Assembly: GCA_028370155.1 (NCBI GenBank)
Contig: CP116670.1
Location: 1,736,001 to 1,800,000 of the forward strand
Length of the DNA: 64,000 bases
Direction of reading: 5' to 3'
From: Arthrobacter sp. OVS8
Lineage (GTDB): Bacteria > Actinomycetota > Actinomycetes > Actinomycetales > Micrococcaceae
Shown here: one piece after another, positions 1-64,000 of the stretch
How positions within the stretch are numbered: the first letter of the stretch is position 1
Layout: each line of letters begins with the position of its first letter
Position numbers and translations under genes: made by a program
The notes under the pieces: model-generated
What the model was told of the DNA's origin: nothing
What the model saw: the letters and a program-made list of their open reading frames with translations, nothing else
Database searches by the model: none

Positions 1-85
1 TGCACAAACCCGGTAAGCGAACACCGGGAAAAAGGGAGCCGCGAATGAGTAACGTTTCATAGCAATCTGAAAATTCGTACTACCT

Positions 86-131
86 GCTGGTGCAGTCGCC
101 TCGCGGAAACGCAGCGGCTGCACCAGCTTTC
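86..131 (+). terminator. Hairpin terminator of an upstream gene outside the window
   Basis: The arms GCTGGTGCAG (86-95) and CTGCACCAGC (118-127) form a perfect 10-bp stem with a 22-nt loop, followed by a short T-rich stretch. No gene on the left precedes it inside the window, so it probably ends a gene left of the edge. Confidence 0.5.
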
Positions 132-529
132 GTTGTGGGTGGGGGTTGGGCTTGAGGGGCGGGGTCTCCGTGGTGCGGGTGGCCGCGGGTGTGGATGGCG
201 GGTGCTGTGGTCGAGGGTGGTGGTGGCTGCGCGTCTTGGTGGCAGGGGTGTCCGCACGAAACGAGAACGGTCGAAAATCTCATCCATTCGCCACAAATGG
301 CCGCTACGTGCCGCCCGCGCCTGTCCATTTACCACAAATGGCCGCTACGAGCCGCCCGCGCCCATCCATTCGCCACGAATGGCCGCTATGAGCCACGGAA
401 TAGCGGCCACTTGTGTCAGATCGCTGCGACCGCGCGACCGGGGACGCCCCGCGCCCTCCCCATCGACTCGGCGCCCCGCCCTGAAACCGCACTCCTGTAA
501 ATATTTTCACTTTACTTAGGACAGAATCA
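132..529. other. Non-coding stretch upstream of the XRE regulator
   Basis: No convincing gene is present. The left half is G-rich low-complexity sequence. The right half holds the palindromic repeat cluster listed separately, and then an AT-rich segment leading into the promoter of the regulator. Confidence 0.6.
285..417. repeat. Cluster of dispersed palindromic repeat (family A)
   Basis: Three direct copies of a core close to CCACAAATGGCCGCTA begin near 291, 332 and 373. One inverted copy (core TAGCGGCCACTTGTG) lies at 400-415. The same core recurs at 9888-9960 (two direct, one inverted) and at 11121-11136, always between genes. Pairing of direct with inverted copies gives hairpins. It looks like an intergenic mobile or structural repeat rather than a CRISPR, because spacing and copy number are irregular. 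Confidence 0.75.
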
Positions 530-557
530 TTGACCTGCTAAAAATCTTCACTATAGT
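530..557 (+). promoter_or_regulatory. Promoter of the XRE-cupin regulator
   Basis: A -35 element TTGACC (530-535) and a -10 element TATAGT (552-557) are separated by 16 bp in an unusually AT-rich stretch, 34 bp upstream of the regulator start. This is a good sigma-70/HrdB-type match. Confidence 0.6.
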
Positions 558-560
558 TAT

Positions 561-574
561 GTGAGTCAGCTCAC
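561..574. promoter_or_regulatory. Palindrome at the transcription start, candidate operator
   Basis: GTGAG-TCAG-CTCAC lies just after the -10 box and ends 17 bp before the regulator start codon. Its position would allow autorepression by the XRE protein. This is an inference from position only. Confidence 0.4.
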
Positions 575-591
575 CAAGTGAAGGACATCGA

Positions 592-1198
592 ATGACCGCC
601 GAGAGCACCACGAGCAGTGCCCCCTTGCCACCAGCGCCCTGCTGGCCACGGTCGGCAACAAGGTGCGCTCCATGCGCAAGGAAAAGGGCATGACGCTCGC
701 CAAGCTCTCGGATATCACGGGCCTCAGCCCGGCAATCGTCAGCCAGATTGAACGCGGCCTGGCGAATCCGTCCTTCACCACCCTGGCGCAACTGGCCCAC
801 GGCCTGGACATCCCGGTCGGGAAATTCTTCATCGGCCAGGAAGAAACCAGGTCCCCGTGGTCCGCAAGGCCGATCGGCGCAACCTGAAAGGCGTCACCAA
901 GAAATCCGTGGGCGAGGCAGTCTACGAACTGCTCACGCCCGACCTCAACGGCGCCTTGGAAGCCCAATGGATCGTCAGCCCGCCCGGCCATGACACCAGC
1001 GCCACCCCTTTCCGCCACAGCGGCGAGGAATTCGGCATCATCCTCTCCGGCCGGAAAGACATCTTCCTGGACGGCGAGTGCTACACGCTCGAGGAAGGCG
1101 ATTCCATCACCTTTTCCTCGGACACCCCGCACTGGTACAAGAACAGCTACGAAGAGGTATGCGTAGCGATCTGGGTTAACGCACCTCACGCGTGGTAG
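592..1198 (+). CDS. XRE-family transcriptional regulator with C-terminal cupin domain
   Basis: A DNA-binding regulator of the HTH_3-cupin type, which usually senses a small carboxylate or amino-acid-like ligand and controls a neighbouring catabolic or transport operon. The helix-turn-helix covers about residues 22-78 (MTLAKLSDITGLSPAIVSQI). The cupin_2 domain covers about residues 125-195 (HSGEEFGIILSG, LEEGDSITFSSDTPHWYKN). The start at 592 is preceded by AAGGA. The reading frame changes twice, near 632 and near 860 (TCCCCGTGG, one C short), each fitting one missing base. Repaired, the protein is about 200 residues, normal for the family. It sits directly upstream of the catabolic operon and is its likely local regulator. 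Confidence 0.85.
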
Positions 1199-1359
1199 CG
1201 GCGCCGACCCCAAGCGGCCCCTATCGTTCCCCACTGTCGCGGTCCCCCACGGCCCGCTGACAGTCCTTGCCACCTTCGCAGCCACCGCCCCTTAACCCCG
1301 GACGGCGATGCGTCATACCCTCCCTCGCCTCCCCATGGCGTCAGCGTAAGGACAATTCC

Positions 1360-2701
1360 ATGCTCGACACCCCCATGCTCGACAACACCCGGCCAGACAG
1401 CGCAGTCACGGCCCCGGACTCCAACAAAAACACAAAAGACACCAAGAAATTCACCCCGAGGTCCGCAAAGGCCTCCTAGGCCTCGGCCTCGGCAACGCCC
1501 TGGAATGGTACGACTGGATGGTCTTCGGCCTCCTCTCCGCCTTCATCGGCCCCAACTTCTTCCCCAACACCGATCCCCTCTCCGCCACGCTGAACGCCCT
1601 CGCCGTGTTCGCCGTCGGCTTCGCGTTCCGGCCGCTGGGCGGCATCATGCTCGGCACCCTCGCGGACCGGATCGGTCGGCGCCGCGTGATGCTGATGTCG
1701 ATCATGCTGATGGCGGCACCACCCTGGTCATCGCCGTCTGCCCCAGCTACGAACAGATCGGCGTCTGGGCCGGCATCATCCTCGTGGCCTGCCGCATCCT
1801 GCAGGGCATCTCCACCGGCATCGAAGCCCCGCTCTCCACCTCCCACGCCGTGGAGCTGGTGCCGGACGGCCGCGAAGGCTACGTCGCCGGCATCATGTCC
1901 TTCTACGTCAACATCGGCATCCTGCTCGCCTCGCTGGTCAGCTTCCTCTGCAGCCTCACCCTCGGCGGCGCCGTGATGGCCGAATGGGGCTGGCGTGTGC
2001 CGTTCATCATCGGCGCGGCCTTCGGCTTCGTCGTCGTCTACCTCCGCCGCGCCCTCCCGGAAACCCTGAAGCCGGAAGAAATGGCCAACAACTCCTCCGG
2101 CGCCGTCTGGACCGGGGTCCGCAAGCACTGGCTCTCCGTCCTGGCCATCATCTTCGTCGTCGGCGCCGCCCAGGCCTACAACTACGCCTGGAACGTCGGA
2201 CTGCCCAGCGCCGCCCGCAGCGGCTTCAAGGAAGACCCGACGGCGGTCTTCGCCCTCACCACCGCGCTGGGCGTGATCCTCGTGGCCGGCAGCTGGATCA
2301 TCGGCAAGCTGGCCGACGGCAAGTCGATGTCCCGCTGGTTCCTGATCACCCGCATCCTGGCCATCCCCTCCGTGTTCCTCATGCTGATGTACGTCCAGCC
2401 CGGCATCGGCGGCTTCGCAGCGGTCCTGCTCGGCGGTTCCCTGGTCCTGGTCCTGAACATGACCCTCTACAACGTGGTCAGCACGTCCCTGATGCCCAAG
2501 AACTGCCGCGGCACCGGTGTGGCCCTCGGCTACGGCATCGGCGTCGCCCTCTTCGGCGGCACCGCCTCCTACCTGCTGGTCTGGCTCCAGTCCATGAACC
2601 TCAGCTGGGTCTTCCCGGTCTACGTCGCCGTCCTGTCCATCCTCAGCATCGTTTTGTACCTCGCGGCCCGCCGCACCAACGGCATCTTCGTCGGAAAGTA
2701 A
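1360..2701 (+). CDS. MFS transporter, metabolite:H+ symporter (MHS) type
   Basis: A 12-helix inner-membrane carrier that probably imports the organic acid handled by the operon. Family marks are GNALEWYDW at the start of helix 1 and the loop motif GTLADRIGRRR between helices 2 and 3, as in shikimate/proline/citrate-type MHS carriers. The start at 1360 follows AAGGA; a second in-frame ATG lies at 1375. The frame shifts near 1460 (TTCACCCCGAG) and near 1717 (GGCGGCACCACC), each one base short. Repaired length is about 447 residues, normal for the family. The stop is 10 bp before the FAD oxidoreductase start, so the two are co-transcribed. Confidence 0.85.
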
Positions 2702-2711
2702 GGATCCCTCC

Positions 2712-4093
2712 ATGAACTCCCTTGACCCCCAAATCTCCCTGGACCTGCGCACCACGACGGCGGACCTCACCGCCCCGGTCATCTCCCGCTCCGACGTCCT
2801 CGTGGTGGGCGGCGGCCCCGCCGGTGTGGCCGCCGCCGTCACGGCCGCCCGCTCCGGCGCCTCAGTCACGCTGCTGGAACGCTACTCCTCACTCGGTGGC
2901 CTCGCCTCCGGCGGTATGGTCCTGGTGCTCGATGACATGATCAACGGCCAGGAAATCACCGTCACCGGCATCGTCTCCGAGTACGTCGAACGGCTCCAGA
3001 AGCTGGGCCTGGCCATTGTGCCGCCGGCTGATGACCGCAAGACCTCCGAGGAACTCTGGAACAAGTGGGGCCGCTACGGCACCTTCGACTTCCACTCCCA
3101 CACCACCCCGAAGCCGGTCTGCTACGCCGCAGCGTTCGACCCGGACGGCTGGAAGCGCGTCTCCAACGACCTCGTCCGCGAAGCCGGCGTCAACCTCCGC
3201 CTGCACTCCTGGTTCTCCCGCCCCATCGTGGACAACGGCGTGATGAAGGGCGTCATCTGCGAGACCAAGTCCGGGCCGCAGGCGTTCATGGCGGACATCG
3301 TCATCGACACCACCGGCGACATCGACGTCGCGTCCCGGGCCGGCGCCAGCTACGTCAAGGACAGCTACCTCACCACCCTCGTCTTCCGCCTCGGCAACGT
3401 GGACACCAACGCCGCCGAAGCCTTCGAACAGGCCAACCCGAAGGAAGCCCGCGCCATCAACCGCAAGATCAAGCGCCTCCTCGGCGGCGCATGGGAACTG
3501 TGGTGGCTCAAGACCCCATCGACGGCGTCGTCTGGTGCAACGCCCCGCACATGACCGGATTCGACGGCGTCGACCCGGCGGACATGACCGCCGCCGAGTT
3601 CGCCGCCCGCGACCGGATCTCCGAGGCCGTGGACTACGTCCGCGCCAACCTGCCCGGCTTCGAGAACTGCTACATGCTGGACGTCGCGTCCCAGATGGGC
3701 GTCCGGCAGACCCGCCTGCTGGAAGGCGAGTACGTCATGACCAAGGACGACGTCACGTCCCGCCGGCACTTCGCCGACACCGTGGCCCGCGGCCGCGACT
3801 ACTACTACCCGTACCGGTCGCTGCTGCCCAAGGAAGTGGACCAGCTCCTGGTCGCCGGCCGGCACTACTCCGCAACCCCGGAAGCGCAGAAGATGTCCCG
3901 CGAGATCCCGCCCTGCATGGCCATGGGCCAGGCCATCGGCGTGGCCGCCGCCATCGCCATCGAACAGGGCACCACCGTCCGCGAAGTCTCCCCGCTGGAA
4001 ATCCAGCAGGGCATGCGCCGGCACGGCGCGGACCCCGGCGACGTCCCGTCGTCGAACGCCACCCTGGACCTGGACGCGGTGGTGGGGGTATGA
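2712..4093 (+). CDS. FAD-dependent oxidoreductase (FAD_oxidored family)
   Basis: A flavoprotein that probably oxidises an organic-acid intermediate. The FAD Rossmann motif VVGGGPAGVAAAVTAAR is at about residues 31-47, with LLER ending the beta-alpha-beta unit. The second FAD-contact region IDTTGDIDVASRAGA is at about 197-211, and a C-terminal ADP-contact segment reads QLLVAGRHYSATPEA. AAGGA lies 8 bp before the start. The frame changes once near 3513 (AAGACCCCATCGAC, one C short). Repaired length is about 460 residues. The stop overlaps the next start as ATGA (4090-4093), which indicates translational coupling with the CoA-transferase. The substrate is unknown. Confidence 0.85.
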
Positions 4094-5357
4094 GCACCGT
4101 GATCGAGGAACTGCTGTCACGCACGACGGCGGCCCGCGCCGCCGCCGGTCCCGAGACAAACGCTGAACGCCCGGGCACACCGCTGCCGCTGGACGGGATC
4201 AAGATCGTGGACTTCACCCAGGTGTTTATGGGCCCGTCCTGCACCCAGCTGCTGGGCGACTACGGCGCGGACATCATCAAGGTGGAACGCCCGGGCGCCG
4301 GGGACATCTCCCGCAACTCGTTCCCGGACAAGGACGGCCAGGACAACCCGATCTTCCTGTCCATCAACCGGAACAAGCGCAGCATCTCCGTGGACACCCG
4401 CACGGACGAGGGCAAGGACGTGCTCCGCCGCCTGCTCGCCGACGCCGACGTGGTGGTCAGCAACTTCCGCTCCGGTGTGATGGAGCGGATGGGCTTCGGC
4501 TACGAGGACCTCAAAGAGCAGAACCCGGGCATCATCTGGGCCTCCGGCACGGGCTTCGGCCCCGCGGGCCCGTACTCGCACAAGGGCGGCCAGGACGCGA
4601 TCGCCCAGGCCTACTCCGGCGTGATGTGGCGGCGCGAATCCGAGGACCAGAAGCCGTCGATCTACCCCACCACCCTCTGCGACTACATCACGGGCATGCA
4701 CCTGATGCAGGGCATCCTGCTGGCCCTGCGCACCCGGGAAACCGCCGGCGTGGGCCAGAAGGTGGAGGTGACCATGTACGACTCCATGCTGCACCTGCAG
4801 ATGCAGGAGGCCTGCATGCAGCTCAACCGCGGCTATGAGGTCAACTGGGGCGCCATGCCGCTGAGCGGTGTCTTCGAAACCACCGACGGCGCCGTGTGCA
4901 TGGTGGGCGGCTTCACCCCGGACCCGCTGCTGCGGATTTCCGAGGCGCTGGGCCTGGACGAGGACCTCACGCAGCGCCCTGAATTCGCGACCCTGGCCGA
5001 GCAGTTCAAACACAAGCCGGCGCTGCAGGCGATCTTCCGCGAGCGCATCGCCACCAACACCACCGAATACTGGACCACCCGCCTCGAGGACCAGGGCCTC
5101 CTGAACGCCCCCGTGCACACGCTGGAACAGGCCCTCGCCGACGCTCAGACGGAAGCCAACGGCATGGTGGTGGAGGCCGAGCACCCCGGCGTCGGCACGG
5201 TGCGGATGCTCAACGCCCCGATCCGGCTCTCCGCCACCCCGCCCACCGTCCGGCGCGTGGCGCCGCGGCTCGGCGAGCACAACGTGGAGGTCCTGCTGGA
5301 AAACGGCTTCGACGCCGAGACCATCGAGCGTCTGCAGCAGCTGGGGTGCTCCGGTGA
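4090..5357 (+). CDS. CaiB/BaiF class III CoA-transferase
   Basis: Transfers CoA between carboxylic acids through an aspartyl-CoA thioester intermediate. The N-terminal CoA-binding fold reads DGIKIVDFTQVFMGPSCTQ and LLGDYGADIIKVERPG. The catalytic Asp is the D of TTLCDYITGM, at about residue 199. The start overlaps the FAD gene stop as ATGA. Near the 3' end the run CTGGGGTGC appears one G short; repairing it gives the expected ending LQQLGVLR and a TGA at 5355-5357 that overlaps the GTG of the crotonase. Otherwise the frame runs on out of family. Repaired length is about 422 residues. It most likely activates the substrate acid for the crotonase that follows. Confidence 0.9.
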
Positions 5358-6193
5358 CCGCCGTGTCAGTGGAAATGACGACGGCGGCCGCCGCGTCGTC
5401 CGCCGCGCCTGTGGATCAGGTCACCCTGACCATCGAAAACCACGTCGCGACGGTGGTCATCGACCGCCAGCACGTGCTCAACGCCGTCGACGGCCGCGCC
5501 CAGGCCCGGCTCAACGAGATCTGGGAACAGCTGGAAGCCGCCCCCGACATCCGCGCCGTCGTCATCACCGGCGCCGGCACCCGGGCGTTCTGCGCAGGGG
5601 CGGACATGTCCTCCTCCGCCGTCGACAAAACCGGGCTCGAGTACTGGGCCGGGCTGGACCCCAACGGATTCGGCGGGCTCAGCCTGCGCACCAGCCTGGA
5701 TATTCCGGTGATCGCCCGGGTCAACGGCTACGCCCTGGGCGGCGGCATGGAAATGGTGCTCGGTGCGGACATCGTGATCGCCGCGGACACCGCCCGCTTC
5801 GGGCTGACGGAACCGCGCGTCGGGCGGTTAGCGCTCGACGGCGGCATCCACCAGCTGGTGCGGCGCATCCCCTACACCCAGGCGATGGGCATGCTCCTCA
5901 CCGGACGGAAGGCCGAGGCCGCGGAGATGCAGGCCATGGGCCTGGTCAATGAGGTGGTCCCCGCGGAGGAGCTCGACGCCGCGGTGCAGCGCTGGCTGGA
6001 CCAGATCCTCGCGTGCGCGCCCACCTCCGTCCGGGCCGTCAAGCAGATGGTCACCCGGACCGGGCACCTGACCGCCGCCGAGGCCCGCGGGCTCCGGTTG
6101 CCGGCGCTCATGGCGGCGCTGGACAGCGAGGACTCGGCCGAGGGCATCCGCGCCTTCCAGGAAAAGCGCCCTCCCGTGTGGCCGGGACGCTGA
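5354..6193 (+). CDS. Enoyl-CoA hydratase/isomerase (crotonase) family protein
   Basis: A crotonase-fold enzyme acting on an acyl-CoA, as hydratase, isomerase or hydrolase. The oxyanion-hole segment is GAGTRAFCAGADMSS, and the second loop is ALGGGMEMVLGADIVIA with a Glu in the position of the first catalytic acid. TEPRVGRLALDGG supplies the second acid region. About 279 residues, no frameshift. It begins with GTG overlapping the CoA-transferase stop. An N-terminal extension of about 20 Ala/Thr/Ser-rich residues precedes the fold, so an internal start is possible. The context suggests it acts on the thioester made by the CoA-transferase. Confidence 0.88.
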   Translation: MTAVSVEMTTAAAASSAAPVDQVTLTIENHVATVVIDRQHVLNAVDGRAQARLNEIWEQLEAAPDIRAVVITGAGTRAFCAGADMSSSAVDKTGLEYWAGLDPNGFGGLSLRTSLDIPVIARVNGYALGGGMEMVLGADIVIAADTARFGLTEPRVGRLALDGGIHQLVRRIPYTQAMGMLLTGRKAEAAEMQAMGLVNEVVPAEELDAAVQRWLDQILACAPTSVRAVKQMVTRTGHLTAAEARGLRLPALMAALDSEDSAEGIRAFQEKRPPVWPGR

Positions 6194-6197
6194 CCAT

Positions 6198-6236
6198 GCC
6201 GGAACAACAAGTTAAACCGGAACAACCAGTTAAGGA
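6198..6236 (+). repeat. 18-bp tandem duplication upstream of the DapA-like gene
   Basis: Two adjacent near-identical units begin with CCGGAACAAC and end with AGTTAA, and the second unit runs into the AAGGAG ribosome site. The duplication fills the only sizeable gap inside the operon. Confidence 0.6.
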
Positions 6237-6243
6237 GAATCCG

Positions 6244-7225
6244 ATGCGGGAGTCACTGGCACCCGGAGTGTGGGGCGTTGTCGCCACGCCGTTCCAGGGC
6301 AGCACCCTGGATGTCGACACCGACAGCCTGGCCGGACTCGTGGAGTACTACGAATCCATCGGCGCCACCGGCCTCACCGTCTTGGGTGTGTTCGGCGAGG
6401 CCGCGGCGCTGACGGCAGCCGAACGCGGTCTGGTCCTCGAGGTCGCCGTCGAGGAAACCGGCCTTCCCCTCGTGGTGGGCGTGACCTCGCTGTACACCGG
6501 CACCGCCGTCGAGGAAATCCGCGCGGCGCAGGCTGGGGCCGGCGAGCGCCTGGCCGCCGTGATGGTGCAGGCCAACTCCGCCAACCCCGCCGTGGTGGTC
6601 GCGCACCTGAACGCCATCCACCAGGCCACCGGCGCCAAGGTGGTGCTGCAGGACTACCCCAGGCCAGCGGCGTCAGCATCAGCACCGAGTCCCTCATCAA
6701 CGTGGTGCAGGCCTGCCGCTTCGTCATCGCGGTCAAGGCTGAGGCCCCGCCCACGTCCGTGGCCATCGCGCGGCTCACCGCAGCGCTGGACGTGTCCGTG
6801 TTCGGCGGCCTCGGCGGCCAGGGGCTGCTGGACGAACTCGTGTCCGGGGCGGCCGGGGCCATGACCGGCTTCTCCTGCCCGGAAGCGCTCATCGCTTGTG
6901 TCCGCGCCTGGCAGACCGACGGGTACGACGCCGCCCGCGATGCGCTGCTGCCCTACCTGCCGCTGATCAACTTCGAGCAGCAGGCCCGCATCGCGCTGCC
7001 GGTCCGGAAGGAATGCCTGCGCCAGCGCGGACTCATCGCCGACGCCGGCGTCCGCTCCCCGGGGCACAGTTCCCGGAGGTCCTCCGGCTGAGCATGCTCA
7101 ATCATCTGGCGGAAGCCGCCGCGGCTTTGGACGCACGCTGGTCCGCGACGGCGGCAACTGCAACAGAGGCCCCCACGCCGGCAACAACATCGCGCCCGGC
7201 CCTGACCACGGCGGGGAGCGTCTGA
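6244..7225 (+). CDS. Dihydrodipicolinate synthase (DapA) family aldolase/dehydratase
   Basis: A class I (Schiff-base) TIM-barrel lyase or dehydratase of the DapA/NAL/KDG-aldolase superfamily. The substrate-carboxylate loop is GVFGEAAAL (normally G-x-x-G-E). The tyrosine is in VVLQDYPR, and the Schiff-base lysine is in FVIAVKAE. AAGGAG lies 6 bp before ATG 6244; an in-frame ATG at 6196 lacks a ribosome site. The frame changes near 6655 (TACCCCAGG) and near 7063 (TCCCCGGGGCAC), each one base short. Repaired length is about 327 residues. The stop overlaps the SDR start (TGATG). In this operon it probably cleaves or dehydrates a keto-acid; it is not a lysine-biosynthesis DapA. Confidence 0.82.
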
Positions 7226-8010
7226 TGGATCTCGGAATCAGCGGTAAGACCGCCCTCGTCGCCGCCTCCACCGGCGGCCTGGGACTCGCGATCGCCCGCG
7301 CCCTCGCCGCGGAAGGCGTGCGCGTCGCCGTCACCGGGCGCCGGCTGGACCGTGCCAAGGAGATCGCTGCGGACCTTGAAGCCGACGGGCACACCGCCGT
7401 CGGAATCGAGGCCGACCTGAGCACCCCGGACGGGGTGGCGACCGCCGTCGAACGCTCTGTCGAAGCGCTGGGACCCATCGACATCCTGGTGCTCAACGGC
7501 CCGGGCCCCAAGCCCGGTGCGGCGGCCACCCTCAGCGCTGACGACATCGCCGCGGCGTTCGAGCTGCTGGTCAAGCCGCACCACGCGCTCGTTTCGCACG
7601 TGCTGCCCGGCATGCGGGAACGGCGCTGGGGCCGGATCCTCGCCGTCGGCTCCAGCGGGGTGGTGGCTCCCCTGCCCAACCTGGCCGTGTCCAACACCGG
7701 GCGCGCGGCCCTGGCCGGCTACCTCAAGACCCTCGCCGCCGAGGTGGCGCTGGACGCCGTCACGGTGAACATGCTCCTCCCCGGCCGGATCGCCACCGAC
7801 CGTGTGGCCGAACTGGACCAGGCCGCCGCCAAACGCCGCGGCACCACGGCCGAGGAAATCCAGCTCGAGTCCCGCAAGACCATTCCCGCCCGCCGCTATG
7901 GGGAACCCGAGGAGTTCGGCGCCGCCGCCGCGTTCCTCTGCAGCGCCCCGGCGTCGTACATCACCGGCGTCGCGCTCCGGTGCGACGGCGGCCTGATCCG
8001 CAGCCTCTAA
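7225..8010 (+). CDS. SDR-fold protein lacking the catalytic Tyr and Lys
   Basis: A short-chain dehydrogenase/reductase fold of 261 residues with no frameshift. The cofactor loop is STGGLGLAIA, at residues 15-24, in place of TGxxxGxG. The usual NNAG is replaced by LNGPGP. The active serine is kept (VGSSGVVAP), but the usual YxxxK is replaced by SNTGR (SNTGRAALAGYLK). This matches the annotated class of BKR-like SDRs that lack a full tetrad. It starts with ATG overlapping the previous stop (TGATG). Its role may be an unusual reductase, an isomerase-like activity, or a non-catalytic partner. The C-terminal SDR segment SYITGVALRCDGG is normal. Confidence 0.85.
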   Translation: MDLGISGKTALVAASTGGLGLAIARALAAEGVRVAVTGRRLDRAKEIAADLEADGHTAVGIEADLSTPDGVATAVERSVEALGPIDILVLNGPGPKPGAAATLSADDIAAAFELLVKPHHALVSHVLPGMRERRWGRILAVGSSGVVAPLPNLAVSNTGRAALAGYLKTLAAEVALDAVTVNMLLPGRIATDRVAELDQAAAKRRGTTAEEIQLESRKTIPARRYGEPEEFGAAAAFLCSAPASYITGVALRCDGGLIRSL

Positions 8011-8045
8011 ACGTCCCGCCCTCTCCCACGACCCGAAGGAACCCC

Positions 8046-9520
8046 ATGACTTCCACGGCAACAGACCACACCACCGCCACGTCCGCCGACCGTGCGCTCA
8101 TCACCGCCCGGCACCTCATCAACGGCGAATGGCTCGGCGAGGCGGACACCGAGCGGATGAACCCGGCCCGCCCCGGCGAGCTCGCTGCCCTCTCCCCAGC
8201 GGCACCGCCGCCGACGTCGACGCCGCCATCACCGCGGCCGCCGCCGCCCAGCCGGCCTGGGCCGCCCTGCCTGCTCCGTCCCGCGGCGCCATTCTGATGG
8301 CCGCCGGCAACCTGCTCCTGGACCGCCAGAGCGCCATCGCCGAGGACCTGGTCCGCGAGGAAGGCAAAACCCTCGCCGAGGCCAAGGGCGAGGTCAAGCG
8401 CGCGTCCGACGTGCTGCGCTTCTTCGGTTCCCTGGGCTGGGCCGCCACCGGCGAAGTCCTGCCCAGCGGCCTGCCGGACACCACCATCACCACCCGCCGC
8501 GAGGCGCTCGGCGTCGTCGGGCTCATCACCCCGTGGAACTTCCCCATCGCCATCCCGGCCTGGAAGTCCGCCCCCGCGCTGATCAGCGGCAACGCCGTTG
8601 TCATCAAGCCGGCCGAGCTCACCCGCTCTCCGCCACGCACCTGGCCCGCGCCTTGCAGGACGCCGGGCTGCCGGCCGGTGTGTTCAACGTGGTGCACGGC
8701 AAGGGCCGTGTGGTGGGCGACGCCCTGGCCCGCGACCCGCGCATCGCCGGGCTGTCCTTCACCGGTTCGACGGCGGTGGGCCTGGGCCTGCAGGAGATCC
8801 TGAACGCCCGCCGCGCCCGGGTGCAGCTGGAGATGGGTGGCAAGAACGGCGTGCTGGTCCTGGACGACGCCGATCCCCGCAAGGCCGCCAAGGTGGTCGC
8901 CGCCGGCGCGTTCGGGCTCACCGGCCAGGCCTGCACCGCGACGTCGCGGGTCTACGTCACCCCCGGCATCCGTGCCGCGTTCCTCGAGGCCCTCACCGAG
9001 GAAGCCGCGGCCTACACCCCGGCGACGGCATGGACGCGGCCATGGGGGCCGTGGTCAGCCCGCAGCAGTTCGAGCAGAACCAGGCAGCCGTGCGCTCCGC
9101 CGTCGAACGCGGCGCTGTCCTTCTGGCCGGTGCGTACGACGGCGACCCCGCCGGGCCGCTGCTCTTCCCGGCCGCCGTGCTCACCGAACTGCCGTTCGAC
9201 GACGCCGCCGTGACCGAGGAGATCTTCGGGCCGGTGGTGGCCGTGCTGGAGGTCGCCGACTACGAAGCCGGCCTGGCCGCGATCAACGATTCCCGCTACG
9301 GCCTCACCGCCGGCATCTGCACCGACTCCCTGGCGTTGTCCACGGACTTCGCGGCGCGGGCGCAGGCGGGCGTCATCAAGGTCAACCGTCCGACGGCGGG
9401 CCTGGACCTCAACGTCCCGTTCGGCGGCGTGAAGGACTCCTCCACCAACACGTTCCGGGAGCAGGGAAGTCCGCGCTGGACTTCTTCACCTGGGGCAAGA
9501 CCGTCTACACGGGTGTGTAG
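8046..9520 (+). CDS. NAD(P)-dependent aldehyde dehydrogenase
   Basis: Oxidises an aldehyde to its carboxylate, probably the semialdehyde released by the aldolase step. Family marks are [23 protein letters not shown], the catalytic Glu in [14 protein letters not shown], the catalytic Cys in [22 protein letters not shown], and the C-terminal [16 protein letters not shown] precedes ATG 8046. Four frame changes are seen, near 8197, 8627, 9018 and 9466, each fitting one missing base in a C or G run. Repaired length is about 492 residues, normal for ALDH. It is closest in feel to succinate- or 2-oxoglutarate-semialdehyde dehydrogenases; the exact substrate is not shown by the sequence. Confidence 0.88.
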
Positions 9521-9526
9521 CGCGCC

Positions 9527-9847
9527 GTGACGTACGTGATCGCGCAGCCCTGCGTGGATGTGAAGGACAAGGCCTGCATCGACGAATGCCCGGTGGACTG
9601 CATCTACGAGGGCGAACGCGCGCTCTATATCCACCCGTCCGAGTGCGTGGACTGCGGCGCCTGCGATCCGGTCTGCCCGGTGGAGGCGATCTACTACTCG
9701 GACGACGTGCCGGACGAGTGGGCCGACTACGTCCGGGCCAACGTGGAGTTCTTCGCGGAGCTGGGGTCGCCGCAGGGCGCCTCGGCGTTCGGGAACCTGG
9801 GCCGCGACCACGCCGTGGTGGCGGGCGAGCCGGTGGCGGTCCGCTGA
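9527..9847 (+). CDS. fdxA: 7Fe (3Fe-4S/4Fe-4S) ferredoxin
   Basis: A small electron carrier of 106 residues. Its cysteines follow the pattern C-x7-C-x3-CP (CVDVKDKACIDECP), then C-x2-C-x2-C-x3-CP (CVDCGACDPVCP), which is typical for ferredoxins with one 3Fe-4S and one 4Fe-4S cluster. It starts at GTG 9527, 6 bp after the aldehyde dehydrogenase stop, and is the last gene of the operon. It may serve the FAD oxidoreductase or another redox partner. A strong hairpin follows at 9923-9960. Confidence 0.9.
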   Translation: MTYVIAQPCVDVKDKACIDECPVDCIYEGERALYIHPSECVDCGACDPVCPVEAIYYSDDVPDEWADYVRANVEFFAELGSPQGASAFGNLGRDHAVVAGEPVAVR

Positions 9848-9887
9848 CTGCTCCTGGTGCTGCTTGTGGGCGCCGCCGCGCCCATTT

Positions 9888-9960
9888 GCCACGAATGGCC
9901 GCTATGCCTCGTCCGTCTGTCACGAATGGCCGCTAAGCACCATCGCTTAGCGGCCATTCG
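9888..9960. repeat. Family A palindromic repeats between convergent genes
   Basis: Two direct copies of the CCACGAATGGCCGCTA-type core (near 9888 and 9920) and one inverted copy (9945-9960) occur here. It is the same family as the cluster at 285-417 and the single copy at 11121-11136. Confidence 0.75.
9923..9960. terminator. Bidirectional hairpin between fdxA and the small membrane protein gene
   Basis: CGAATGGCCGCTAAGC (9923-9938) pairs perfectly with GCTTAGCGGCCATTCG (9945-9960) around a 6-nt loop. It is built from one direct and one inverted repeat copy and lies between convergent genes, so it could end both transcripts. No T-run follows. Confidence 0.55.
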
Positions 9961-9998
9961 CGTCGAAGCGCCCACATTTCGGGCGGCTAAGGCATCGG

Positions 9999-10178
9999 TT
10001 AGAAGCGGACCAGGGAGTACGGCAGGCTCGGCAGGTTCCCCGCGGTCCAGGGCCGGTCGGACTTCTCCGCCGGAAGGTGCCCGCGGCCGTCGCGGACCAC
10101 CAGCACCACCGTGCCAACGATGGCGTACAGGGCAACCGCCGCCAGGATGATCAGCAGGACTACAAAGGACCCGGTCAT
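9999..10178 (-). CDS. Small single-span membrane protein with C-terminal GNLPS motif
   Basis: A 59-residue protein. One hydrophobic helix covers about residues 4-27, followed by a basic cytoplasmic tail DGRGHLPAEKS and the ending WTAGNLPSLPYSLVRF. A paralogue with the same layout is encoded at 35377-35571; the shared pattern is FVVLL...DGxGHxP...W..GNLPSxP. Function is unknown. It is transcribed against fdxA. Confidence 0.7.
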   Translation of the reverse strand: MTGSFVVLLIILAAVALYAIVGTVVLVVRDGRGHLPAEKSDRPWTAGNLPSLPYSLVRF

Positions 10179-10233
10179 GTCCAACACCTCTAATGTCCAT
10201 TTTACTGCGGTCCGCGCCTGCGAGAATGGCCGG

Positions 10234-11109
10234 ATGACCGCCATCATCCTGGGCTGGGACCCCGACCGCTGGAACGAATGGAACTACGCCGCCGTCGTCA
10301 AACACGTGGCCGCGATGGGACTGCACCTTGAGCCGTGGAGCGTAGGCCACCACCGGAACATTGCCGCGGGAACGGACGCCTGGCTGCTCCTCCAGGGAGA
10401 CCGCGGCCGCGGACTCATCGGCCACGGCATCGTGCTCTCGGAGCACCCCGAACCCGGGCCACGCTCTCCTGCTTCGAGCGGGCCGTGCCGGAGCAGACCG
10501 CGATGCCCGTGCAGGTGGCGTTCGATGCCCTCCTGCCGCCCGGCGAGCAGATCGCCGTCGACGTTCTGGCGGAGGCGCTGCCCGGGGTCCCGTGGGACAG
10601 TGATGATGCCACCGGGCTGGCCGTCGACCCGGCTGAGGAAGCAATCATCAGGGCCCTGTGGCGTGACTTCGGGCCGCCGTCGGGCCCGGACCCCACACCC
10701 CGGCCCCGGCACCTACCCGCGGGACGCGGTCACCCGGGTGGAAGTGAACCGCTACGAACAGGACCCGGATGCGCGGCGGGCCTGCATCGCCCACCACGGC
10801 ACCAGCTGCGCCGCCTGCGGGTTCTCCTTCGAGCAGAAGTACGGCCAGATCGGCCGTGACTTCATCCCCGTGCACCACCTCGTCCCGGTGTCCCAGCTCG
10901 GCGGCGGCTACCAGCTCGATCCCATCTCCGACCTCGTGCCGCTCTGCGCCAACTGCCACGCCATGGCGCACCACGGTGTGGGCACGCCGCGGACCGTGGC
11001 CGAGCTGCGCCGCATCATCGGCGACGCCGGTTTCCTCCGTGGAACCACCGTCAGCCCCGAGGAGCTCGAAGCCCAGCGCGCCGCCCGGGAACTCCTGGGA
11101 CCGCAGTAA
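10234..11109 (+). CDS. HNH endonuclease domain protein
   Basis: A putative nuclease. The C-terminal HNH/zinc-finger core reads CAACGFSF, then VHHLVPVSQLG, then LCANCHAMAHH, with the catalytic HH pair and two CxxC zinc pairs. The N-terminal half (WDPDRWNEWNYAAVVKHV) resembles the modified-base or EVE-like N-terminal parts seen in stand-alone HNH proteins, but I cannot assign it firmly. ATG 10234 is chosen. The frame changes near 10459 (CCCGGGCCACG, one G short) and near 10700 (net two bases short or one extra). Repaired length is about 293 residues. It may be a McrA-like restriction enzyme or a domesticated homing nuclease. Confidence 0.75.
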   Translation: MTAIILGWDPDRWNEWNYAAVVKHVAAMGLHLEPWSVGHHRNIAAGTDAWLLLQGDRGRGLIGHGIVLSEHPEPGPRSPASSGPCRSRPRCPCRWRSMPSCRPASRSPSTFWRRRCPGSRGTVMMPPGWPSTRLRKQSSGPCGVTSGRRRARTPHPGPGTYPRDAVTRVEVNRYEQDPDARRACIAHHGTSCAACGFSFEQKYGQIGRDFIPVHHLVPVSQLGGGYQLDPISDLVPLCANCHAMAHHGVGTPRTVAELRRIIGDAGFLRGTTVSPEELEAQRAARELLGPQ

Positions 11110-11636
11110 CCGTAGCCATTCGCCACAAATGGCCGCTTCGCGGGAGACCTCCGAAACGCGTCCAGGGGGACATGCTCATTCTTCGCGGCAACGAGAGGGC
11201 ACAGAGGGATTATGTCCACGCCAGGGCCCGGCCGGAGGGCATGCCCCGTGGCTCGTGCGGCCAGGCAGCAATCAACGGAGAGCGCACCCGGTGGACATGC
11301 TCAGTCTTGGCAGCACCCAGAGGGCATATGGGGATTATGTCCACGCCAGGGCCGGGCATGAGAGCATGTCCCGTGGCTCGGGCGGCCAGGCAGCAATCAA
11401 CGGAGTGCGCACCCGGTGGACATGCTCAGTCTTGGTAGCACCCAGAGGGCATAAGGCACTATGTCCGAGCCTGGGCCCGGCCGGAGGGCATGCCCAGTGG
11501 TTCCGCCCCGCACGCCCTGTCCCAGCACCCCGCACGCCCCCACCGCAGCACCCAGCGCACACCCCGTTAACCCACTCTTCGCCCGGCCGCCACCCTGCCC
11601 ACCCCGCGCCGCAAGCCGGCCCACGCAGGGTGGAGG
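11110..11636. other. Gene-free stretch carrying two repeat families
   Basis: No convincing gene is present. It holds one family A repeat copy (11121-11136), a 125-bp tandem array (11168-11502), and then a C-rich low-complexity segment up to the glycosyltransferase start. Confidence 0.7.
11168..11502. repeat. 125-bp tandem repeat, about 2.7 copies
   Basis: Copies start at 11168, 11293 and 11418, each with GGACATGCTCA. Each contains a matching TTATGTCC or CTATGTCC about 45 bp later, so every unit can fold GGACAT against ATGTCC. The second part of each unit reads close to GGGCATGCCCCGTGGCTCG and GGCAGCAATCAACGGAG. The period is exactly 125 bp, so it is not a multiple of three, and the third copy is truncated. 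Imperfect identity between copies argues against a simple assembly duplication. Confidence 0.85.
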
Positions 11637-12802
11637 GTGAGGATCGCAATTGTTGCTGAGTCATTCCTGCCGCTGATGAACGGGGTAACCCACTCGATCC
11701 TGCGGGTCCTGGAGCATCTTCAGGAGCGCGGGGACGAGGTGCTGGTGATCGCGCCGTCCACGCAGGACACGGGATCACCCGGCGAGGTCTACGGGGCGCA
11801 TGTCCACCGGCTGCCGTCGGTGCCGCTGGCCGGCTACGCGAACGTCCGGGTGGCGATGGGCGGTGTCTACCGGGTCAAGCGAATCCTTGCCGAGTATGCA
11901 CCGGACGTGGTCCACCTGGCGTCGCCGTTCGTGCTCGGCTGGCGCGCGGCGCAGGCCGCCCACCAGCTGGGGATCCCCGCCGTCGCCATCTACCAGACCG
12001 AGGTCCCGGGTTACGCCGGGCGGTATGGCGTCCCGTTCCTGGAGAACTGGGCCTGGAACCGGGTGGAGAACATCCACCTGCTCGCGGCCCGGACCCTGGT
12101 GCCCTCCAGTTTCGCGCTCAACCAGCTCCGCGGCCGCGGCATTCCGCGCGTCGAGATGTGGCGGCGCGGCGTGGACACCCAGCGGTTCTCCCCGGACAAG
12201 CGCGACGCCGGATGGCGGGGCAGTGTCGCCCCGGCCGGCGAGCGCATCATCGGCTACGTGGGCGGCTCGCGGTCGAAAAGCAGGTGCAGGACCTCGCCGT
12301 GCTGGCCGATGTCCCCGGCTCCCGGCTGGTGATTGTCGGCGACGGACCCCAGCGTCCGGCCCTTGAGGACGCCCTGCCGGACGCGGTTTTCACCGGGTTC
12401 CTCGGCGGCGAGGAGCTGGCCAGCGCGGTGGCGTCCTTCGATCTCTTTGTGCACCCGGGCGAGTTCGAGACCTTCTGCCAGACCATCCAGGAGGCGATGG
12501 CGTCGGGCGTGCCGGTGGTCGCCACGGGCCGCGGCGGCCCGCTGGACCTCGTCGAAAACTCCCGTACCGGCTGGCTGTACGAGCCGGGCGACCTCGCCGC
12601 GCTGCGCGCCCGCGTGGCGGACCTGATGGGCGACGACGCCAAGCGCCGCGCGTTCGCAGCGGCGGCCCACGCTTCGGTCCAGGGCCGGACGTGGTCCGCC
12701 CTGGGCGCCGAGCTGGTCCAGCACTACGAGGCGGTCCTCACCGCCAACGTCCCCCTTGCAAGCCGAACAACCAGCACCACCCCTCAAGGAGTCGCCCTGT
12801 GA
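11637..12802 (+). CDS. mgtA: GT4-family glycosyltransferase, probable alpha-mannosyltransferase
   Basis: A retaining GT-B glycosyltransferase acting on a lipid or polysaccharide acceptor at the membrane face. The N-terminal acceptor domain starts [19 protein letters not shown], typical of PimB/MgtA-type enzymes. The donor domain has [14 protein letters not shown], and the E-x7-E signature is [17 protein letters not shown]. It starts at GTG 11637. The frame changes once near 12265 (GGCGGCTCGCGG), probably one missing base. Repaired length is about 388 residues. The stop overlaps the GTG of the UDP-glucose dehydrogenase. Together they fit synthesis of a glucuronic-acid/mannose glycolipid as in MgtA of corynebacteria; this is an inference from adjacency, so the symbol is tentative. 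Confidence 0.75.
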
Positions 12803-14156
12803 AAATTTCCGTGATCGGCTGCGGCTACCTGGGAGCCGTGCACGCGGCCACCCTCGCGTCGATGGGCCACACCGTGGTTGGCATCGACGTCGACGCCGGC
12901 AAAGTCGAGCAGCTGGGCCGCGGCGCAGCGCCGTTCTTCGAGCCCGGGCTGGACGAGCTCCTGCGCGACGGCGTCACCACCGGCCGGCTCAGCTTCTCCA
13001 CAGATTTCGCGGACGCTACCGGCGCCGAGCTGCACTTCCTCTGCGTGGGCACGCCGCAGTCCAAGACGTCCGACGGCGCCGACCTCAGTTACCTCGTCGC
13101 CGCCACGGAGGCGCTGCTCCCCATCTGGCCGCCGGGTCCGCGGTGGTGGGCAAGTCCACGGTTCCGGTCGGAACGGTGGACATGCTCAGTGGGGTGTTGT
13201 CCCCGCGGCCGGACGTGCTCCTGGGCTGGAACCCCGAATTCCTGCGCCAAGGCACCGCGGTCAAGGACTCGCTGGTCCCGGACCGCCTGGTCTACGGCGT
13301 CCCGGACTCAGCCGCAGCAATCACCGCGGCCCTCGACGCCGTCTACGCTCCCCTGCTGGCCGCCGGGATTCCGCGGCTGGTCTGCAACTTCGCCACGGCG
13401 GAACTGATCAAGTCGGCGTCGAACGCGTACTTGGCCACGAAGCTCAGTTTCATCAACGCGATGGCCGAGCTCTGCGACGCAACGGGCGCCGACGTGAAAC
13501 AACTCGGCGCGGCCATGGGCCTGGACCCGCGCATCGGCAGCCGGTACCTCCACGCCGGGCTGGGGTTCGGCGGCGGCTGCCTGCCCAAGGACATCCGCTC
13601 GCTCCGGGCCCAGGCCGTGGGCCTGGGTGTGGATTCGGTGGACCGGTGGATGGACGTGGTGGATGCCATCAACCGGGGCCAGCGTTCCCGCACGGTCGGG
13701 GTGGCGCGGGAGCTGTGCGGCGGCCAGCTTGGCGGCCGACGGGTCACGGTGCTCGGCGCGGCCTTCAAACCGGACACGGACGACATCCGCGATTCCCCGG
13801 CCCTGGACGTCGCCCTGCAGCTGGCGTCGGCCGGCGCGCATGTCACCGTGACGGACCCCGCCGCGATCAACAACGCGTGGCTGCGCTTCCCGCAGCTGCG
13901 CTTCGAGCCGTCCACGGCCCAGGCGCTGGACGGGGCGGAACTGGTGCTTCTGTTGACCGAATGGGACGAGTACACCGGGCTCTCGCCGGCCGACGCCGGG
14001 GCGCTCGTTCGCCGCCGGACCCTCCTGGACGCGCGGAACGTCCTCGACGCCTCCGCCTGGGCGGCGGAAGGCTGGACGGTCCGCGGCCTCGGCCGGGGGC
14101 ACACCGCCGGGACCATCACCACCCGCCTGAGCGCCGCGGGACACCGGCCGGGGTAA
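12799..14156 (+). CDS. UDP-glucose/GDP-mannose 6-dehydrogenase family protein
   Basis: Oxidises a nucleotide sugar (most likely UDP-glucose to UDP-glucuronate) in two NAD-dependent steps. The N-terminal NAD motif is [16 protein letters not shown], with acidic VGIDVD after it. The catalytic Cys is in [10 protein letters not shown]. The C-terminal domain contains [23 protein letters not shown]. It starts with GTG in a GTGA overlap with the glycosyltransferase. The frame changes once near 13120 (CTCCCCATCTGG, one C short). Repaired length is about 452 residues. It probably supplies the sugar donor for the neighbouring transferase. Confidence 0.9.
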
Positions 14157-14251
14157 CGCCCACCGCCGAAGCCGCCCCGCTGCATCCCGCCGAAACCCGT
14201 CCGCCAAAACGCCGCGCGCACAGCTTGGACCCAGCCCGGCGGCGCGACCCC

Positions 14252-14257
14252 TATGAT
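14252..14257 (+). promoter_or_regulatory. Conserved TATGAT -10-like element, first of three
   Basis: TATGAT follows GACCCC and lies 62 bp before the first GGDEF-EAL gene. The same hexamer occurs at 16589-16594 and 18937-18942, 84 and 79 bp before the second and third paralogues. The first two also share an upstream TGGACnCAG. This suggests a common promoter design for the three genes. Confidence 0.45.
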
Positions 14258-14319
14258 TTCCTGAGGGAGGGCTTTTCAATGAAATACCGGTGGTCTCACA
14301 TTCGCTCGGCGGTTGCCGC

Positions 14320-16539
14320 GTGACAGCTTCGCCATACCCGGCGCCCGCCATCGAGGCGGTGCTGGAATCCAGCCCGGACGCCCTCCTGGTGGTCACCGAG
14401 GACGGCACCATCCTCCGCGTCAACGCCGCCACGGAACGCATGTTCGGCTACACCCGCGACGAGCTCCTGGGCCGGGACCACCGGATGCTCCTCGCCGAAG
14501 GCTTCCGCAGCGGCCTCCAGCGCATCTTCTTCGCCCTCCGCAAGGACGCCGACGCCGGTCACGTCACCACCGCGGTCCCCGGTCAGGACGCCGACGCCGG
14601 CCCCGCCGCCACCGCGGTCCCCCACCACGACGCCACCCTCCTTCCACCCGGTCGAGGCCTACGGGCTGCGGCGGGACGGCACCGAATTCCAGGGCGAAGT
14701 GGCCTGCTCGCTGCTGGCCCAGGACAGCGACGACGCCCCCGTCAGCATGGCCGTCGCCGTCCGCGACACCTCCCACCGGCAGGCCGCCGACGCGGGACTG
14801 CGCGAAGCCATGTCCCTGCTCAGCGCCACGCTGGAATCCACGGCGGACGGCATTCTTGTGGTCAGCGGCGACGGCCGGATCGCCGGCGTCAACAACCAGT
14901 TCATCTCCATGTGGGGCATCCCGCGGGAGCTCCTGGCCACCCAGGACGACGAGGCCGTGATGGGCTTCGTCCTGGACCAGCTGGTGGATCCCGCGCAGTT
15001 TGTCGAGAAGGTCACCGCGCTCTACGCCGACCCCTCCGCGGAAAGCCACGACGTCCTGGACTTCCGCGACGGCCGGACCTTCGAACGCTACTCCCGCCCG
15101 CAGAAAGTCGCGGAAGTCGTGGTTGGCCGCGTCTGGAGCTTCCGGGACGTGACCCCGGCACGGATCGCGCAGGACCGGATCACCCAGGCGATGGCCGACC
15201 TCGCCGAGCAGGCCGCGCAGCTCAAGGACCTCGCGTTCAAGGACCCGCTGACCGGTCTGTCCAACCGCCAGCTCTTCAGCGACCACCTCGCGGCGGCACT
15301 GCGCGGGCCGTGCGGCACCGCCGTCGACGTCCTGCTCCTGGACCTGGACGACTTCAAGGAAGTCAACGACATCCTGGGCCACCACGCCGGCGACCAGATG
15401 CTGATCGAGGTGGGCCGCCGGCTGCGCGAATGTGTCCGCCCGAACGACGTTGTAGCACGCCTGGGCGGTGACGAATTCGTGGTGCTGCTGGTCGGCTCGC
15501 TGGACGCCGAGGCGGTGGCCGGGCGGATCGTCGACTCGCTCCGGGTCCCGCTCTGGATCGACGGGACCATGCTGCGCCCCAGCCTGAGCCTGGGGCTGGC
15601 GTCCATCAGCGAGGACGCCGTGGACGCCTCCGAGCTGCTGCGCCGGGCCGACGTCGCCATGTACGCGGCGAAATCCGCCGGGAAGAACAGGTACCTGCGG
15701 TTCCGGCCGGAAATGATGAAGAGCCTCGTCCAGCGCACCGAACTGGAGGCCGGCCTCCGGCTGGCCGTCGACGCCGGCCAGATCGCCGTCCACTACCAGC
15801 CGATCATCTCGACCCGGCGCGGCGTCGTGGTCAAGGTCGAGGCGCTGGCCCGCTGGGAGCGCGACGGCGAAACCGTCCCGCCGCAGCAGTTCATCCCGGC
15901 GGCGGAGCGCAGCGGCCTGATCGTCGAGATCGGCACCGAGGTCCTCCTGAAAGGCTGCACCGAGCTGAAGCCCTGGCTCGCGGGAGACCCCGCGCGGTCC
16001 CTCGCCGTCAACGTCTCCGGGGTCCAGTTGCAGCACGGCGACTTCGCCGAGCTGGTGCTGGCCGTCACCGAATCCTGCGGCGTGGATCCGCGGCAGCTGG
16101 TCCTGGAGGTCACCGAGAGTGTGTTCTTCGACGACGACTGCCACGTCATCCAGCAGCTCACCGCGCTCCGCAAGGCCGGCGTGCGGGTGGCCCTGGATGA
16201 CTTCGGCACCGGGTACTCCTCCCTTGGCCGGCTCCAGGACCTGCCTGTGGACACGCTGAAGATCGACCAGTCCTTCACGTCCATGATCCACACGGGCAAG
16301 GAGAACCTGCCGATCCTCAGCTGCATGATCAGCATGGCCCACGGCCTGGGCTTGACCGTCACGGCCGAGGGGTGGAAACGGCGGCGCAGGCCGAATACCT
16401 GATGAACCTCGACTGCGATTCGCTCCAGGGGTTCCTGTTTTCCGGCCCCGAAGCCGAGCCCGGCTTGGCCTCCGCGATCACCCGTTCCGCCGGGGCATTC
16501 GCCGCCCTCCGCGGTGATCGGGTGGCCGGACGCCGCTGA
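14320..16539 (+). CDS. PAS-PAS-GGDEF-EAL cyclic-di-GMP signalling protein 1
   Basis: Makes or degrades cyclic di-GMP in response to PAS-sensed signals. PAS1 is at about residues 10-125 (SPDALLVVTEDGTIL, FGYTRDELLG) and PAS2 at about 165-280 (STADGILVVSGDGRI). The cyclase core is RLGGDEFVVLL, with the inhibitory-site motif RPND five residues before it. The EAL domain has VEALARWE, LVLEVTES, LDDFGTGYSS and LKIDQSF, so key residues are present. PAS1 carries a 42-bp tandem duplication coding DADAG...TTAVP-like units (14548-14631). The frame changes near 14630 (net two bases short) and near 16371 (GAGGGGTGG, one G short). Repaired length is about 740 residues. No membrane segments, so cytosolic. 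Confidence 0.88.
14548..14631 (+). repeat. 42-bp in-gene tandem duplication
   Basis: Two 42-bp units begin GACGCCGACGCCGG and contain CACCGCGGTCCCC. They lengthen the C-terminal part of PAS1 by 14 residues. Neither of the two paralogues downstream has it. Confidence 0.7.
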
Positions 16540-16588
16540 CCTGCGAAAAGTCCGGCGCTGTGATGCTGGACACAGGCGCAACGGACCC

Positions 16589-16594
16589 TATGAT
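16589..16594 (+). promoter_or_regulatory. Conserved TATGAT element upstream of paralogue 2
   Basis: TATGAT follows CGGACCC, with a TGGACA-like -35 sixteen bp upstream (16567-16572). It lies 84 bp before the GTG start of the second GGDEF-EAL gene. Confidence 0.45.
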
Positions 16595-16678
16595 GCAGGA
16601 AACACTTTGTCCGCGGCACCGCCGCCGGACCGTTAGTCACGTCTGTCAACATCCGTCGCTTTGGGGGCCCGTATCACC

Positions 16679-18779
16679 GTGGGAACTGGGATTGAAGAAA
16701 GCCTGCTGGAGCAGGGCCCCGATGCTTTCGTGCTGCTGACCGCGGACGGAACCATCGCGTTCGTGAACTCGGCGGCCGAGCGGCTGTTTGGCTATCCGCG
16801 CGAACAGCTGCTCGGCGTCGGGCACAACATCCTCCTCTCCGAGGACGAGCGCGGCGGGTTCCTCCGGGTCTTTGCCCGGCTGGGACGCGGCAGCACGGCG
16901 GGCCGGCGGCCGTTCGCGGCGGCAGGCCGGCGTCGGGATGGCAGCGAACTGCCGCTGGAGATCACGTGCTCGCTGGTAACGGTCGACGGCGGCCCGGCCA
17001 TGGCGGTCGCCGTCCGGGACGCCAGCCACCGGGAGGACACCGACTCGGGCCGGCGCCTGGCGGTCTCGCTGCTCGATGCCACGCTTGAGACCACCGCCGA
17101 CGGGATTGTGGTGGTCTCCAACGACGGTCAGATCACCGGGGTCAATGACCAGTACCTCAAGTTGTGGGGCATGCCGCCGGAGCTGATCGCGGCGGAGGAC
17201 CCGACGGCGCTGGTCACCTTCATCTCCCGGAAGCTGGCGAATCCGGCCTACTTCCTGCAGAAGGTCGCGGAGCTGAAAACCGACCGGGGAAAGCAGAGCC
17301 ACGACGTGCTGGAGTTCAAGGACGGCCGCAGCGTGGAGCTCTACTCCCGGCCGCAGAAGGTCGCGGACGTGATCGTGGGCCGGATCTGGAACTTCCGCGA
17401 CATCACCACGCGGCAGCGCGCCCAGGACCAGGCCCGCCGTGCCATGGAGGAACTCGCCGAACAGACGGACAAACTCAAGGAGCTCGCGTTCCGGGACCCG
17501 CTGACGGGGCTGGCCAACCGGATGCTCTTCAACGAACGCGCCGCCGCCGCGCTGCTTACCCCGGGCCGGTGCACGTGCTGCTGCTGGACCTGGACGATTT
17601 CAAGGAAGTCAACGACGTCCTGGGGCACCACGCCGGGGACCAGATGCTCGTGGAGGTCTCGCGGCGGCTGCAGAACTGCGTGGGGCCGCACGGCACCGTG
17701 GCGCGCCTGGGCGGGGACGAGTTCGTTGTCCTGCTGGTGGACTGCAACGATTCCGACGCCGTCGCCCAGCGCGTGGTGGCCGCGCTGAACGCCCCGGTGT
17801 CCATCGAGGGCACCCTGATGCGGCCGGGCCTGAGCCTGGGCGTGGCCTCGCGCGGCCCCGGGACCATGACGTCCTCGGAGCTGCTGCGCCAGGCGGACCT
17901 GGCCATGTACGCGGCGAAGGAGGCCGGCAAGAACTGCTACGTGCACTTCCGGCCGGAGATGCTCGCGGCGCTGCTGGAACGCACCCAGCTGACGGCCGGG
18001 CTGCGGCGGGCCGTGGAACTGGGGCAGATCACGGTGCACTACCAGCCGGTGGTGTCCACCGAGCAGCTGGAAGTGGTGCAGTTCGAGGCGCTGGCCCGGT
18101 GGCAGTGGGAAGGCCAGCTGATGCCGCCGGACCAGTTCATCCAGACCGCGGAACGCAGCGGCCTGATCCGGGAGATCGGGGCGGAGGTGCTGCGGCGCAG
18201 CTGCACTGAGCTGCAGCCGTGGCTCTCCGAGGACCCGCGCCGGACCCTGGCCGTGAACGTCTCCGGTGTACAGCTGCAGCACCCGGACTTCGCCGAACGG
18301 GTCCTGGACATCGCGGCTTGGAGCGGCGTGGACCCGCACCAGCTGGTGCTGGAAGTGACGGAGAGCGTTTTCTTCGACGCCCAGTGCCACGTCATCACCC
18401 AGCTGGTGACCCTGCGGGGGCCGGGATCCGGGTGGCGCTGGACGACTTCGGCACCGGCTACTCCTCCTTGGGCCGGTTGCAGGAGCTCCCCGTGGACATC
18501 GTCAAGATCGACAAGTCCTTCGTCTCCATGCTGCGCACCGGGACCGAAAAGCTGCCCATCCTGACCTCCATGATCCACATGGCCCGCAGCCTGGGCCTGA
18601 AAGTGACGGCCGAGGGCATCGAAACCCCGGAACAGGCCCGCTACCTGATGGATCACGGCTGCGACGCCCTGCAGGGCTACCTGTTCTCCCGTCCGCAGCC
18701 CGAGTCGCGGCGCGAGCTCGGCATCCGCAGCTCCGCCGCCGCCATCGCGGCGCTGGAGGGTGTGCCGCTGCCGGTGTAG
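16679..18779 (+). CDS. PAS-PAS-GGDEF-EAL cyclic-di-GMP signalling protein 2
   Basis: Paralogue of the preceding gene, about 700 residues. PAS1 (GPDAFVLLTADGTIAFVNSA), PAS2 (ETTADGIVVVSNDGQI), GGDEF (RLGGDEFVVLL) and EAL (FEALARW, LVLEVTES, LDDFGTGYSS, VKIDKSF, TAEGIETPEQA) appear in that order. The inhibitory site is degenerate here: GPHG replaces RxxD before GGDEF, so product inhibition is probably lost. GTG 16679 is preferred over TTG 16661 by comparison with paralogue 3, whose upstream sequence is similar. The frame changes near 17565 (ACCCCGGGCCGG) and near 18419 (CGGGGGCCGGGA), each one base short. It lies 139 bp after gene 1. Confidence 0.88.
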
Positions 18780-18936
18780 GTGGCCGGTTCCGACCGGCTC
18801 TGCTGCGCTGGGTGCCGGCGGTCCGTTGAGCCGGCGGTCCGTGGGCGGGGCGCCTGTTGGGCCGCGGGTTAGCCGTCGGGGGCGACACAAAGATGGCTGC
18901 TGAATGACGCGTATCACGTGCAGCGCCCGCACCACA

Positions 18937-18942
18937 TATGAT
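18937..18942 (+). promoter_or_regulatory. Conserved TATGAT element upstream of paralogue 3
   Basis: TATGAT in ACCACATATGATTCAG, 79 bp before the start of the third GGDEF-EAL gene. No good -35 is visible. Confidence 0.35.
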
Positions 18943-19021
18943 TCAGTGAGCGCAGCCGGCCTTGTTCTCCGCAAGGGGTGGCTGCCACTTCACTTTCGTC
19001 GCTTGGGGGCAGGCAAAACAC

Positions 19022-20887
19022 ATGGAATCCGGACTCGCACAACTCCTGCTGGAGCACAGCCCCGACCCGCTGCTGCTGCTCGATCCGGACGGGGCCATCT
19101 CCTTCCTGAACGCCGCCGCCGAGGAGTTCTTCGGCTACTCCCGGACCCAGCTGCTGGGCGCTGATTCGTCCTTGATCCTGGCCGAGGCTTCCCGCGAACC
19201 CTTCCATGGTGTTCTGGCCGGGCTGGGTGCCTCCGTGCCCCGGTCCCGCCAGCCTTTCGCCGGTTCCGGCCGCCGTGCTGACGGCACCGAGCTCCCCGTT
19301 GAGATCACCTGCTCACTGCTGCCGCCCGACGCCGGTGCGGGGCCGGCCGCGCGGTCCGTCGCGCTTGCGGTCCGCGGCGCCGGGCACCGTCCGGTCTCTG
19401 CTTCCGGAAACGGCTCGGTCGGGTTTTCCGGCGCCCGCCCCGGCGGTGCAGCCCACGGTGCGGCCGACGCCGGCCCTGCCGGCACGCTTCACAGCGCCGC
19501 AGGGGCAACCGCGGACGCCGCGACGCACCGCCGTCGTACCCTAGCGGCCTCCGCGGCCGTTCCCGCCGCGTTCGCCGCGCATGACGACCAGCTGCGGGCC
19601 GGGGTGCTGCGTGATCCGCTGACATCGCTGCCCAACGGCACCCTGTTCAACGAGCGGCTCGCGGCGGCGCTGCGCCGGCCGGATCCGGTGGACGTGCTGC
19701 TGCTGAACCTGGATGACTTCAAGAACCTCAACGACATGCTGGGCCGCTCCTCCGCGGACGAGCTGCTGGTGGAGGTCGCCAGCCGGCTGCGCAACTGCGT
19801 GCGGCCGCACGACACCGTGGCCCGGCTCGGCGGCGACGAGTTTGTGGTGCTGCTGACCGAATGCCTCAACGCCGACGCCGTGGCCAAGCGGATCGCCGAG
19901 TCGCTGTACGAGCCGCTGCGCGTGGGCGGCTCCCTGGTCCGGCCCGGTGTCAGCATGGGGCTGGCGTCCAGGACCGCCCAGACCCTCGACGGCGCGGAAC
20001 TGCTGCGGCAGGCCGACGCGGCCATGACGGCGGCGAAGACCGGGGGCAAGAACGCCTGGCTGCGCTTCCGGCCGGAGATGCTGAACACCGTGGCCGCCAA
20101 GGAGGACGGCCAGGCTGGGCTCCGGCAGGCGGTGGAGCTGGGCCAGATCTCGGTCCATTACCAGCCCGTGGTGTCCCCGGGCTCGGCGCCGTGGTGCAGT
20201 TCGAGGCGTTCGCGCGGTGGGAGCGGCACGGCCGGCTGGTCCCGCCCAACCAGTTCCTGCCCGTGGCCGAGCAGAGCGGCCTGATCCGCGAGATCGGCGA
20301 CGAGGTCATGCGCCGGGCCTGCGCAGAAATCCGGCCCTGGCTGGCCGGCGACGCCGCGTACAGCGTCGCCGTGAACGTCTCGGGCCTGCAGTTCCAGAAC
20401 CGCGACTTCGCCACCGACGTGCTCGCGATTGTGGCGTCCACCGGCGTGGATCCGCGCCAGCTCATGCTGGAGCTGACCGAAAGTGTGTTCTTCGAGTCGG
20501 ACTCGGACGTGCTGCGCCAGCTGCGGCAGCTGCGGGAAGCCGGCGTGCGGATCGCGATGGACGACTTCGGCACAGGCTACGCGTCCCTGGGCGGCTCAAG
20601 GAGCTGCCGCTGGACAAGGTCAAGATCGACCGCTCCTTCGTGGCCATGATCAAGACCGGCCAGGAGCAGCTGCCGTTCTTCGGCACCATGATCAACGCAG
20701 CGCATGCCCTGGGCCTGAAGGTCACGGCCGAGGGCATCGAGACGCCGGCGCAGGCCCGGTACCTGATGGAGCGCGGGTGCGACTCCCTGCAGGGCTACCT
20801 GTTCGCGAAGCCGCCCCGGCCAGCGAGCTGGCCGGGACGATGGAGAGCGCGCTCACGGCGATCGACAAGGTCGACGCCGGGCGCTAA
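19022..20887 (+). CDS. PAS-GGDEF-EAL cyclic-di-GMP signalling protein 3
   Basis: Third paralogue, about 622 residues. It keeps PAS1 (SPDPLLLLDPDGAISFLNAA), but PAS2 has been replaced by a low-complexity Ala/Gly/Pro/Ser linker of roughly 100 residues (about residues 118-195). GGDEF (RLGGDEFVVLL) is intact with an inhibitory site RPHD. The EAL signature is EAF (FEAFARWERHG), while LMLELTES, MDDFGTGYAS and VKIDRSF keep the other catalytic residues. Frame changes occur near 20180, 20594 and 20816, each one base short. Upstream sequence (CGTCGCTTGGGGGC) resembles that of paralogue 2, supporting tandem duplication. Confidence 0.86.
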
Positions 20888-20923
20888 ATCCGCCGACGCT
20901 CCCGCAGATCCGGCGGGGCGTCG

Positions 20924-21769
20924 TTACGCCCGGCGGTCGAGCTCGTCGAGGTCGGCGCCCGCCATCTCTGCGCTGCGGTCCCACAGCTCCCGTGCCAGTT
21001 CGGCATCGTAGGCCTGCTTGTTGGCCTTCGCCAGCGCGCGTTTTGCGTAGTAGGCACCGGAGATCCAATCCTGCCCGGGCGTGGCCGTGGCGAGCCACAC
21101 AAGTGTGTCCGCGCCCTGTTCGGGGCTCAGCAGGAAACGGTTGAGGATCGTCTTGTAGGCGTGCCGCATCGGACTGGTGGACTCCGCCGCAAAGTTGGTG
21201 GCTACAACGCCGGGGTGGAACGCCGCAGTCCTGATCCCTTCGGCGCTGAAGCGACGGTGGAGCTCACTGGTGAAAAGGATATTCGCGAGCTTCCCGGTGC
21301 CGTACGCCCGGTTGGTGGAGTAGCCCTGGGCCGAGTCGAGGTCGAATAGGTCCAGTTTGCCGAATCCGTTGGCGGCGCTGGAGGTGTTGATGACGGTGGC
21401 GTTGCTGGCGGTGAGGACATCCATCAGCCCGGTGGTCAGCAGGAACGGGGCCAGGTGGTTGACCTGGAAGGTCTTCTCGTGGCCGTCCACGGTGAGTTCA
21501 CGCTTGCCCATAATGCCGCCGGCGTTGTTCGCCAGGACGTCTATGCGCGGGTACTTTTCCTTGAGCTGCGCTGCAAGCTGGCGCACCTGTGCCAGATCCG
21601 CGAAGTCCGCGATGAAATGGTCCGCACCGATCTCTGCCGCGATCAGCTGGGTCTTCTCAGCGGAGCGCCCGACCACCACCACCTGCTCCCCCTGTTTGCT
21701 GAGAGTCCGGGCGGCGGACGCACCGATGCCGTCGCTGGCGCCGGTGATGACAATGGTCCGTGCGGTCAT
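20924..21769 (-). CDS. Short-chain dehydrogenase/reductase
   Basis: A classical SDR of 281 residues, no frameshift. The NAD(P) motif is VITGASDGIGASAART. VLANNAGGIMG follows, then the active serine in VINTSSAANG and the catalytic YGTGK in STNRAYGTGKLAN. It is closest in layout to the retinol-dehydrogenase/WWOX-like group of single-domain SDRs. The gene converges on GGDEF-EAL gene 3 with a 36-bp gap. The physiological substrate is not evident. Confidence 0.87.
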   Translation of the reverse strand: MTARTIVITGASDGIGASAARTLSKQGEQVVVVGRSAEKTQLIAAEIGADHFIADFADLAQVRQLAAQLKEKYPRIDVLANNAGGIMGKRELTVDGHEKTFQVNHLAPFLLTTGLMDVLTASNATVINTSSAANGFGKLDLFDLDSAQGYSTNRAYGTGKLANILFTSELHRRFSAEGIRTAAFHPGVVATNFAAESTSPMRHAYKTILNRFLLSPEQGADTLVWLATATPGQDWISGAYYAKRALAKANKQAYDAELARELWDRSAEMAGADLDELDRRA

Positions 21770-21881
21770 GAAGGAGTCCTTTGTGAGGAAGCGGTAACTG
21801 GCTGTCGAATTCGAGCCTACCGAACCACAACGAGGCCGGGCTGACCAACGTTCCCTCTGTTGATTTCGGCGTTAAATGCGG

Positions 21882-21910
21882 GAGGACCCCCAACATGGTT
21901 GGGGGTCCTC
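21882..21910 (-). terminator. Terminator of the rRNA operon
   Basis: A 13-bp perfect stem (GAGGACCCCCAAC, 21882-21894, with GTTGGGGGTCCTC, 21898-21910) with a 3-nt loop lies 11 bp beyond the 5S 3' end. Confidence 0.85.
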
Positions 21911-21921
21911 GACCTTAATGA

Positions 21922-22041
21922 TGTTCCGGCGGTGACCTACTCTCCCACACCCTCCCGGGTGCAGTACCATCGGCGCTGTGGGTCTTAGCTTCCGGGTTCG
22001 GAATGGGACCGGGCGTTTCCCCCACGCTATGACCGCCGTAA
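21922..22041 (-). rRNA. rrf: 5S ribosomal RNA
   Basis: Read on the minus strand it begins TTACGGCGGTCATAGCG and contains CCCGGTCCCATTCCGAACC and the closing GGTCACCGCCGGAAC, the standard actinobacterial 5S. Length is about 120 nt. Ends are estimated from the terminal stem. Confidence 0.95.
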
Positions 22042-22275
22042 CCCTTGCTCCGCACCGTCCAGACCCTGGGGTGTGGTGGTGGGAAATTTGTGGTTACAAC
22101 TTCCTGCACCGGTGATGCTGGTGCAGTTGTGGTGTTGTTATGTAGTTTTTGGTTCTCAAGCAACTTCCCGTGGCGGGTTTGTTGGTTGGGAACCACATAG
22201 TGGACGCAAGCAGTCTTGTTTTCTTTGTACCCCTTCCCTGGTGTGAACGTCTTTTGAATCCGTTCACGGAGGGTG
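22042..22275 (-). other. 23S-5S spacer
   Basis: A 234-bp spacer with no tRNA. It includes a TTGCTTGAGAACCAAAAAC element (near 22147-22172) resembling the conserved leader elements before 16S and 23S. Confidence 0.7.
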
Positions 22276-27464
<5,189 letters not shown>

Positions 27465-27698
27465 AAAAACAGACACACCATGCGCCCCGGGAAAACGGGA
27501 TGCACACAATGCACAAAATTTGAAACCAGCCAAAAACACCAGACCACACCACGGGGTGGCGGGCCCGGCAAATTCAACCAATTCAATACAATAAATTGGT
27601 ATCAACAAACTTGGCACACTATTGAGTTCTCAAACAACAGACACACCCGGCACCACCACAACCCTTTCGGTCGCGGATCGCTCCGGAGCAACTTTTCA
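27465..27698 (-). other. rRNA operon leader
   Basis: Transcribed leader between the promoter and 16S. It holds the element TGTTGTTTGAGAACTCAATA (minus strand, 27620-27639), typical of actinobacterial rrn leaders. Confidence 0.7.
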
Positions 27699-27727
27699 AA
27701 CTTACCCGAACCCGTGAAGCTTTGCAA
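27699..27727 (-). promoter_or_regulatory. rRNA operon promoter
   Basis: On the minus strand a -35 TTGCAA (27722-27727), a 17-bp spacer ending in GGG, and a -10 TAAGTT (27699-27704) lie about 235 bp upstream of 16S. I found no second equally good promoter further upstream, though one may exist between 27728 and 28049. Confidence 0.6.
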
Positions 27728-28049
27728 ATCAACGTTTCCGCGATTCCCAGCCCCACAAGAGGATCCCCACCCTACTCCGGCACGCTCAACAGCGAACCAT
27801 TTTCAGGCCATTTAGAAGGGGGTCGGTCGCTATCTTTCCGCATCAGCGGCGGCGACTCGAATAACTGTACACGCCACCAGGGCCCGACACAAATCCACCC
27901 ACCAGCCCTCTCCCACAGCGCCGAAACCCCGGAACGGCGCGGAAACCACGCAGTCAGGCCGGCTTTCTCCGGCCAAACGAGCAGAATCGGGCTCTGTGTA
28001 CTGGCTCACACCCGCAACGCAGGACCAGCCGCGCACAGCAGGCCAGCCG
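27728..28049. other. Upstream region of the rRNA operon
   Basis: No gene is visible between the rRNA promoter and the 3' end of the pRiA4b ORF-3 gene. The segment could carry upstream promoter elements or further rRNA promoters, but none stands out. Confidence 0.5.
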
Positions 28050-29326
28050 TCAAATGCCCTCGAGCAGCCCCTGAAGGTGCATCAGGAACTTCCGTCCGCC
28101 GTCGGTCAGGGCCGCTACGTCACTAAAGGTGCGTTCCGGGACTTTCAGCTGCAGGCAGTCCAACGTCCAGCGCACGTCCGAATAGAGTTCCCGGGCGTCG
28201 TCCACCAGCACCGGCTTCCCGTTGCCACCCGGAAGCCGGCAGCGTTCAGCATGTCCGCGATAATCCGTTCCCGCTCGCCCCAGGACGGGGTGGAGCCCTC
28301 AAACAGCCAGTGGACCACGATGCGGGTCACCAGGGCCGTCGCCGCGTCCGCCGGGAAGGCCACCGCGGTGGCGAGGTAATCCCAGAGGGCGGCCGCCGTC
28401 GTGCATCTTGCGGCCCGCCGGCGACAGGACCAGCCGGCCCTTGCTCTTCCGCAGCAGCTTCCAGGCCTGGAGCTGCTGCCGGAGCACCAGAACGGGCGGG
28501 GTCTGGCTTTCTCGGCTCGCCGCTCCGGGCCAGCGGTAGTCCCACCCCAGCTCGCTGACGGCCTGGCGCACCACGGCGGGTTTGAGGTAGCCGTCCTGGG
28601 TTAACTGCAGTCCGTCAGCGCCCGCCTGAGTGAGCAGCCACTGCACGGGCCGGACGACGGCGTCGATTTCCTCGTCCGTGGCGGTTCCGGCCAGCGGCGT
28701 TTCGCCAGCGCGTCCAGGCGGAGGTTGAGTGCATCGGCGTCGAACACGTACGGCGTAAAGGTGCCGGCGTCCTGGCCCGTCGCGAACGTGTACCAGCCGG
28801 CGAGGTCCTGGTGGTCCTCGTCCGCCGGGTCGGCCAGGGCTTCTATGAGGCGCGCATAGCCGGAGGTCCCGCCGGCGTCCTCCACCGGACCCCGGTTGGC
28901 GCCGCCGATGCAGCGCACGGTGCCGGCTGGCAGTTCGGCCGGGCCCACCACCTCGAAGAGGTGCGTCCACGCATCGCCGAAGTCGTACTCGTATTCGAGC
29001 GTGGCCGGCCCGGCCTGCTGTGCGTCCAGGAGCTCAAAGAGCACGACGCCGGACGCCGGCTCGTCGCCCATCTCCTCCGCCGCGTCGTCCGGGCCGATGA
29101 TGACGCGGGGCTGGCCGTGCCGGTCCACACACCGGATGCCAAAGAGGTGCCGGTTCTCCCAGCCGAAGGCCGTCTGAAGGGCCCGGTGCAGCTCCGGGAC
29201 GGTGATGGTTTCCGGCACCCGCAGGCGCCGCCAGATCTCGGGTTCGGTGCCCTGGATGCTGACGCGAAGATCGTAGGCGGGAACCGTGCCGGGGAGGGCC
29301 GGGCCCGTGGTATGCATGCTGGACAT
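28050..29326 (-). CDS. pRiA4b ORF-3 (IS1096 passenger TnpR-like) family protein
   Basis: The N-terminal half (residues about 10-200) has the PRiA4_ORF3 pattern: YDLRVSIQGTEPEIWRRLRV, LHRALQTAFGW, EYEYDFGDAWTHLFEV and CIGGANRGPVEDAGG. The C-terminal half reads ELGWDYRWPG, LRKSKGRLVLSPAGRKM and ends MHLQGLLEGI; it looks like a helical DNA- or protein-binding extension. ATG 29326 is chosen because the family fold starts soon after. Frame changes near 28705, 28395 and 28220, each one base short. Repaired length is about 426 residues. The family was first seen on mobile elements, but no insertion sequence is visible here. Function is unknown. Confidence 0.78.
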
Positions 29327-29492
29327 CGTGCCAGAACCGCTGCGCGGGCCCTCTCGCCGCGGGTCCTCCCCGCCGTGCGCCCTGCCCGTTGCGAGCCCGC
29401 CCTCGCCGTGACTAGGGTGGATGGTAAGCATGCTTAGCATGCGCGCGGCGTGTGAGCGTCCGCGCCGAGGCCCGACGATCCGGAGGAGCACC

Positions 29493-30385
29493 ATGACTGA
29501 CCAGTACACGTTCAGGAACCCCGTCACGGCGTACGAGCAGGTGGAGCCGCCCGAGCAGAGCCAGCCGGAACCCGGCCTGGACTCCAAGATGATGCCCAAG
29601 GCCGACCTGGGCGAGGACACCTACCGCGGCACCGGCCGGCTCGACGGCCGCAAGGCACTCATCACCGGCGCGGACTCCGGGATAGGCGCCGCAACAGCGA
29701 TCGCCTTCGCCCGCGAGGGTGCCGACGTAGTTATGTCCTACCTTCCGGAGGAGGAAGAGGACGCGGCCCGGATCGCGGAGCTGATTGAAAAGGCCGGGCG
29801 CAAGGCCGTCAAGGTTCCCGGCGATCTCAAGGACTCGGCGATGTGCCGTCAACTGGTGGAGACCGCCGTGCGCGAGCTGGGCGGTTTGGACATCCTGGTG
29901 AACAACGCCGGCAAGCAGGTGGCGCAGGAAGCGCTGGGCGACATCACCGACGTCGAGTTTGACCACACCTACAAAACCAATGTGTACGCGATGTTCTGGC
30001 TGACCAAGGAGGCGCTGCCGCACCTTCCGGCCGGGTCGAGCATCATCAACACCACGTCCATCCAGGCGTACAGCCCCTCGGAGACACTGGTGGACTACGC
30101 CTCCACCAAAGGCGCCATCAACAACTTCACCAAGGGTCTGGCGCAGCAACTCGCGCCCAAGGGCATCCGGGTCAACGCGGTGGCGCCCGGCCCCATCTGG
30201 ACTCCGCTCCAGCCCAGCGGCGGGCAGCGCACCCAGGATCTGCCGGAGTTTGGCAAGGAGACTCCGGTGGGCCGTGCCGCCAGCCGGCCGAGCTCGCCCC
30301 GGCGTACGTGTTCCTGGCCTCAGCCGAGTCCAGCTACGTGATCGGCGAGACGCTCAACGTCAATGGCGGCATGCCTACGCCGTAG
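29493..30385 (+). CDS. SDR oxidoreductase with N-terminal extension (YghA/YhdF-like)
   Basis: An NAD(P)-dependent oxidoreductase of the stress-associated glucose-dehydrogenase-like group. About 45 residues (TFRNPVTAYEQVEPP and onward) precede the Rossmann fold. Then come ALITGADSGIGAATAIAFA, VNNAGKQVAQ, the active serine in NTTSIQAYS, and YASTK. GGAGGA lies 5 bp before ATG 29493. The frame changes once near 30279 (CGTGCCGCCAGCC, one base short); the repaired ending is VIGETLNVNGGMPTP. About 297 residues. It is divergent from the pRiA4b ORF-3 gene, across a 166-bp shared upstream region. Confidence 0.87.
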
Positions 30386-30419
30386 GCCGGGTTTGACGGC
30401 GCCGTTTCGGCGCAAATAA

Positions 30420-30478
30420 AACGCCAGCGTGCCCTCCCGGTGCGGCTTTTGCCGCCGGAGGAGGTCCCGCTGGCGTTT
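30420..30478 (+). terminator. Large hairpin terminator
   Basis: AACGCCAGCG (30420-30429) pairs with CGCTGGCGTT (30468-30477), with an inner CCTCC/GGAGG pairing, and T residues follow. It closes the SDR transcript 35 bp after the stop. A smaller GGCGCCGTTTCGGCGC-type hairpin lies just upstream (30397-30413). Confidence 0.7.
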
Positions 30479-30534
30479 GTCGTTCTTGGGCCGGGGCTGT
30501 TCTCAGGACCGGCCCGCACTGCTACTTTGGCTGG

Positions 30535-30717
30535 ATGGAACAATCACTGATGAGGCCACGGAACCGCAAGATCATCGCCGGAGTCTGCGCGGCCATTGCC
30601 GGCCGCTTCGGCATCTCCGTGACGCTGGTCCGCCTCGGGTTCGTGTTTTTCGGCCTCTTCGGCGTCGGGGAGATCGTCTACATCGCGTTGTGGATCCTCA
30701 TCCCCAAGGCCCGGTAG
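30535..30717 (+). CDS. PspC-domain small membrane protein
   Basis: A 60-residue protein that is almost entirely a PspC domain: RPRNRKIIAGVCAAIAGRFG, then the hydrophobic helix LVRLGFVFFGLFGVG and a second, VYIALWILIPKA. PspC proteins are membrane sensors of envelope stress and sometimes anti-sigma or transcription partners. No psp genes lie nearby. It starts at ATG 30535. Confidence 0.88.
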   Translation: MEQSLMRPRNRKIIAGVCAAIAGRFGISVTLVRLGFVFFGLFGVGEIVYIALWILIPKAR

Positions 30718-30801
30718 CAGCCCGGTCCGACGGCGGCTGCCGGCCAGCCGTCGTGCGGCACGTCCCTTGAACCCTGCCCTGCCGGGCGTATCGTTTTTGG
30801 C

Positions 30802-31577
30802 ATGGGACCGATTCGGGTCATTCTTCTTCCGGGTGCTGTTCTTCCCGCGCAGCTGGCCTACGGCGCGCTCCTCGAGGCTCTGGGGCCGGACGTGCAGGCC
30901 GTCGCCAAGGACCTGGAACTCTATGCGGGTGACGAGCCGCCGCCCGGCTGGAGCCTGGACACCGAGATTGCGGGTGTCCTGCGCGAAGCCGACGCCCGGG
31001 GTGGGATTCATTCCACCTCGCCGGATATTCCGGGGCGGCTCGGCTGCCTTGGCGTTCGCCGCCAAACACCCGCAGCGCCTGCTGAGCCTGGCCCTGCTGG
31101 AACCGCCCTGGGCCGGAACCTGGGACTGGAGCCCGACCCACGCTGAGTTGTGGAAGGCATTTGATCGGCTGGAAACCCTCCCGCGCGGGCAGTTCATGCA
31201 GGGGTTCATGCAGCTCCAGGTCAGGCCCGACGTCGTCCTGCCGCCGCCGGCGCCGGACGCCCTCCGCCGTGGCTGGCCAGGCGGCCGGCCGGCATCGCGG
31301 CGTTCTTGCGCAGCTTCCGGAGCTACGACCTGGACCGCGGACGGTTGGCTGCGTTCGACGCCCCGGTCCTGTTCGTCATGGGCGCCCTGAGCAACCCGGA
31401 CCAGTTCGGTGAGATTGCCCGGCGCCTGTCTGCGGTTTTCCCCGACTTCCGGCTCGAAGTGTTCGCAGGCCGCCACCACTTCGACCCCCGCACCGGGTGG
31501 AGCCCGGACGGCTCGCCCAGCTGTTGCGTGAGCACTGGGACCGCACCGAGGGCGGGGACCCTGGCGGCATGAACTGA
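30802..31577 (+). CDS. Alpha/beta hydrolase
   Basis: A single-domain serine hydrolase of about 259 residues after repair. The N-terminal strand is IRVILLPGAVLPAQL with a possible oxyanion segment. The nucleophile elbow HLAGYSGGGSAALAF is spread over a frame break near 31005-31040. The acid-bearing strand is APVLFVMGALSNPDQF, and the catalytic His region is EVFAGRHHFDPPH. Frame changes near 31005, 31035, 31268 and 31487. The acidic position follows VMGA as S/N rather than D, so the acid residue is uncertain. Substrate unknown. Confidence 0.75.
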
Positions 31578-31639
31578 CCCTTTGCGAGCATCCTTCGCCG
31601 CGCAGGCGGATGGCGCTTCGAATCTGGGTGTCGACCACC

Positions 31640-32203
31640 TCAGCGCTTCGTCTCGTACCTTGTCAGGACCACGCCGTCGGGAAACGTCCGCGTCTCCACC
31701 AGGTTCAGGTTCACCCAGCTGTCCAGCGAGGTGAAGAACGGCGTGCCGCCGCCTATCAGGACCGGATGGGTGGCTAGCGCGTATTCGTCGATCAGCCCTG
31801 CCCTCATGGCCGCCCCGGCGAGCGTTGCGCCGCCGACGTTCATCGGGCCGCCGTCCCCTGCTTTGAGCCGGGTGATCTCGGCGATCGCGTCGCCGGTGAC
31901 CAGACGGGTGTTCCAGTCCACCTTGTCGTTCGTCGAGGAGAACACCACCTTCGGGGTGTCCCGCCAGTTCCGCGCGAATTCGATCTCCGCCGGGGTGGCG
32001 TTGGGCTGCTGGTCGCCGGTCGGCCAGTAGGAGCTCATTGTCTCCCACAGCTTGCGCCCGTACAGCGACAGGCTGCTAGCCCGCTCCTGGTCGAGCCACC
32101 ACTGGAACAGTTCGTCGCTCGGCCCGCCCCAGCCGATGTCGTCGCCGGCCGCGGCGATGTGGCCGTCCAGGGTCAGATTCATGCCGTAGATCAGTTTCCG
32201 CAC
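31640..32203 (-). CDS. Dihydrofolate reductase (RibD C-terminal) family protein
   Basis: About 187 residues, no frameshift. It starts KLIYGMNLTLDGHIA, then LSLYGRKLWETMSSYWP and VVFSSTNDKVDWNTRLV, and has GPMNVGGATLAGAAMRAGLIDE, the NADPH-binding and substrate segments of the YwjB/YyaP-like family. GTG 32203 is preferred, as it gives the family-typical start (VRKLIYGMNL); an upstream ATG at 32242 would add 13 unrelated residues. Such proteins are putative pyrimidine or pterin reductases; the substrate is unknown. Confidence 0.87.
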   Translation of the reverse strand: MRKLIYGMNLTLDGHIAAAGDDIGWGGPSDELFQWWLDQERASSLSLYGRKLWETMSSYWPTGDQQPNATPAEIEFARNWRDTPKVVFSSTNDKVDWNTRLVTGDAIAEITRLKAGDGGPMNVGGATLAGAAMRAGLIDEYALATHPVLIGGGTPFFTSLDSWVNLNLVETRTFPDGVVLTRYETKR

Positions 32204-32414
32204 GGCGCCAGCCTTCCGTCTCGTAGTGATCGAGGGCGTCATTGAACTCTGTCGTCCCGCACATGATCAGCATCCTGTCCCTCATGGAGCCACCGTAACT
32301 GCCCATGATCTGGATGCCATAGCCCTCGGTCCGCGTTCAACTGAGGTGCCCGGGAAGGATCCCCACACTGGCCGGAGATGCCCCAAAGACTGCCGGTCGT
32401 GCAAGAATCGCGGC

Positions 32415-32686
32415 ATGGATGAGGATGAGCGGCGGATGAGGGACGAATTAATGATCCTCGAGGCCCTGGAGCGGGCGGTGGATCGGCGCTACGAGGTCTT
32501 CAGGTGATTGACGATTCAGAAGACGCGGACGAAGCAATCCGTCGCGTGGGTCAGCTGTTGGGCGTGGGAGCACTGGGGAGCCGTGTCGTCCTCGACATGC
32601 AGGTCAGAAGATTCACCCGGGACCAGCGTCAGATCATCGTTTCCCGTGCAGAAGAACTCAGATCAATGTTGCCCGATGGGCGCTGA
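32415..32686 (+). CDS. Stand-alone GyrA-like coiled-coil/C-gate fragment
   Basis: Two overlapping short frames join into one protein of about 90 residues if one G is restored near 32503 (TTCAGGTGATT): MDEDERRMRDELMILEALER, then RRYEVFRVIDDSEDADEA, then SRVVLDMQVRRFTRDQRQII. The pattern matches the part of GyrA/ParC after the breakage-reunion core (HILEGL...ID.VI.IIR....EA...L, ILDMQLRRLT..E). It has no catalytic Tyr, DNA-binding or C-terminal beta-pinwheel parts. It may be a small regulator of type II topoisomerase or a free-standing dimerisation module. The left part has no clear ribosome site. Confidence 0.65.
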
Positions 32687-32774
32687 GCTGGGCGCGTGCA
32701 AGCGACTTCGGACGTCAACCTGGCTCCCACGCGGTGGGCTCCGTTCAGACTGACACTTTCAGACGCCCGTTCGC

Positions 32775-32927
32775 CTAGGACCCCGTGAGGCGAAAGATGT
32801 CCGGGGCACCGTTGACTACCCACAGGACTATCAAGGCGGCGATCACTACCAGGACGAGGCCGACGCCCAGCATGATCAAGGGAACGAGTTCACGGTCCCA
32901 GAAGCGTGGTTCGCGTTTTGGTGACAT
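32775..32927 (-). CDS. Small single-span membrane protein (50 residues)
   Basis: A short gene on the minus strand that starts MSPKREPRFWDRELVP, runs through one hydrophobic helix of about 25 residues (LIMLGVGLVLVVIAALIVLW), and ends NGAPDIFRLTGS. It has a basic N-terminus and a convincing transmembrane helix, so a real microprotein is plausible. No relative is recognised. Confidence 0.55.
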   Translation of the reverse strand: MSPKREPRFWDRELVPLIMLGVGLVLVVIAALIVLWVVNGAPDIFRLTGS

Positions 32928-33357
32928 CGATGGCACCTCACTGTTCGGGGCTTGGACCGGCGGATCTACTGGTCACGCCGCTGGGCGTGGAGGCCGCGGT
33001 TTCGGAGGCACAAGCCTGCGTCGACTGCAGCATGTCTGCGAAGACCGGAGGAAGTAGGTGCTTGCGCAAAATGCTCATGCTGAGCCGCCCCTCATTGGTC
33101 GGTATCGTGTCGTTCCTTAAACGGCGAAAGGTCCCGCTACTCGCTACCGGCGCTCCGGTTAGTCGCGGCCCCCGCCGCGTTCGCGGCTACCCCAGTTCAA
33201 ACAACAGTGGCCCCGCAGACTGTGCCCTCCATATGGGTCGTCTGTGGAATTGCTGTGTAGAACGGTTGGGACGACTGAAGGTTTAGTTCACGGCTGGGGT
33301 TGATGGCTTCCTATCCGGCTGCGGCCGCAGCGTTTGTTGTCTCAAACTCGATGGGTG
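32928..33357. other. Gene-free stretch
   Basis: I see no convincing gene, RNA or repeat here. Short open frames lack protein-like composition. Part of it will hold the promoter of the minus-strand microprotein. Confidence 0.5.
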
Positions 33358-33795
33358 TCAGTCTTTCTTCAATTCCTCGGCGAGCATCACGAGGATTCCG
33401 CTGGGGCCGCGGAGGTACGTGAGTTTGTAGACATCCTTATAGGTCGCCACGCCGCGCAGCGGATGGCATCCGTGCTTCGCAGCTACCTCAAGGGCCTTGT
33501 CGATGTCGTCGACCGAGAAGGCCACCCGGTGCATGCCGATGTCGTTAGGACGGGTCGGGTTCGTCTCGATCGCTTCGGGGTGGATGTATTCGAAGAGCTC
33601 CAGTCGACCATGACCGTCCGGGGTCTGGAGCATCGCGATTTTTGCGTGGTTGCCATCAAGTCCGACGGCGGTGTCGGTCCACTCGCCGCTGACCGTGTCA
33701 CGGCCGATAACCGTAAGACCGAGATCGGTGAAAAAGGCGATTGCTGCTTCGAGGTCGCGGACGGCGATACCAACGTTCTCAAGTTTGATGGCCAT
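33358..33795 (-). CDS. VOC-family (glyoxalase/dioxygenase-like) protein
   Basis: 145 residues with two beta-alpha-beta-beta-beta modules: IKLENVGIAVRDLEAAIAFF in the first and MHRVAFSVDDIDKALEVAAK in the second. Metal-ligand candidates are LELFEYIHP and the His of MHRVAF. No frameshift. It probably binds a small hydrophobic or thiol-conjugated substrate; lactoylglutathione lyase activity is not implied. Confidence 0.85.
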   Translation of the reverse strand: MAIKLENVGIAVRDLEAAIAFFTDLGLTVIGRDTVSGEWTDTAVGLDGNHAKIAMLQTPDGHGRLELFEYIHPEAIETNPTRPNDIGMHRVAFSVDDIDKALEVAAKHGCHPLRGVATYKDVYKLTYLRGPSGILVMLAEELKKD

Positions 33796-33882
33796 GCGTT
33801 GAAGCTACCAAAGGCGGACGGATTAGCTCCAGAGGCGAGGCGTCGGCGCTTTGGGTTCGTTCCGGGCTGCTACAACTGAGCC

Positions 33883-34292
33883 ATGGGATGGCTCGACAAG
33901 AAGTTCGACAAGTGGTTCGACGAAACGGACTGGCCGAAGGACCCGAGCATGGATCTGTTCCGAGATGCGGTGTGGAGGCTGTCGCTGAACGGCGAGGCCA
34001 AGGGTTGGGTGACCGCCTCGGTCAGCCCCATGCGGTCGTTTCCCTCTTCTGGGTCAAACAGGAGCGGATGTGGACTCAGATGCACTGGTTCGACGGCGAG
34101 CACGAGTACCTGGAAGAGGACTACGGACCCGACTGGCCTGTCGCGGAGGATCTGCGGGCCGGGCACTTTGACACTTTCGATTCTCGAACCGGCCTCATGG
34201 TAAGCCTCGACGCGACCCACGTTACCGGCGCCGAGCGCGACTCCCTGTGGGCACGACTGGATCACGGAGTGGAACCGTACAAGCGGAGATAG
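33883..34292 (+). CDS. Conserved-looking hypothetical protein, Trp-rich
   Basis: An acidic, tryptophan-rich protein of about 136 residues: MGWLDKKFDKWFDETDWPKD, VWRLSLNGEAKGWVTASVSP, SLFWVKQERMWTQMHWFDGE, MVSLDATHVTGAERDSLWAR. The frame changes near 34030 (GTCAGCCCCATGCGG, one C short). No family recognised; no signal peptide or membrane segment. Confidence 0.65.
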
Positions 34293-34343
34293 GCAGCCCA
34301 CCAGCAGGGGACGGGACACCCCGCAGTGACCGCTGCGCGGCCA

Positions 34344-35167
34344 TTATTCGGGCGTTCCGTCGCGTCCGCTTCTTTGGGCGAGCCGCTGCAGTTGCCATCG
34401 GTGCACGTCGGGCAGCCACTCCAAGGGAGCCGAGGGACCGACCCGCGGGTCGTCGGGAACGCCGCCGTCGCGCAGGGCCGCTACGTACGCGCGGTCCTGG
34501 TTGATCCGTGATCGCAGCTGCTCGGCTCCGCCGACTGAGCCGTGACCGGGGATGACGGCAACAACATCGTCGGCCACACTCTCGAACAGCAGCAGCGCGG
34601 CGAGGTAGTCCTCGACCGGATCCGCGGCCTCCAGGTCGAGGAACGGCATCAGGATGTCGGACAGCATGTCGCCGGCGACCAGGACGCCGCGCTCCTCGAT
34701 CAGGAGCGCGGCATGGCCCGGGGCATGCGCCTGATGCTCGATGATCCGGATTTTGGGGCCGTCCCAAGGAATCTGCGCAGATTCGGCGGGCAGACCGGTA
34801 ATAAGACCGAGCATGTCCATCGGGATCTCGTCGGCGTACTCCGGCGGGAGCCCTCGGCCACGCGGACCTTCCAGTCCTTGTGCGACAGCAGATCGTGGAT
34901 GGCGGCCGCACAGCGGGCTGTACCGTAGCGGGGCACGTCGCCGAAGGCCGCATGCCAGAGCACGTGGTCCCAATCAGGATGCGTCGAGAAGCCTGCCACG
35001 ACGGGCTGGCCCAACTCACGAAGGTCGTTCGCGAGGTCGGCCATTTCGTCAGTTGTTATGCCGGGGTCGATGAGCAACACACCGTCCCGGCCCTGCACCA
35101 CAACGGAGTTGCTCTGGATGAACTCGCTCTCGTGGACAAGAACGCCCTCAGCGACCTGCTTCAGCAT
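34344..35167 (-). CDS. MBL-fold metallo-hydrolase
   Basis: A metallo-beta-lactamase-fold hydrolase. The N-terminal strands read VLVHESEFIQSNSVVVQG and VLLIDPGITTDEM. The metal motif is STHPDWDHVLWH (T-H-x-D-x-D-H: the second His is replaced by Asp). HQAHAPGHAAL and VAVIPGHGSVGG supply later ligands, and VLVAGDML carries the bridging Asp. The frame changes near 34855 (GGGAGCCCTCGG, one base short). Repaired length is about 274 residues. A lactonase, thioesterase or similar hydrolytic activity is possible; the first-site ligand set is atypical. Confidence 0.82.
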
Positions 35168-35315
35168 GAAACGCCTTCCGCTTGTGGTGTGCACCGCTGG
35201 TCGAGACGGTATTGCCTGGCGGTGGTAGACCGCAAGCACTAGAGAACGAGCCCCCGACCGAGGCGAACCCGGAACGCCGCCACGAAGCGCGAACTCCACC
35301 AGCCCGGGCACATAA

Positions 35316-35343
35316 GGGGCGGCGGGCCCCGGCCCGCCGCCCC
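35316..35343. terminator. Perfect GC hairpin downstream of the second GNLPS protein
   Basis: GGGGCGGCGGGCC (35316-35328) and GGCCCGCCGCCCC (35331-35343) form a 13-bp stem with a 2-nt centre, 33 bp beyond the stop of the minus-strand microprotein gene. Confidence 0.6.
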
Positions 35344-35376
35344 GTAAGAATCCCCGGCGATCGTCAAGATCTGCAA

Positions 35377-35571
35377 TTACTGGACCCGCGACCCCGGCAG
35401 GTACCAGGCCAGCGACGACGAGAAGGGCTCGCTGGGCAGGTTCCCGGTGCTCCAGAACTCGGTGGACCGCACCACGGGGGTGTGGCCGTGTCCGTCCTTG
35501 AGTACGGCGCGGACCGTGGCGGTGCCGGCGACAATCACGAGTCCGAACAGCAGGACTACGAACAGTTCCAT
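35377..35571 (-). CDS. Small single-span membrane protein with GNLPS motif, paralogue 2
   Basis: 64 residues: MELFVVLLFGLVIVAGTATV forms a membrane helix, then the tail VLKDGHGHTPVVRSTEFW and STGNLPSEPFSSSLAWYLPG. It shares the order FVVLL - DGxGHxP - W..GNLPSxP with the protein at 9999-10178. The start follows a GAGGAAT-like ribosome site. Function unknown; the conserved tail suggests a specific partner. Confidence 0.72.
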   Translation of the reverse strand: MELFVVLLFGLVIVAGTATVRAVLKDGHGHTPVVRSTEFWSTGNLPSEPFSSSLAWYLPGSRVQ

Positions 35572-35701
35572 TTTTGATTCCTCGGGTGGAGAGCGGATTG
35601 GATGACTCCAGTGTCTGAGCCCGCCGTGTGAGCAACCGTGTGAACCCCCTGCGACTGAATTCCCGGGACGCCGACGGGCCCCGGGGCGTAAAATTGCTCC
35701 T

Positions 35702-37508
35702 ATGGCCGAGACGTGGATTCGGCTCCTCGGTCCGCCAAAGATCGAGTCCGCAGGCACCGCTCCCCCACAGCCCAAAGGCCGCAAAGCCTGGGCTGTGCTG
35801 GCCTACCTCGCCCTGCAGCCGGACGGCGTCAGCCGTTCCCGGACCGCCATGCTGCTCTTCCCGGACGCCGCGGATCCGCTGGGCGCCCTGCGCTGGAACC
35901 TGTCCGAGCTGCGCCGGACCCTCGACGGCGTCTCCATCACCGGCGACCCGCTGCGGCTGACACTCCTGCCGCCCTGGCACTGCGATGCCGTGGAGCTGGT
36001 GGGCTCGGCCAACGGCCACGGCCTGGACCCGCGAACGGTCGACGGCCAGCTGCTGGAGGGACTCTCCTTCGCGGACAACGCCGTCTTTGACTCCTGGCTG
36101 GCGGACCAGCGGTACCGGCTGGAGAACTGCGTCCAGTCGCTGCTGTACGAAGCGTCGCTGGCCGCCCTCGCCGCGGGCGCTGCCGCCGACGCCGTCGAAC
36201 TCGCCTCGCTGGCATTGCGCCGGGACGCCTTCCACGCGGACTGCACCGCCGTCCTGGTGAAGGCGCTCGTTGCCCTCGGCGAACACCGGCGGGCACGGGA
36301 CGAGGTCAGCAAATGCGCGGAGCTGTACCACCGTGAGCTGGGCCTGCCGCTGCCGGCGGAGGTCCGGCGCGCCCTGTCCGACTCCGCGCCGGTGGCCGAC
36401 CCCGAGCTCCACGCAAACGTGGCCACCGTCCGGTCCTATCTCGACGCCGGCAGCGCCTCCTGTCGGCGGGCGCCGTCGACCGGGGCTCGACCAGCTGCGC
36501 CTCGCCGTCGTCCTGGCCCAGCGCACCGCCGACCGGCACCTGGTGGCCGAGTCGCTGGTGACGCTGTCCGGGGCGCTCATCCACCAGGCCGGCGGCCGCG
36601 GCGCCGAGGTGGCCGATTTCCTGCACCGCGCGTTGTCGGCGGAAGCGCCCGACGGCGTCTCCCGGACTGCCGCTGCGGCCTACCGCGAGCTGGGCTACCT
36701 GTCCGTCCAGCGCGGCGTGCCGGACCGGGCGGCCGGCTGGCTGGACCGGGCGATGCAGGCGGCGCAGGGAATCCCGGAGGAGCAGGCGAGGATCCTGGCG
36801 ATCCAGGGCATGCTGGCGTCGGACACAGCGCATTATGGGGATGCGGTGGCTGCCTTCGCGGAATCCCGGAGGCTGGCCCGGGCGGTACGGAACCGCCGGC
36901 AGCAGGCGTTCAGCGAGGCGCTACTGGGGCGCGTGCACCTGCTCCGCGGGGACCTGGAGCTGGCGGCCGCCGCCCTGGACCGGGCGCTGGAGTCGGTGGC
37001 GGCGGAACACTGGACGGCGTTCGAACCGTTTGTCGCCGGGGTCCGGGGTGAGACGTACCTGGCCGCCGGACGGCTGGAGGAGGCCGCGGCCCTGATCGAC
37101 CGGTCCTGGGTGATGGCCGAACTGGCCGGCGACCACTGCTACATGGCCCTGGCGGCCGGGGCCGAAGCCCGCCTGTTCCTGGCGCACGGCGATTTGGCTG
37201 CCGCCGAGCACTGGATCGACCGGGGCCTGGAACCCAAACCCTGGTACCTCTGGTACACGGCCCGGCTGCTGGACACCGCGGCGGAAGTCTCCATCGCCGC
37301 AGGCTCCCCGCGGGCCGCCGGGTTCGTGGACCGGCTGGCCGCGCTGGCCAGCAAGAGCGGCATGCGGGAGTTCGTGGTCCGGGCGCAATCGCACCGGGCC
37401 GTCCTCGGTGACGAGGCAGCGGCCCAGTCCGTGCCCTGGCTCGCGAAGGAGATCGACAACCCGGCGCTGACCGCCTTCCTTGCCGGGCGCCACGTCGTCG
37501 CGCATTGA
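35702..37508 (+). CDS. SARP-type transcriptional activator with BTAD and TPR-like repeats
   Basis: N-terminal winged-helix OmpR-like DNA-binding domain (about residues 5-95: WIRLLGPPKIE, RKAWAVLAYLALQPDGVSRS, LRWNLSELRRTL). A bacterial transcriptional activator domain follows (about 100-245: DNAVFDSWLADQRYRLE, LALRRDAFHADCTAVLVKAL). The remaining 350 residues are helical TPR-like repeats (LLGRVHLLRGDLELAAAALD, AEARLFLAHGDLAAAEHWID). The frame changes near 36465 (GCGCCTCCTGTC). Repaired length is about 602 residues. No NB-ARC domain, so it is a medium-size SARP. No biosynthetic cluster lies adjacent, so its target is unknown. Confidence 0.82.
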
Positions 37509-37652
37509 GCAGGCCGGCCTTGAGTTAGCCGCCGTTCAGCGGGTCCGGAGCCGGTTCCGGAAGCCCTGTCCCGCCGTCGGACACGGGACTACCATGCAGC
37601 TGTACCGATGGAATTGCCACCGTGCTCACTACTGCGTGGAAGGACATTTGTC

Positions 37653-38003
37653 ATGGAATGCATTACGTGGTTCGCGCCGATTCTGCCCGGGAAACTGGAC
37701 GAATGGAAGTCGCTCGACGCGGAGATGAACGGCCCGCGCCGGGAGGAACATGCCCGCTCGAGGACGCGCATGGGCGTCACCCGGGAGGTCGCCAGCCTGG
37801 TGCAGACCCCGCAGGGGGATTTCGTCTGCCTCTTCCACGAGGCGGAAGACCTGGCGAAGGCCTTCCAGACGCTCGCCGCCTCGGACGATCCCTACGATGT
37901 CTGGTTCCGCGAGCATCTGGCGAGCGTGCACGGGATGTCGGAGGAGATGCTGGCCGGGCCCATCCCGGCCACGCTGTTCTTCGACTACCGGGCCGACGGC
38001 TGA
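37653..38003 (+). CDS. Hypothetical protein, possible dimeric alpha/beta-barrel fold
   Basis: 116 residues: MECITWFAPILPGKLDEWKS, RRGVTREVA-like central strand (TRMGVTREVASLVQTPQGD), FVCLFHEAEDLAKAFQTLA and PIPATLFFDYRA. Alternating strand and helix pattern suggests a ferredoxin-like monooxygenase fold (ABM/EthD-like). This is a low-level resemblance. ATG 37653 is preferred because the fold starts at once. Confidence 0.6.
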   Translation: MECITWFAPILPGKLDEWKSLDAEMNGPRREEHARSRTRMGVTREVASLVQTPQGDFVCLFHEAEDLAKAFQTLAASDDPYDVWFREHLASVHGMSEEMLAGPIPATLFFDYRADG

Positions 38004-38040
38004 GGTCGGCTGACGAAGCACACCCGGTTAAACAAAGCAG

Positions 38041-38061
38041 GGCCCGTCAAAGACGGACCCT
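38041..38061 (-). terminator. Terminator of the cold-shock gene
   Basis: On the minus strand GGGTCCGTC and GACGGGCCC pair around a TTT loop, about 53 bp beyond the csp stop codon. Confidence 0.6.
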
Positions 38062-38113
38062 ACTCGAAACCTGTAAGGTTCCGGACTCAGAAGAGTTAGC
38101 TGGAAGCTAAGTC

Positions 38114-38316
38114 TTAGAGAGCCTGGATGTTTACGGCCTGGGGACCCTTGGGGCCCTGCTCGGTTTCGAAGGAGACCTTCTGGTTCTCTTCGAGGGAGCG
38201 GAAGCCGGAGGAAGCGATCGCGGAGTAGTGTGCGAAGACGTCCTGTGAGGAGTCATCGGGGAAATGAAGCCGAAGCCCTTTTCAGCGTTAAACCATTTGA
38301 CGGTACCAGTAGCCAT
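38114..38316 (-). CDS. cspA: Cold-shock protein (CspA family)
   Basis: Single-stranded nucleic-acid-binding OB-fold RNA chaperone of 67 residues after repair: MATGTVKWFNAEKGFGFISP with the RNP1 motif, VFAHYSAI with RNP2, and the ending GPKGPQAVNIQAL. The frame changes near 38263 where CATCGGGGAAA appears one base short (restoring ISPDDSSQDVFAH). Breakage of such a conserved gene argues that the frameshifts in this window are sequence errors. A long A/T-richer untranslated leader (38317-38450) is typical of csp mRNAs. Confidence 0.9.
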
Positions 38317-38582
38317 TATTTTTTGTCCTTCGTGAAGGTGGAGGAAAAGTCCCGACTTTCGGGTCCTCCGGTGTGGGGTGCTCAAAACCGCTGCTTCAGA
38401 AGAACAAGGTCTTGCAACCTTGCGTACTGCCTGAACTACGAACTGCATAAACACAACAACAGGATCAACACTACAGGAGTTTCGCGGGGCGGCTTACCAA
38501 AGCGGTTTTCACGGGACGACGGCGGGGTCCCCGCCTCCCCTGTCCGGGCCCCGCCGGGACCTCCCCGATCTAGAATGGCGGC

Positions 38583-39005
38583 ATGACACCACAGGAGCTG
38601 GCAAACCTGGTGCACCTGCGCCGGGCCCGGGACCTGATCGACCGTGACTACGCCCGGCCGCTGGATGTGCCCACCATGGCTGCCGGTGCGCTGATGTCCC
38701 CGGCGCACTTCTCCCGCCAGTTCAAAGCGGCCTACGGCGAGACCCCGTACAACTACCTCATGACCCGGCGGATCGAACGCGCCATGGCGTTGTTGCGGGC
38801 CGGGTCCAGCGTGACGGATGCGTGCATGGAGGTGGGCTGTACGTCGCTGGGATCGTTCAGCTCGCGGTTCACCGAGATCGTGGGCATGCCGCCCAGCGAG
38901 TACCGCTCGCGGGAGCACCACGCGGTGAACGCCATGCCGCCGTGCATTGCCCGGCTGCGCACCCGGCCGCCCCGGAAGCAGGGCGTGCAAGCCGAGCAGG
39001 ATTGA
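38583..39005 (+). CDS. AraC/XylS-family transcriptional regulator, DNA-binding domain only
   Basis: 140 residues with two helix-turn-helix units: RPLDVPTMAAGALMSPAHFS and AGSSVTDACMEVGCTSLGSF, then the family end FTEIVGMPPSEYR. No effector domain precedes the HTH, as in MarA/SoxS-like short regulators. It lies 38 bp before a VOC-family gene in the same direction and probably regulates it. Confidence 0.88.
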   Translation: MTPQELANLVHLRRARDLIDRDYARPLDVPTMAAGALMSPAHFSRQFKAAYGETPYNYLMTRRIERAMALLRAGSSVTDACMEVGCTSLGSFSSRFTEIVGMPPSEYRSREHHAVNAMPPCIARLRTRPPRKQGVQAEQD

Positions 39006-39043
39006 AGAAGCGCTCCGGCAGCCGCAGCCCTAGCGTGGAAGAC

Positions 39044-39445
39044 ATGAACATTTCACTGCAGTACGCACAAATCACCGTCAATGACCTCGACGAGTCGCTC
39101 GCGTTCTACCGGGACGTGCTCGGCCTGGAAGTCCGCAACGACGTCGGCTCGGACGGGCAGCGCTGGGTCACCCTCGGCAGCGCGGCCCAGCCGGATCTGG
39201 AGCTGGTGCTGTCCGAGCCGCACGCCGGCCGCTCCCAGGACGACGGCGACGCCCTCCAGCAACTGCTCGTCAAGGGCGCCCTCCCCATCCTCGTGTTCCG
39301 CACGGACGACCTGAACGCCACGTTCGAGGCGGTCCGGGCCTCCGGCGCGGAGGTCCTCCAGGAACCCATCGTCCAGCCCTGGGGCCCGCGCGACTGCGCC
39401 TTCCGCGACCCGTCCGGCAACATGGTCCGGTTTAACCAGGCCTGA
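39044..39445 (+). CDS. VOC-family protein
   Basis: 133 residues, no frameshift: YAQITVNDLDESLAFYRDVL, LGLEVRNDVG, LELVLSEPH, VFRTDDLNATFEAVRASGAE and the typical ending CAFRDPSGNMVRFNQA. Probably a small resistance or isomerase-type protein controlled by the adjacent AraC regulator. Confidence 0.9.
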   Translation: MNISLQYAQITVNDLDESLAFYRDVLGLEVRNDVGSDGQRWVTLGSAAQPDLELVLSEPHAGRSQDDGDALQQLLVKGALPILVFRTDDLNATFEAVRASGAEVLQEPIVQPWGPRDCAFRDPSGNMVRFNQA

Positions 39446-39467
39446 CGGGAACGGCGGCGACGGGCGC

Positions 39468-39511
39468 AACCGACATCGCGGCGGTTCCGCGGAACCGCCG
39501 CGATGTCGGTT
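39468..39511. terminator. 44-bp perfect palindrome between convergent genes
   Basis: The arms (39468-39489 and 39490-39511) are fully complementary, beginning AACCGACATCGCGGCGG and meeting at CCGCGG. It lies between the stop of the VOC gene and the stop of the DUF6226-like gene, so a bidirectional terminator is the simplest reading. Confidence 0.75.
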
Positions 39512-39524
39512 CGGGCTTCCGGCG

Positions 39525-40678
39525 TCAGCTCCGGCGCAGCGGCCAGGGCCTCCACGCGCCGGTCACCTCCCGCAGCCTGACCTCAGCGTCCTGAAGGCGG
39601 GCCGCGTTGACGCAAGCGGGTTCGCCTTGTCCGCTTTCAGATCCGGAACCGTCGAATGCGGTCAGGGCGTATTCACTCCACCGCTTGCGGCCCACCGGGT
39701 AGCGTTCGCTGTACCCGCCGGCCGCGACCGTGAGCACCAGCATTTCCATCCGGTCCGCCACCGTCTCGGCCGTCTCGTCGCACGCATCGCAGCCGCACAC
39801 CGGAAACGGGAAGTCGTGCAGCACGCCGGCGTGCACCATAACTCCCGGATACCCGGTCAGCACAAACGTCAGGGCCGCCGCCCATGGATCCCGCGGGGTG
39901 ACCTTGACAGCCCGCAGAACGTCCTTGCCCTCCATCAGGAGTTCGCCGGCGTGTGCCGGATCCTCCTGGACGTCGACGTCGTACACCGCCGTCAGGTGGT
40001 CGATCAGGGCGCGGGCGACGAGGTGGAGCCCGGCGAAACGCTCGGGGTGGCTGTCCACGCTGTAGGAATCCGGGTCGGGCCCGTCGGCGCCCCATTGCCG
40101 GCCGTAGGGAATGGGCTCGCCCTCGCGGGAGTAGTAGGTCTCCGTGGGAAGGTCCGGCCGGACGTAGCGGGGCTGCCCAGCCGCCGGGGGTGCCGGGCGG
40201 GGCGGCATTGCCGTGGACGGATCCAGCTCGTCTCGGGGCCAGTCCAACAGCATGGAAACGAGCCCGCGCACGGCAGCGTCGTCCGCGCTGCGCAGAGCTT
40301 CGAGCAGGCGGTCCACCTCGACCCCTTCTCCCGGTTTCCCACCGTGGGTGGGGCCCCTTCGTAGGCGGTCCACTGCGCGTCCGGCCGCAGCCGGGCGATG
40401 GTGTTCCCGGCGAAGACCGCAGCAGCCGCACGGAGCCTGGCGTCCTCCGCCAACTGGGAGCCGACCGTGCGCAGGAACCCGATGAGCAGTTCGGGGTCAG
40501 CTGCCAGTTCGTCGGCCCGCACACCGTGCGCCGCGCAGAATTCAATGAACGGGGCATAGCCTCCCACATGCCGGACAACCGCTGGTTCCGGCCCTTCCCG
40601 GTACCGCGCGCTGCCGCGTGACATTGGCGCCGGCAATCCGGTGGGTGGTCCTTCGAACAAGTCCTCTGTCGTCCCCAT
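39525..40678 (-). CDS. DUF6226-like protein with N-terminal extension
   Basis: The C-terminal part (about residues 175-330) reads YVRPDLPTETYYSREGEPIP, YGRQWGADGPDPDSYSVDSH, PERFAGLHLVARALIDHL; I recall this as the DUF6226 pattern. The N-terminal part (GGYAPFIEFCAAHGVRADEL, LRTVGSQLAEDARLRAAAAV) is helical and of a different kind. The frame changes once near 40338 (GAGAAGGGGTCG, one base short) and the repaired protein is about 384 residues. Alternatively these are two overlapping genes. Function unknown. Confidence 0.6.
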
Positions 40679-40792
40679 ACCGCGATCGTAGTCTGAGGCT
40701 CCGCGGGTGTTGCCGCACGGTAGTGGTCCGCGCCGGACGCCGACCCGCCTGCCCGCACGTGCCTGGTGCGCCACTGAGGTACTTGCGGTTCC

Positions 40793-42015
40793 CTAGCGCT
40801 GCCCCGACGTTGCGCCTGCCATTGCCCGGACGGGCCGGCTGGTCGGCGTGACCGGGGTTTCCGCGGTTTTCGGGGTTTCCGGGGCGGACCGGGGTGTGTC
40901 GTAACGGAGACGACGCCCCACGGCGCGCCCCGCGGCCATCGAGAGCCGGTGGGCGGGCTGTTCCACGTAGCGGTAGAACAGCTCGGCTGCCACGAACGAG
41001 GCGGCCACAGAGACGGCGAGCGCCAACGGGAGCGAGACCGATCGCAGCAGGGTGACGGCGGCCAGGATGATCGGAAGGTGCACCAGATAGAGGCTGAAGG
41101 ACACCCGTCCCAGCCATTGGGCCGGGGCCGCGTCACCGATCCGCTTGGCCGGGTCCCAGGACACGAACAGCAGGACGATCAGCGTCGCGCCCACGGTCAC
41201 AACGGCCTCGACCCCGGGGACCGGCTGCTCGGGGCTGATCCACTCCGCGTTGGCCAGGAACAGTCCCGCGGTGGCCACGAAGAACCAGACGAAGCGGGGC
41301 CAGGACCGGGTCAGTTCACGGATCCGCTCACGCTCAGCACCCAGGACCGCCCCGATGGCGAAGATCGGCAGATAGGACAGCCAGTCCACGTCCTGCAGGG
41401 CTCCCACCGCGGCAAGCAGGAGGGCAACCCCGATTTTCACGGGCCAGAACCGCCGCCAGCGGAGGGCGATGAGGACGTAGACCGGGAGTAGGAGGGAGAA
41501 TGCGACCTCCCATTTGAGCGACCACAGCGGCGTGTTGATGGTGCTGGCGCTCAGCAGGAGCAGGCCGTCCTTGAGGACCTGGCCCGCGCTGGGCTCGATC
41601 ACGTACATGTCCGCCCAAGGGCTCTGCAATGGCGAGGCCGTGCGGGGAATGACGGCAATCAACGCAACGGCCACGGCCAGGGATGCCCAGGCCGGCAGGT
41701 AGAGCCGGAAGAAACGCTTGGCGTAGTACTGCGCCCAGCTCGCGGCCGCGCCGGGCCTCATGAACGGGAGCACCAGAACGAAGCCGGAGAGCACAAAAAA
41801 GACGTGGACAGCGGGGTGCCGTTCCAGAGGATGTGCAGGGGCGAGAAAACAGTCCATGCCTCCGCGGTGGTGAGTTCCGCGGAGCGGTCGCCGTTGACGG
41901 CGGCCCCGATTCCGGGGAGCGTCGACACGATGTGGCAGGCGACAACCACCAGGGCGGCAATCCCCCTGAGGCCGTCCAGCTGCGTGACTCTTGAATGGGC
42001 AGACTTAGAGCGCAT
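40793..42015 (-). CDS. Acyltransferase 3 family membrane protein (OafA/YrhL-like)
   Basis: A multi-span O-acyltransferase that modifies cell-surface glycans or lipids. Family marks are QLDGLRGIAALVVVACH at the N-terminus with the catalytic His, FFVLSGFVLVLPFMR, RFFRLYLPAWASL, and LWSLKWEVAFSLLLPV. The frame changes near 41810 (CAGCGGGGTGCCG region). Repaired length is about 407 residues. GAGGTG lies 6 bp before ATG 42015. The stop of a small membrane protein gene is 5 bp upstream, so the two are probably co-transcribed. Confidence 0.88.
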
Positions 42016-42020
42016 TCACC

Positions 42021-42261
42021 TCATGTTACCAGTTCGTTACATTTGCCTCGAGGCGACCGGCAGCCCATGTTCCGCCGGGGAGCCCCGCGCCGGAGGAGCA
42101 CGGACGCTCCGACGGCGACTGCCAGCAATCCGCCAATACCCAGCCCCCACCACAGCGGCGAGCGCAGTCCGGCGTCGGGGCCGCCTGCAGTGTGTCGGCG
42201 ACGGCAGCGGCCGAGGGTTGCTCGGAGGCCAATGCCCCCTCGATGTGGACCTCCCCGAGAA
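42021..42261 (-). CDS. Probable small C-terminally anchored membrane protein
   Basis: Two frames join (one base short near 42173) into a protein ending ASEQPSAAAVADTLQAA, PDAGLRSPLWWGLGIGG, LLAVAVGASVLLRRGAPR, CRSPRGKCNELVT. One strong transmembrane helix is followed by a basic tail. The start is uncertain because no clear start codon with a ribosome site is seen; the left bound is the TGA at 42021-42023, and the 5' limit given is only nominal. It lies immediately upstream of the acyltransferase. Confidence 0.4.
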
Positions 42262-42348
42262 ATAGTTCCGCGGCACCGGTTTGGATGCTCCCCGCGGGAC
42301 TAGGGTGAGACGGTCGGCACCCGCCGCGAAAACCCTCAAGGAGGGTGC

Positions 42349-42828
42349 ATGACTTCCAGCCAGTCCAGCTCCGAACAATTCGGACAGCATCTGAAAAGCG
42401 TCGGCGGCTCAGAGGCCGACGCCGACGGTTCCGCCTACGTCGTCACCGAGGAAGACACCGTGGAAAGCGTCGTCTCGGGTCTGCGGATGAAACAGCAGGA
42501 GCAGGGCAGTCTGGCCAGCGAGCCCTCCATCCTCCATGCCTCGGCCCAGGTCCTCATTAGCAGGCGCGATGAGCAGGATCCGGCCCATCACGCCGGGACC
42601 TCCCAACCGGGGACATATCAGCTGGACATTCACTTCGGCGGCGGCCACAGCACCCGGGAATCCATCCCCGAAAAGGACCTGGAAGCCGCCCAGATCTGGG
42701 CGCAGGGCCGGATCGACGCCGACGGCGCGGACTTCGGTGCCATCTACTTTCCCTCCGGCGGCGGCGTTGCCCCCGGAACGGGTGCACTGGAGTGCAGCTA
42801 CGACCGCGCGGTGGGCTGGTATCGGTAG
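42349..42828 (+). CDS. Hypothetical protein
   Basis: 159 residues, no frameshift. The N-terminus is Ser/Gln-rich (TSSQSSSEQFGQHLKSVGGS). The body alternates strands and helices (YQLDIHFGGGHSTRESIPEK, LEAAQIWAQGRIDADGADFG, AIYFPSGGGVAPGTGALECS). AAGGAGG precedes the ATG. No family recognised; no signal peptide. Confidence 0.65.
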   Translation: MTSSQSSSEQFGQHLKSVGGSEADADGSAYVVTEEDTVESVVSGLRMKQQEQGSLASEPSILHASAQVLISRRDEQDPAHHAGTSQPGTYQLDIHFGGGHSTRESIPEKDLEAAQIWAQGRIDADGADFGAIYFPSGGGVAPGTGALECSYDRAVGWYR

Positions 42829-42962
42829 GCTGCGTGCCCAGAATGACTGAGCCCGGCGAAACCGGGCTTGTCGAATGCAGTCGACCGCTCTTGTCACGCA
42901 GTTAACCGCTCATTCACATCGTTCTCAGACCTTGTCCAACCGGCCGCCGTACGTTCGACTGC

Positions 42963-44542
42963 ATGGACAACATCTCACGCAGATCCGTAATTTCCGCCGG
43001 CCTCGGGGCCGGGCTCGTCGCCGCCTGGCCGGGTGCCGCCGTCGCCGTTTCCACCGCGGACGACGCCGGTCTCCGCACCGATCCGTTCCTGCTGGGCATC
43101 GCCTCCGGCGAGCCGTGGCCGGACGGCTTCGTGATCTGGACCCGGCTGGCGGTGGACCCGGTGGCCAGGGACGGCCTGGGCGGGATGCCGTCGCGCAACT
43201 TCGCGGTGGCGTGGGAAGTGGCAGAGGACGCGGGCATGCGCACGGTAGTAGCCCGCGGCGTCGAGCAGGCCCGGATCGAAACTGCGCACTCGGTGCACGT
43301 CGAGCTGCGCGGGCTGCGGCCGGGGCGCGAATACTTCTACCGGTTCCGCACCGGCCGGCACCTCAGCGCGGTGGGCCGCACTCTGACCAGCCCGGCGCTG
43401 CACGAGACGCCGGCGGCGCTGGCCATGTCGTTCGCCAGCTGCGCACAGTACGAGCACGGCTACTTCACCGCCTACGCGCGGCTGGCGCAGGACCGCCCGG
43501 ACCTGGTGCTGCACCTGGGCGACTACCTGTACGAGTACAAGAAGGATAGCTATGTGATCGGCGGCGGCAACCCGCGCGACCACGAGGGCCCAGAGACCAC
43601 CAGCCTTGCCGGCTACCGGCAGCGGCACGCACAGTACAAGGCCGACGCCGACCTGCAGACCGCGCACGCGGTGGCGCCGTGGCTGGTGGTGTGGGATGAC
43701 CACGAGGTGGACAACAACTGGGCGGACGAGATCCCGGAGAACCGGGATGCCGGGCAGCTGAACGACACCACCGAGCGGTTCCGGCAGCGCCGGGCGGCCG
43801 CGTTCCAGGCGTACTACGAGAACATGCCGCTGCGGCGCTCGTCCGTGCCGGCCGGGTTCGACATGAAGATTTACCGCACCATCCAGTGGGGCCAGCTGGC
43901 CAACTTCCACATGATGGATACCCGGCAGTACCGCGACGACCAGCTCGCCGGCGACGGCTGGAAGAAGAACGTGGCCGAGCGCCTGGCCGAGGACCGCACC
44001 ATCACCGGCGCCGAACAGGAGCAGTGGCTGCTGGACGGCTTCAAGAATTCCACCCAGCGTTGGGACATCCTTGGCCAGCAGGTGTTCTTCGCCGAGAAGG
44101 ACCGGAACCAGGCGCCGGAGATCGACGACGTCTCCATGGACGGGTGGGACGGCTACGCCGCGTCGCGCCGCCGCATCACGCAGGGCTGGGTGGACGCCAA
44201 CGTGCGCAACGCCGTCGTCCTCACCGGCGACGTGCACCGCAACTGGGCCAACGACATCAAGGTCGACTACAAGGACCCGGCGTCGCCCGTGGTCGGGACG
44301 GAACTGGTGTGCACGTCCATCACGTCGACCGGCAACGGCTCAGGCTCCACCATCGACCCGGTGATGGCCTGGAACCCGCACCTGAAGTTCTACAACGACA
44401 ACCGCGGCTACGTGAACACCCGCATCACGAAAGACTCCATGACCGCGGACTTCCGGGTCCTGGACTACGTCACGACGCAAGGCTCCCCGTCAGCACGAAG
44501 GCGTCGTTCGCGATCCGGGACGGGGTGCCGGGGCTGCAGTAG
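42963..44542 (+). CDS. phoD: PhoD-family alkaline phosphatase, Tat-exported
   Basis: An extracellular or surface phosphodiesterase/phosphomonoesterase releasing phosphate, metal-dependent. The Tat signal is SRRSVISAGLGAGLVAAWPG. The N-terminal Fe3_S/PhoD_N domain has GVEQARIETAHSVHVELRG. The metallophosphatase core contains SFASCAQYEHGYF, LHLGDYLYEY, VVWDDHEVDNNWADE, LDTRQYRDDQ-like MMDTRQYRDDQ and VLTGDVHRNWANDIK. The frame changes near 44483 (GGCTCCCCGTCAG); the repaired ending is ASFAIRDGVPGLQ. About 526 residues. Four short decayed sequences resembling parts of this gene occur later in the window. Confidence 0.93.
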
Positions 44543-44572
44543 CGGCGGTCCCCGGCCTGCCGCCACTCACTG

Positions 44573-45421
44573 CTAGATGCATTTGGGCTGGTAGGCCGGA
44601 TCAGCGGGCCCGGACACCTTGCCCAGTGCGTGGGCCACAATCTGGTGCACCACGGGGTCGTTCGGCGTCTGGTCATGTTCGAAGGCGTCGGCGGGGCACT
44701 TGTCCTGGATGGTGATGTTGGTGACCTGCCGCGCCGGACCGTTGAGGAACTGGCTGTTGTAGGGAATGACCACTTCGTCGTGCACCGTGGAGATGACGGT
44801 GTAGGAGGGTCCCGCAACCGTGTCGCCGATGGAGTTGAGCTTCTGCATGAATGCCGACCCCGCCTGCTGGTCTGCGCAGGCGGCACAGCCCACGCCGGTG
44901 TAGTCGGGGTCCGGCACAGCGCCCGGCTGCGGGACGATCACACCTTCAGTGCCGTGGTTGGAGGGTGCGATCCCGATGAGCTGATGGACATTCTTGGCGC
45001 CGCCGAGAAAGCCCATGTAGTAGCGGGGCATCATGCCGCCCTGGCTGTGGCCCACCAGATCCACCTGCTTGGCGCCGGTGGCGGAACGCACCTTATCCAC
45101 GAACGGCGCGAGTTGCTGCGCCGAATCGGCGACCGGCGCGGTGGCATACACGCCGTTGGTCTCACCGTAGTTGAGGGCGAAGACGCAGTACCCGGCGCTC
45201 TTGAGGTACGGCGAGAGGGTGGACCAGTTCTTGACCATGCTCTCAAAGGTTCCAGGTACCAGGATGACCGGATACGGATGTTCAGCGCTTGGCTTGCAGG
45301 ACCAGTCATTGGCACCCGGCGGGGAAAGCTCAACAGTTTCCGCATGGGCGGGGGCCACGGCCAGGGAACCGGCCAGGACCACAGCGGCAGCGGTGGACAG
45401 GACTTTGGTGAGCAGTGACAT
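44573..45421 (-). CDS. Secreted lipase/triacylglycerol hydrolase (lipase class 2)
   Basis: 282 residues with a Sec signal peptide (VLSTAAAVVLAGSLAVAP, cleavage after AHA). VILVPGTFESMVKNWS gives the oxyanion region. The nucleophile elbow is VDLVGHSQGGMMPRYY. VISTVHDEVVIPYNSQ holds the catalytic Asp, and DQTPNDPVVHQIVAHAL the His. Typical of EstA/EstB-like actinobacterial lipases. Four cysteines probably form disulfides. It converges on phoD with a 30-bp gap. Confidence 0.92.
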   Translation of the reverse strand: MSLLTKVLSTAAAVVLAGSLAVAPAHAETVELSPPGANDWSCKPSAEHPYPVILVPGTFESMVKNWSTLSPYLKSAGYCVFALNYGETNGVYATAPVADSAQQLAPFVDKVRSATGAKQVDLVGHSQGGMMPRYYMGFLGGAKNVHQLIGIAPSNHGTEGVIVPQPGAVPDPDYTGVGCAACADQQAGSAFMQKLNSIGDTVAGPSYTVISTVHDEVVIPYNSQFLNGPARQVTNITIQDKCPADAFEHDQTPNDPVVHQIVAHALGKVSGPADPAYQPKCI

Positions 45422-45683
45422 ATAAACCTCTTTGTTCGTGTGTCAGCGGGCTGCGGGCGGCAGTAATCCCTGTGCTGCGAGACAGCCAGGATTGCCCGGA
45501 TACTCAAACGTAGGCAGTCCGGAGCCCGGTACGGCTATGGATTTGCACGGATGTGCACAATAAACGGTGCACCGGGCAAACCCAGTCAGTCGTCAAATGA
45601 CGCTCTCGAGCCAAAGTTACTGGTCAGTACGTTTTTTAGCGAACGCCGCCCTGGGAAAGCCGCCAACCCCGCCTGCACAAACT
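45422..45683. other. Non-coding stretch upstream of the lipase
   Basis: No gene is visible. It holds the lipase upstream region and then sequence leading into a phoD-like relic. Confidence 0.5.
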
Positions 45684-45800
45684 TTCACTACGGGACGCCG
45701 GAGGTGCCGGCCATGTCGTTCGCCAGCCGCGCCCGGCACGCGCACGGCTATTCCGTGCACGGCCGCGGGCATATCCTGCATGAAGACCTGTCCGTGACCC
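45684..45800 (+). pseudogene. Decayed phoD-like fragment (residues about 147-175)
   Basis: CCATGTCGTTCGCCAGC matches phoD at 43424-43440 exactly, and the flanks match at a lower level: ACGCCGGAGGTGCCGG against ACGCCGGCGGCGCTGG, then GCGCACGGCTATTCCG against GAGCACGGCTACTTCA. It reads as MSFASRARHAHGY where phoD has MSFASCAQYEHGY. No open phoD frame surrounds it. It lies 20 bp before the TfoX gene. Confidence 0.6.
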
Positions 45801-45821
45801 ACAGCCATCGGAGGAAGACCC

Positions 45822-46211
45822 ATGGAAATGCCAAAAGCGTCCGACGCCGACAAGGAGCACTTCCGCTCGGTGCTGCCCGACCACCCCGAGGTGGTGGTCA
45901 AGCCGATGTTCGGCAACCTCGGGGCCTTCGTGAACGGCAACATGTTCGCCGGTCTGTTCGGGCCTACCATCGGTGTGAAGCTGGGCGGGGCAGACAAGGA
46001 AACGCTCGAAAGCACCGAGCGGACTGTTCTGTTTGGACCGGCCGAGCGGCCCATGGGCGGCTACACCGGGCTGCCGGAGATCTGGAACGCCGAGGGCGAC
46101 GGCGACGAAGCCCGGGCCAAGGCCTGGGTGGAGAAAGCCTTCGAGCACGTGGCCGCGCTGCCGCCGAAGGCACCCAAGTCGGATTCGAAGGCCAAGGCCG
46201 CGAAGAAGTAG
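45822..46211 (+). CDS. TfoX N-terminal domain protein
   Basis: 129 residues, no frameshift. The TfoX_N domain covers residues about 10-100: VVVKPMFGNLGAFVNGNMFA, GLFGPTIGVKLGG, LFGPAERPMGGYTGLPEIW, KAWVEKAFEHVAALPPK. A Lys-rich tail ends the protein. In gammaproteobacteria the domain belongs to competence regulators; stand-alone actinobacterial versions have no established role. GGAGGAAG precedes the ATG. Confidence 0.88.
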   Translation: MEMPKASDADKEHFRSVLPDHPEVVVKPMFGNLGAFVNGNMFAGLFGPTIGVKLGGADKETLESTERTVLFGPAERPMGGYTGLPEIWNAEGDGDEARAKAWVEKAFEHVAALPPKAPKSDSKAKAAKK

Positions 46212-46321
46212 CCAAGGCTGGGCCGGACGAAGATCCCCGTCAAGAGGAGTGACCAAGTCGGCCGGCAGACGGCCGTGCAAGTGCCGCGGGACGGAAGTGC
46301 TGCGCTGGGCGAGACCGCGCG

Positions 46322-46370
46322 CGGGCAGATCAGGGCGATTAGACGTCTTGCATCCGCCCTGATCTGCCCG
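46322..46370. terminator. 16-bp perfect hairpin between convergent genes
   Basis: CGGGCAGATCAGGGCG (46322-46337) pairs with CGCCCTGATCTGCCCG (46355-46370). It lies in the 316-bp gap between the TfoX gene and the convergent aldolase gene. The rest of that gap holds no gene that I can support. Confidence 0.65.
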
Positions 46371-46527
46371 TGCGGCAGGGGTTGCGGACCCCAGCGCGGA
46401 TCAGGCAGGCCGTGCGGGTCAGGCAGGCGTTTGTTGGCCGGCCGTTACGGGCCACCTCCGGCCCGCAGGTCGTTGACCTGTCGAAGCCGAGGACGACTGC
46501 GGCCCGTCACCCTCGGGCCCCTACCGG

Positions 46528-47288
46528 CTACTCCCCGCGCGCCGTCGAAAGGTGCCCGGCGGCCGCGATCTCCAGATGCGTCAGGTCGGATGCCACCGTG
46601 ACGAAGGTGAACCCCTCGGCGATGCGTTGCCGGGCGACGTCACCGCTGGCCGTGTGGATGGCGGCGATCACCCCGGCGTCGTGGGCTGCCTCGCGGATGG
46701 CCACCAGCGCGGCGTTGAACTCCTCCGCCACGTCGGGATCGTTGGGGAACTTGCCGCCCACTGCCAGGCAAAGGTCGGAGGGCCGATGTACACACCGTCG
46801 ATCCCGGGCACGGTGCAGATCTCCTTGACGTTGGCCAGGCCCTCAGGAGTCTCGATCATGGCCAGGCACAGTACCGTGGCATCGGCTTCCGCCGGCGTCG
46901 GCCCAATCCGGAGCGCAGACCGCATCGGACCGTAGGACCGCATGCCGTGCGGCGGGTAACGGACGGCCCGGACAGCCGCGGCAGCTTCCTCGGCGTTGTT
47001 CACCAGCGGCACGATGACGCCGGCGGCACCGGCATCAAGTGCCTGCCCGATAAATGCGGCGTTGTTCGACGGCACGCGGACAATCCCAGCGGCTCCGGCA
47101 GCATCCACCGCCATCAGCCCGTGCAGCCACCCGGAATATCCCATCAGCCCGTGCTGGGCGTCGAGCGCGACATAGTCGTAACCCAGGCGCGCAACGCGCT
47201 CCGTGGACACCGGCGAGTCGAGCACCACCCAGTATCCGACGACGGGTTCATTGGCTCGGGCTTTTGCGGCAAACGATGCGGCACTCAT
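46528..47288 (-). CDS. HpcH/HpaI-family aldolase
   Basis: A class II, metal-dependent aldolase that cleaves 2-keto-3-deoxy or 4-hydroxy-2-oxo acids to pyruvate and an aldehyde. Marks are YDYVALDAQHGLMGYS (active His), IVRVPSNNAAFIGQALDAGA, GVIVPLVNNAEEAAAAVRA, CLAMIETPEGLANVKEI with the metal Glu, and GIDGVYIGPPTFA with the metal Asp. The frame changes near 46772 (AAGGTCGGAGGG). Repaired length is about 253 residues. It heads a leftward set with an aldo/keto reductase and a 2-hydroxyacid dehydrogenase. Confidence 0.88.
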
Positions 47289-47381
47289 GGGGCAGTCCTC
47301 TTCAGTTCAGGCAGTGCGGGTAGCGGGCCCGCAGTTCAGTCGGTTCAGTCAGTCGGTCAGTGAAGCAGTGGTTCGGGTCGG

Positions 47382-48359
47382 CTAGCGGTTGTAGTTAGGC
47401 ATCGGCCCGCGGGTCTCCGCGGCCACCGCGTCGCAGGCGGCCACGACGTCGTCGGGCAGCGGCCCCTTGTTGGCGGCGGTGATGTTGGCCTGCAACTGCT
47501 CCACTTTGGACCCGCCCAGCAGCACGGATCCCACGCCGGGCTTGCTGAGCAGCCAGCGGAATGACAGCTCCGGCAGGGGCAGACCGGCACCGTCGGCGAT
47601 GGCGGACAGCTGCCGGACGGCTTCGAACAGCCGGGGGTCCCAATAGCGCTGCTTGTACATCTCGGCCAGCCGGGAATTGCCAAACCGTCCTACCGACGGA
47701 GATTCCGTGAAGGAGTGCTTGCCGGTCAGCAGGCCGCCGCCCAGCGGGTTGTAGACCATGGTCAGCAGGCCCGTGTGCTGGGCGAACTCCAGGTACTCGT
47801 CCTCGATGCGGGTAGCCAGCAGGTTGTACAGCTGCTGGGCCACCACCGGGCGGGTGACGCCGGCGGCGTCGGCGGCCGCGTTCAGCTCGCCGATCTGCCA
47901 TGCGGCGAAATTGGACACGCCCCAGGCACGGATCTTGCCGTCGCGCATCAGCTGCCCGACGGCGTCGAGCGTCTCCGTGAGCGGCGCTTCCCGGTCCGGC
48001 TGGTGCAGATAGAACAGCTCGATGCGGTCCGTGGCCAGGCGGCGCAGGCTGCCTTCGACGGAGAGCCGGAGCCCCGTGGCGGACAGCGGCGAGTTCTCCC
48101 CGGCGTCGGCGTGCGGCATGCCGGCCTTGGACGCGAGGATCACGTGGTCCCGGCGCCCGGGCAGGAGCTTGGCGAGGATTTCCTCGCTGGCTCCTCCGGC
48201 GTAACCGTTGGCCGTGTCCACAACGGTGATGCCGGCGTCGAGCGCTGTGGAAAGCATGCCCTCGGCAATCTCCGCCGTGGCAGTGTCGCCAAACGTCATA
48301 GTTCCCAGCGCCAGCTGCGAAACGGGCAGCTCCAGGCCGGCCACGTTTGTTCCCTGCAT
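47382..48359 (-). CDS. Aldo/keto reductase
   Basis: An NADPH-dependent carbonyl reductase, 325 residues, no frameshift. The catalytic tetrad is visible: Asp and Tyr in VVDTANGYAGGASEE, Lys in ILASKAGMPH, and His in LFYLHQPDREA. The cofactor segment is KPGVGSVLLGGSKVEQL. GGAGGTAGGAAGC precedes ATG 48359; an upstream ATG at 48416 lacks this support. In this set it may reduce the aldehyde from the aldolase or interconvert hydroxy-acid precursors. Confidence 0.9.
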   Translation of the reverse strand: MQGTNVAGLELPVSQLALGTMTFGDTATAEIAEGMLSTALDAGITVVDTANGYAGGASEEILAKLLPGRRDHVILASKAGMPHADAGENSPLSATGLRLSVEGSLRRLATDRIELFYLHQPDREAPLTETLDAVGQLMRDGKIRAWGVSNFAAWQIGELNAAADAAGVTRPVVAQQLYNLLATRIEDEYLEFAQHTGLLTMVYNPLGGGLLTGKHSFTESPSVGRFGNSRLAEMYKQRYWDPRLFEAVRQLSAIADGAGLPLPELSFRWLLSKPGVGSVLLGGSKVEQLQANITAANKGPLPDDVVAACDAVAAETRGPMPNYNR

Positions 48360-48428
48360 CAGCTTCCTACCTCCATCGGTGGGGACTCCTTGGGAAGCCC
48401 CGGTCTCTACGTGCATTGTCCGTACCGG

Positions 48429-49378
48429 TCAGGCGACGGAACTGATTGGCTCTTCATTGCGCAGCACCCTCGCCACGTCCTCCACCACCATCACGCCCAT
48501 GGTGGCGTTCGCCTGGTCCGTGAAGGCACCGATGTGCGGGGTGAGGATGACGTTCGGCGCGGTCCGGACGGCGCTGTGCTGCTGGAGGGCTCCACGCTAA
48601 AGGCGTCCAGCGCGGCGCCGCCCAGGTCGCCCGTGTGCAGGCGGGCGGCGAGCGCGTCCTCGTCCACGAGGCCGCCGCGCGCCGCGTTGATGAGGAAGGC
48701 GCCCTGCTTCATGGTGGACAGCGCGGCGGAGTCCAGCAGGGGTGCGCCGCCCGGAGTCCCTGGCATGTGCAGGCTGAGGAAGTCCGCTGAGGCGATGCAC
48801 TCCTCCAGGCTGGTCTGCACGGTGTCCAGCTGGGGAAAGACCTCCGCGGGAAGGTACGGATCGTAAGCCACCACCTTCATGTCGAAGGCGCGCGCCCTGC
48901 GGGCCACCGCCTGCCCGATCCGGCCAAAGCCCACCAGGCCCAGGGTCCGGCCGGTCAGTTCGACGCCGGTGAAGCGCTCCCAGCCGCCGGCTTGGGTTGA
49001 GAGGTGGGCGGGGATGAGCTGCCGGGCGAGGGCGAGCATCAGGCCCAGGGTCAGGTCCGCCACGGCGCTGGAGTTGGATCCCGGCGCGTTCACCACCCGA
49101 ACGCCGGCGGCGGTGGCTGCGGCACAGTCGACGTTGTCCACGCCCACGCCGTGTTTGGCAACCACCTTCAGGTTTGGAGCAGCGGCGAACACGGACGCCT
49201 CCACGGCATCCAGGCCCACAATGACGGCGTCAGCGCCGCCGATCTCCTCCGCGAGATCCGCCGCGGACAGCGGATGCGCCTTAACCGGACGGCGCACCGT
49301 GAAGCCCTGGTTTTCCAGGGCCTGCCAGGGTTCCCGGGACTGCTGGCCGAAGCTGGGGGTGGTGATGAGGATTTCCAC
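48429..49378 (-). CDS. D-isomer-specific 2-hydroxyacid dehydrogenase
   Basis: A phosphoglycerate-dehydrogenase-like enzyme oxidising a 2-hydroxy acid with NAD. Marks are LKVVAKHGVGVDNVD, the NAD loop GLVGFGRIGQAVARRA, the substrate Arg in NAARGGLVDEDAL, and the Glu-His pair, with the acid in ALDAFSVEP and the His in LTPHIGAFT after repair. The frame changes near 48590 (GGAGGGCTCCACG, one base short). It starts at GTG 49378 after TTGGAGCG. Repaired length is about 316 residues. It lies 32 bp downstream of the Nramp-like carrier gene. Confidence 0.9.
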
Positions 49379-49409
49379 GAAAACGCGCTCCAAACTCTGG
49401 TGGTGGTGC

Positions 49410-50827
49410 TTAGCCGATTTCCACGCCGAAGACGGTGAGGACGGAATAGACACCGATGAACAGGACCGAGAGGCTGCTGAAGACCAACGCTACAGTCCAG
49501 AAGTTGCTGGCCCGGAAGCGGCGGTCCACCTGCTGGCGCAGGTGCCAGACGGCAATGACTACGGCCACCAGGAAGACGCCGGACGCGACGCCGCCGATCT
49601 GCACCATGATGACCGGGGACTTGATGACCAGGAAGCTGGCGGCCCAGATGATGGGCATGACCACGGTGAGGACAGAGATGATGCGCTTGCGCTTGGCGAC
49701 GTCCTTCCAATCGAAGACGCCCAGGATGCCCAGGGTGTTGGTCCACAGCCGCGGCACGGACGCGGTGGAGGCAACCAGCGTGGAGTAGAGCACGGCGAAG
49801 GCGCCGATCAGGAAGACCCAGTGGGCCCAGCCGCCCATGGTGTCCGTGTACATGCGGGAGAGGGTGACGATCATGTCGTTGCCCTTGGGGACGAGGTTCT
49901 GCGGGTGCAGGACTGCGGCGCCGATGATGTAGAAGGAAAGCGTGCAGAGGGTGCAGATCACCCACGAAACCAGGGCGTCCAGGCGCATGACCTTGATCCA
50001 GCCTTCGGCGCGTTCTGCGCGTTCGGCCGTGCCGTCCTGGGGGCCGGTCCAGCGGGCGTAGCCCTTCTCGAGGCACCAGTAGGTGTAGGTGGTCATTTCG
50101 TCCGAGCCGACGCCGGTGAGGCCGAACATGGCAATGGCGAAGCCGATGGCGCCCGCCGGCAGGGCGAAGGAGAGGCCGGTGGCGAGGTCGCCGCCGTCGT
50201 ACCCAAAGGAGGTGAGCGGCAGGCCCAGGGCCAGCGCGACGGTGACGATGGTGAAGACCACCACGGACACGAAGGCGGCGCGCTCAACAATGGAGTACTT
50301 GCCGCTGACCATCATGGTGATCACGGACGCCATGACGATGACGGTCCAGAAGGTCAGGAAGGCGTCTCCAGCGGCCCGCTCATCACGGGGAACATGATGG
50401 AGATGCAGGCCACGGCGCCGCCAATGATGCCGCCGCGCTGCAGGATCTTGGCGAAGTCCATCAGGATCCAGAGGAAGTTGATCCAGCCGCCCCGGCGGGT
50501 CTTGGGACCCACCTGGCTGTAGCCTTCGAGGGCGGTCTTGCCGGTGAGGATGGACCATTGGGCCAGTTCCATCTGCACCCAGACTTTCACCGCGGTGGAG
50601 ACGATCACCAGCCACAGCAGGACGAAGCCAGCCTGGGCACCCAGGGCGGTGGTGGTGATGAGCTCGCCGGAGCCTACAACAGCGGCGGAAAGGATGAGGC
50701 CGGGGCCCAGGTAGCGGAAGCGTCCGCGGAAGGTGGTGGGGGCAGCCACCGCATCTTCGGGGCGGAGCGCGTAGGGGTCGACCACTTTGGCGTGGTCCCG
50801 TTCCGCTGTTGTCAGTTCTGTGGTCAC
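49410..50827 (-). CDS. Nramp-fold membrane transporter lacking the metal-binding signature
   Basis: About 472 residues, roughly 11 transmembrane helices, of the Nramp (SLC11) fold. The first helix reads RYLGPGLILSAAVVGSGELI: the family metal motif DPGN is replaced by GSGE. The usual MPH motif of helix 6 is absent; the segment is FGLTGVGSDEMTTYTYWCLE. The frame changes near 50375 (GCGTCTCCAGCGG). The gene is divergent from the threonate-type kinase gene and in line with three sugar-acid enzymes, so an organic-acid carrier is more likely than a manganese importer. The function is inferred from context. Confidence 0.82.
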
Positions 50828-50926
50828 AGCAGTCTCCTTCGACTATGGATATGGAACAGCAGGGAAGCCCAAGTCAGGACGGCTCCTGTGAGCCAGCAGA
50901 CCTGTAGCGCCGCTCACATTTCCATA

Positions 50927-50945
50927 CTTGCGCGTTGCGCGCAAG
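50927..50945. promoter_or_regulatory. Palindrome in the divergent promoter region, candidate operator
   Basis: CTTGCGCG-TTG-CGCGCAAG has perfect 8-bp arms around a 3-bp centre, midway between the starts of the Nramp-like gene (50827) and the kinase gene (50990). The DeoR regulator encoded downstream is the best candidate to bind it. Confidence 0.6.
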
Positions 50946-50989
50946 CCCAGTAGCGTGATTCATGCAAGTTGACCTTCGAGGAGAACACT

Positions 50990-52226
50990 TTGTCCATCTA
51001 TGCCATCGCAGATGACCTGTCCGGTGCGGCAGAAACTGCTGCTGTGCTGGCAGGAACATGGGCGGCCTCTGCGCACAACGCGCAACCGCTGCCGGCAACA
51101 ACACCAACAATCCTAGATTTGTACTCTGCCGATGACGTAATTGTGGAGGGGCCGCCATCGGGTTCCGGCCAGCCGGCCACCCTGGTGGTGGACTCGACCA
51201 ACCGGCACCTGCCCGGAGCGGAGGCCGCCGGCCGCATGCGTGGCCTGCTGGCGGCGCGGCCGCAAGGAAGCGACGTGTTCCTGAAGTTCGATTCGCTTCT
51301 CCGGGGCAACCTGGACACGGAGCTCGTCGCCGCCATGGGCGCGGGGCCGGTGGCCTTCTGCCCCGCACTCCCGGAGCTCGGCCGCACCGTCCGCGACGGC
51401 GTCCTGGAAATCCGCGGCATCCCGCTGCACCGGACGGACCTGTGGCAGGCGGAACCCACGGAGCCCGGCCATTCGGTCACCGCCCGGCTCGCCGCCGCGT
51501 CGCCCGCCGTCGTGCCGCTGGCCACTGTCCGCGGCGGTGACCTGCAGCAGGCCTTGAGCAGCATCACCGTAGCAGGCCGCCTGGCGGTGTGCGACGCCGA
51601 AACTGACGCCGATCTGGACCGGATCGCCGCAGCGGCGCTGGGCCGGAACATCATCCTCGCGGGTGCCTCGGCACTGGCCGCCGCCATGCGCCGCAGCCGC
51701 GCTGCAACGTCGGACGTTGCGCAGTCGGACGCTCCCCGTCCGCCGCCCCGCCGGTCAGGGAATCCCCGTGCTGTTCATCCTCGGCACCGCAAGCCCGTCA
51801 ACGCGCGCCCAGCTGGCCGAGCTGGAACTGGCTGGCCTGCCGGTCCACCGCGTGCAGCCCGCTGACATCCCTTCCTTTGACCCCGGCACTGACGGCTCAG
51901 CCGCCGTCGTGGTGGACGGCCCCGTTGACACGTCGCGCTCCGGGGCGATTGTGGAGTCGCTGGCCGGGTTCGCCTTGCGGGCGCATGCCGGGCGCCATCT
52001 TGTCCTCAGCGGCGGGGAAACAGCCCGTTCGGTGCTGGACGCGCTGGGGATCCGCCGGATGCACCCGCTCGCCCAGGCCCATCCGGGCGCCGTCGTCAGC
52101 GCCACCGCGGACGGACGGCTGGTGGCGACGCGCCCCGGCAGCTTCGGTGACCGCCACAGCCTTACCCAAATCCTCACAACCATGCAGGCCCTACAAGCCG
52201 CCAACCCTGGAAAGGTCTCACCATGA
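50990..52226 (+). CDS. dtnK: Four-carbon acid sugar kinase (DUF1537 family, DtnK/OtnK-like)
   Basis: Phosphorylates the terminal hydroxyl of a four-carbon sugar acid such as threonate or erythronate. N-terminal domain: YAIADDLSGAAETAAV, VVDSTNRHLPG, VFLKFDSLLRGNLDTEL. C-terminal nucleotide domain: PVLFILGTASPSTRAQ and HLVLSGGETARSVLDALG. It starts with TTG 50990, 6 bp after AGGAG. The frame changes near 51745 (CCGCCGCCCCGCCGG, one base short). Repaired length is about 412 residues. The stop overlaps the pdxA start (ATGA). The pair with PdxA2 is the known D-threonate route to dihydroxyacetone phosphate; the exact stereoisomer cannot be read from sequence. Confidence 0.87.
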
Positions 52227-53225
52227 GCACTTCTTACATCGCCGTCACTATGGGTGACGGCGCCGGCATCGGCCCGGAGGTCATTGTGCCGGCCGTCCTC
52301 GACCAGGGAATCCTGCAGGAGTGCCGCCCGTGGTGATCGGTGACGCCCTCCGGCTGCGCCAGGCAGCGGACATCCTGGGTCTGGATGCGGACATCCAGGC
52401 GATCGAGAACGTGGAAGACGCAGTCTACACCCCGGGCCGGGTGAACGTGATTGACCTGGCGCTGCTGCCGGAGGACCTGCCCTGGGGCCAGCTCTCCCCG
52501 TGGCCGGGCACGCCGCGTACGAGTACATCCGGGTGGCCAGCGAGCTGGCGATGGCGGGGAAAGTGCAGGCCATCTGCACCGCGCCGCTCAACAAGGAGGC
52601 GCTGCACGCCGCCGGGCACATCTTCCCCGGGCACACCGAGCTGCTGGCGCAGCTGACCGGCACGGAGGAAGTGTCCATGATGCTCTCCACGCCCAAGATC
52701 CGGGTGATCCACGTGACCACGCACATCGGGTTGGTGGATGCGATCCGCAAGATCAACCCGGACCTGGTGGAGCGCACCATCCGCCGCGGCCACGAGGCAC
52801 TGGTCCGGGCGGGCATCCCGAACCCGAAGATCGGCGTTTGCGCCATCAACCCGCACGCCGGTGAGAACGGCTTGTTCGGCCAGGGCGAGGAAGCGGAGAA
52901 GATCGAGCCGGGCGTGAAGGCCGCGCAGGCTGACGGGATCAACGCGGTGGGCCCGCTGCCGGCGGACACGCTGTTCTTCCTGGCGGGCCGGGGCGATTAC
53001 GACCTGGTGGTGGCCATGTACCACGACCAGGGGCACGGCCCGGTGAAGGTGCTGGGCATCGAGGCCGGCGTGAACATCACGGTGGGCCTGCCGGTGATCC
53101 GCACGTCCGTGGACCACGGCACCGCCTTTGACATCGCCGGGAAGGCGATCGCGGATTCGCGGTCCATGGTGGAGGCGTTGCACCAGGCGGCCGAGATGGC
53201 CACCCGGCCCAGCATGGCGGTGTAG
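52223..53225 (+). CDS. pdxA2: 4-phospho-sugar-acid dehydrogenase (PdxA2 type)
   Basis: Oxidises and decarboxylates a 4-phosphorylated four-carbon acid (for example D-threonate 4-phosphate to dihydroxyacetone phosphate) with NAD. Marks are VTMGDGAGIGPEV (usual MGDPAGIGPE with D for P), TAPLNKEALHAAG, IFPGHTELLA with a metal His, GVCAINPHAGENGLFG, MYHDQGHGPVK with a second metal His, and RTSVDHGTAFDIAGK with a third. Frame changes near 52325 and 52515, each one base short. Repaired length is about 334 residues. No pyridoxine genes are adjacent, which supports the catabolic PdxA2 role. Confidence 0.88.
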
Positions 53226-53330
53226 GCGCTAGCTTGCAGGACATGTTTAGGGGCACGGGGCGACGCTGCGGGGAGTTTGGCGGGGGCCGGAACTAGCATG
53301 GTAACCACGCCCACGCGAAGGAGACCGGGA

Positions 53331-54103
53331 ATGCTGTCTGCAAATGCCAGACGCGAGGAGATCTACCACCTTGCCGTCACCACCGGCCTGGCGTCCGTGG
53401 AGGAACTTTCCGCCCGGTTCGAGGTGACCGCGTCCACCATTCGCCGCGACCTGGCTTTGCTGAACGGGCAGGGCGGCTGGCCCGCACCTATGGCGGGGCC
53501 ATGGCCCTGGGCGCGCACCCGGAGGCGTCTCTCCGGCAGCGCACCGGCGAGGCGTTTGAGCAAAAGCACGCCATCGCCCGGTGGGCGGCGTCCGTGATCC
53601 GGCCCGGGGAGAACATCCTGCTCGACGCCGGTTCCACCGTGGGTGCCCTGGCGCATGAGCTGCGCGGCTTCGAGCGGTTGTCCGTGACGACGCCGGGCAT
53701 CAACACCATGCAGGAGCTGGCCGATTCGGACGGCATCGAGGTGGACTGCCTGGGCGGCAGGCTGCGCAGCCTGAGTCAGAGTTTTGTGGGCCCGCTGGCC
53801 GAGGCGGCGTTGGAGCGGATGAGCTTTGACCGCGTGTTCCTGGGTGCCGACGCCGTCACCGCCGAGGACGGCATCTGCGAGGCCGACCACGCCCAGACCC
53901 GGCTCAAGGAACTGATGGCACGGCGCGGCAAAGTTGTGTATGTGCTGGCGGATTCGTCCAAGCTGGGCCTGCGGCCGTTCCACGCGTGGGCGCGGCTCGC
54001 GCTGCCGTGGACGCTGGTGACGGACGACGGCGCCGACCCGGGTCAGGTGCAGAAGTTCCGGGAGGCGGGTGTTGCGGTTGAGGTGGCGGCCGTCGGTAAT
54101 TGA
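53331..54103 (+). CDS. DeoR/GlpR-family transcriptional regulator
   Basis: A repressor sensing a phosphorylated sugar. The winged helix is at residues 1-60: ARREEIYHLAVTTGLASVEE, LSARFEVTASTIRRDLALL. The DeoR C-terminal domain follows: ILLDAGSTVGALAHELRG, LSVTTPGINTMQELAD, VFLGADAVTAEDGICEADHA and VYVLADSSKLGL. AAGGAG precedes ATG 53331. The frame changes near 53473 (GGGCAGGGCGGC, one base short). Repaired length is about 258 residues. Its position after the kinase/dehydrogenase pair makes it the likely regulator of the divergent locus. Confidence 0.9.
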
Positions 54104-54210
54104 GGTCCTGCCCGGTTTGTCTATCTGTCGAAACCTCTTAGCCTGTCGAACACCCGGTGGTAGCGCTCGCTCACATAGTCTGATGAACATTGGATCGGAG
54201 GGAGTCCGCA

Positions 54211-54816
54211 TTGCCAGACACATGCACGGTTGAGGCCACAACCATCTCATGCGTCACCGAATTCGACTGGCTACAGGTCATAGCGTCGGCAATCATCCCC
54301 GCCATTATCGGCGTCATGGCTGCTGTTCTGGCCACCGGGATCGCCAACCGGCACCAGCGTTTTGAAGCTTCCAAGCAGCGAAAAATCGTGGCTACGGCAG
54401 CCATAATGCGCGCTGCGCACAATATGGTTCGCAGCAGTCACCGCAATAAAGAGGACATGCGCGACCAAGCTTCGGAATTCGAGATATCAATTCGAATTCT
54501 GTCAGTTGAGCTGCGGACCCCGGCTGGCAAAGCCTTTGTGGAGGAACTGACTGCGTGGAGAAGGACTATTGCCGCTGACTGCCGAAGCCTGAATGAGGTT
54601 AGCCCCAGACGCGACCACGATACTGAGTCCATCAATGACGTTAGGGCAAAAGCAGCTAAATTCGTTGAGTACCTGGATGAGTGGCTTCATTTGGACGATC
54701 GGCAGCTTGCCAGGATGGTTCAGGAAATGGCCGAGGAGGCCGCTCAAATATGGCCACACATCAAGCCGGAGGATCGCAGACTGCCACGGTTAGGCGCTAA
54801 GTTCCAAGGCATGTAG
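54211..54816 (+). CDS. Hypothetical protein with one membrane helix
   Basis: About 201 residues. One transmembrane helix (LQVIASAIIPAIIGVMAAVL) is near the N-terminus, followed by a long, charged, helical cytoplasmic part (NRHQRFEASKQRKIVATAAI, DEWLHLDDRQLARMVQEMAE). TTG 54211 follows GGAGGGAG. GC content is clearly lower than that of the preceding operon, and there is no frameshift. No family recognised. It marks the left end of the accessory region. Confidence 0.6.
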   Translation: MPDTCTVEATTISCVTEFDWLQVIASAIIPAIIGVMAAVLATGIANRHQRFEASKQRKIVATAAIMRAAHNMVRSSHRNKEDMRDQASEFEISIRILSVELRTPAGKAFVEELTAWRRTIAADCRSLNEVSPRRDHDTESINDVRAKAAKFVEYLDEWLHLDDRQLARMVQEMAEEAAQIWPHIKPEDRRLPRLGAKFQGM

Positions 54817-54847
54817 ATGCGTGGCCGGTAGCGTTCGTTTTCTCTGA

Positions 54848-54980
54848 TGGCATGCAAATGCGCGGCGTCGAACCGGCCGGAATTGAGAACGCTCACTCGG
54901 TTCACGTGGAGCCGCTTGGAATGAAGCCCTGCATGCCGGTCCCTTACTAACCCAGCGCTGCACGAGGCCAGTGCGGCGCC
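54848..54980 (+). pseudogene. Decayed phoD-like fragment (residues about 90-150)
   Basis: In one frame it reads GMQMRGVEPAGIENAHSVHV where phoD has ARGVEQARIETAHSVHVEL, and after a deletion it continues GPLLTNPALHEASAAP where phoD has GRTLTSPALHETPAAL. It lacks a start and the rest of the gene. It lies between the membrane protein gene at 54.2 kb and the DUF4230 gene. Confidence 0.65.
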
Positions 54981-55015
54981 GAGACTTTGGATCACACCGA
55001 CTTGATCAACAGGGC

Positions 55016-55642
55016 TTAACCGGACGCGTCGTCCAGGAAAGTGACGTGAACTCCGAGCGAGCCGAACATGCCGGTCAGCATAGCTTTGGTGTTCTCGGCA
55101 GCCTGCTTTCGAAGCTCCGACTCCTCTGCAGCGGCGGCCAGCTTCGTCTCGGCGAGTTCGAAGAGCTCCGCCTGCTGGGGCGTCTCGATCGCGTCGACGA
55201 TCCGGTCGACAATTCCGCGGTTCTGATCGTATATATACGATCTGTCAAAGTTGAGGTTGGGCTTGTCGAGCTTTGGCTCGGGCAGCCGGACTGTCGCCGA
55301 TTTGCCGTCTGGGGACATCTTCAGGTCCGTATCAGCGAGACCGGCCAGATTAACGTGGGCGTTGACGGTGCCCGCCGCGACATACAGCGTCCGCCGGCCC
55401 GCGATGATGCCCGGCACCCACGCCACGTCGTTCTCGACGTCGAGCACCGCCTCGAAGTTGCCCACCGCGGCGTGGTACTGGCTAATGTCCTGGATCGATT
55501 TCAGCAGCACGGGCTGACTCCGGTCGACCTGGCTCGCCTGGAACGGGCTGAACCCAAACGTGTTGGCTGCAAGCAGCCCGCCCAGCGCCACGAGCGCACC
55601 AACCACAACCAACACGACGCCCTTGAAAAGCTTGGCGATCAT
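55016..55642 (-). CDS. DUF4230-domain membrane-anchored protein
   Basis: 208 residues: an N-terminal membrane anchor (LFKGVVLVVVGALVALGGLL), then the DUF4230 body: VLLKSIQDISQYHAAVGNFE, VLDVENDVAWVPGIIAGRRT, LYVAAGTVNAHVNLAGL, VRLPEPKLDKPNLNFD. It ends with a helical segment and FGSLGVHVTFLDD. The domain is probably extracytoplasmic. Molecular role is unknown. No frameshift. Confidence 0.85.
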   Translation of the reverse strand: MIAKLFKGVVLVVVGALVALGGLLAANTFGFSPFQASQVDRSQPVLLKSIQDISQYHAAVGNFEAVLDVENDVAWVPGIIAGRRTLYVAAGTVNAHVNLAGLADTDLKMSPDGKSATVRLPEPKLDKPNLNFDRSYIYDQNRGIVDRIVDAIETPQQAELFELAETKLAAAAEESELRKQAAENTKAMLTGMFGSLGVHVTFLDDASG

Positions 55643-56010
55643 CGGCTCCCCTATTGCCTTGAAACGCCCTGGGGTCGTCCCTGCCGGAATGCCCGTCCGG
55701 CAGGGCCGCAGGCTGAATCAGCCTCAGTGTAGCGCGTATCGCCGACTCGGCTGACGTGCGCGTGCTCAGCGCGTCGTGCTGCCAGCGTCGGCTGACGTCT
55801 GCTCTCAATCAGAGCGCCCAAATCAGCCTAGGACGGAGGGGCCACGGTCCGAGTCCCGGGTTCTGTGCATGCAGTCGCAAGGTGGGTCACACACCGTCGC
55901 CAGAGCATCCACGTTGATGCCACGTGCAGACTACGGTCTGCGGCCAGAGGTTACTATTGGTGTCGCTACCACCGCCTATGGTGGAAGCCAGTTTGGGGAG
56001 GGGACAAGAC
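55643..56010. other. Divergent intergenic region
   Basis: It holds the upstream regions of the DUF4230 gene and of the 436-residue protein gene. A CCCTGCCGG/CCGGCAGGG hairpin lies near 55678-55706. I see no gene. Confidence 0.5.
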
Positions 56011-57321
56011 GTGACCACTGACAACAAGGCACTCGTGCCGGTATGGGCGCTCGCTACGGAGGCCGTGAGTATCTCGGACGTGCTTGGTGATGAGGGCATG
56101 ACGCCGGGGCGACTCTCTGAACTGAGAACAGTCCTAGCTACGCTTGCGAATTCCCCCATTGTCACGCTGGAAGCGCATCCGATTTCGAAGAAGGGCGATC
56201 GGAACGGCGGGATTGTGCTGCATGCGGCCAGTCCGCTTGCAAAGCAGTTATCGCACCTTGTGACTGAAACAGCGAAATCAGCGCCTCCGACGCTGAACGT
56301 CGCCGCTACCGGTGACGTGCTCTACCGAATGGTAGTACCGGCAAAGGTCGCGGCACAGGTCGGTAAAGGACTCGTGAATCCGATGGCTTCGAAGGCAGTT
56401 GCCGGAGGTGTCTACAGCGCGCTGCGCGACTCCACCGGCGTCGTGGCTAACGCCACCTTTGTGCCCGTAGCTGGCAAGGCCGCAGTTGCGGGTGCGGCAA
56501 CTGGATCGGCCGCAACCGCCGGTGTGGCGGTCGCGAGCGCCGGGGCATTGACATTGGCCGCGCCACTGGTGCTGATGGCCGTAGCGGTCAGCGCCAGCGC
56601 CTACGCCGATCACCAGCGCCAAAAAGCGATCGAGCGAATTACCGACCTCCTGGAGCAGTTACACGACGACCACCTCGAGAGCGAACGCAACGAGCTAGAT
56701 GCTTGTCCTGAAGCGATCGACAAGGCGACGTCGATCCTCCTCGACCAGGGCCGCATCGGCCTATCGCTAGGACTGGATTCCTCATCCCACGCGATCAGCA
56801 CAGCGATCGCAGCGACCCGGAGGCGGCTCAAAAAGTGGCAAGCTGCGCTGGACAGCCTGCCCGAGGGCCCGGTCGAAGTCGGTGCATTGTCGAAATCATT
56901 CCCCGGTATCAACGAGGAGGGCGGCGCGTTCCGCGCCCACCTAGAGATTGCACGGCTTGCCATTGCTCTCAAACGCCGAGTGCTCGTGCTTCAGGCAGTT
57001 GAACACGCTCAGCAGGACACGAACAATCCATTCAAGAGCTTCATCGGATCACTGCACGACGACGAACGTGGCATAGACGAGTTGGAATCAGGCATCAACT
57101 CAGTCTTACTTCGACTGTCGACTCTCGAGTTGAAGCGTGACGGCGGGTTCCGGATCCCTGCGTTCACCCCGGGCGAGGTCGACCACCTACTCAAAGCCGC
57201 ATATGGTCTTCGCGCCTTTGGCGATGGCCTCAACGTGGGAATTCACCAAGCTGACGTTGCGATTGAGATCGAACGAAGCAACGACGGATCGCTCGTAGTA
57301 TTCCCTGCAGTCGCTGCCTAA
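56011..57321 (+). CDS. Unrecognised protein with Gly/Ala-rich membrane segment and coiled coil
   Basis: 436 residues from GTG 56011, which follows GGGGAGGGG. Residues about 1-110 are a mixed domain (LSELRTVLATLANSPIVTLE). Residues about 150-199 are a long Gly/Ala/Val-rich hydrophobic stretch (ATGSAATAGVAVASAGALTL, then AAPLVLMAVAVSAS), long enough for two membrane passes. A charged coiled coil follows (RQKAIERITDLLEQLHDDHL), and then a helical C-terminal half ending in a small beta-rich tail. The layout resembles membrane-inserting effectors, but no family is recognised. No frameshift. A small helical protein gene follows after 72 bp. Confidence 0.65.
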   Translation: MTTDNKALVPVWALATEAVSISDVLGDEGMTPGRLSELRTVLATLANSPIVTLEAHPISKKGDRNGGIVLHAASPLAKQLSHLVTETAKSAPPTLNVAATGDVLYRMVVPAKVAAQVGKGLVNPMASKAVAGGVYSALRDSTGVVANATFVPVAGKAAVAGAATGSAATAGVAVASAGALTLAAPLVLMAVAVSASAYADHQRQKAIERITDLLEQLHDDHLESERNELDACPEAIDKATSILLDQGRIGLSLGLDSSSHAISTAIAATRRRLKKWQAALDSLPEGPVEVGALSKSFPGINEEGGAFRAHLEIARLAIALKRRVLVLQAVEHAQQDTNNPFKSFIGSLHDDERGIDELESGINSVLLRLSTLELKRDGGFRIPAFTPGEVDHLLKAAYGLRAFGDGLNVGIHQADVAIEIERSNDGSLVVFPAVAA

Positions 57322-57393
57322 CCGGAGTCCGCACGCACGACCGCAGGCTGCAGCGGCGACACTCTAAGAACCACCGACGATACGGAGCAAACC

Positions 57394-57621
57394 ATGGCTG
57401 GAAATGCAGACAAAGCCGCAACCCTATTGAAGAACGGCGGGAACAAAGCAAAAGCTGGGGGCGCCAAGCTTTATGCCCTCGCCAAGGACCCCGAGGTTCA
57501 GGCTAAAGCCGCGAAACTGCTCGAGGACGGCAAGAGTATGTATCGGGCAGCAATGAGCCCCGAGGCCCAGCGGGCCTACCGTCAGGCAGCGGAATTCATC
57601 AACAGGACGCGGCGGAAATAG
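57394..57621 (+). CDS. Small basic helical protein
   Basis: 75 residues, Lys/Ala-rich and wholly helical: NADKAATLLKNGGNKAKAGG, AKLYALAKDPEVQAKAAKLL, AYRQAAEFINRTRRK. The -AKDPEVQAKAAKLLEDGK- pattern suggests a short amphipathic helix bundle. It is in line with the preceding membrane protein gene and may be its partner. No family recognised. Confidence 0.6.
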   Translation: MAGNADKAATLLKNGGNKAKAGGAKLYALAKDPEVQAKAAKLLEDGKSMYRAAMSPEAQRAYRQAAEFINRTRRK

Positions 57622-57712
57622 CCCCGGGCTATAGACCCGCCAAGCTCTTCGCCTGGCATTCGCGGAGTGAACGGAGCAGTTAGCTGCACGGTCGTCAAGT
57701 TGCGCTTCGGGA

Positions 57713-57797
57713 CGCCGGACGAGACGTGACGACGCCGGGATCCCCGTCAGCGCGAAGGCCACCGTCGCGGTTCCGGACGAGGTCCCACGTTGGTAGT
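57713..57797 (+). pseudogene. Decayed phoD-like C-terminal fragment
   Basis: GACGTGACGACGCCGGGATC, then CCCCGTCAGCGCGAAGGCC matches the end of phoD (44473-44502: ACGTCACGACGCAAGGC, CCCCGTCAGCACGAAGGC). It reads VTTPGIPVSAKATVAVPDEV where repaired phoD has VTTQGAPVSTKASFAIRDGV, and ends with a stop at the same place (TAG 57795-57797). Confidence 0.65.
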
Positions 57798-57885
57798 GCG
57801 GGCGGAGCCTCGCAGAACCTTCCAGCTGACCCCGGCGGCGGGTCTGTCGAAACCCACTGGTTAATTCCGCCCTTACGATTAGCCC

Positions 57886-59040
57886 ATGCACGCACCCTCT
57901 GCCTCAGGCCCCTATGTCCAAGACGCGGCGGCCGTTACGACTGCTCACAGGAACCATGTCCTCACTCACACCGACATGGTGGCCAAAGCGTCAGCTCAAC
58001 ATCCAGGAACCGCCGAAGGTTCCAGCATCGTTCGTATGGTGCCGCTCCTTCGGGTATCCGGCAAGAAGGGCCAACGCGTGGTCCAGGTGGGACACAGTTG
58101 CCTGTCCATCCAGGACCTCGATCATGTGGTTGTCGAGTCGTTCGTGACCAACGCGTGGGTGGAAGGCCCGGACGAGGGCGAATTCGCGCGCGTAACCGTC
58201 GCCGAAGCCAACATGAATGAGAAGGTCATGGCGGCAACGGCGGAGTTCGAGCGCGAACTCCCGGCGTGGCCTGACGCGGCCTCACCCGAGGACCGTCAGA
58301 TGCGGATTGCCAAACACGCCAAGGCCCTGGCCGAGCTGTCCCGCAACGCAGTCGCGAGCGTCCGGGAGATCCGTTACGACCTCGAGCACCGGCTGGCTCA
58401 CTTCAGCAACAAGGGCCACCCGACCACCAGCAACACCCCCATCGTCGCGTCACTGCTCGAGCTGAACATCATTTGCGGACGGGCCGCGGACGAGGCCAGG
58501 GAGGCTGTCCGGGAAGGCCTCTGGCTGCACCTCTCTGACTCCGAGGCCTACCACTCGTACCGCCGGCTTCAGGACCCGTCGATCATCAACGAAGCAGCCG
58601 TCGCAACCTCCACTACCCGTAGCTGGATGCGGTTTCATGATGCCGCCGTCCGGCAGTGCCTTGAGATGCGAAAACAGCTTGATGCCGAGTCCGGGTCCGC
58701 CCGCGATCTCATGGCCGCGGCGGCCAGCATTTCAAACTCACGGGAAGCCGACTCGCAGTCCGCATTCAACACCCTGGCCGCGGTGGCCTCTCTAGGCCTC
58801 GGCATCCCTGCCCTGGTTCTGGCCCTCTACGGAGCGGACCGGCTCCTCCCCCTCAACACCGAACCCCGGCAGCTCGCGTTTATCCCGGTCGCCGCAGGGT
58901 TGCTCTTCGCTGCGGTAATCGCCATCTGGCGGGCGCCGAAGGGGAAATCCAGCCGAATCTGGATCTTCGGAGCCATCGGGATCATCTTGATTCTGCTGAG
59001 TTTGCTAGTCGCGGCAGGACTGCTGGCGCCGTCCAGTTAG
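57886..59040 (+). CDS. CorA-like C-terminal membrane protein, divergent
   Basis: 384 residues. A large cytosolic N-terminal part with long charged helices (residues about 105-290: VSVREIRYDLEHRL-like AVASVREIRYDLEHRLAHF, DAAVRQCLEMRKQLDAESGS) leads into three hydrophobic helices: about 293-315 (NTLAAVASLGLGIPALVLAL), 330-348 and 358-380. The first is followed by YGADRL, where CorA channels have YGMNF. It therefore looks like a CorA-superfamily relative that has lost the selectivity motif. In this island it may be a membrane effector rather than a magnesium channel. No frameshift. Confidence 0.6.
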   Translation: MHAPSASGPYVQDAAAVTTAHRNHVLTHTDMVAKASAQHPGTAEGSSIVRMVPLLRVSGKKGQRVVQVGHSCLSIQDLDHVVVESFVTNAWVEGPDEGEFARVTVAEANMNEKVMAATAEFERELPAWPDAASPEDRQMRIAKHAKALAELSRNAVASVREIRYDLEHRLAHFSNKGHPTTSNTPIVASLLELNIICGRAADEAREAVREGLWLHLSDSEAYHSYRRLQDPSIINEAAVATSTTRSWMRFHDAAVRQCLEMRKQLDAESGSARDLMAAAASISNSREADSQSAFNTLAAVASLGLGIPALVLALYGADRLLPLNTEPRQLAFIPVAAGLLFAAVIAIWRAPKGKSSRIWIFGAIGIILILLSLLVAAGLLAPSS

Positions 59041-59063
59041 CCCTTTCTAAAGCCGTACCCGGC

Positions 59064-59654
59064 ATGTTCGTGGTTGTCCTTACGATGGTCGCCGTCGTCA
59101 TCCGCACTCAGGACCTTCGGCGCCGGGACCCCAACCGCAGATTCAGCCGCCAGCAGCGCCGCGAGGGTATGACCCGGGCGGCTGGCCAGTGTGAAATGGA
59201 GGCAGGGTTCCGGCGCCGTTGTTCCCGGCCCGCCGAGCACGGCGACCACTTCTACCCGTGGTCAAAGGGCGGATCCGCCAGCTTCCAGAACTTCGTCGCC
59301 GCGTGCAGCCGGTGCAACCGGACGAAGGGAGCCAGAATTCCATGGCTGGGCCTACAGCTTCGGATGGAACGACGTCGGTGGGAGTACTTTGCGCCCGACG
59401 GTTCCGTGGCCGTCGGCGAACGGCAGCCGCTGCGCAAAGTTGGCTGCCGGATGGCTTCAAGAACTCCGACAAGCGCTGGGGCATTTAGGGCCAGCAGGCG
59501 CACAGCCCTTCGGTGGTGGCCTCGAGCGGTCCAGGCCGAGCTCCTTGAGTATGTCGTTACCGAAATACAACAAAGCCATCGAGTCAGCCGGATATGCTGC
59601 AGCTATGAGCGAAATATTGGCAAAGGATGCCCGCACAGCGTGGGCTTGGCATGA
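59064..59654 (+). CDS. Membrane-anchored HNH endonuclease-like protein
   Basis: A hydrophobic N-terminus (MFVVVLTMVAVVIRT) is followed by RRRDPNRRFSRQQRREGMTR and the HNH core CEMEAGFRRRC, RPAEHGDHFYPWSKGGSASF, NFVAACSRCNRTKG, with H-x-DH, an Asn and paired cysteines. The family-like part ends near residue 125 (WEYFAPDGSVAVGERQP). The remaining frame to 59654 runs through a phoD-like relic and overlaps the next gene, so the true C-terminus has probably been replaced. It may act on DNA entering the cell; this is inference. Confidence 0.7.
   Translation: MFVVVLTMVAVVIRTQDLRRRDPNRRFSRQQRREGMTRAAGQCEMEAGFRRRCSRPAEHGDHFYPWSKGGSASFQNFVAACSRCNRTKGARIPWLGLQLRMERRRWEYFAPDGSVAVGERQPLRKVGCRMASRTPTSAGAFRASRRTALRWWPRAVQAELLEYVVTEIQQSHRVSRICCSYERNIGKGCPHSVGLA
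59441..59497 (+). pseudogene. Decayed phoD-like fragment (residues about 353-374)
   Basis: TGGCTGCCGGATGGCTTCAA, then GAACTCCGACAAGCGCTGGG and CCAGCAG align with phoD 44028-44084 (TGGCTGCTGGACGGCTTCAA, GAATTCCACCCAGCGTTGGG, CCAGCAG); about four bases in five match by eye. It reads WLPDGFKNSDKRWGI with an in-frame stop. It forms the abnormal 3' end of the HNH gene, just before the Mrr gene. Confidence 0.7.
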
Positions 59655-60843
59655 GTACAAACAGTCAAGGAACGCCCGGGAAATCTCCGACGGGCTTGCC
59701 CTAAAAATTCTCGACGCGATCCCTACTGGTGACCACGTTGAGGTTCTGGCAGACGGCGATATATGGGCAGAAAAGAGTGCCCTGCGCGCGAAGGATAAAA
59801 AATTTAGTCGTGCGGAATCTAACTTCCTTGCGCGTACAATGCGACGCTGGATAATGGTTGCTGACCGGCTAGATAATGCCCTCACACTTGACGGCCCTGC
59901 AGCTGGAGGCATGAGCATCGGATCTGCTCAAATTGATCCCGAACCAAGCTGGATAACGGAGCTCGATGACATGGTCATAAAGGTCTTCGTTGACGAACGT
60001 GATTCACCGACTCTGGAGCGAGTACAAAAGGGGGCCGGTTTCGATATTCTTCGCCTGCCATCTTTTGGTGACGTTCCAGAGGCTCCTGACCTCTCGAAGG
60101 TGACGGCCGAAACGGCTGTGTCAGCCACGCGAGAACAGTTCGTCCTGATGACGAATTGGCGGGCTGCTGAGTCGTTCGCCTTGGAGCACATGAAGCAACT
60201 CGGGTTTCCTGGATCTCACCTCACCGGCGGCTCCAGTGACAAGGGTGTGGATATTGCTCATCCGCAAGCGGTCGCACAAGTTAAGATGCAGGGCGTTCCA
60301 GTAGGTGCCCCTATGATTCAGCAACTTCGTGGCGCAAGCCCGGACCTGCAGCATCATCTCTTTTATTCAACGTCGGGGTTTACCTCGGCTGCGATTCATG
60401 AAGCAGGATCGTCGGGGGTGGCCCTCTTCCTGATGGATCAATGGGGAAGAGCGACACCGGTGGAAGACTATGCCCGTCAGCTGGAAATCGATTCAAGTGC
60501 CAGAAGCAACGGGCCGGAAGCAGTCGTTGCTGACTATATGAGTCAGGTCGCACAGCGTGTCCAGTTAGCAGTAAACAACTACGGGTCGGATGAAGCCATC
60601 AAATGGATAGCCAAAGAGGAAACCCGTAAAGGTGTGGCGCTGCGAGCTCTTGGGTACCTAATGAATGCTAAGCACAAGCTTGGGCGTGCTCCGCAAATCG
60701 GCGATGCAAGCCTGAAGTCTGTTCTGAACTACTACCGCCATATGGAACTGTTGGCAGCTGTTTCCTGCAGAGAGCTGGGGTATGCCTACCCCGGGAGTTC
60801 TCCGGTTGGAAGGAAAACTATGTCATTGGACGACTTTTACTGA
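59551..60843 (+). CDS. Mrr-type restriction endonuclease
   Basis: 430 residues. The Mrr_cat PD-(D/E)XK core is at about residues 203-270: AAESFALEHMKQLGFPG, TGGSSDKGVDIAHPQAVAQV and K245, giving the D-x-QVK catalytic signature, then HLFYSTSGFTSAAIHEAGSS. The first 190 residues are helical and probably recognise the target. Mrr enzymes cut DNA carrying foreign methylation. ATG 59551 or 59605 could be the start; neither has a strong ribosome site. GC is near half, clearly below the neighbours, and there is no frameshift, so it was probably acquired. It converges on the helicase gene. Confidence 0.85.
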   Translation: MSLPKYNKAIESAGYAAAMSEILAKDARTAWAWHEYKQSRNAREISDGLALKILDAIPTGDHVEVLADGDIWAEKSALRAKDKKFSRAESNFLARTMRRWIMVADRLDNALTLDGPAAGGMSIGSAQIDPEPSWITELDDMVIKVFVDERDSPTLERVQKGAGFDILRLPSFGDVPEAPDLSKVTAETAVSATREQFVLMTNWRAAESFALEHMKQLGFPGSHLTGGSSDKGVDIAHPQAVAQVKMQGVPVGAPMIQQLRGASPDLQHHLFYSTSGFTSAAIHEAGSSGVALFLMDQWGRATPVEDYARQLEIDSSARSNGPEAVVADYMSQVAQRVQLAVNNYGSDEAIKWIAKEETRKGVALRALGYLMNAKHKLGRAPQIGDASLKSVLNYYRHMELLAAVSCRELGYAYPGSSPVGRKTMSLDDFY

Positions 60844-60947
60844 GCCCGACGCTGCTGAATGAACCCTCGATGTGAGCGTTTGTCGTGCTGATTCGAAGTG
60901 TCCCCAGCGCACCGCTATCCCACTGCAGTCGTTGCAAATTCGGATGA

Positions 60948-60978
60948 GTGTGGCCGGGCAGCTTCTGCCCGGCCACAC
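60948..60978. terminator. Bidirectional terminator between the Mrr and helicase genes
   Basis: GTGTGGCCGGGCA (60948-60960) pairs perfectly with TGCCCGGCCACAC (60966-60978) around a 5-nt loop, in the 153-bp gap between convergent genes. Confidence 0.75.
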
Positions 60979-60996
60979 GTGCTTTCGAACATCTGC

Positions 60997-63900
60997 CTAG
61001 CCCGCCAGGTGCACCACATCACCCCGCAGCTCAAGCCGCTCGGTGTCCACCCCGTATTGCAAGCCCTCGTTCAGCCGCGAAGTGATACCGGCAGTCCGCC
61101 GCTTTCCGCCGAAGACTCGGATAGTCTCTCGATGCAGCTCGCTGACCGAGATTCCACCGGACAGCCGGACGATCTCCACCATCGCGTTGCGAAGCTCCAC
61201 CACGCTGATGTGTTCGGGCTTCCGGTCGACCTCCTGGCCATTGGTCCGGAATTCAGACCACTCGTCCCGGTCAATGGACGCGTCCCAAATAAAGCCGTCG
61301 TCATCGCAGTGGTGCACTGACTTATCCAGGACATCCAGTACTGAATTCGCGCGTTGGGCGTTGACCTTGTTCAGGCTGAAGGCCGCGCAGGCAAGCTTGG
61401 CCAACCGCTCCTGATGGACAGGCCCCTCGGCCTCCACGATGGCGCGGATCGCTTCCCGGACGGAAGCCGCCGCCCTGCGCGACGGCAGACTGTCCAAAAC
61501 ATCGATACTGCCGAACCGTCGAACCGCCCACGGCTCGTATGCAGGACTTTCCGGCTCAACGACGGCGGCTGCGATCCTGGAACCGCCAGCCGCTGAGGAC
61601 AGCAACGGCACAGGAGCAGCCCCAGGAACGTGGCCGAATACGCTGCCGACCGTCGAGAAGGCCACAGGTGGCAGCCCGCTCGGAAGTGCACCGATAGAGC
61701 TATCCGGAACTGGAGCAGACAATCCTGTTGCCGCCTCAACAAACGCCTTTTCCAGCTTGTCCAACACGGCCTCACGATCACTGATCCAAGCCGGCAGCCA
61801 CACCCGCTGAACCGCAGGCCAGCGCATCATGCGGGTAAGCACATCACCGGGCAAGCCGTCCCGGTCCCCGCTGTACGCCGTGCAGCCCAGGCTGGACTGT
61901 CCAGCAGGATGGCCATGGACGGTCTGTCCGGAGCGTCCAGTGACGCCAAGCTGATATCGACCTTGAAGTCGGACAGCCCGACGTCGGTGGCCACAGCGTA
62001 CCCGCGGTCCCGGAGCGCGTCGGCGATCTCCTCTCGGTGAAGGTCAACTGCGATGGTGCGGCGGCCGTCGTGAGGCAACGCGCCTGTCCCGTGCTCGGCA
62101 AGATCCAGATAAGAGCGCAGGTGCTTGATCCCGACGGAGCTCGTCTCCTCGGCCCGCAGCTCGGATGGGCTGAAGCTGGAGAACACGATGACCTGCCGCC
62201 GCGCTCGAGTCACAGCCACGTTGAGCCGCCGTTCGCCGCCGGCCCGGTTCAGCGGACCGAAGTTCAGCGGCAGGTAACCCTTGTCGTTCTTGCTGAACCC
62301 TGTTGAGAAGAGGATGACGTCCCGCTCGTCGCCCTGGACGTTTTCGAGGTTCTTCACAAAGAGACCTTCAGGGTCTTCGTCCAGCGCCTTGATGATGCGA
62401 GGGTCCTCTGTGTCGCGAAGGAGGCTTTCGATCAGGGCCCGCTGCTGCAGGTTGAACGTCACCACTCCCACCGAGGGCGAGTCAGTGCCGCCGTCGAAAC
62501 GCCGCCGCACTTCCGCCACCACGGCCTTCGCCTCGATCGGATTGGTCCGCAGCACCTTCGAAGTTCCGGACCGATGGAACTGGCCGTCCACGCGCACGAA
62601 GTTCACGCCGTGACCCCGCAGTCCGGGGTCCGGGGCTCCGTGGGAGGGGCCGGGGAACGATGACAGCTTGCTCTCGTAGTACTGCTGGTTGCTGAACGCG
62701 ATGAGCGATTCATCCTGGCTGCGGTAGTGCCACGACAGCCACTGCCGCGGCACGCGCGCCTCAACGCATTCGGACAGGATGGACTCCATGTCCTCGACGG
62801 CGGTGACTTCGTTCTCCGCATCGTCGAGGGAATCGTTGGACGATTCCGCAAATGATGTCGGGGGCATCTGCTTGCTGTCGCCCACCACCACCACCGAGGC
62901 GCCGCGACCCATGGCACCGACAGCGTCTGCCACCCGGATCTGCGACGCCTCGTCGAACACCACAATGTCGAAGAGGTCGGCTCGTGCCGGGAAGAAGCGC
63001 GCGACGGAGTCCGGGCTCACCAGCGTGCAGGGCATGATCTGGGTGATGAGGTCGGCGTAGCTTTCCATCAGCTTGCGGACGGTAAGGCCGCCGCGTTGCC
63101 TGGTCAGCTGTCGTTGCAGCTCCCCATCCGTCCGGATGTCGACGTCGTCGAAACCCGCCGTGAACTCACGACGCCGGCGGCAAGGTTGCGCTTCAGGAGC
63201 TCGCGTACCAGCGTGGCCCGGGTGCTGAACCGGTCGATTGTTCGTTCGTGCGCTTGGGCGTCGAAGTCCTGAAGCCCGGTTGCCAGGCTTCGTTCTTCCA
63301 AGGAGCTTTCGGCCAGTCCGCGTTCGAAAGCCGTGGCGGCGTCATCCGCGTCAAGTTCGCCGTCCAGAATTGCGGCACGCACCCCGTGCAGGCCCACGGC
63401 TCTCAAGGGTTCCACATGGCGCAGCACTTCCAGCCACCGCTCCAGGGTGCGCGACCCTGTGGCGTCGAGGCCGCGGGCGGCCCGTGTGCTGGCCCAGACA
63501 TCCAGGAATCCGTTGCCTCCCGTCCAGCGGTTGACCTCGGATTCGTCGACGGCCGGAAGTTCCGTCATGGCTTCCCACGCTGCAGCGAGCTCGCAGAGCC
63601 ACGCGATCACGTTCTCGTGGACGGGCTGGCCGCTGTCGAGGAAGGTGCGCAGCGCAGCTTGGAAGGGACTGAGTTGTCACCGGCATTGGGCTGAACGGCC
63701 TGCGCGGCCCACCGCAGCCACCCGAGCCGGTGCTCAAGCGCTTGCTGGCCGGCCTCAGTCAAAGGGTTCCAGCGCTGAGGGACCGCCATACCCGGAACGG
63801 CCTGGGCCTCGGCCTGAAGCCCGTGGATCTGCTGCTGCGCGGCAACCAGGTTCTGCAGCAGCTGCACCAGCTCCTTTGGCCGGACATTCGCTCCCGAGTG

Positions 63901-64000
63901 CACCACGGCGTCAAGTTCCGCGACCACTGCCAGCATCCGCTTCTTTCGTCCGAAGAATCCGCTAGCCGCCGCTTGCTCCGCGCGGCCGAGGATGTCCTGG
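60997..64000 (-). CDS. Large SF1 helicase-nuclease with DUF3320-like C-terminus (HhE-like), 5' part off the window
   Basis: Over 1000 residues are visible; the start lies beyond the right edge. Reading from there: a helical insert (FFGRKKRMLAVVAELDAVVH), helicase motif II IVVFDEASQIRVADAVG, motif III GDSKQMPP, motif IV WHYRSQDESLIAFSNQQYY, NLENVQGDERDVILFSTGF and motif VI LNVAVTRARRQVIVFSSF. Next is a Vsr/DUF559-like nuclease segment (EEIADALRDRGYAVATDVGL, SDFKVDISLASLD), then a DUF3320-like segment (FGSIDVLDSLPSRRAAASV). Frame changes near 63645, 63160 and 61880, each one base short. The order matches DUF4011-helicase-Vsr proteins known as a single-gene antiphage system. The DUF4011 part and Walker A are outside the window. 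Confidence 0.85.

Follow-up and report, generated by a model that had tools for sequence, protein, structure and literature searches.

What does a protein with the Nramp fold carry when the residues that define metal transport in this family are replaced and its gene lies among genes of sugar-acid catabolism? The question is raised by a locus of Arthrobacter sp. OVS8 (one contig of 4.18 Mb, 79.7% complete and 5.65% contaminated), which falls in a window of 64,000 nucleotides (positions 1736001-1800000) that was analysed as a whole and to which the coordinates below refer. An earlier note, made from the sequence alone, had proposed an organic-acid carrier derived from the Nramp fold. The organic-acid part of that proposal gains support from a conserved linkage to sugar-acid genes and from the presence of other carriers, among them a KdgT-family permease, in the same slot of related clusters. 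We favour, with a probability of roughly 0.72, a protein that imports the acid of the pathway encoded by its neighbours, a 2-hydroxy sugar acid (tetronate or aldonate) being the likeliest; tetronate as the main substrate accounts for about half of this figure.

From left to right the minus strand carries an HpcH aldolase, an aldo-keto reductase (AKR), a 2-hydroxyacid dehydrogenase and the Nramp-like gene; beyond a divergent intergenic region the plus strand carries a DUF1537 kinase together with PdxA and then a DeoR-family regulator:

46540..47288, minus strand: HpcH/HpaI-type aldolase (Pfam HpcH_HpaI, 1.3e-27; frame-broken near 46734-46782)
47382..48416, minus strand: aldo-keto reductase (Pfam Aldo_ket_red, 1.4e-62; a single whole frame)
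48432..49453, minus strand: D-isomer 2-hydroxyacid dehydrogenase, the partner gene of the carrier (Pfam 2-Hacid_dh_C, 6.1e-49; frame-broken near 48560-48569)
49410..50827, minus strand: Nramp-related carrier gene with GSGE in TM1 (open reading frames and Pfam; frame-broken between 50366 and 50357)
50929..50966, plus strand: inverted-repeat element, a proposed DeoR-family operator (shared pattern in the divergent intergenic region)
50969..53225, plus strand: DUF1537 acid-sugar kinase and PdxA-type dehydrogenase (Pfam SBD_N, NBD_C and PdxA; several frame breaks)
53331..54103, plus strand: DeoR-family regulator (Pfam DeoRC; frame-broken near 53471-53528)

The Pfam assignments bear out the neighbourhood described in the earlier note, with the kinase and PdxA divergent from the carrier gene and the dehydrogenase, AKR and aldolase in line with it; in close relatives the kinase and PdxA form a single fused gene.

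The carrier gene of the window consists of two overlapping frames at its break point. One frame change each is also seen in the HpcH, dehydrogenase and DeoR genes, several in kinase-PdxA and none in the AKR gene. Across 46540-54103 this amounts to breaks in six of the seven cluster genes (counting kinase and PdxA separately), as an indel-rich assembly would give. A cluster on its way out, with the carrier a decayed pseudogene in OVS8, would account for the broken frame of the carrier and of most of its neighbours; we regard it as very improbable, in that the main PdxA stretch and the main DeoR stretch (197 residues) are, despite the breaks, 97% and 96% identical to those of relatives. Because hardly any cluster gene is spared and the genome is 79.7% complete, as in indel-rich assemblies, we read the breaks as probable indel errors of the assembly rather than as decay. 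Accordingly, the statement that the fold is intact stands on an intact relative (L016) and not on the window's own carrier frame.

The nearest named relatives of the window carrier are Micrococcaceae. The closest intact ones, L016 and L018 of Arthrobacter, are 79% identical to its C-terminal piece; for L016 the identity with the two pieces is 88% and 79%. Membership in the Nramp-related family, by profile and by fold, is established through such relatives rather than through the window pieces: against Pfam Nramp (PF01566, cut-off 29.8 bits) the N-terminal part scores 25.7 bits, just below the cut-off, and the C-terminal part has no match, L016 scores 58.2 bits and L010 has no match. Among the relatives scored against the NCBIfam model NF037982, 'Nramp family divalent metal transporter' (cut-off 50), L075 reaches 119.7 bits and L010 101.6. 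Homology to MntH/DMT1 is detectable, and in an alignment to solved MntH sequences the GSGE of TM1 sits opposite the canonical DPGN. GSGE is present in 49 of 49 aligned relatives (48 of the 92 gene-called relatives plus L004, all at least 43% identical to the first row) and in the N-terminal part of the window carrier, and DPGN and MPH occur in 0 of the 49. The two hallmarks of a canonical Nramp, DPGN (DxxN) in TM1 and MPH in TM6, are thus lacking, just as had been noticed from the sequence.

A missing motif alone is no proof of a changed substrate. In TM6, hhalign sets a Met opposite the canonical Met and MAFFT does not; in TM3, one MAFFT alignment pairs the Asp and Glu of E. coli MntH with Arg and Ile, and hhalign gaps that helix. 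Since the two programs disagree on both helices, we infer, rather than read off, the roles of individual residues. The TM3 arginine (Arg130 in L016 numbering) is present in 62 of the 63 rows that have a residue there together with a kinase, PdxA or HpcH call (the exception is L092), a conservation that may reflect plain common descent.

When L016 is modelled with AlphaFold2 (mean pLDDT 78.2, pTM 0.79), TM1 is broken after residue 50, at GSGE, and TM6 after residue 237, at G-V-G. The first 24 rows of a Foldseek search with this model are all Nramp, NRMT, DMT or YcsG (best E 9.9e-11). It superimposes on DraNramp (6d91) with a Z score of 35.3 at 3.0 A over 392 aligned residues, and gives Z scores of 31.9 with the YcsG integrative model (9a52) and 31.3 with NRMT (7qji). 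As the modelled L016 structure matches Nramp structures and DPGN and MPH are absent, the GSGE-type protein is, on the strength of this model, of the Nramp fold and yet no canonical Nramp.

One scan of 84,980 species genomes yielded 79 named loci, in which the partners were sought with the window proteins by tblastn (E 1e-8, at most 10 kb on each side, several contigs being short). The dehydrogenase was found in 70 of the 79, AKR in 57, HpcH in 47, PdxA in 46, DeoR in 45 and DUF1537 in 42. At 1e-20 the 62 loci with full flanks gave 62, 52, 43, 42 and 40 for the first five, in the same order, and 13 for the diverged kinase. Gene calls place the dehydrogenase in 69 of the 79 loci, always on the strand of the carrier (69 of 69) and, in 65 of 69, directly adjoining it; it precedes the carrier in 37 loci and follows it in 32. 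Every partner was found in 0 of 20 control regions of 20 kb that surround other Nramp-like genes from the same bacterial family, presence being scored inside the regions. The linkage that the earlier note had put forward for checking is therefore conserved in named genomes, and the lack of co-occurrence that the note had named as a refutation did not come about. It is lower in 14 family-genome regions, of which three are apparently the same contigs as named loci and at least six come from a sister clade: the dehydrogenase is found there in eight, PdxA in six, AKR, DUF1537 and DeoR in five each and HpcH in four.

Counts over the 79 loci are not independent events, because the loci are related by descent and were drawn from one similarity search. 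The calls resolve into 26 gene strings, many of which differ merely by a gene missed or cut off, and by our reading of them the carrier-dehydrogenase pair stands in seven or more different positions with respect to the other cluster genes. Further, the Pseudomonas row L010 falls inside the actinobacterial clade of the tree, which took in none of L101-L115 and whose deep part is unreliable owing to long branches. For seven of these distant relatives (L101, L105, L109-L111, L113 and L114) the open reading frame chosen lay in the wrong frame. Judged from gene order and phylogeny, the varying placements and the position of the Pseudomonas row argue for repeated co-selection of the carrier with sugar-acid genes. 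The pair also persists where HpcH, PdxA and DUF1537 matches are missing from full flanks (L021, L045, L057, L063 and L076). The kinase tracks the carrier less faithfully than the dehydrogenase, and therefore the substrate may belong to a sub-branch of the pathway.

The carrier type is rare: 5 of 150 genomes of the genus matched, including OVS8, with two of the others at 41% and one at 26%; in the class it was found in 7 of 394 genomes at E 1e-40, OVS8 included; and in the class of Pseudomonas dryadis there was one strong match among 369, P. dryadis itself, along with four weak ones. As a separate observation, a second, different Nramp-like gene lies in or near the sugar-acid clusters of 13 loci (L011-L014, L017, L020, L048, L074, L078-L080, L083 and L085); several of these adjoin a BNR_2 gene, and the three copies examined have GTGD in TM1.

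A fused kinase copy from the genus scores 129.7 against a D-threonate kinase cut-off of 450, and PdxA scores 336.8 against 583 for D-threonate 4-phosphate dehydrogenase, while exceeding the general PdxA cut-off (357.8 vs 290.35). For the dehydrogenase, scored on relatives' proteins, the best models are phosphoglycerate dehydrogenase and glyoxylate reductase, both below cut-off. Substitutions recur among the loci: a DHDPS-type aldolase replaces HpcH in those of Brevibacterium and Pseudomonas, and P. dryadis, whose locus is missing AKR, has an iron alcohol dehydrogenase instead, for which ErcA, sulfoacetaldehyde reductase and lactaldehyde reductase are the best models, none of them reaching its cut-off. 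An enolase resembling galactonate/gluconate dehydratases separates dehydrogenase from carrier in three loci (L022, L025 and L077) and precedes the carrier in L048; it was annotated in L025 (96.1 bits, cut-off 311) and assigned by clustering in the other loci. Such a set fits the oxidation or dehydration of a sugar acid, a pyruvate-forming aldol cleavage and the reduction of an aldehyde.

We accordingly picture a secondary carrier of the LeuT/Nramp fold that would bring in a 2-hydroxy sugar acid of the tetronate or aldonate type, presumably coupled to an ion; import, substrate and coupling ion are what we infer from this setting. In one branch the acid would be oxidised by the 2-hydroxyacid dehydrogenase, the product might next undergo retro-aldol cleavage by the HpcH aldolase (elsewhere the DHDPS-type enzyme), and the aldehyde would last be reduced by the aldo-keto reductase, this order of reactions being a prediction. 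In the other, phosphorylation by the DUF1537 kinase would precede oxidative decarboxylation by PdxA, a route that reportedly leads to dihydroxyacetone phosphate. Control by a DeoR-family repressor, through the proposed operator between the divergent arms, could have both of them induced together.

Within the genus, kinase-PdxA clusters exchange their carriers. PdxA matches are found in 54 of 101 genus genomes, the closest being often fused to the kinase. Among 33 genus regions (G093 and 32 picked from the match list, with the window additional), 23 have an SBP5-type ABC importer of five genes, four a KdgT-family permease directly before the kinase, one (G093) the Nramp-type carrier, standing with the dehydrogenase, and five none of the three; the window is thus the second Nramp-type case. 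The four KdgT-type regions are a sample from about 16 genomes that have this PdxA type of 75-78% identity, and their assignment rests on annotation of the L192 protein and on clustering for the other three. The ABC binding protein has an ortholog of 97% identity in G040 and a best match of 28% (1e-30) in G093; none was found at 1e-30 in OVS8 itself (G000, an incomplete genome) or in G003, G063, G001 and G017. Since some other genera have both importer types side by side, the gene arrangements speak for an exchange of carrier modules rather than strict exclusion.

In 24 fusions (regions L131 and L162-L188) the kinase halves have a median pairwise identity of 55% vs 93% for the PdxA halves. Similarly, the kinase half of the window shares 33-39% identity with its counterparts in G003 and G093, and the main PdxA stretch is at 97%. 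A BNR_2 (sialidase-like) gene is found in 19 of the 33 regions (e.g., L162, L176 and L178), after HpcH where visible.

An inverted-repeat pattern drawn by eye is found in 23 of the 33 regions and is common to the window, G093 and most of the ABC-type loci, Nramp-type and ABC-type clusters alike. It gives 47 overlapping matches in 724 kb, which amount to about two per site because the first letter of the pattern is optional, and when 13 named loci were scanned, three had it (L016, L018 and L034). A simplified pattern has one match in the window and none in 100 shuffles of it, the pattern having been drawn from these same sequences; an unbiased 12-mer search is weak, its best word occurring in 11 of 32 regions vs up to 8 in 10 shuffles. 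The element suggests that the carrier and kinase arms may answer to one regulator through a putative operator.

Beyond this subfamily, a sister clade at 43-47% identity includes five carriers (L093-L097) paired with an enzyme like L-idonate 5-dehydrogenase, for which the two proteins scored (L093 and L005) reach 238 and 248 bits against a cut-off of 469; no such gene was found within the short flanks of L098. We also surveyed 16 plasmid neighbourhoods, made up of eight matches from the L016 search and of seven of 30 and one of 15 further listed rows, picked for spread. Sugar- or organic-acid genes lie beside nine of these Nramp-like genes (H1, H2, H6, H8, H9, H17, H21, H33 and H41) and no clear organic-acid genes beside seven (H3, H4, H5, H7, H10, H14 and H27). 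No sugar-acid enzymes were seen near the plasmid relatives of Skermanella (two), Roseomonas, which has siderophore genes there, and Microscilla. All eight plasmid-borne relatives from the L016 search are recorded as 'Nramp family divalent metal transporter'.

Some scattered cases may be set beside these. A Rubrobacter plasmid (L212) has two Nramp-like genes amid UxaA, enolase-superfamily, lactate racemase and lactate-utilisation genes; in Mesobacillus (L218) such a gene comes after CoA-transferase A/B and thiolase genes; and in haloarchaea (L222, L224) they directly precede genes for hydantoinase/oxoprolinase A and B.

The import of a sugar acid has to be weighed against two other functions, and some points tell against it: the lower linkage in the 14 family regions, the rarity of the carrier in the genus, the 5 of 33 regions without any of the three carriers, and the Skermanella, Roseomonas and Microscilla relatives that lack sugar-acid neighbours. 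The protein might still import divalent metals through an altered site and so supply the metal-using enzymes of the cluster, PdxA and the HpaI-type aldolase. Its homology to MntH/DMT1 is real, its fold is that of Nramps, and NCBIfam names its type a divalent metal transporter. TM1 retains a glutamate, but the Asp kept in canonical Nramps and NRMTs is Gly in all 49 aligned relatives. That a changed site can carry another metal is shown by NRMT, as described in PMC8806188, and YcsG is reported as a Mn2+ importer in PMC10448178. The siderophore genes next to the Roseomonas relative and the seven plasmid neighbourhoods without clear organic-acid genes point the same way, whereas the search for riboswitches does not: Rfam gave four sub-threshold matches in the window, judged to be chance and none of them a metal riboswitch, and in the loci of seven relatives nothing reached the gathering score of a riboswitch. 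Moreover, the carrier-dehydrogenase pair stays together in the five full-flank loci where HpcH, PdxA and DUF1537 gave no match, and what otherwise fills the slot is an ABC importer or a permease of the KdgT family. Taken together, we find metal import quite improbable.

Unlikely, too, is an organic acid from outside the kinase-PdxA pathway, for instance a simple D-2-hydroxyacid for the adjacent dehydrogenase, with the kinase cluster as a separate, frequent neighbour. No partner, indeed, accompanies the carrier as faithfully as the dehydrogenase (62 of 62 full-flank loci, vs 43 for HpcH and 42 for PdxA at 1e-20), and some relatives retain nothing but the pair. However, the surroundings of the pair repeatedly include kinase-PdxA-DeoR, AKR and HpcH, in several arrangements, and the ABC-type clusters of the genus share the intergenic element. 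We hence retain import of the acid of the neighbouring pathway as the preferred function.

A wider proposal can be made, tentatively and with more doubt than the function of this one protein: that Nramp-related proteins with GxG[E/D/F] in TM1 are largely organic-acid carriers (of sugar acids, and elsewhere of 5-oxoproline, hydantoin-type compounds and keto- or hydroxy-acids), that canonical metal transport arose within this group, and that the GSGE subfamily is its sugar-acid branch, with Arg130 of TM3 (L016) as a candidate carboxylate contact. In the open-licence literature we found neither a link of Nramp-type carriers to sugar-acid operons nor organic-acid cases among Nramp-related proteins other than PxpT. 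The database name 'divalent metal transporter' is likely to be wrong for the GSGE type. If these ideas are true, the annotation as metal transporters is mistaken for a set of proteins, the DUF1537/PdxA sugar-acid pathways gain an importer that they had lacked, and the question in Nramp evolution of what lets a carrier of the LeuT fold change between organic acids and metal ions can be put to a concrete subfamily.

The closest precedent is PxpT of Corynebacterium glutamicum, which according to the published account (PMC13274462) is needed for growth on 5-oxoproline, its authors leaving metals possible as substrate; the related YcsG of Bacillus subtilis is reported to raise cellular Mn2+ (PMC10448178). 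Like these, the window carrier is an Nramp-family protein encoded beside genes of organic-acid catabolism, an arrangement described for PxpT in PMC13274462; unlike them, it is partnered by the kinase, PdxA and dehydrogenase and not by pxpABC. OVS8 itself has both types, its second Nramp-like gene (L117, G000:C1:2752001-2771000) coding for a PxpT/YcsG-like protein with GPGF in TM1 and lying with genes for LamB/YcsF, carboxyltransferase and D-glutamate cyclase domains, which, to judge from PMC13274462, is the arrangement of the 5-oxoproline carrier. Taking PxpT-like proteins as stand-ins for the PxpT and YcsG sequences, L016 is 26% identical to that of OVS8 over 73 residues (E 0.029) and gives an hhalign E value of 0.12 with that of Shinella. 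With canonical Nramp/MntH (SLC11) the carrier has the fold and detectable homology in common and differs by GSGE for DPGN and the lack of MPH. The NRMT Mg2+ transporters, with the site motif DxxG-TxxA/T given in PMC8806188, are likewise Nramp-related and of the same fold; here the motif is GxxE, with Gly for the NRMT Asp in 49 of 49, and the window cluster has no Mg riboswitch. The KdgT-family permease and the SBP5-type ABC importers occupy the same slot as the carrier in the kinase-PdxA-DeoR clusters of the genus and belong to unrelated protein families. Nramp-related proteins without DPGN and MPH are a known class in the accounts of PMC12873925 and PMC4072509. According to the former, a 2026 preprint, they are paraphyletic and the canonical metal transporters branch from them; so, of the earlier idea of a carrier derived from the Nramp fold, the fold stands and the direction may be the reverse. 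What is already known is thus the class and, in PxpT (PMC13274462), one organic-acid case, from which the GSGE type is set apart as a different, uncharacterised subfamily.
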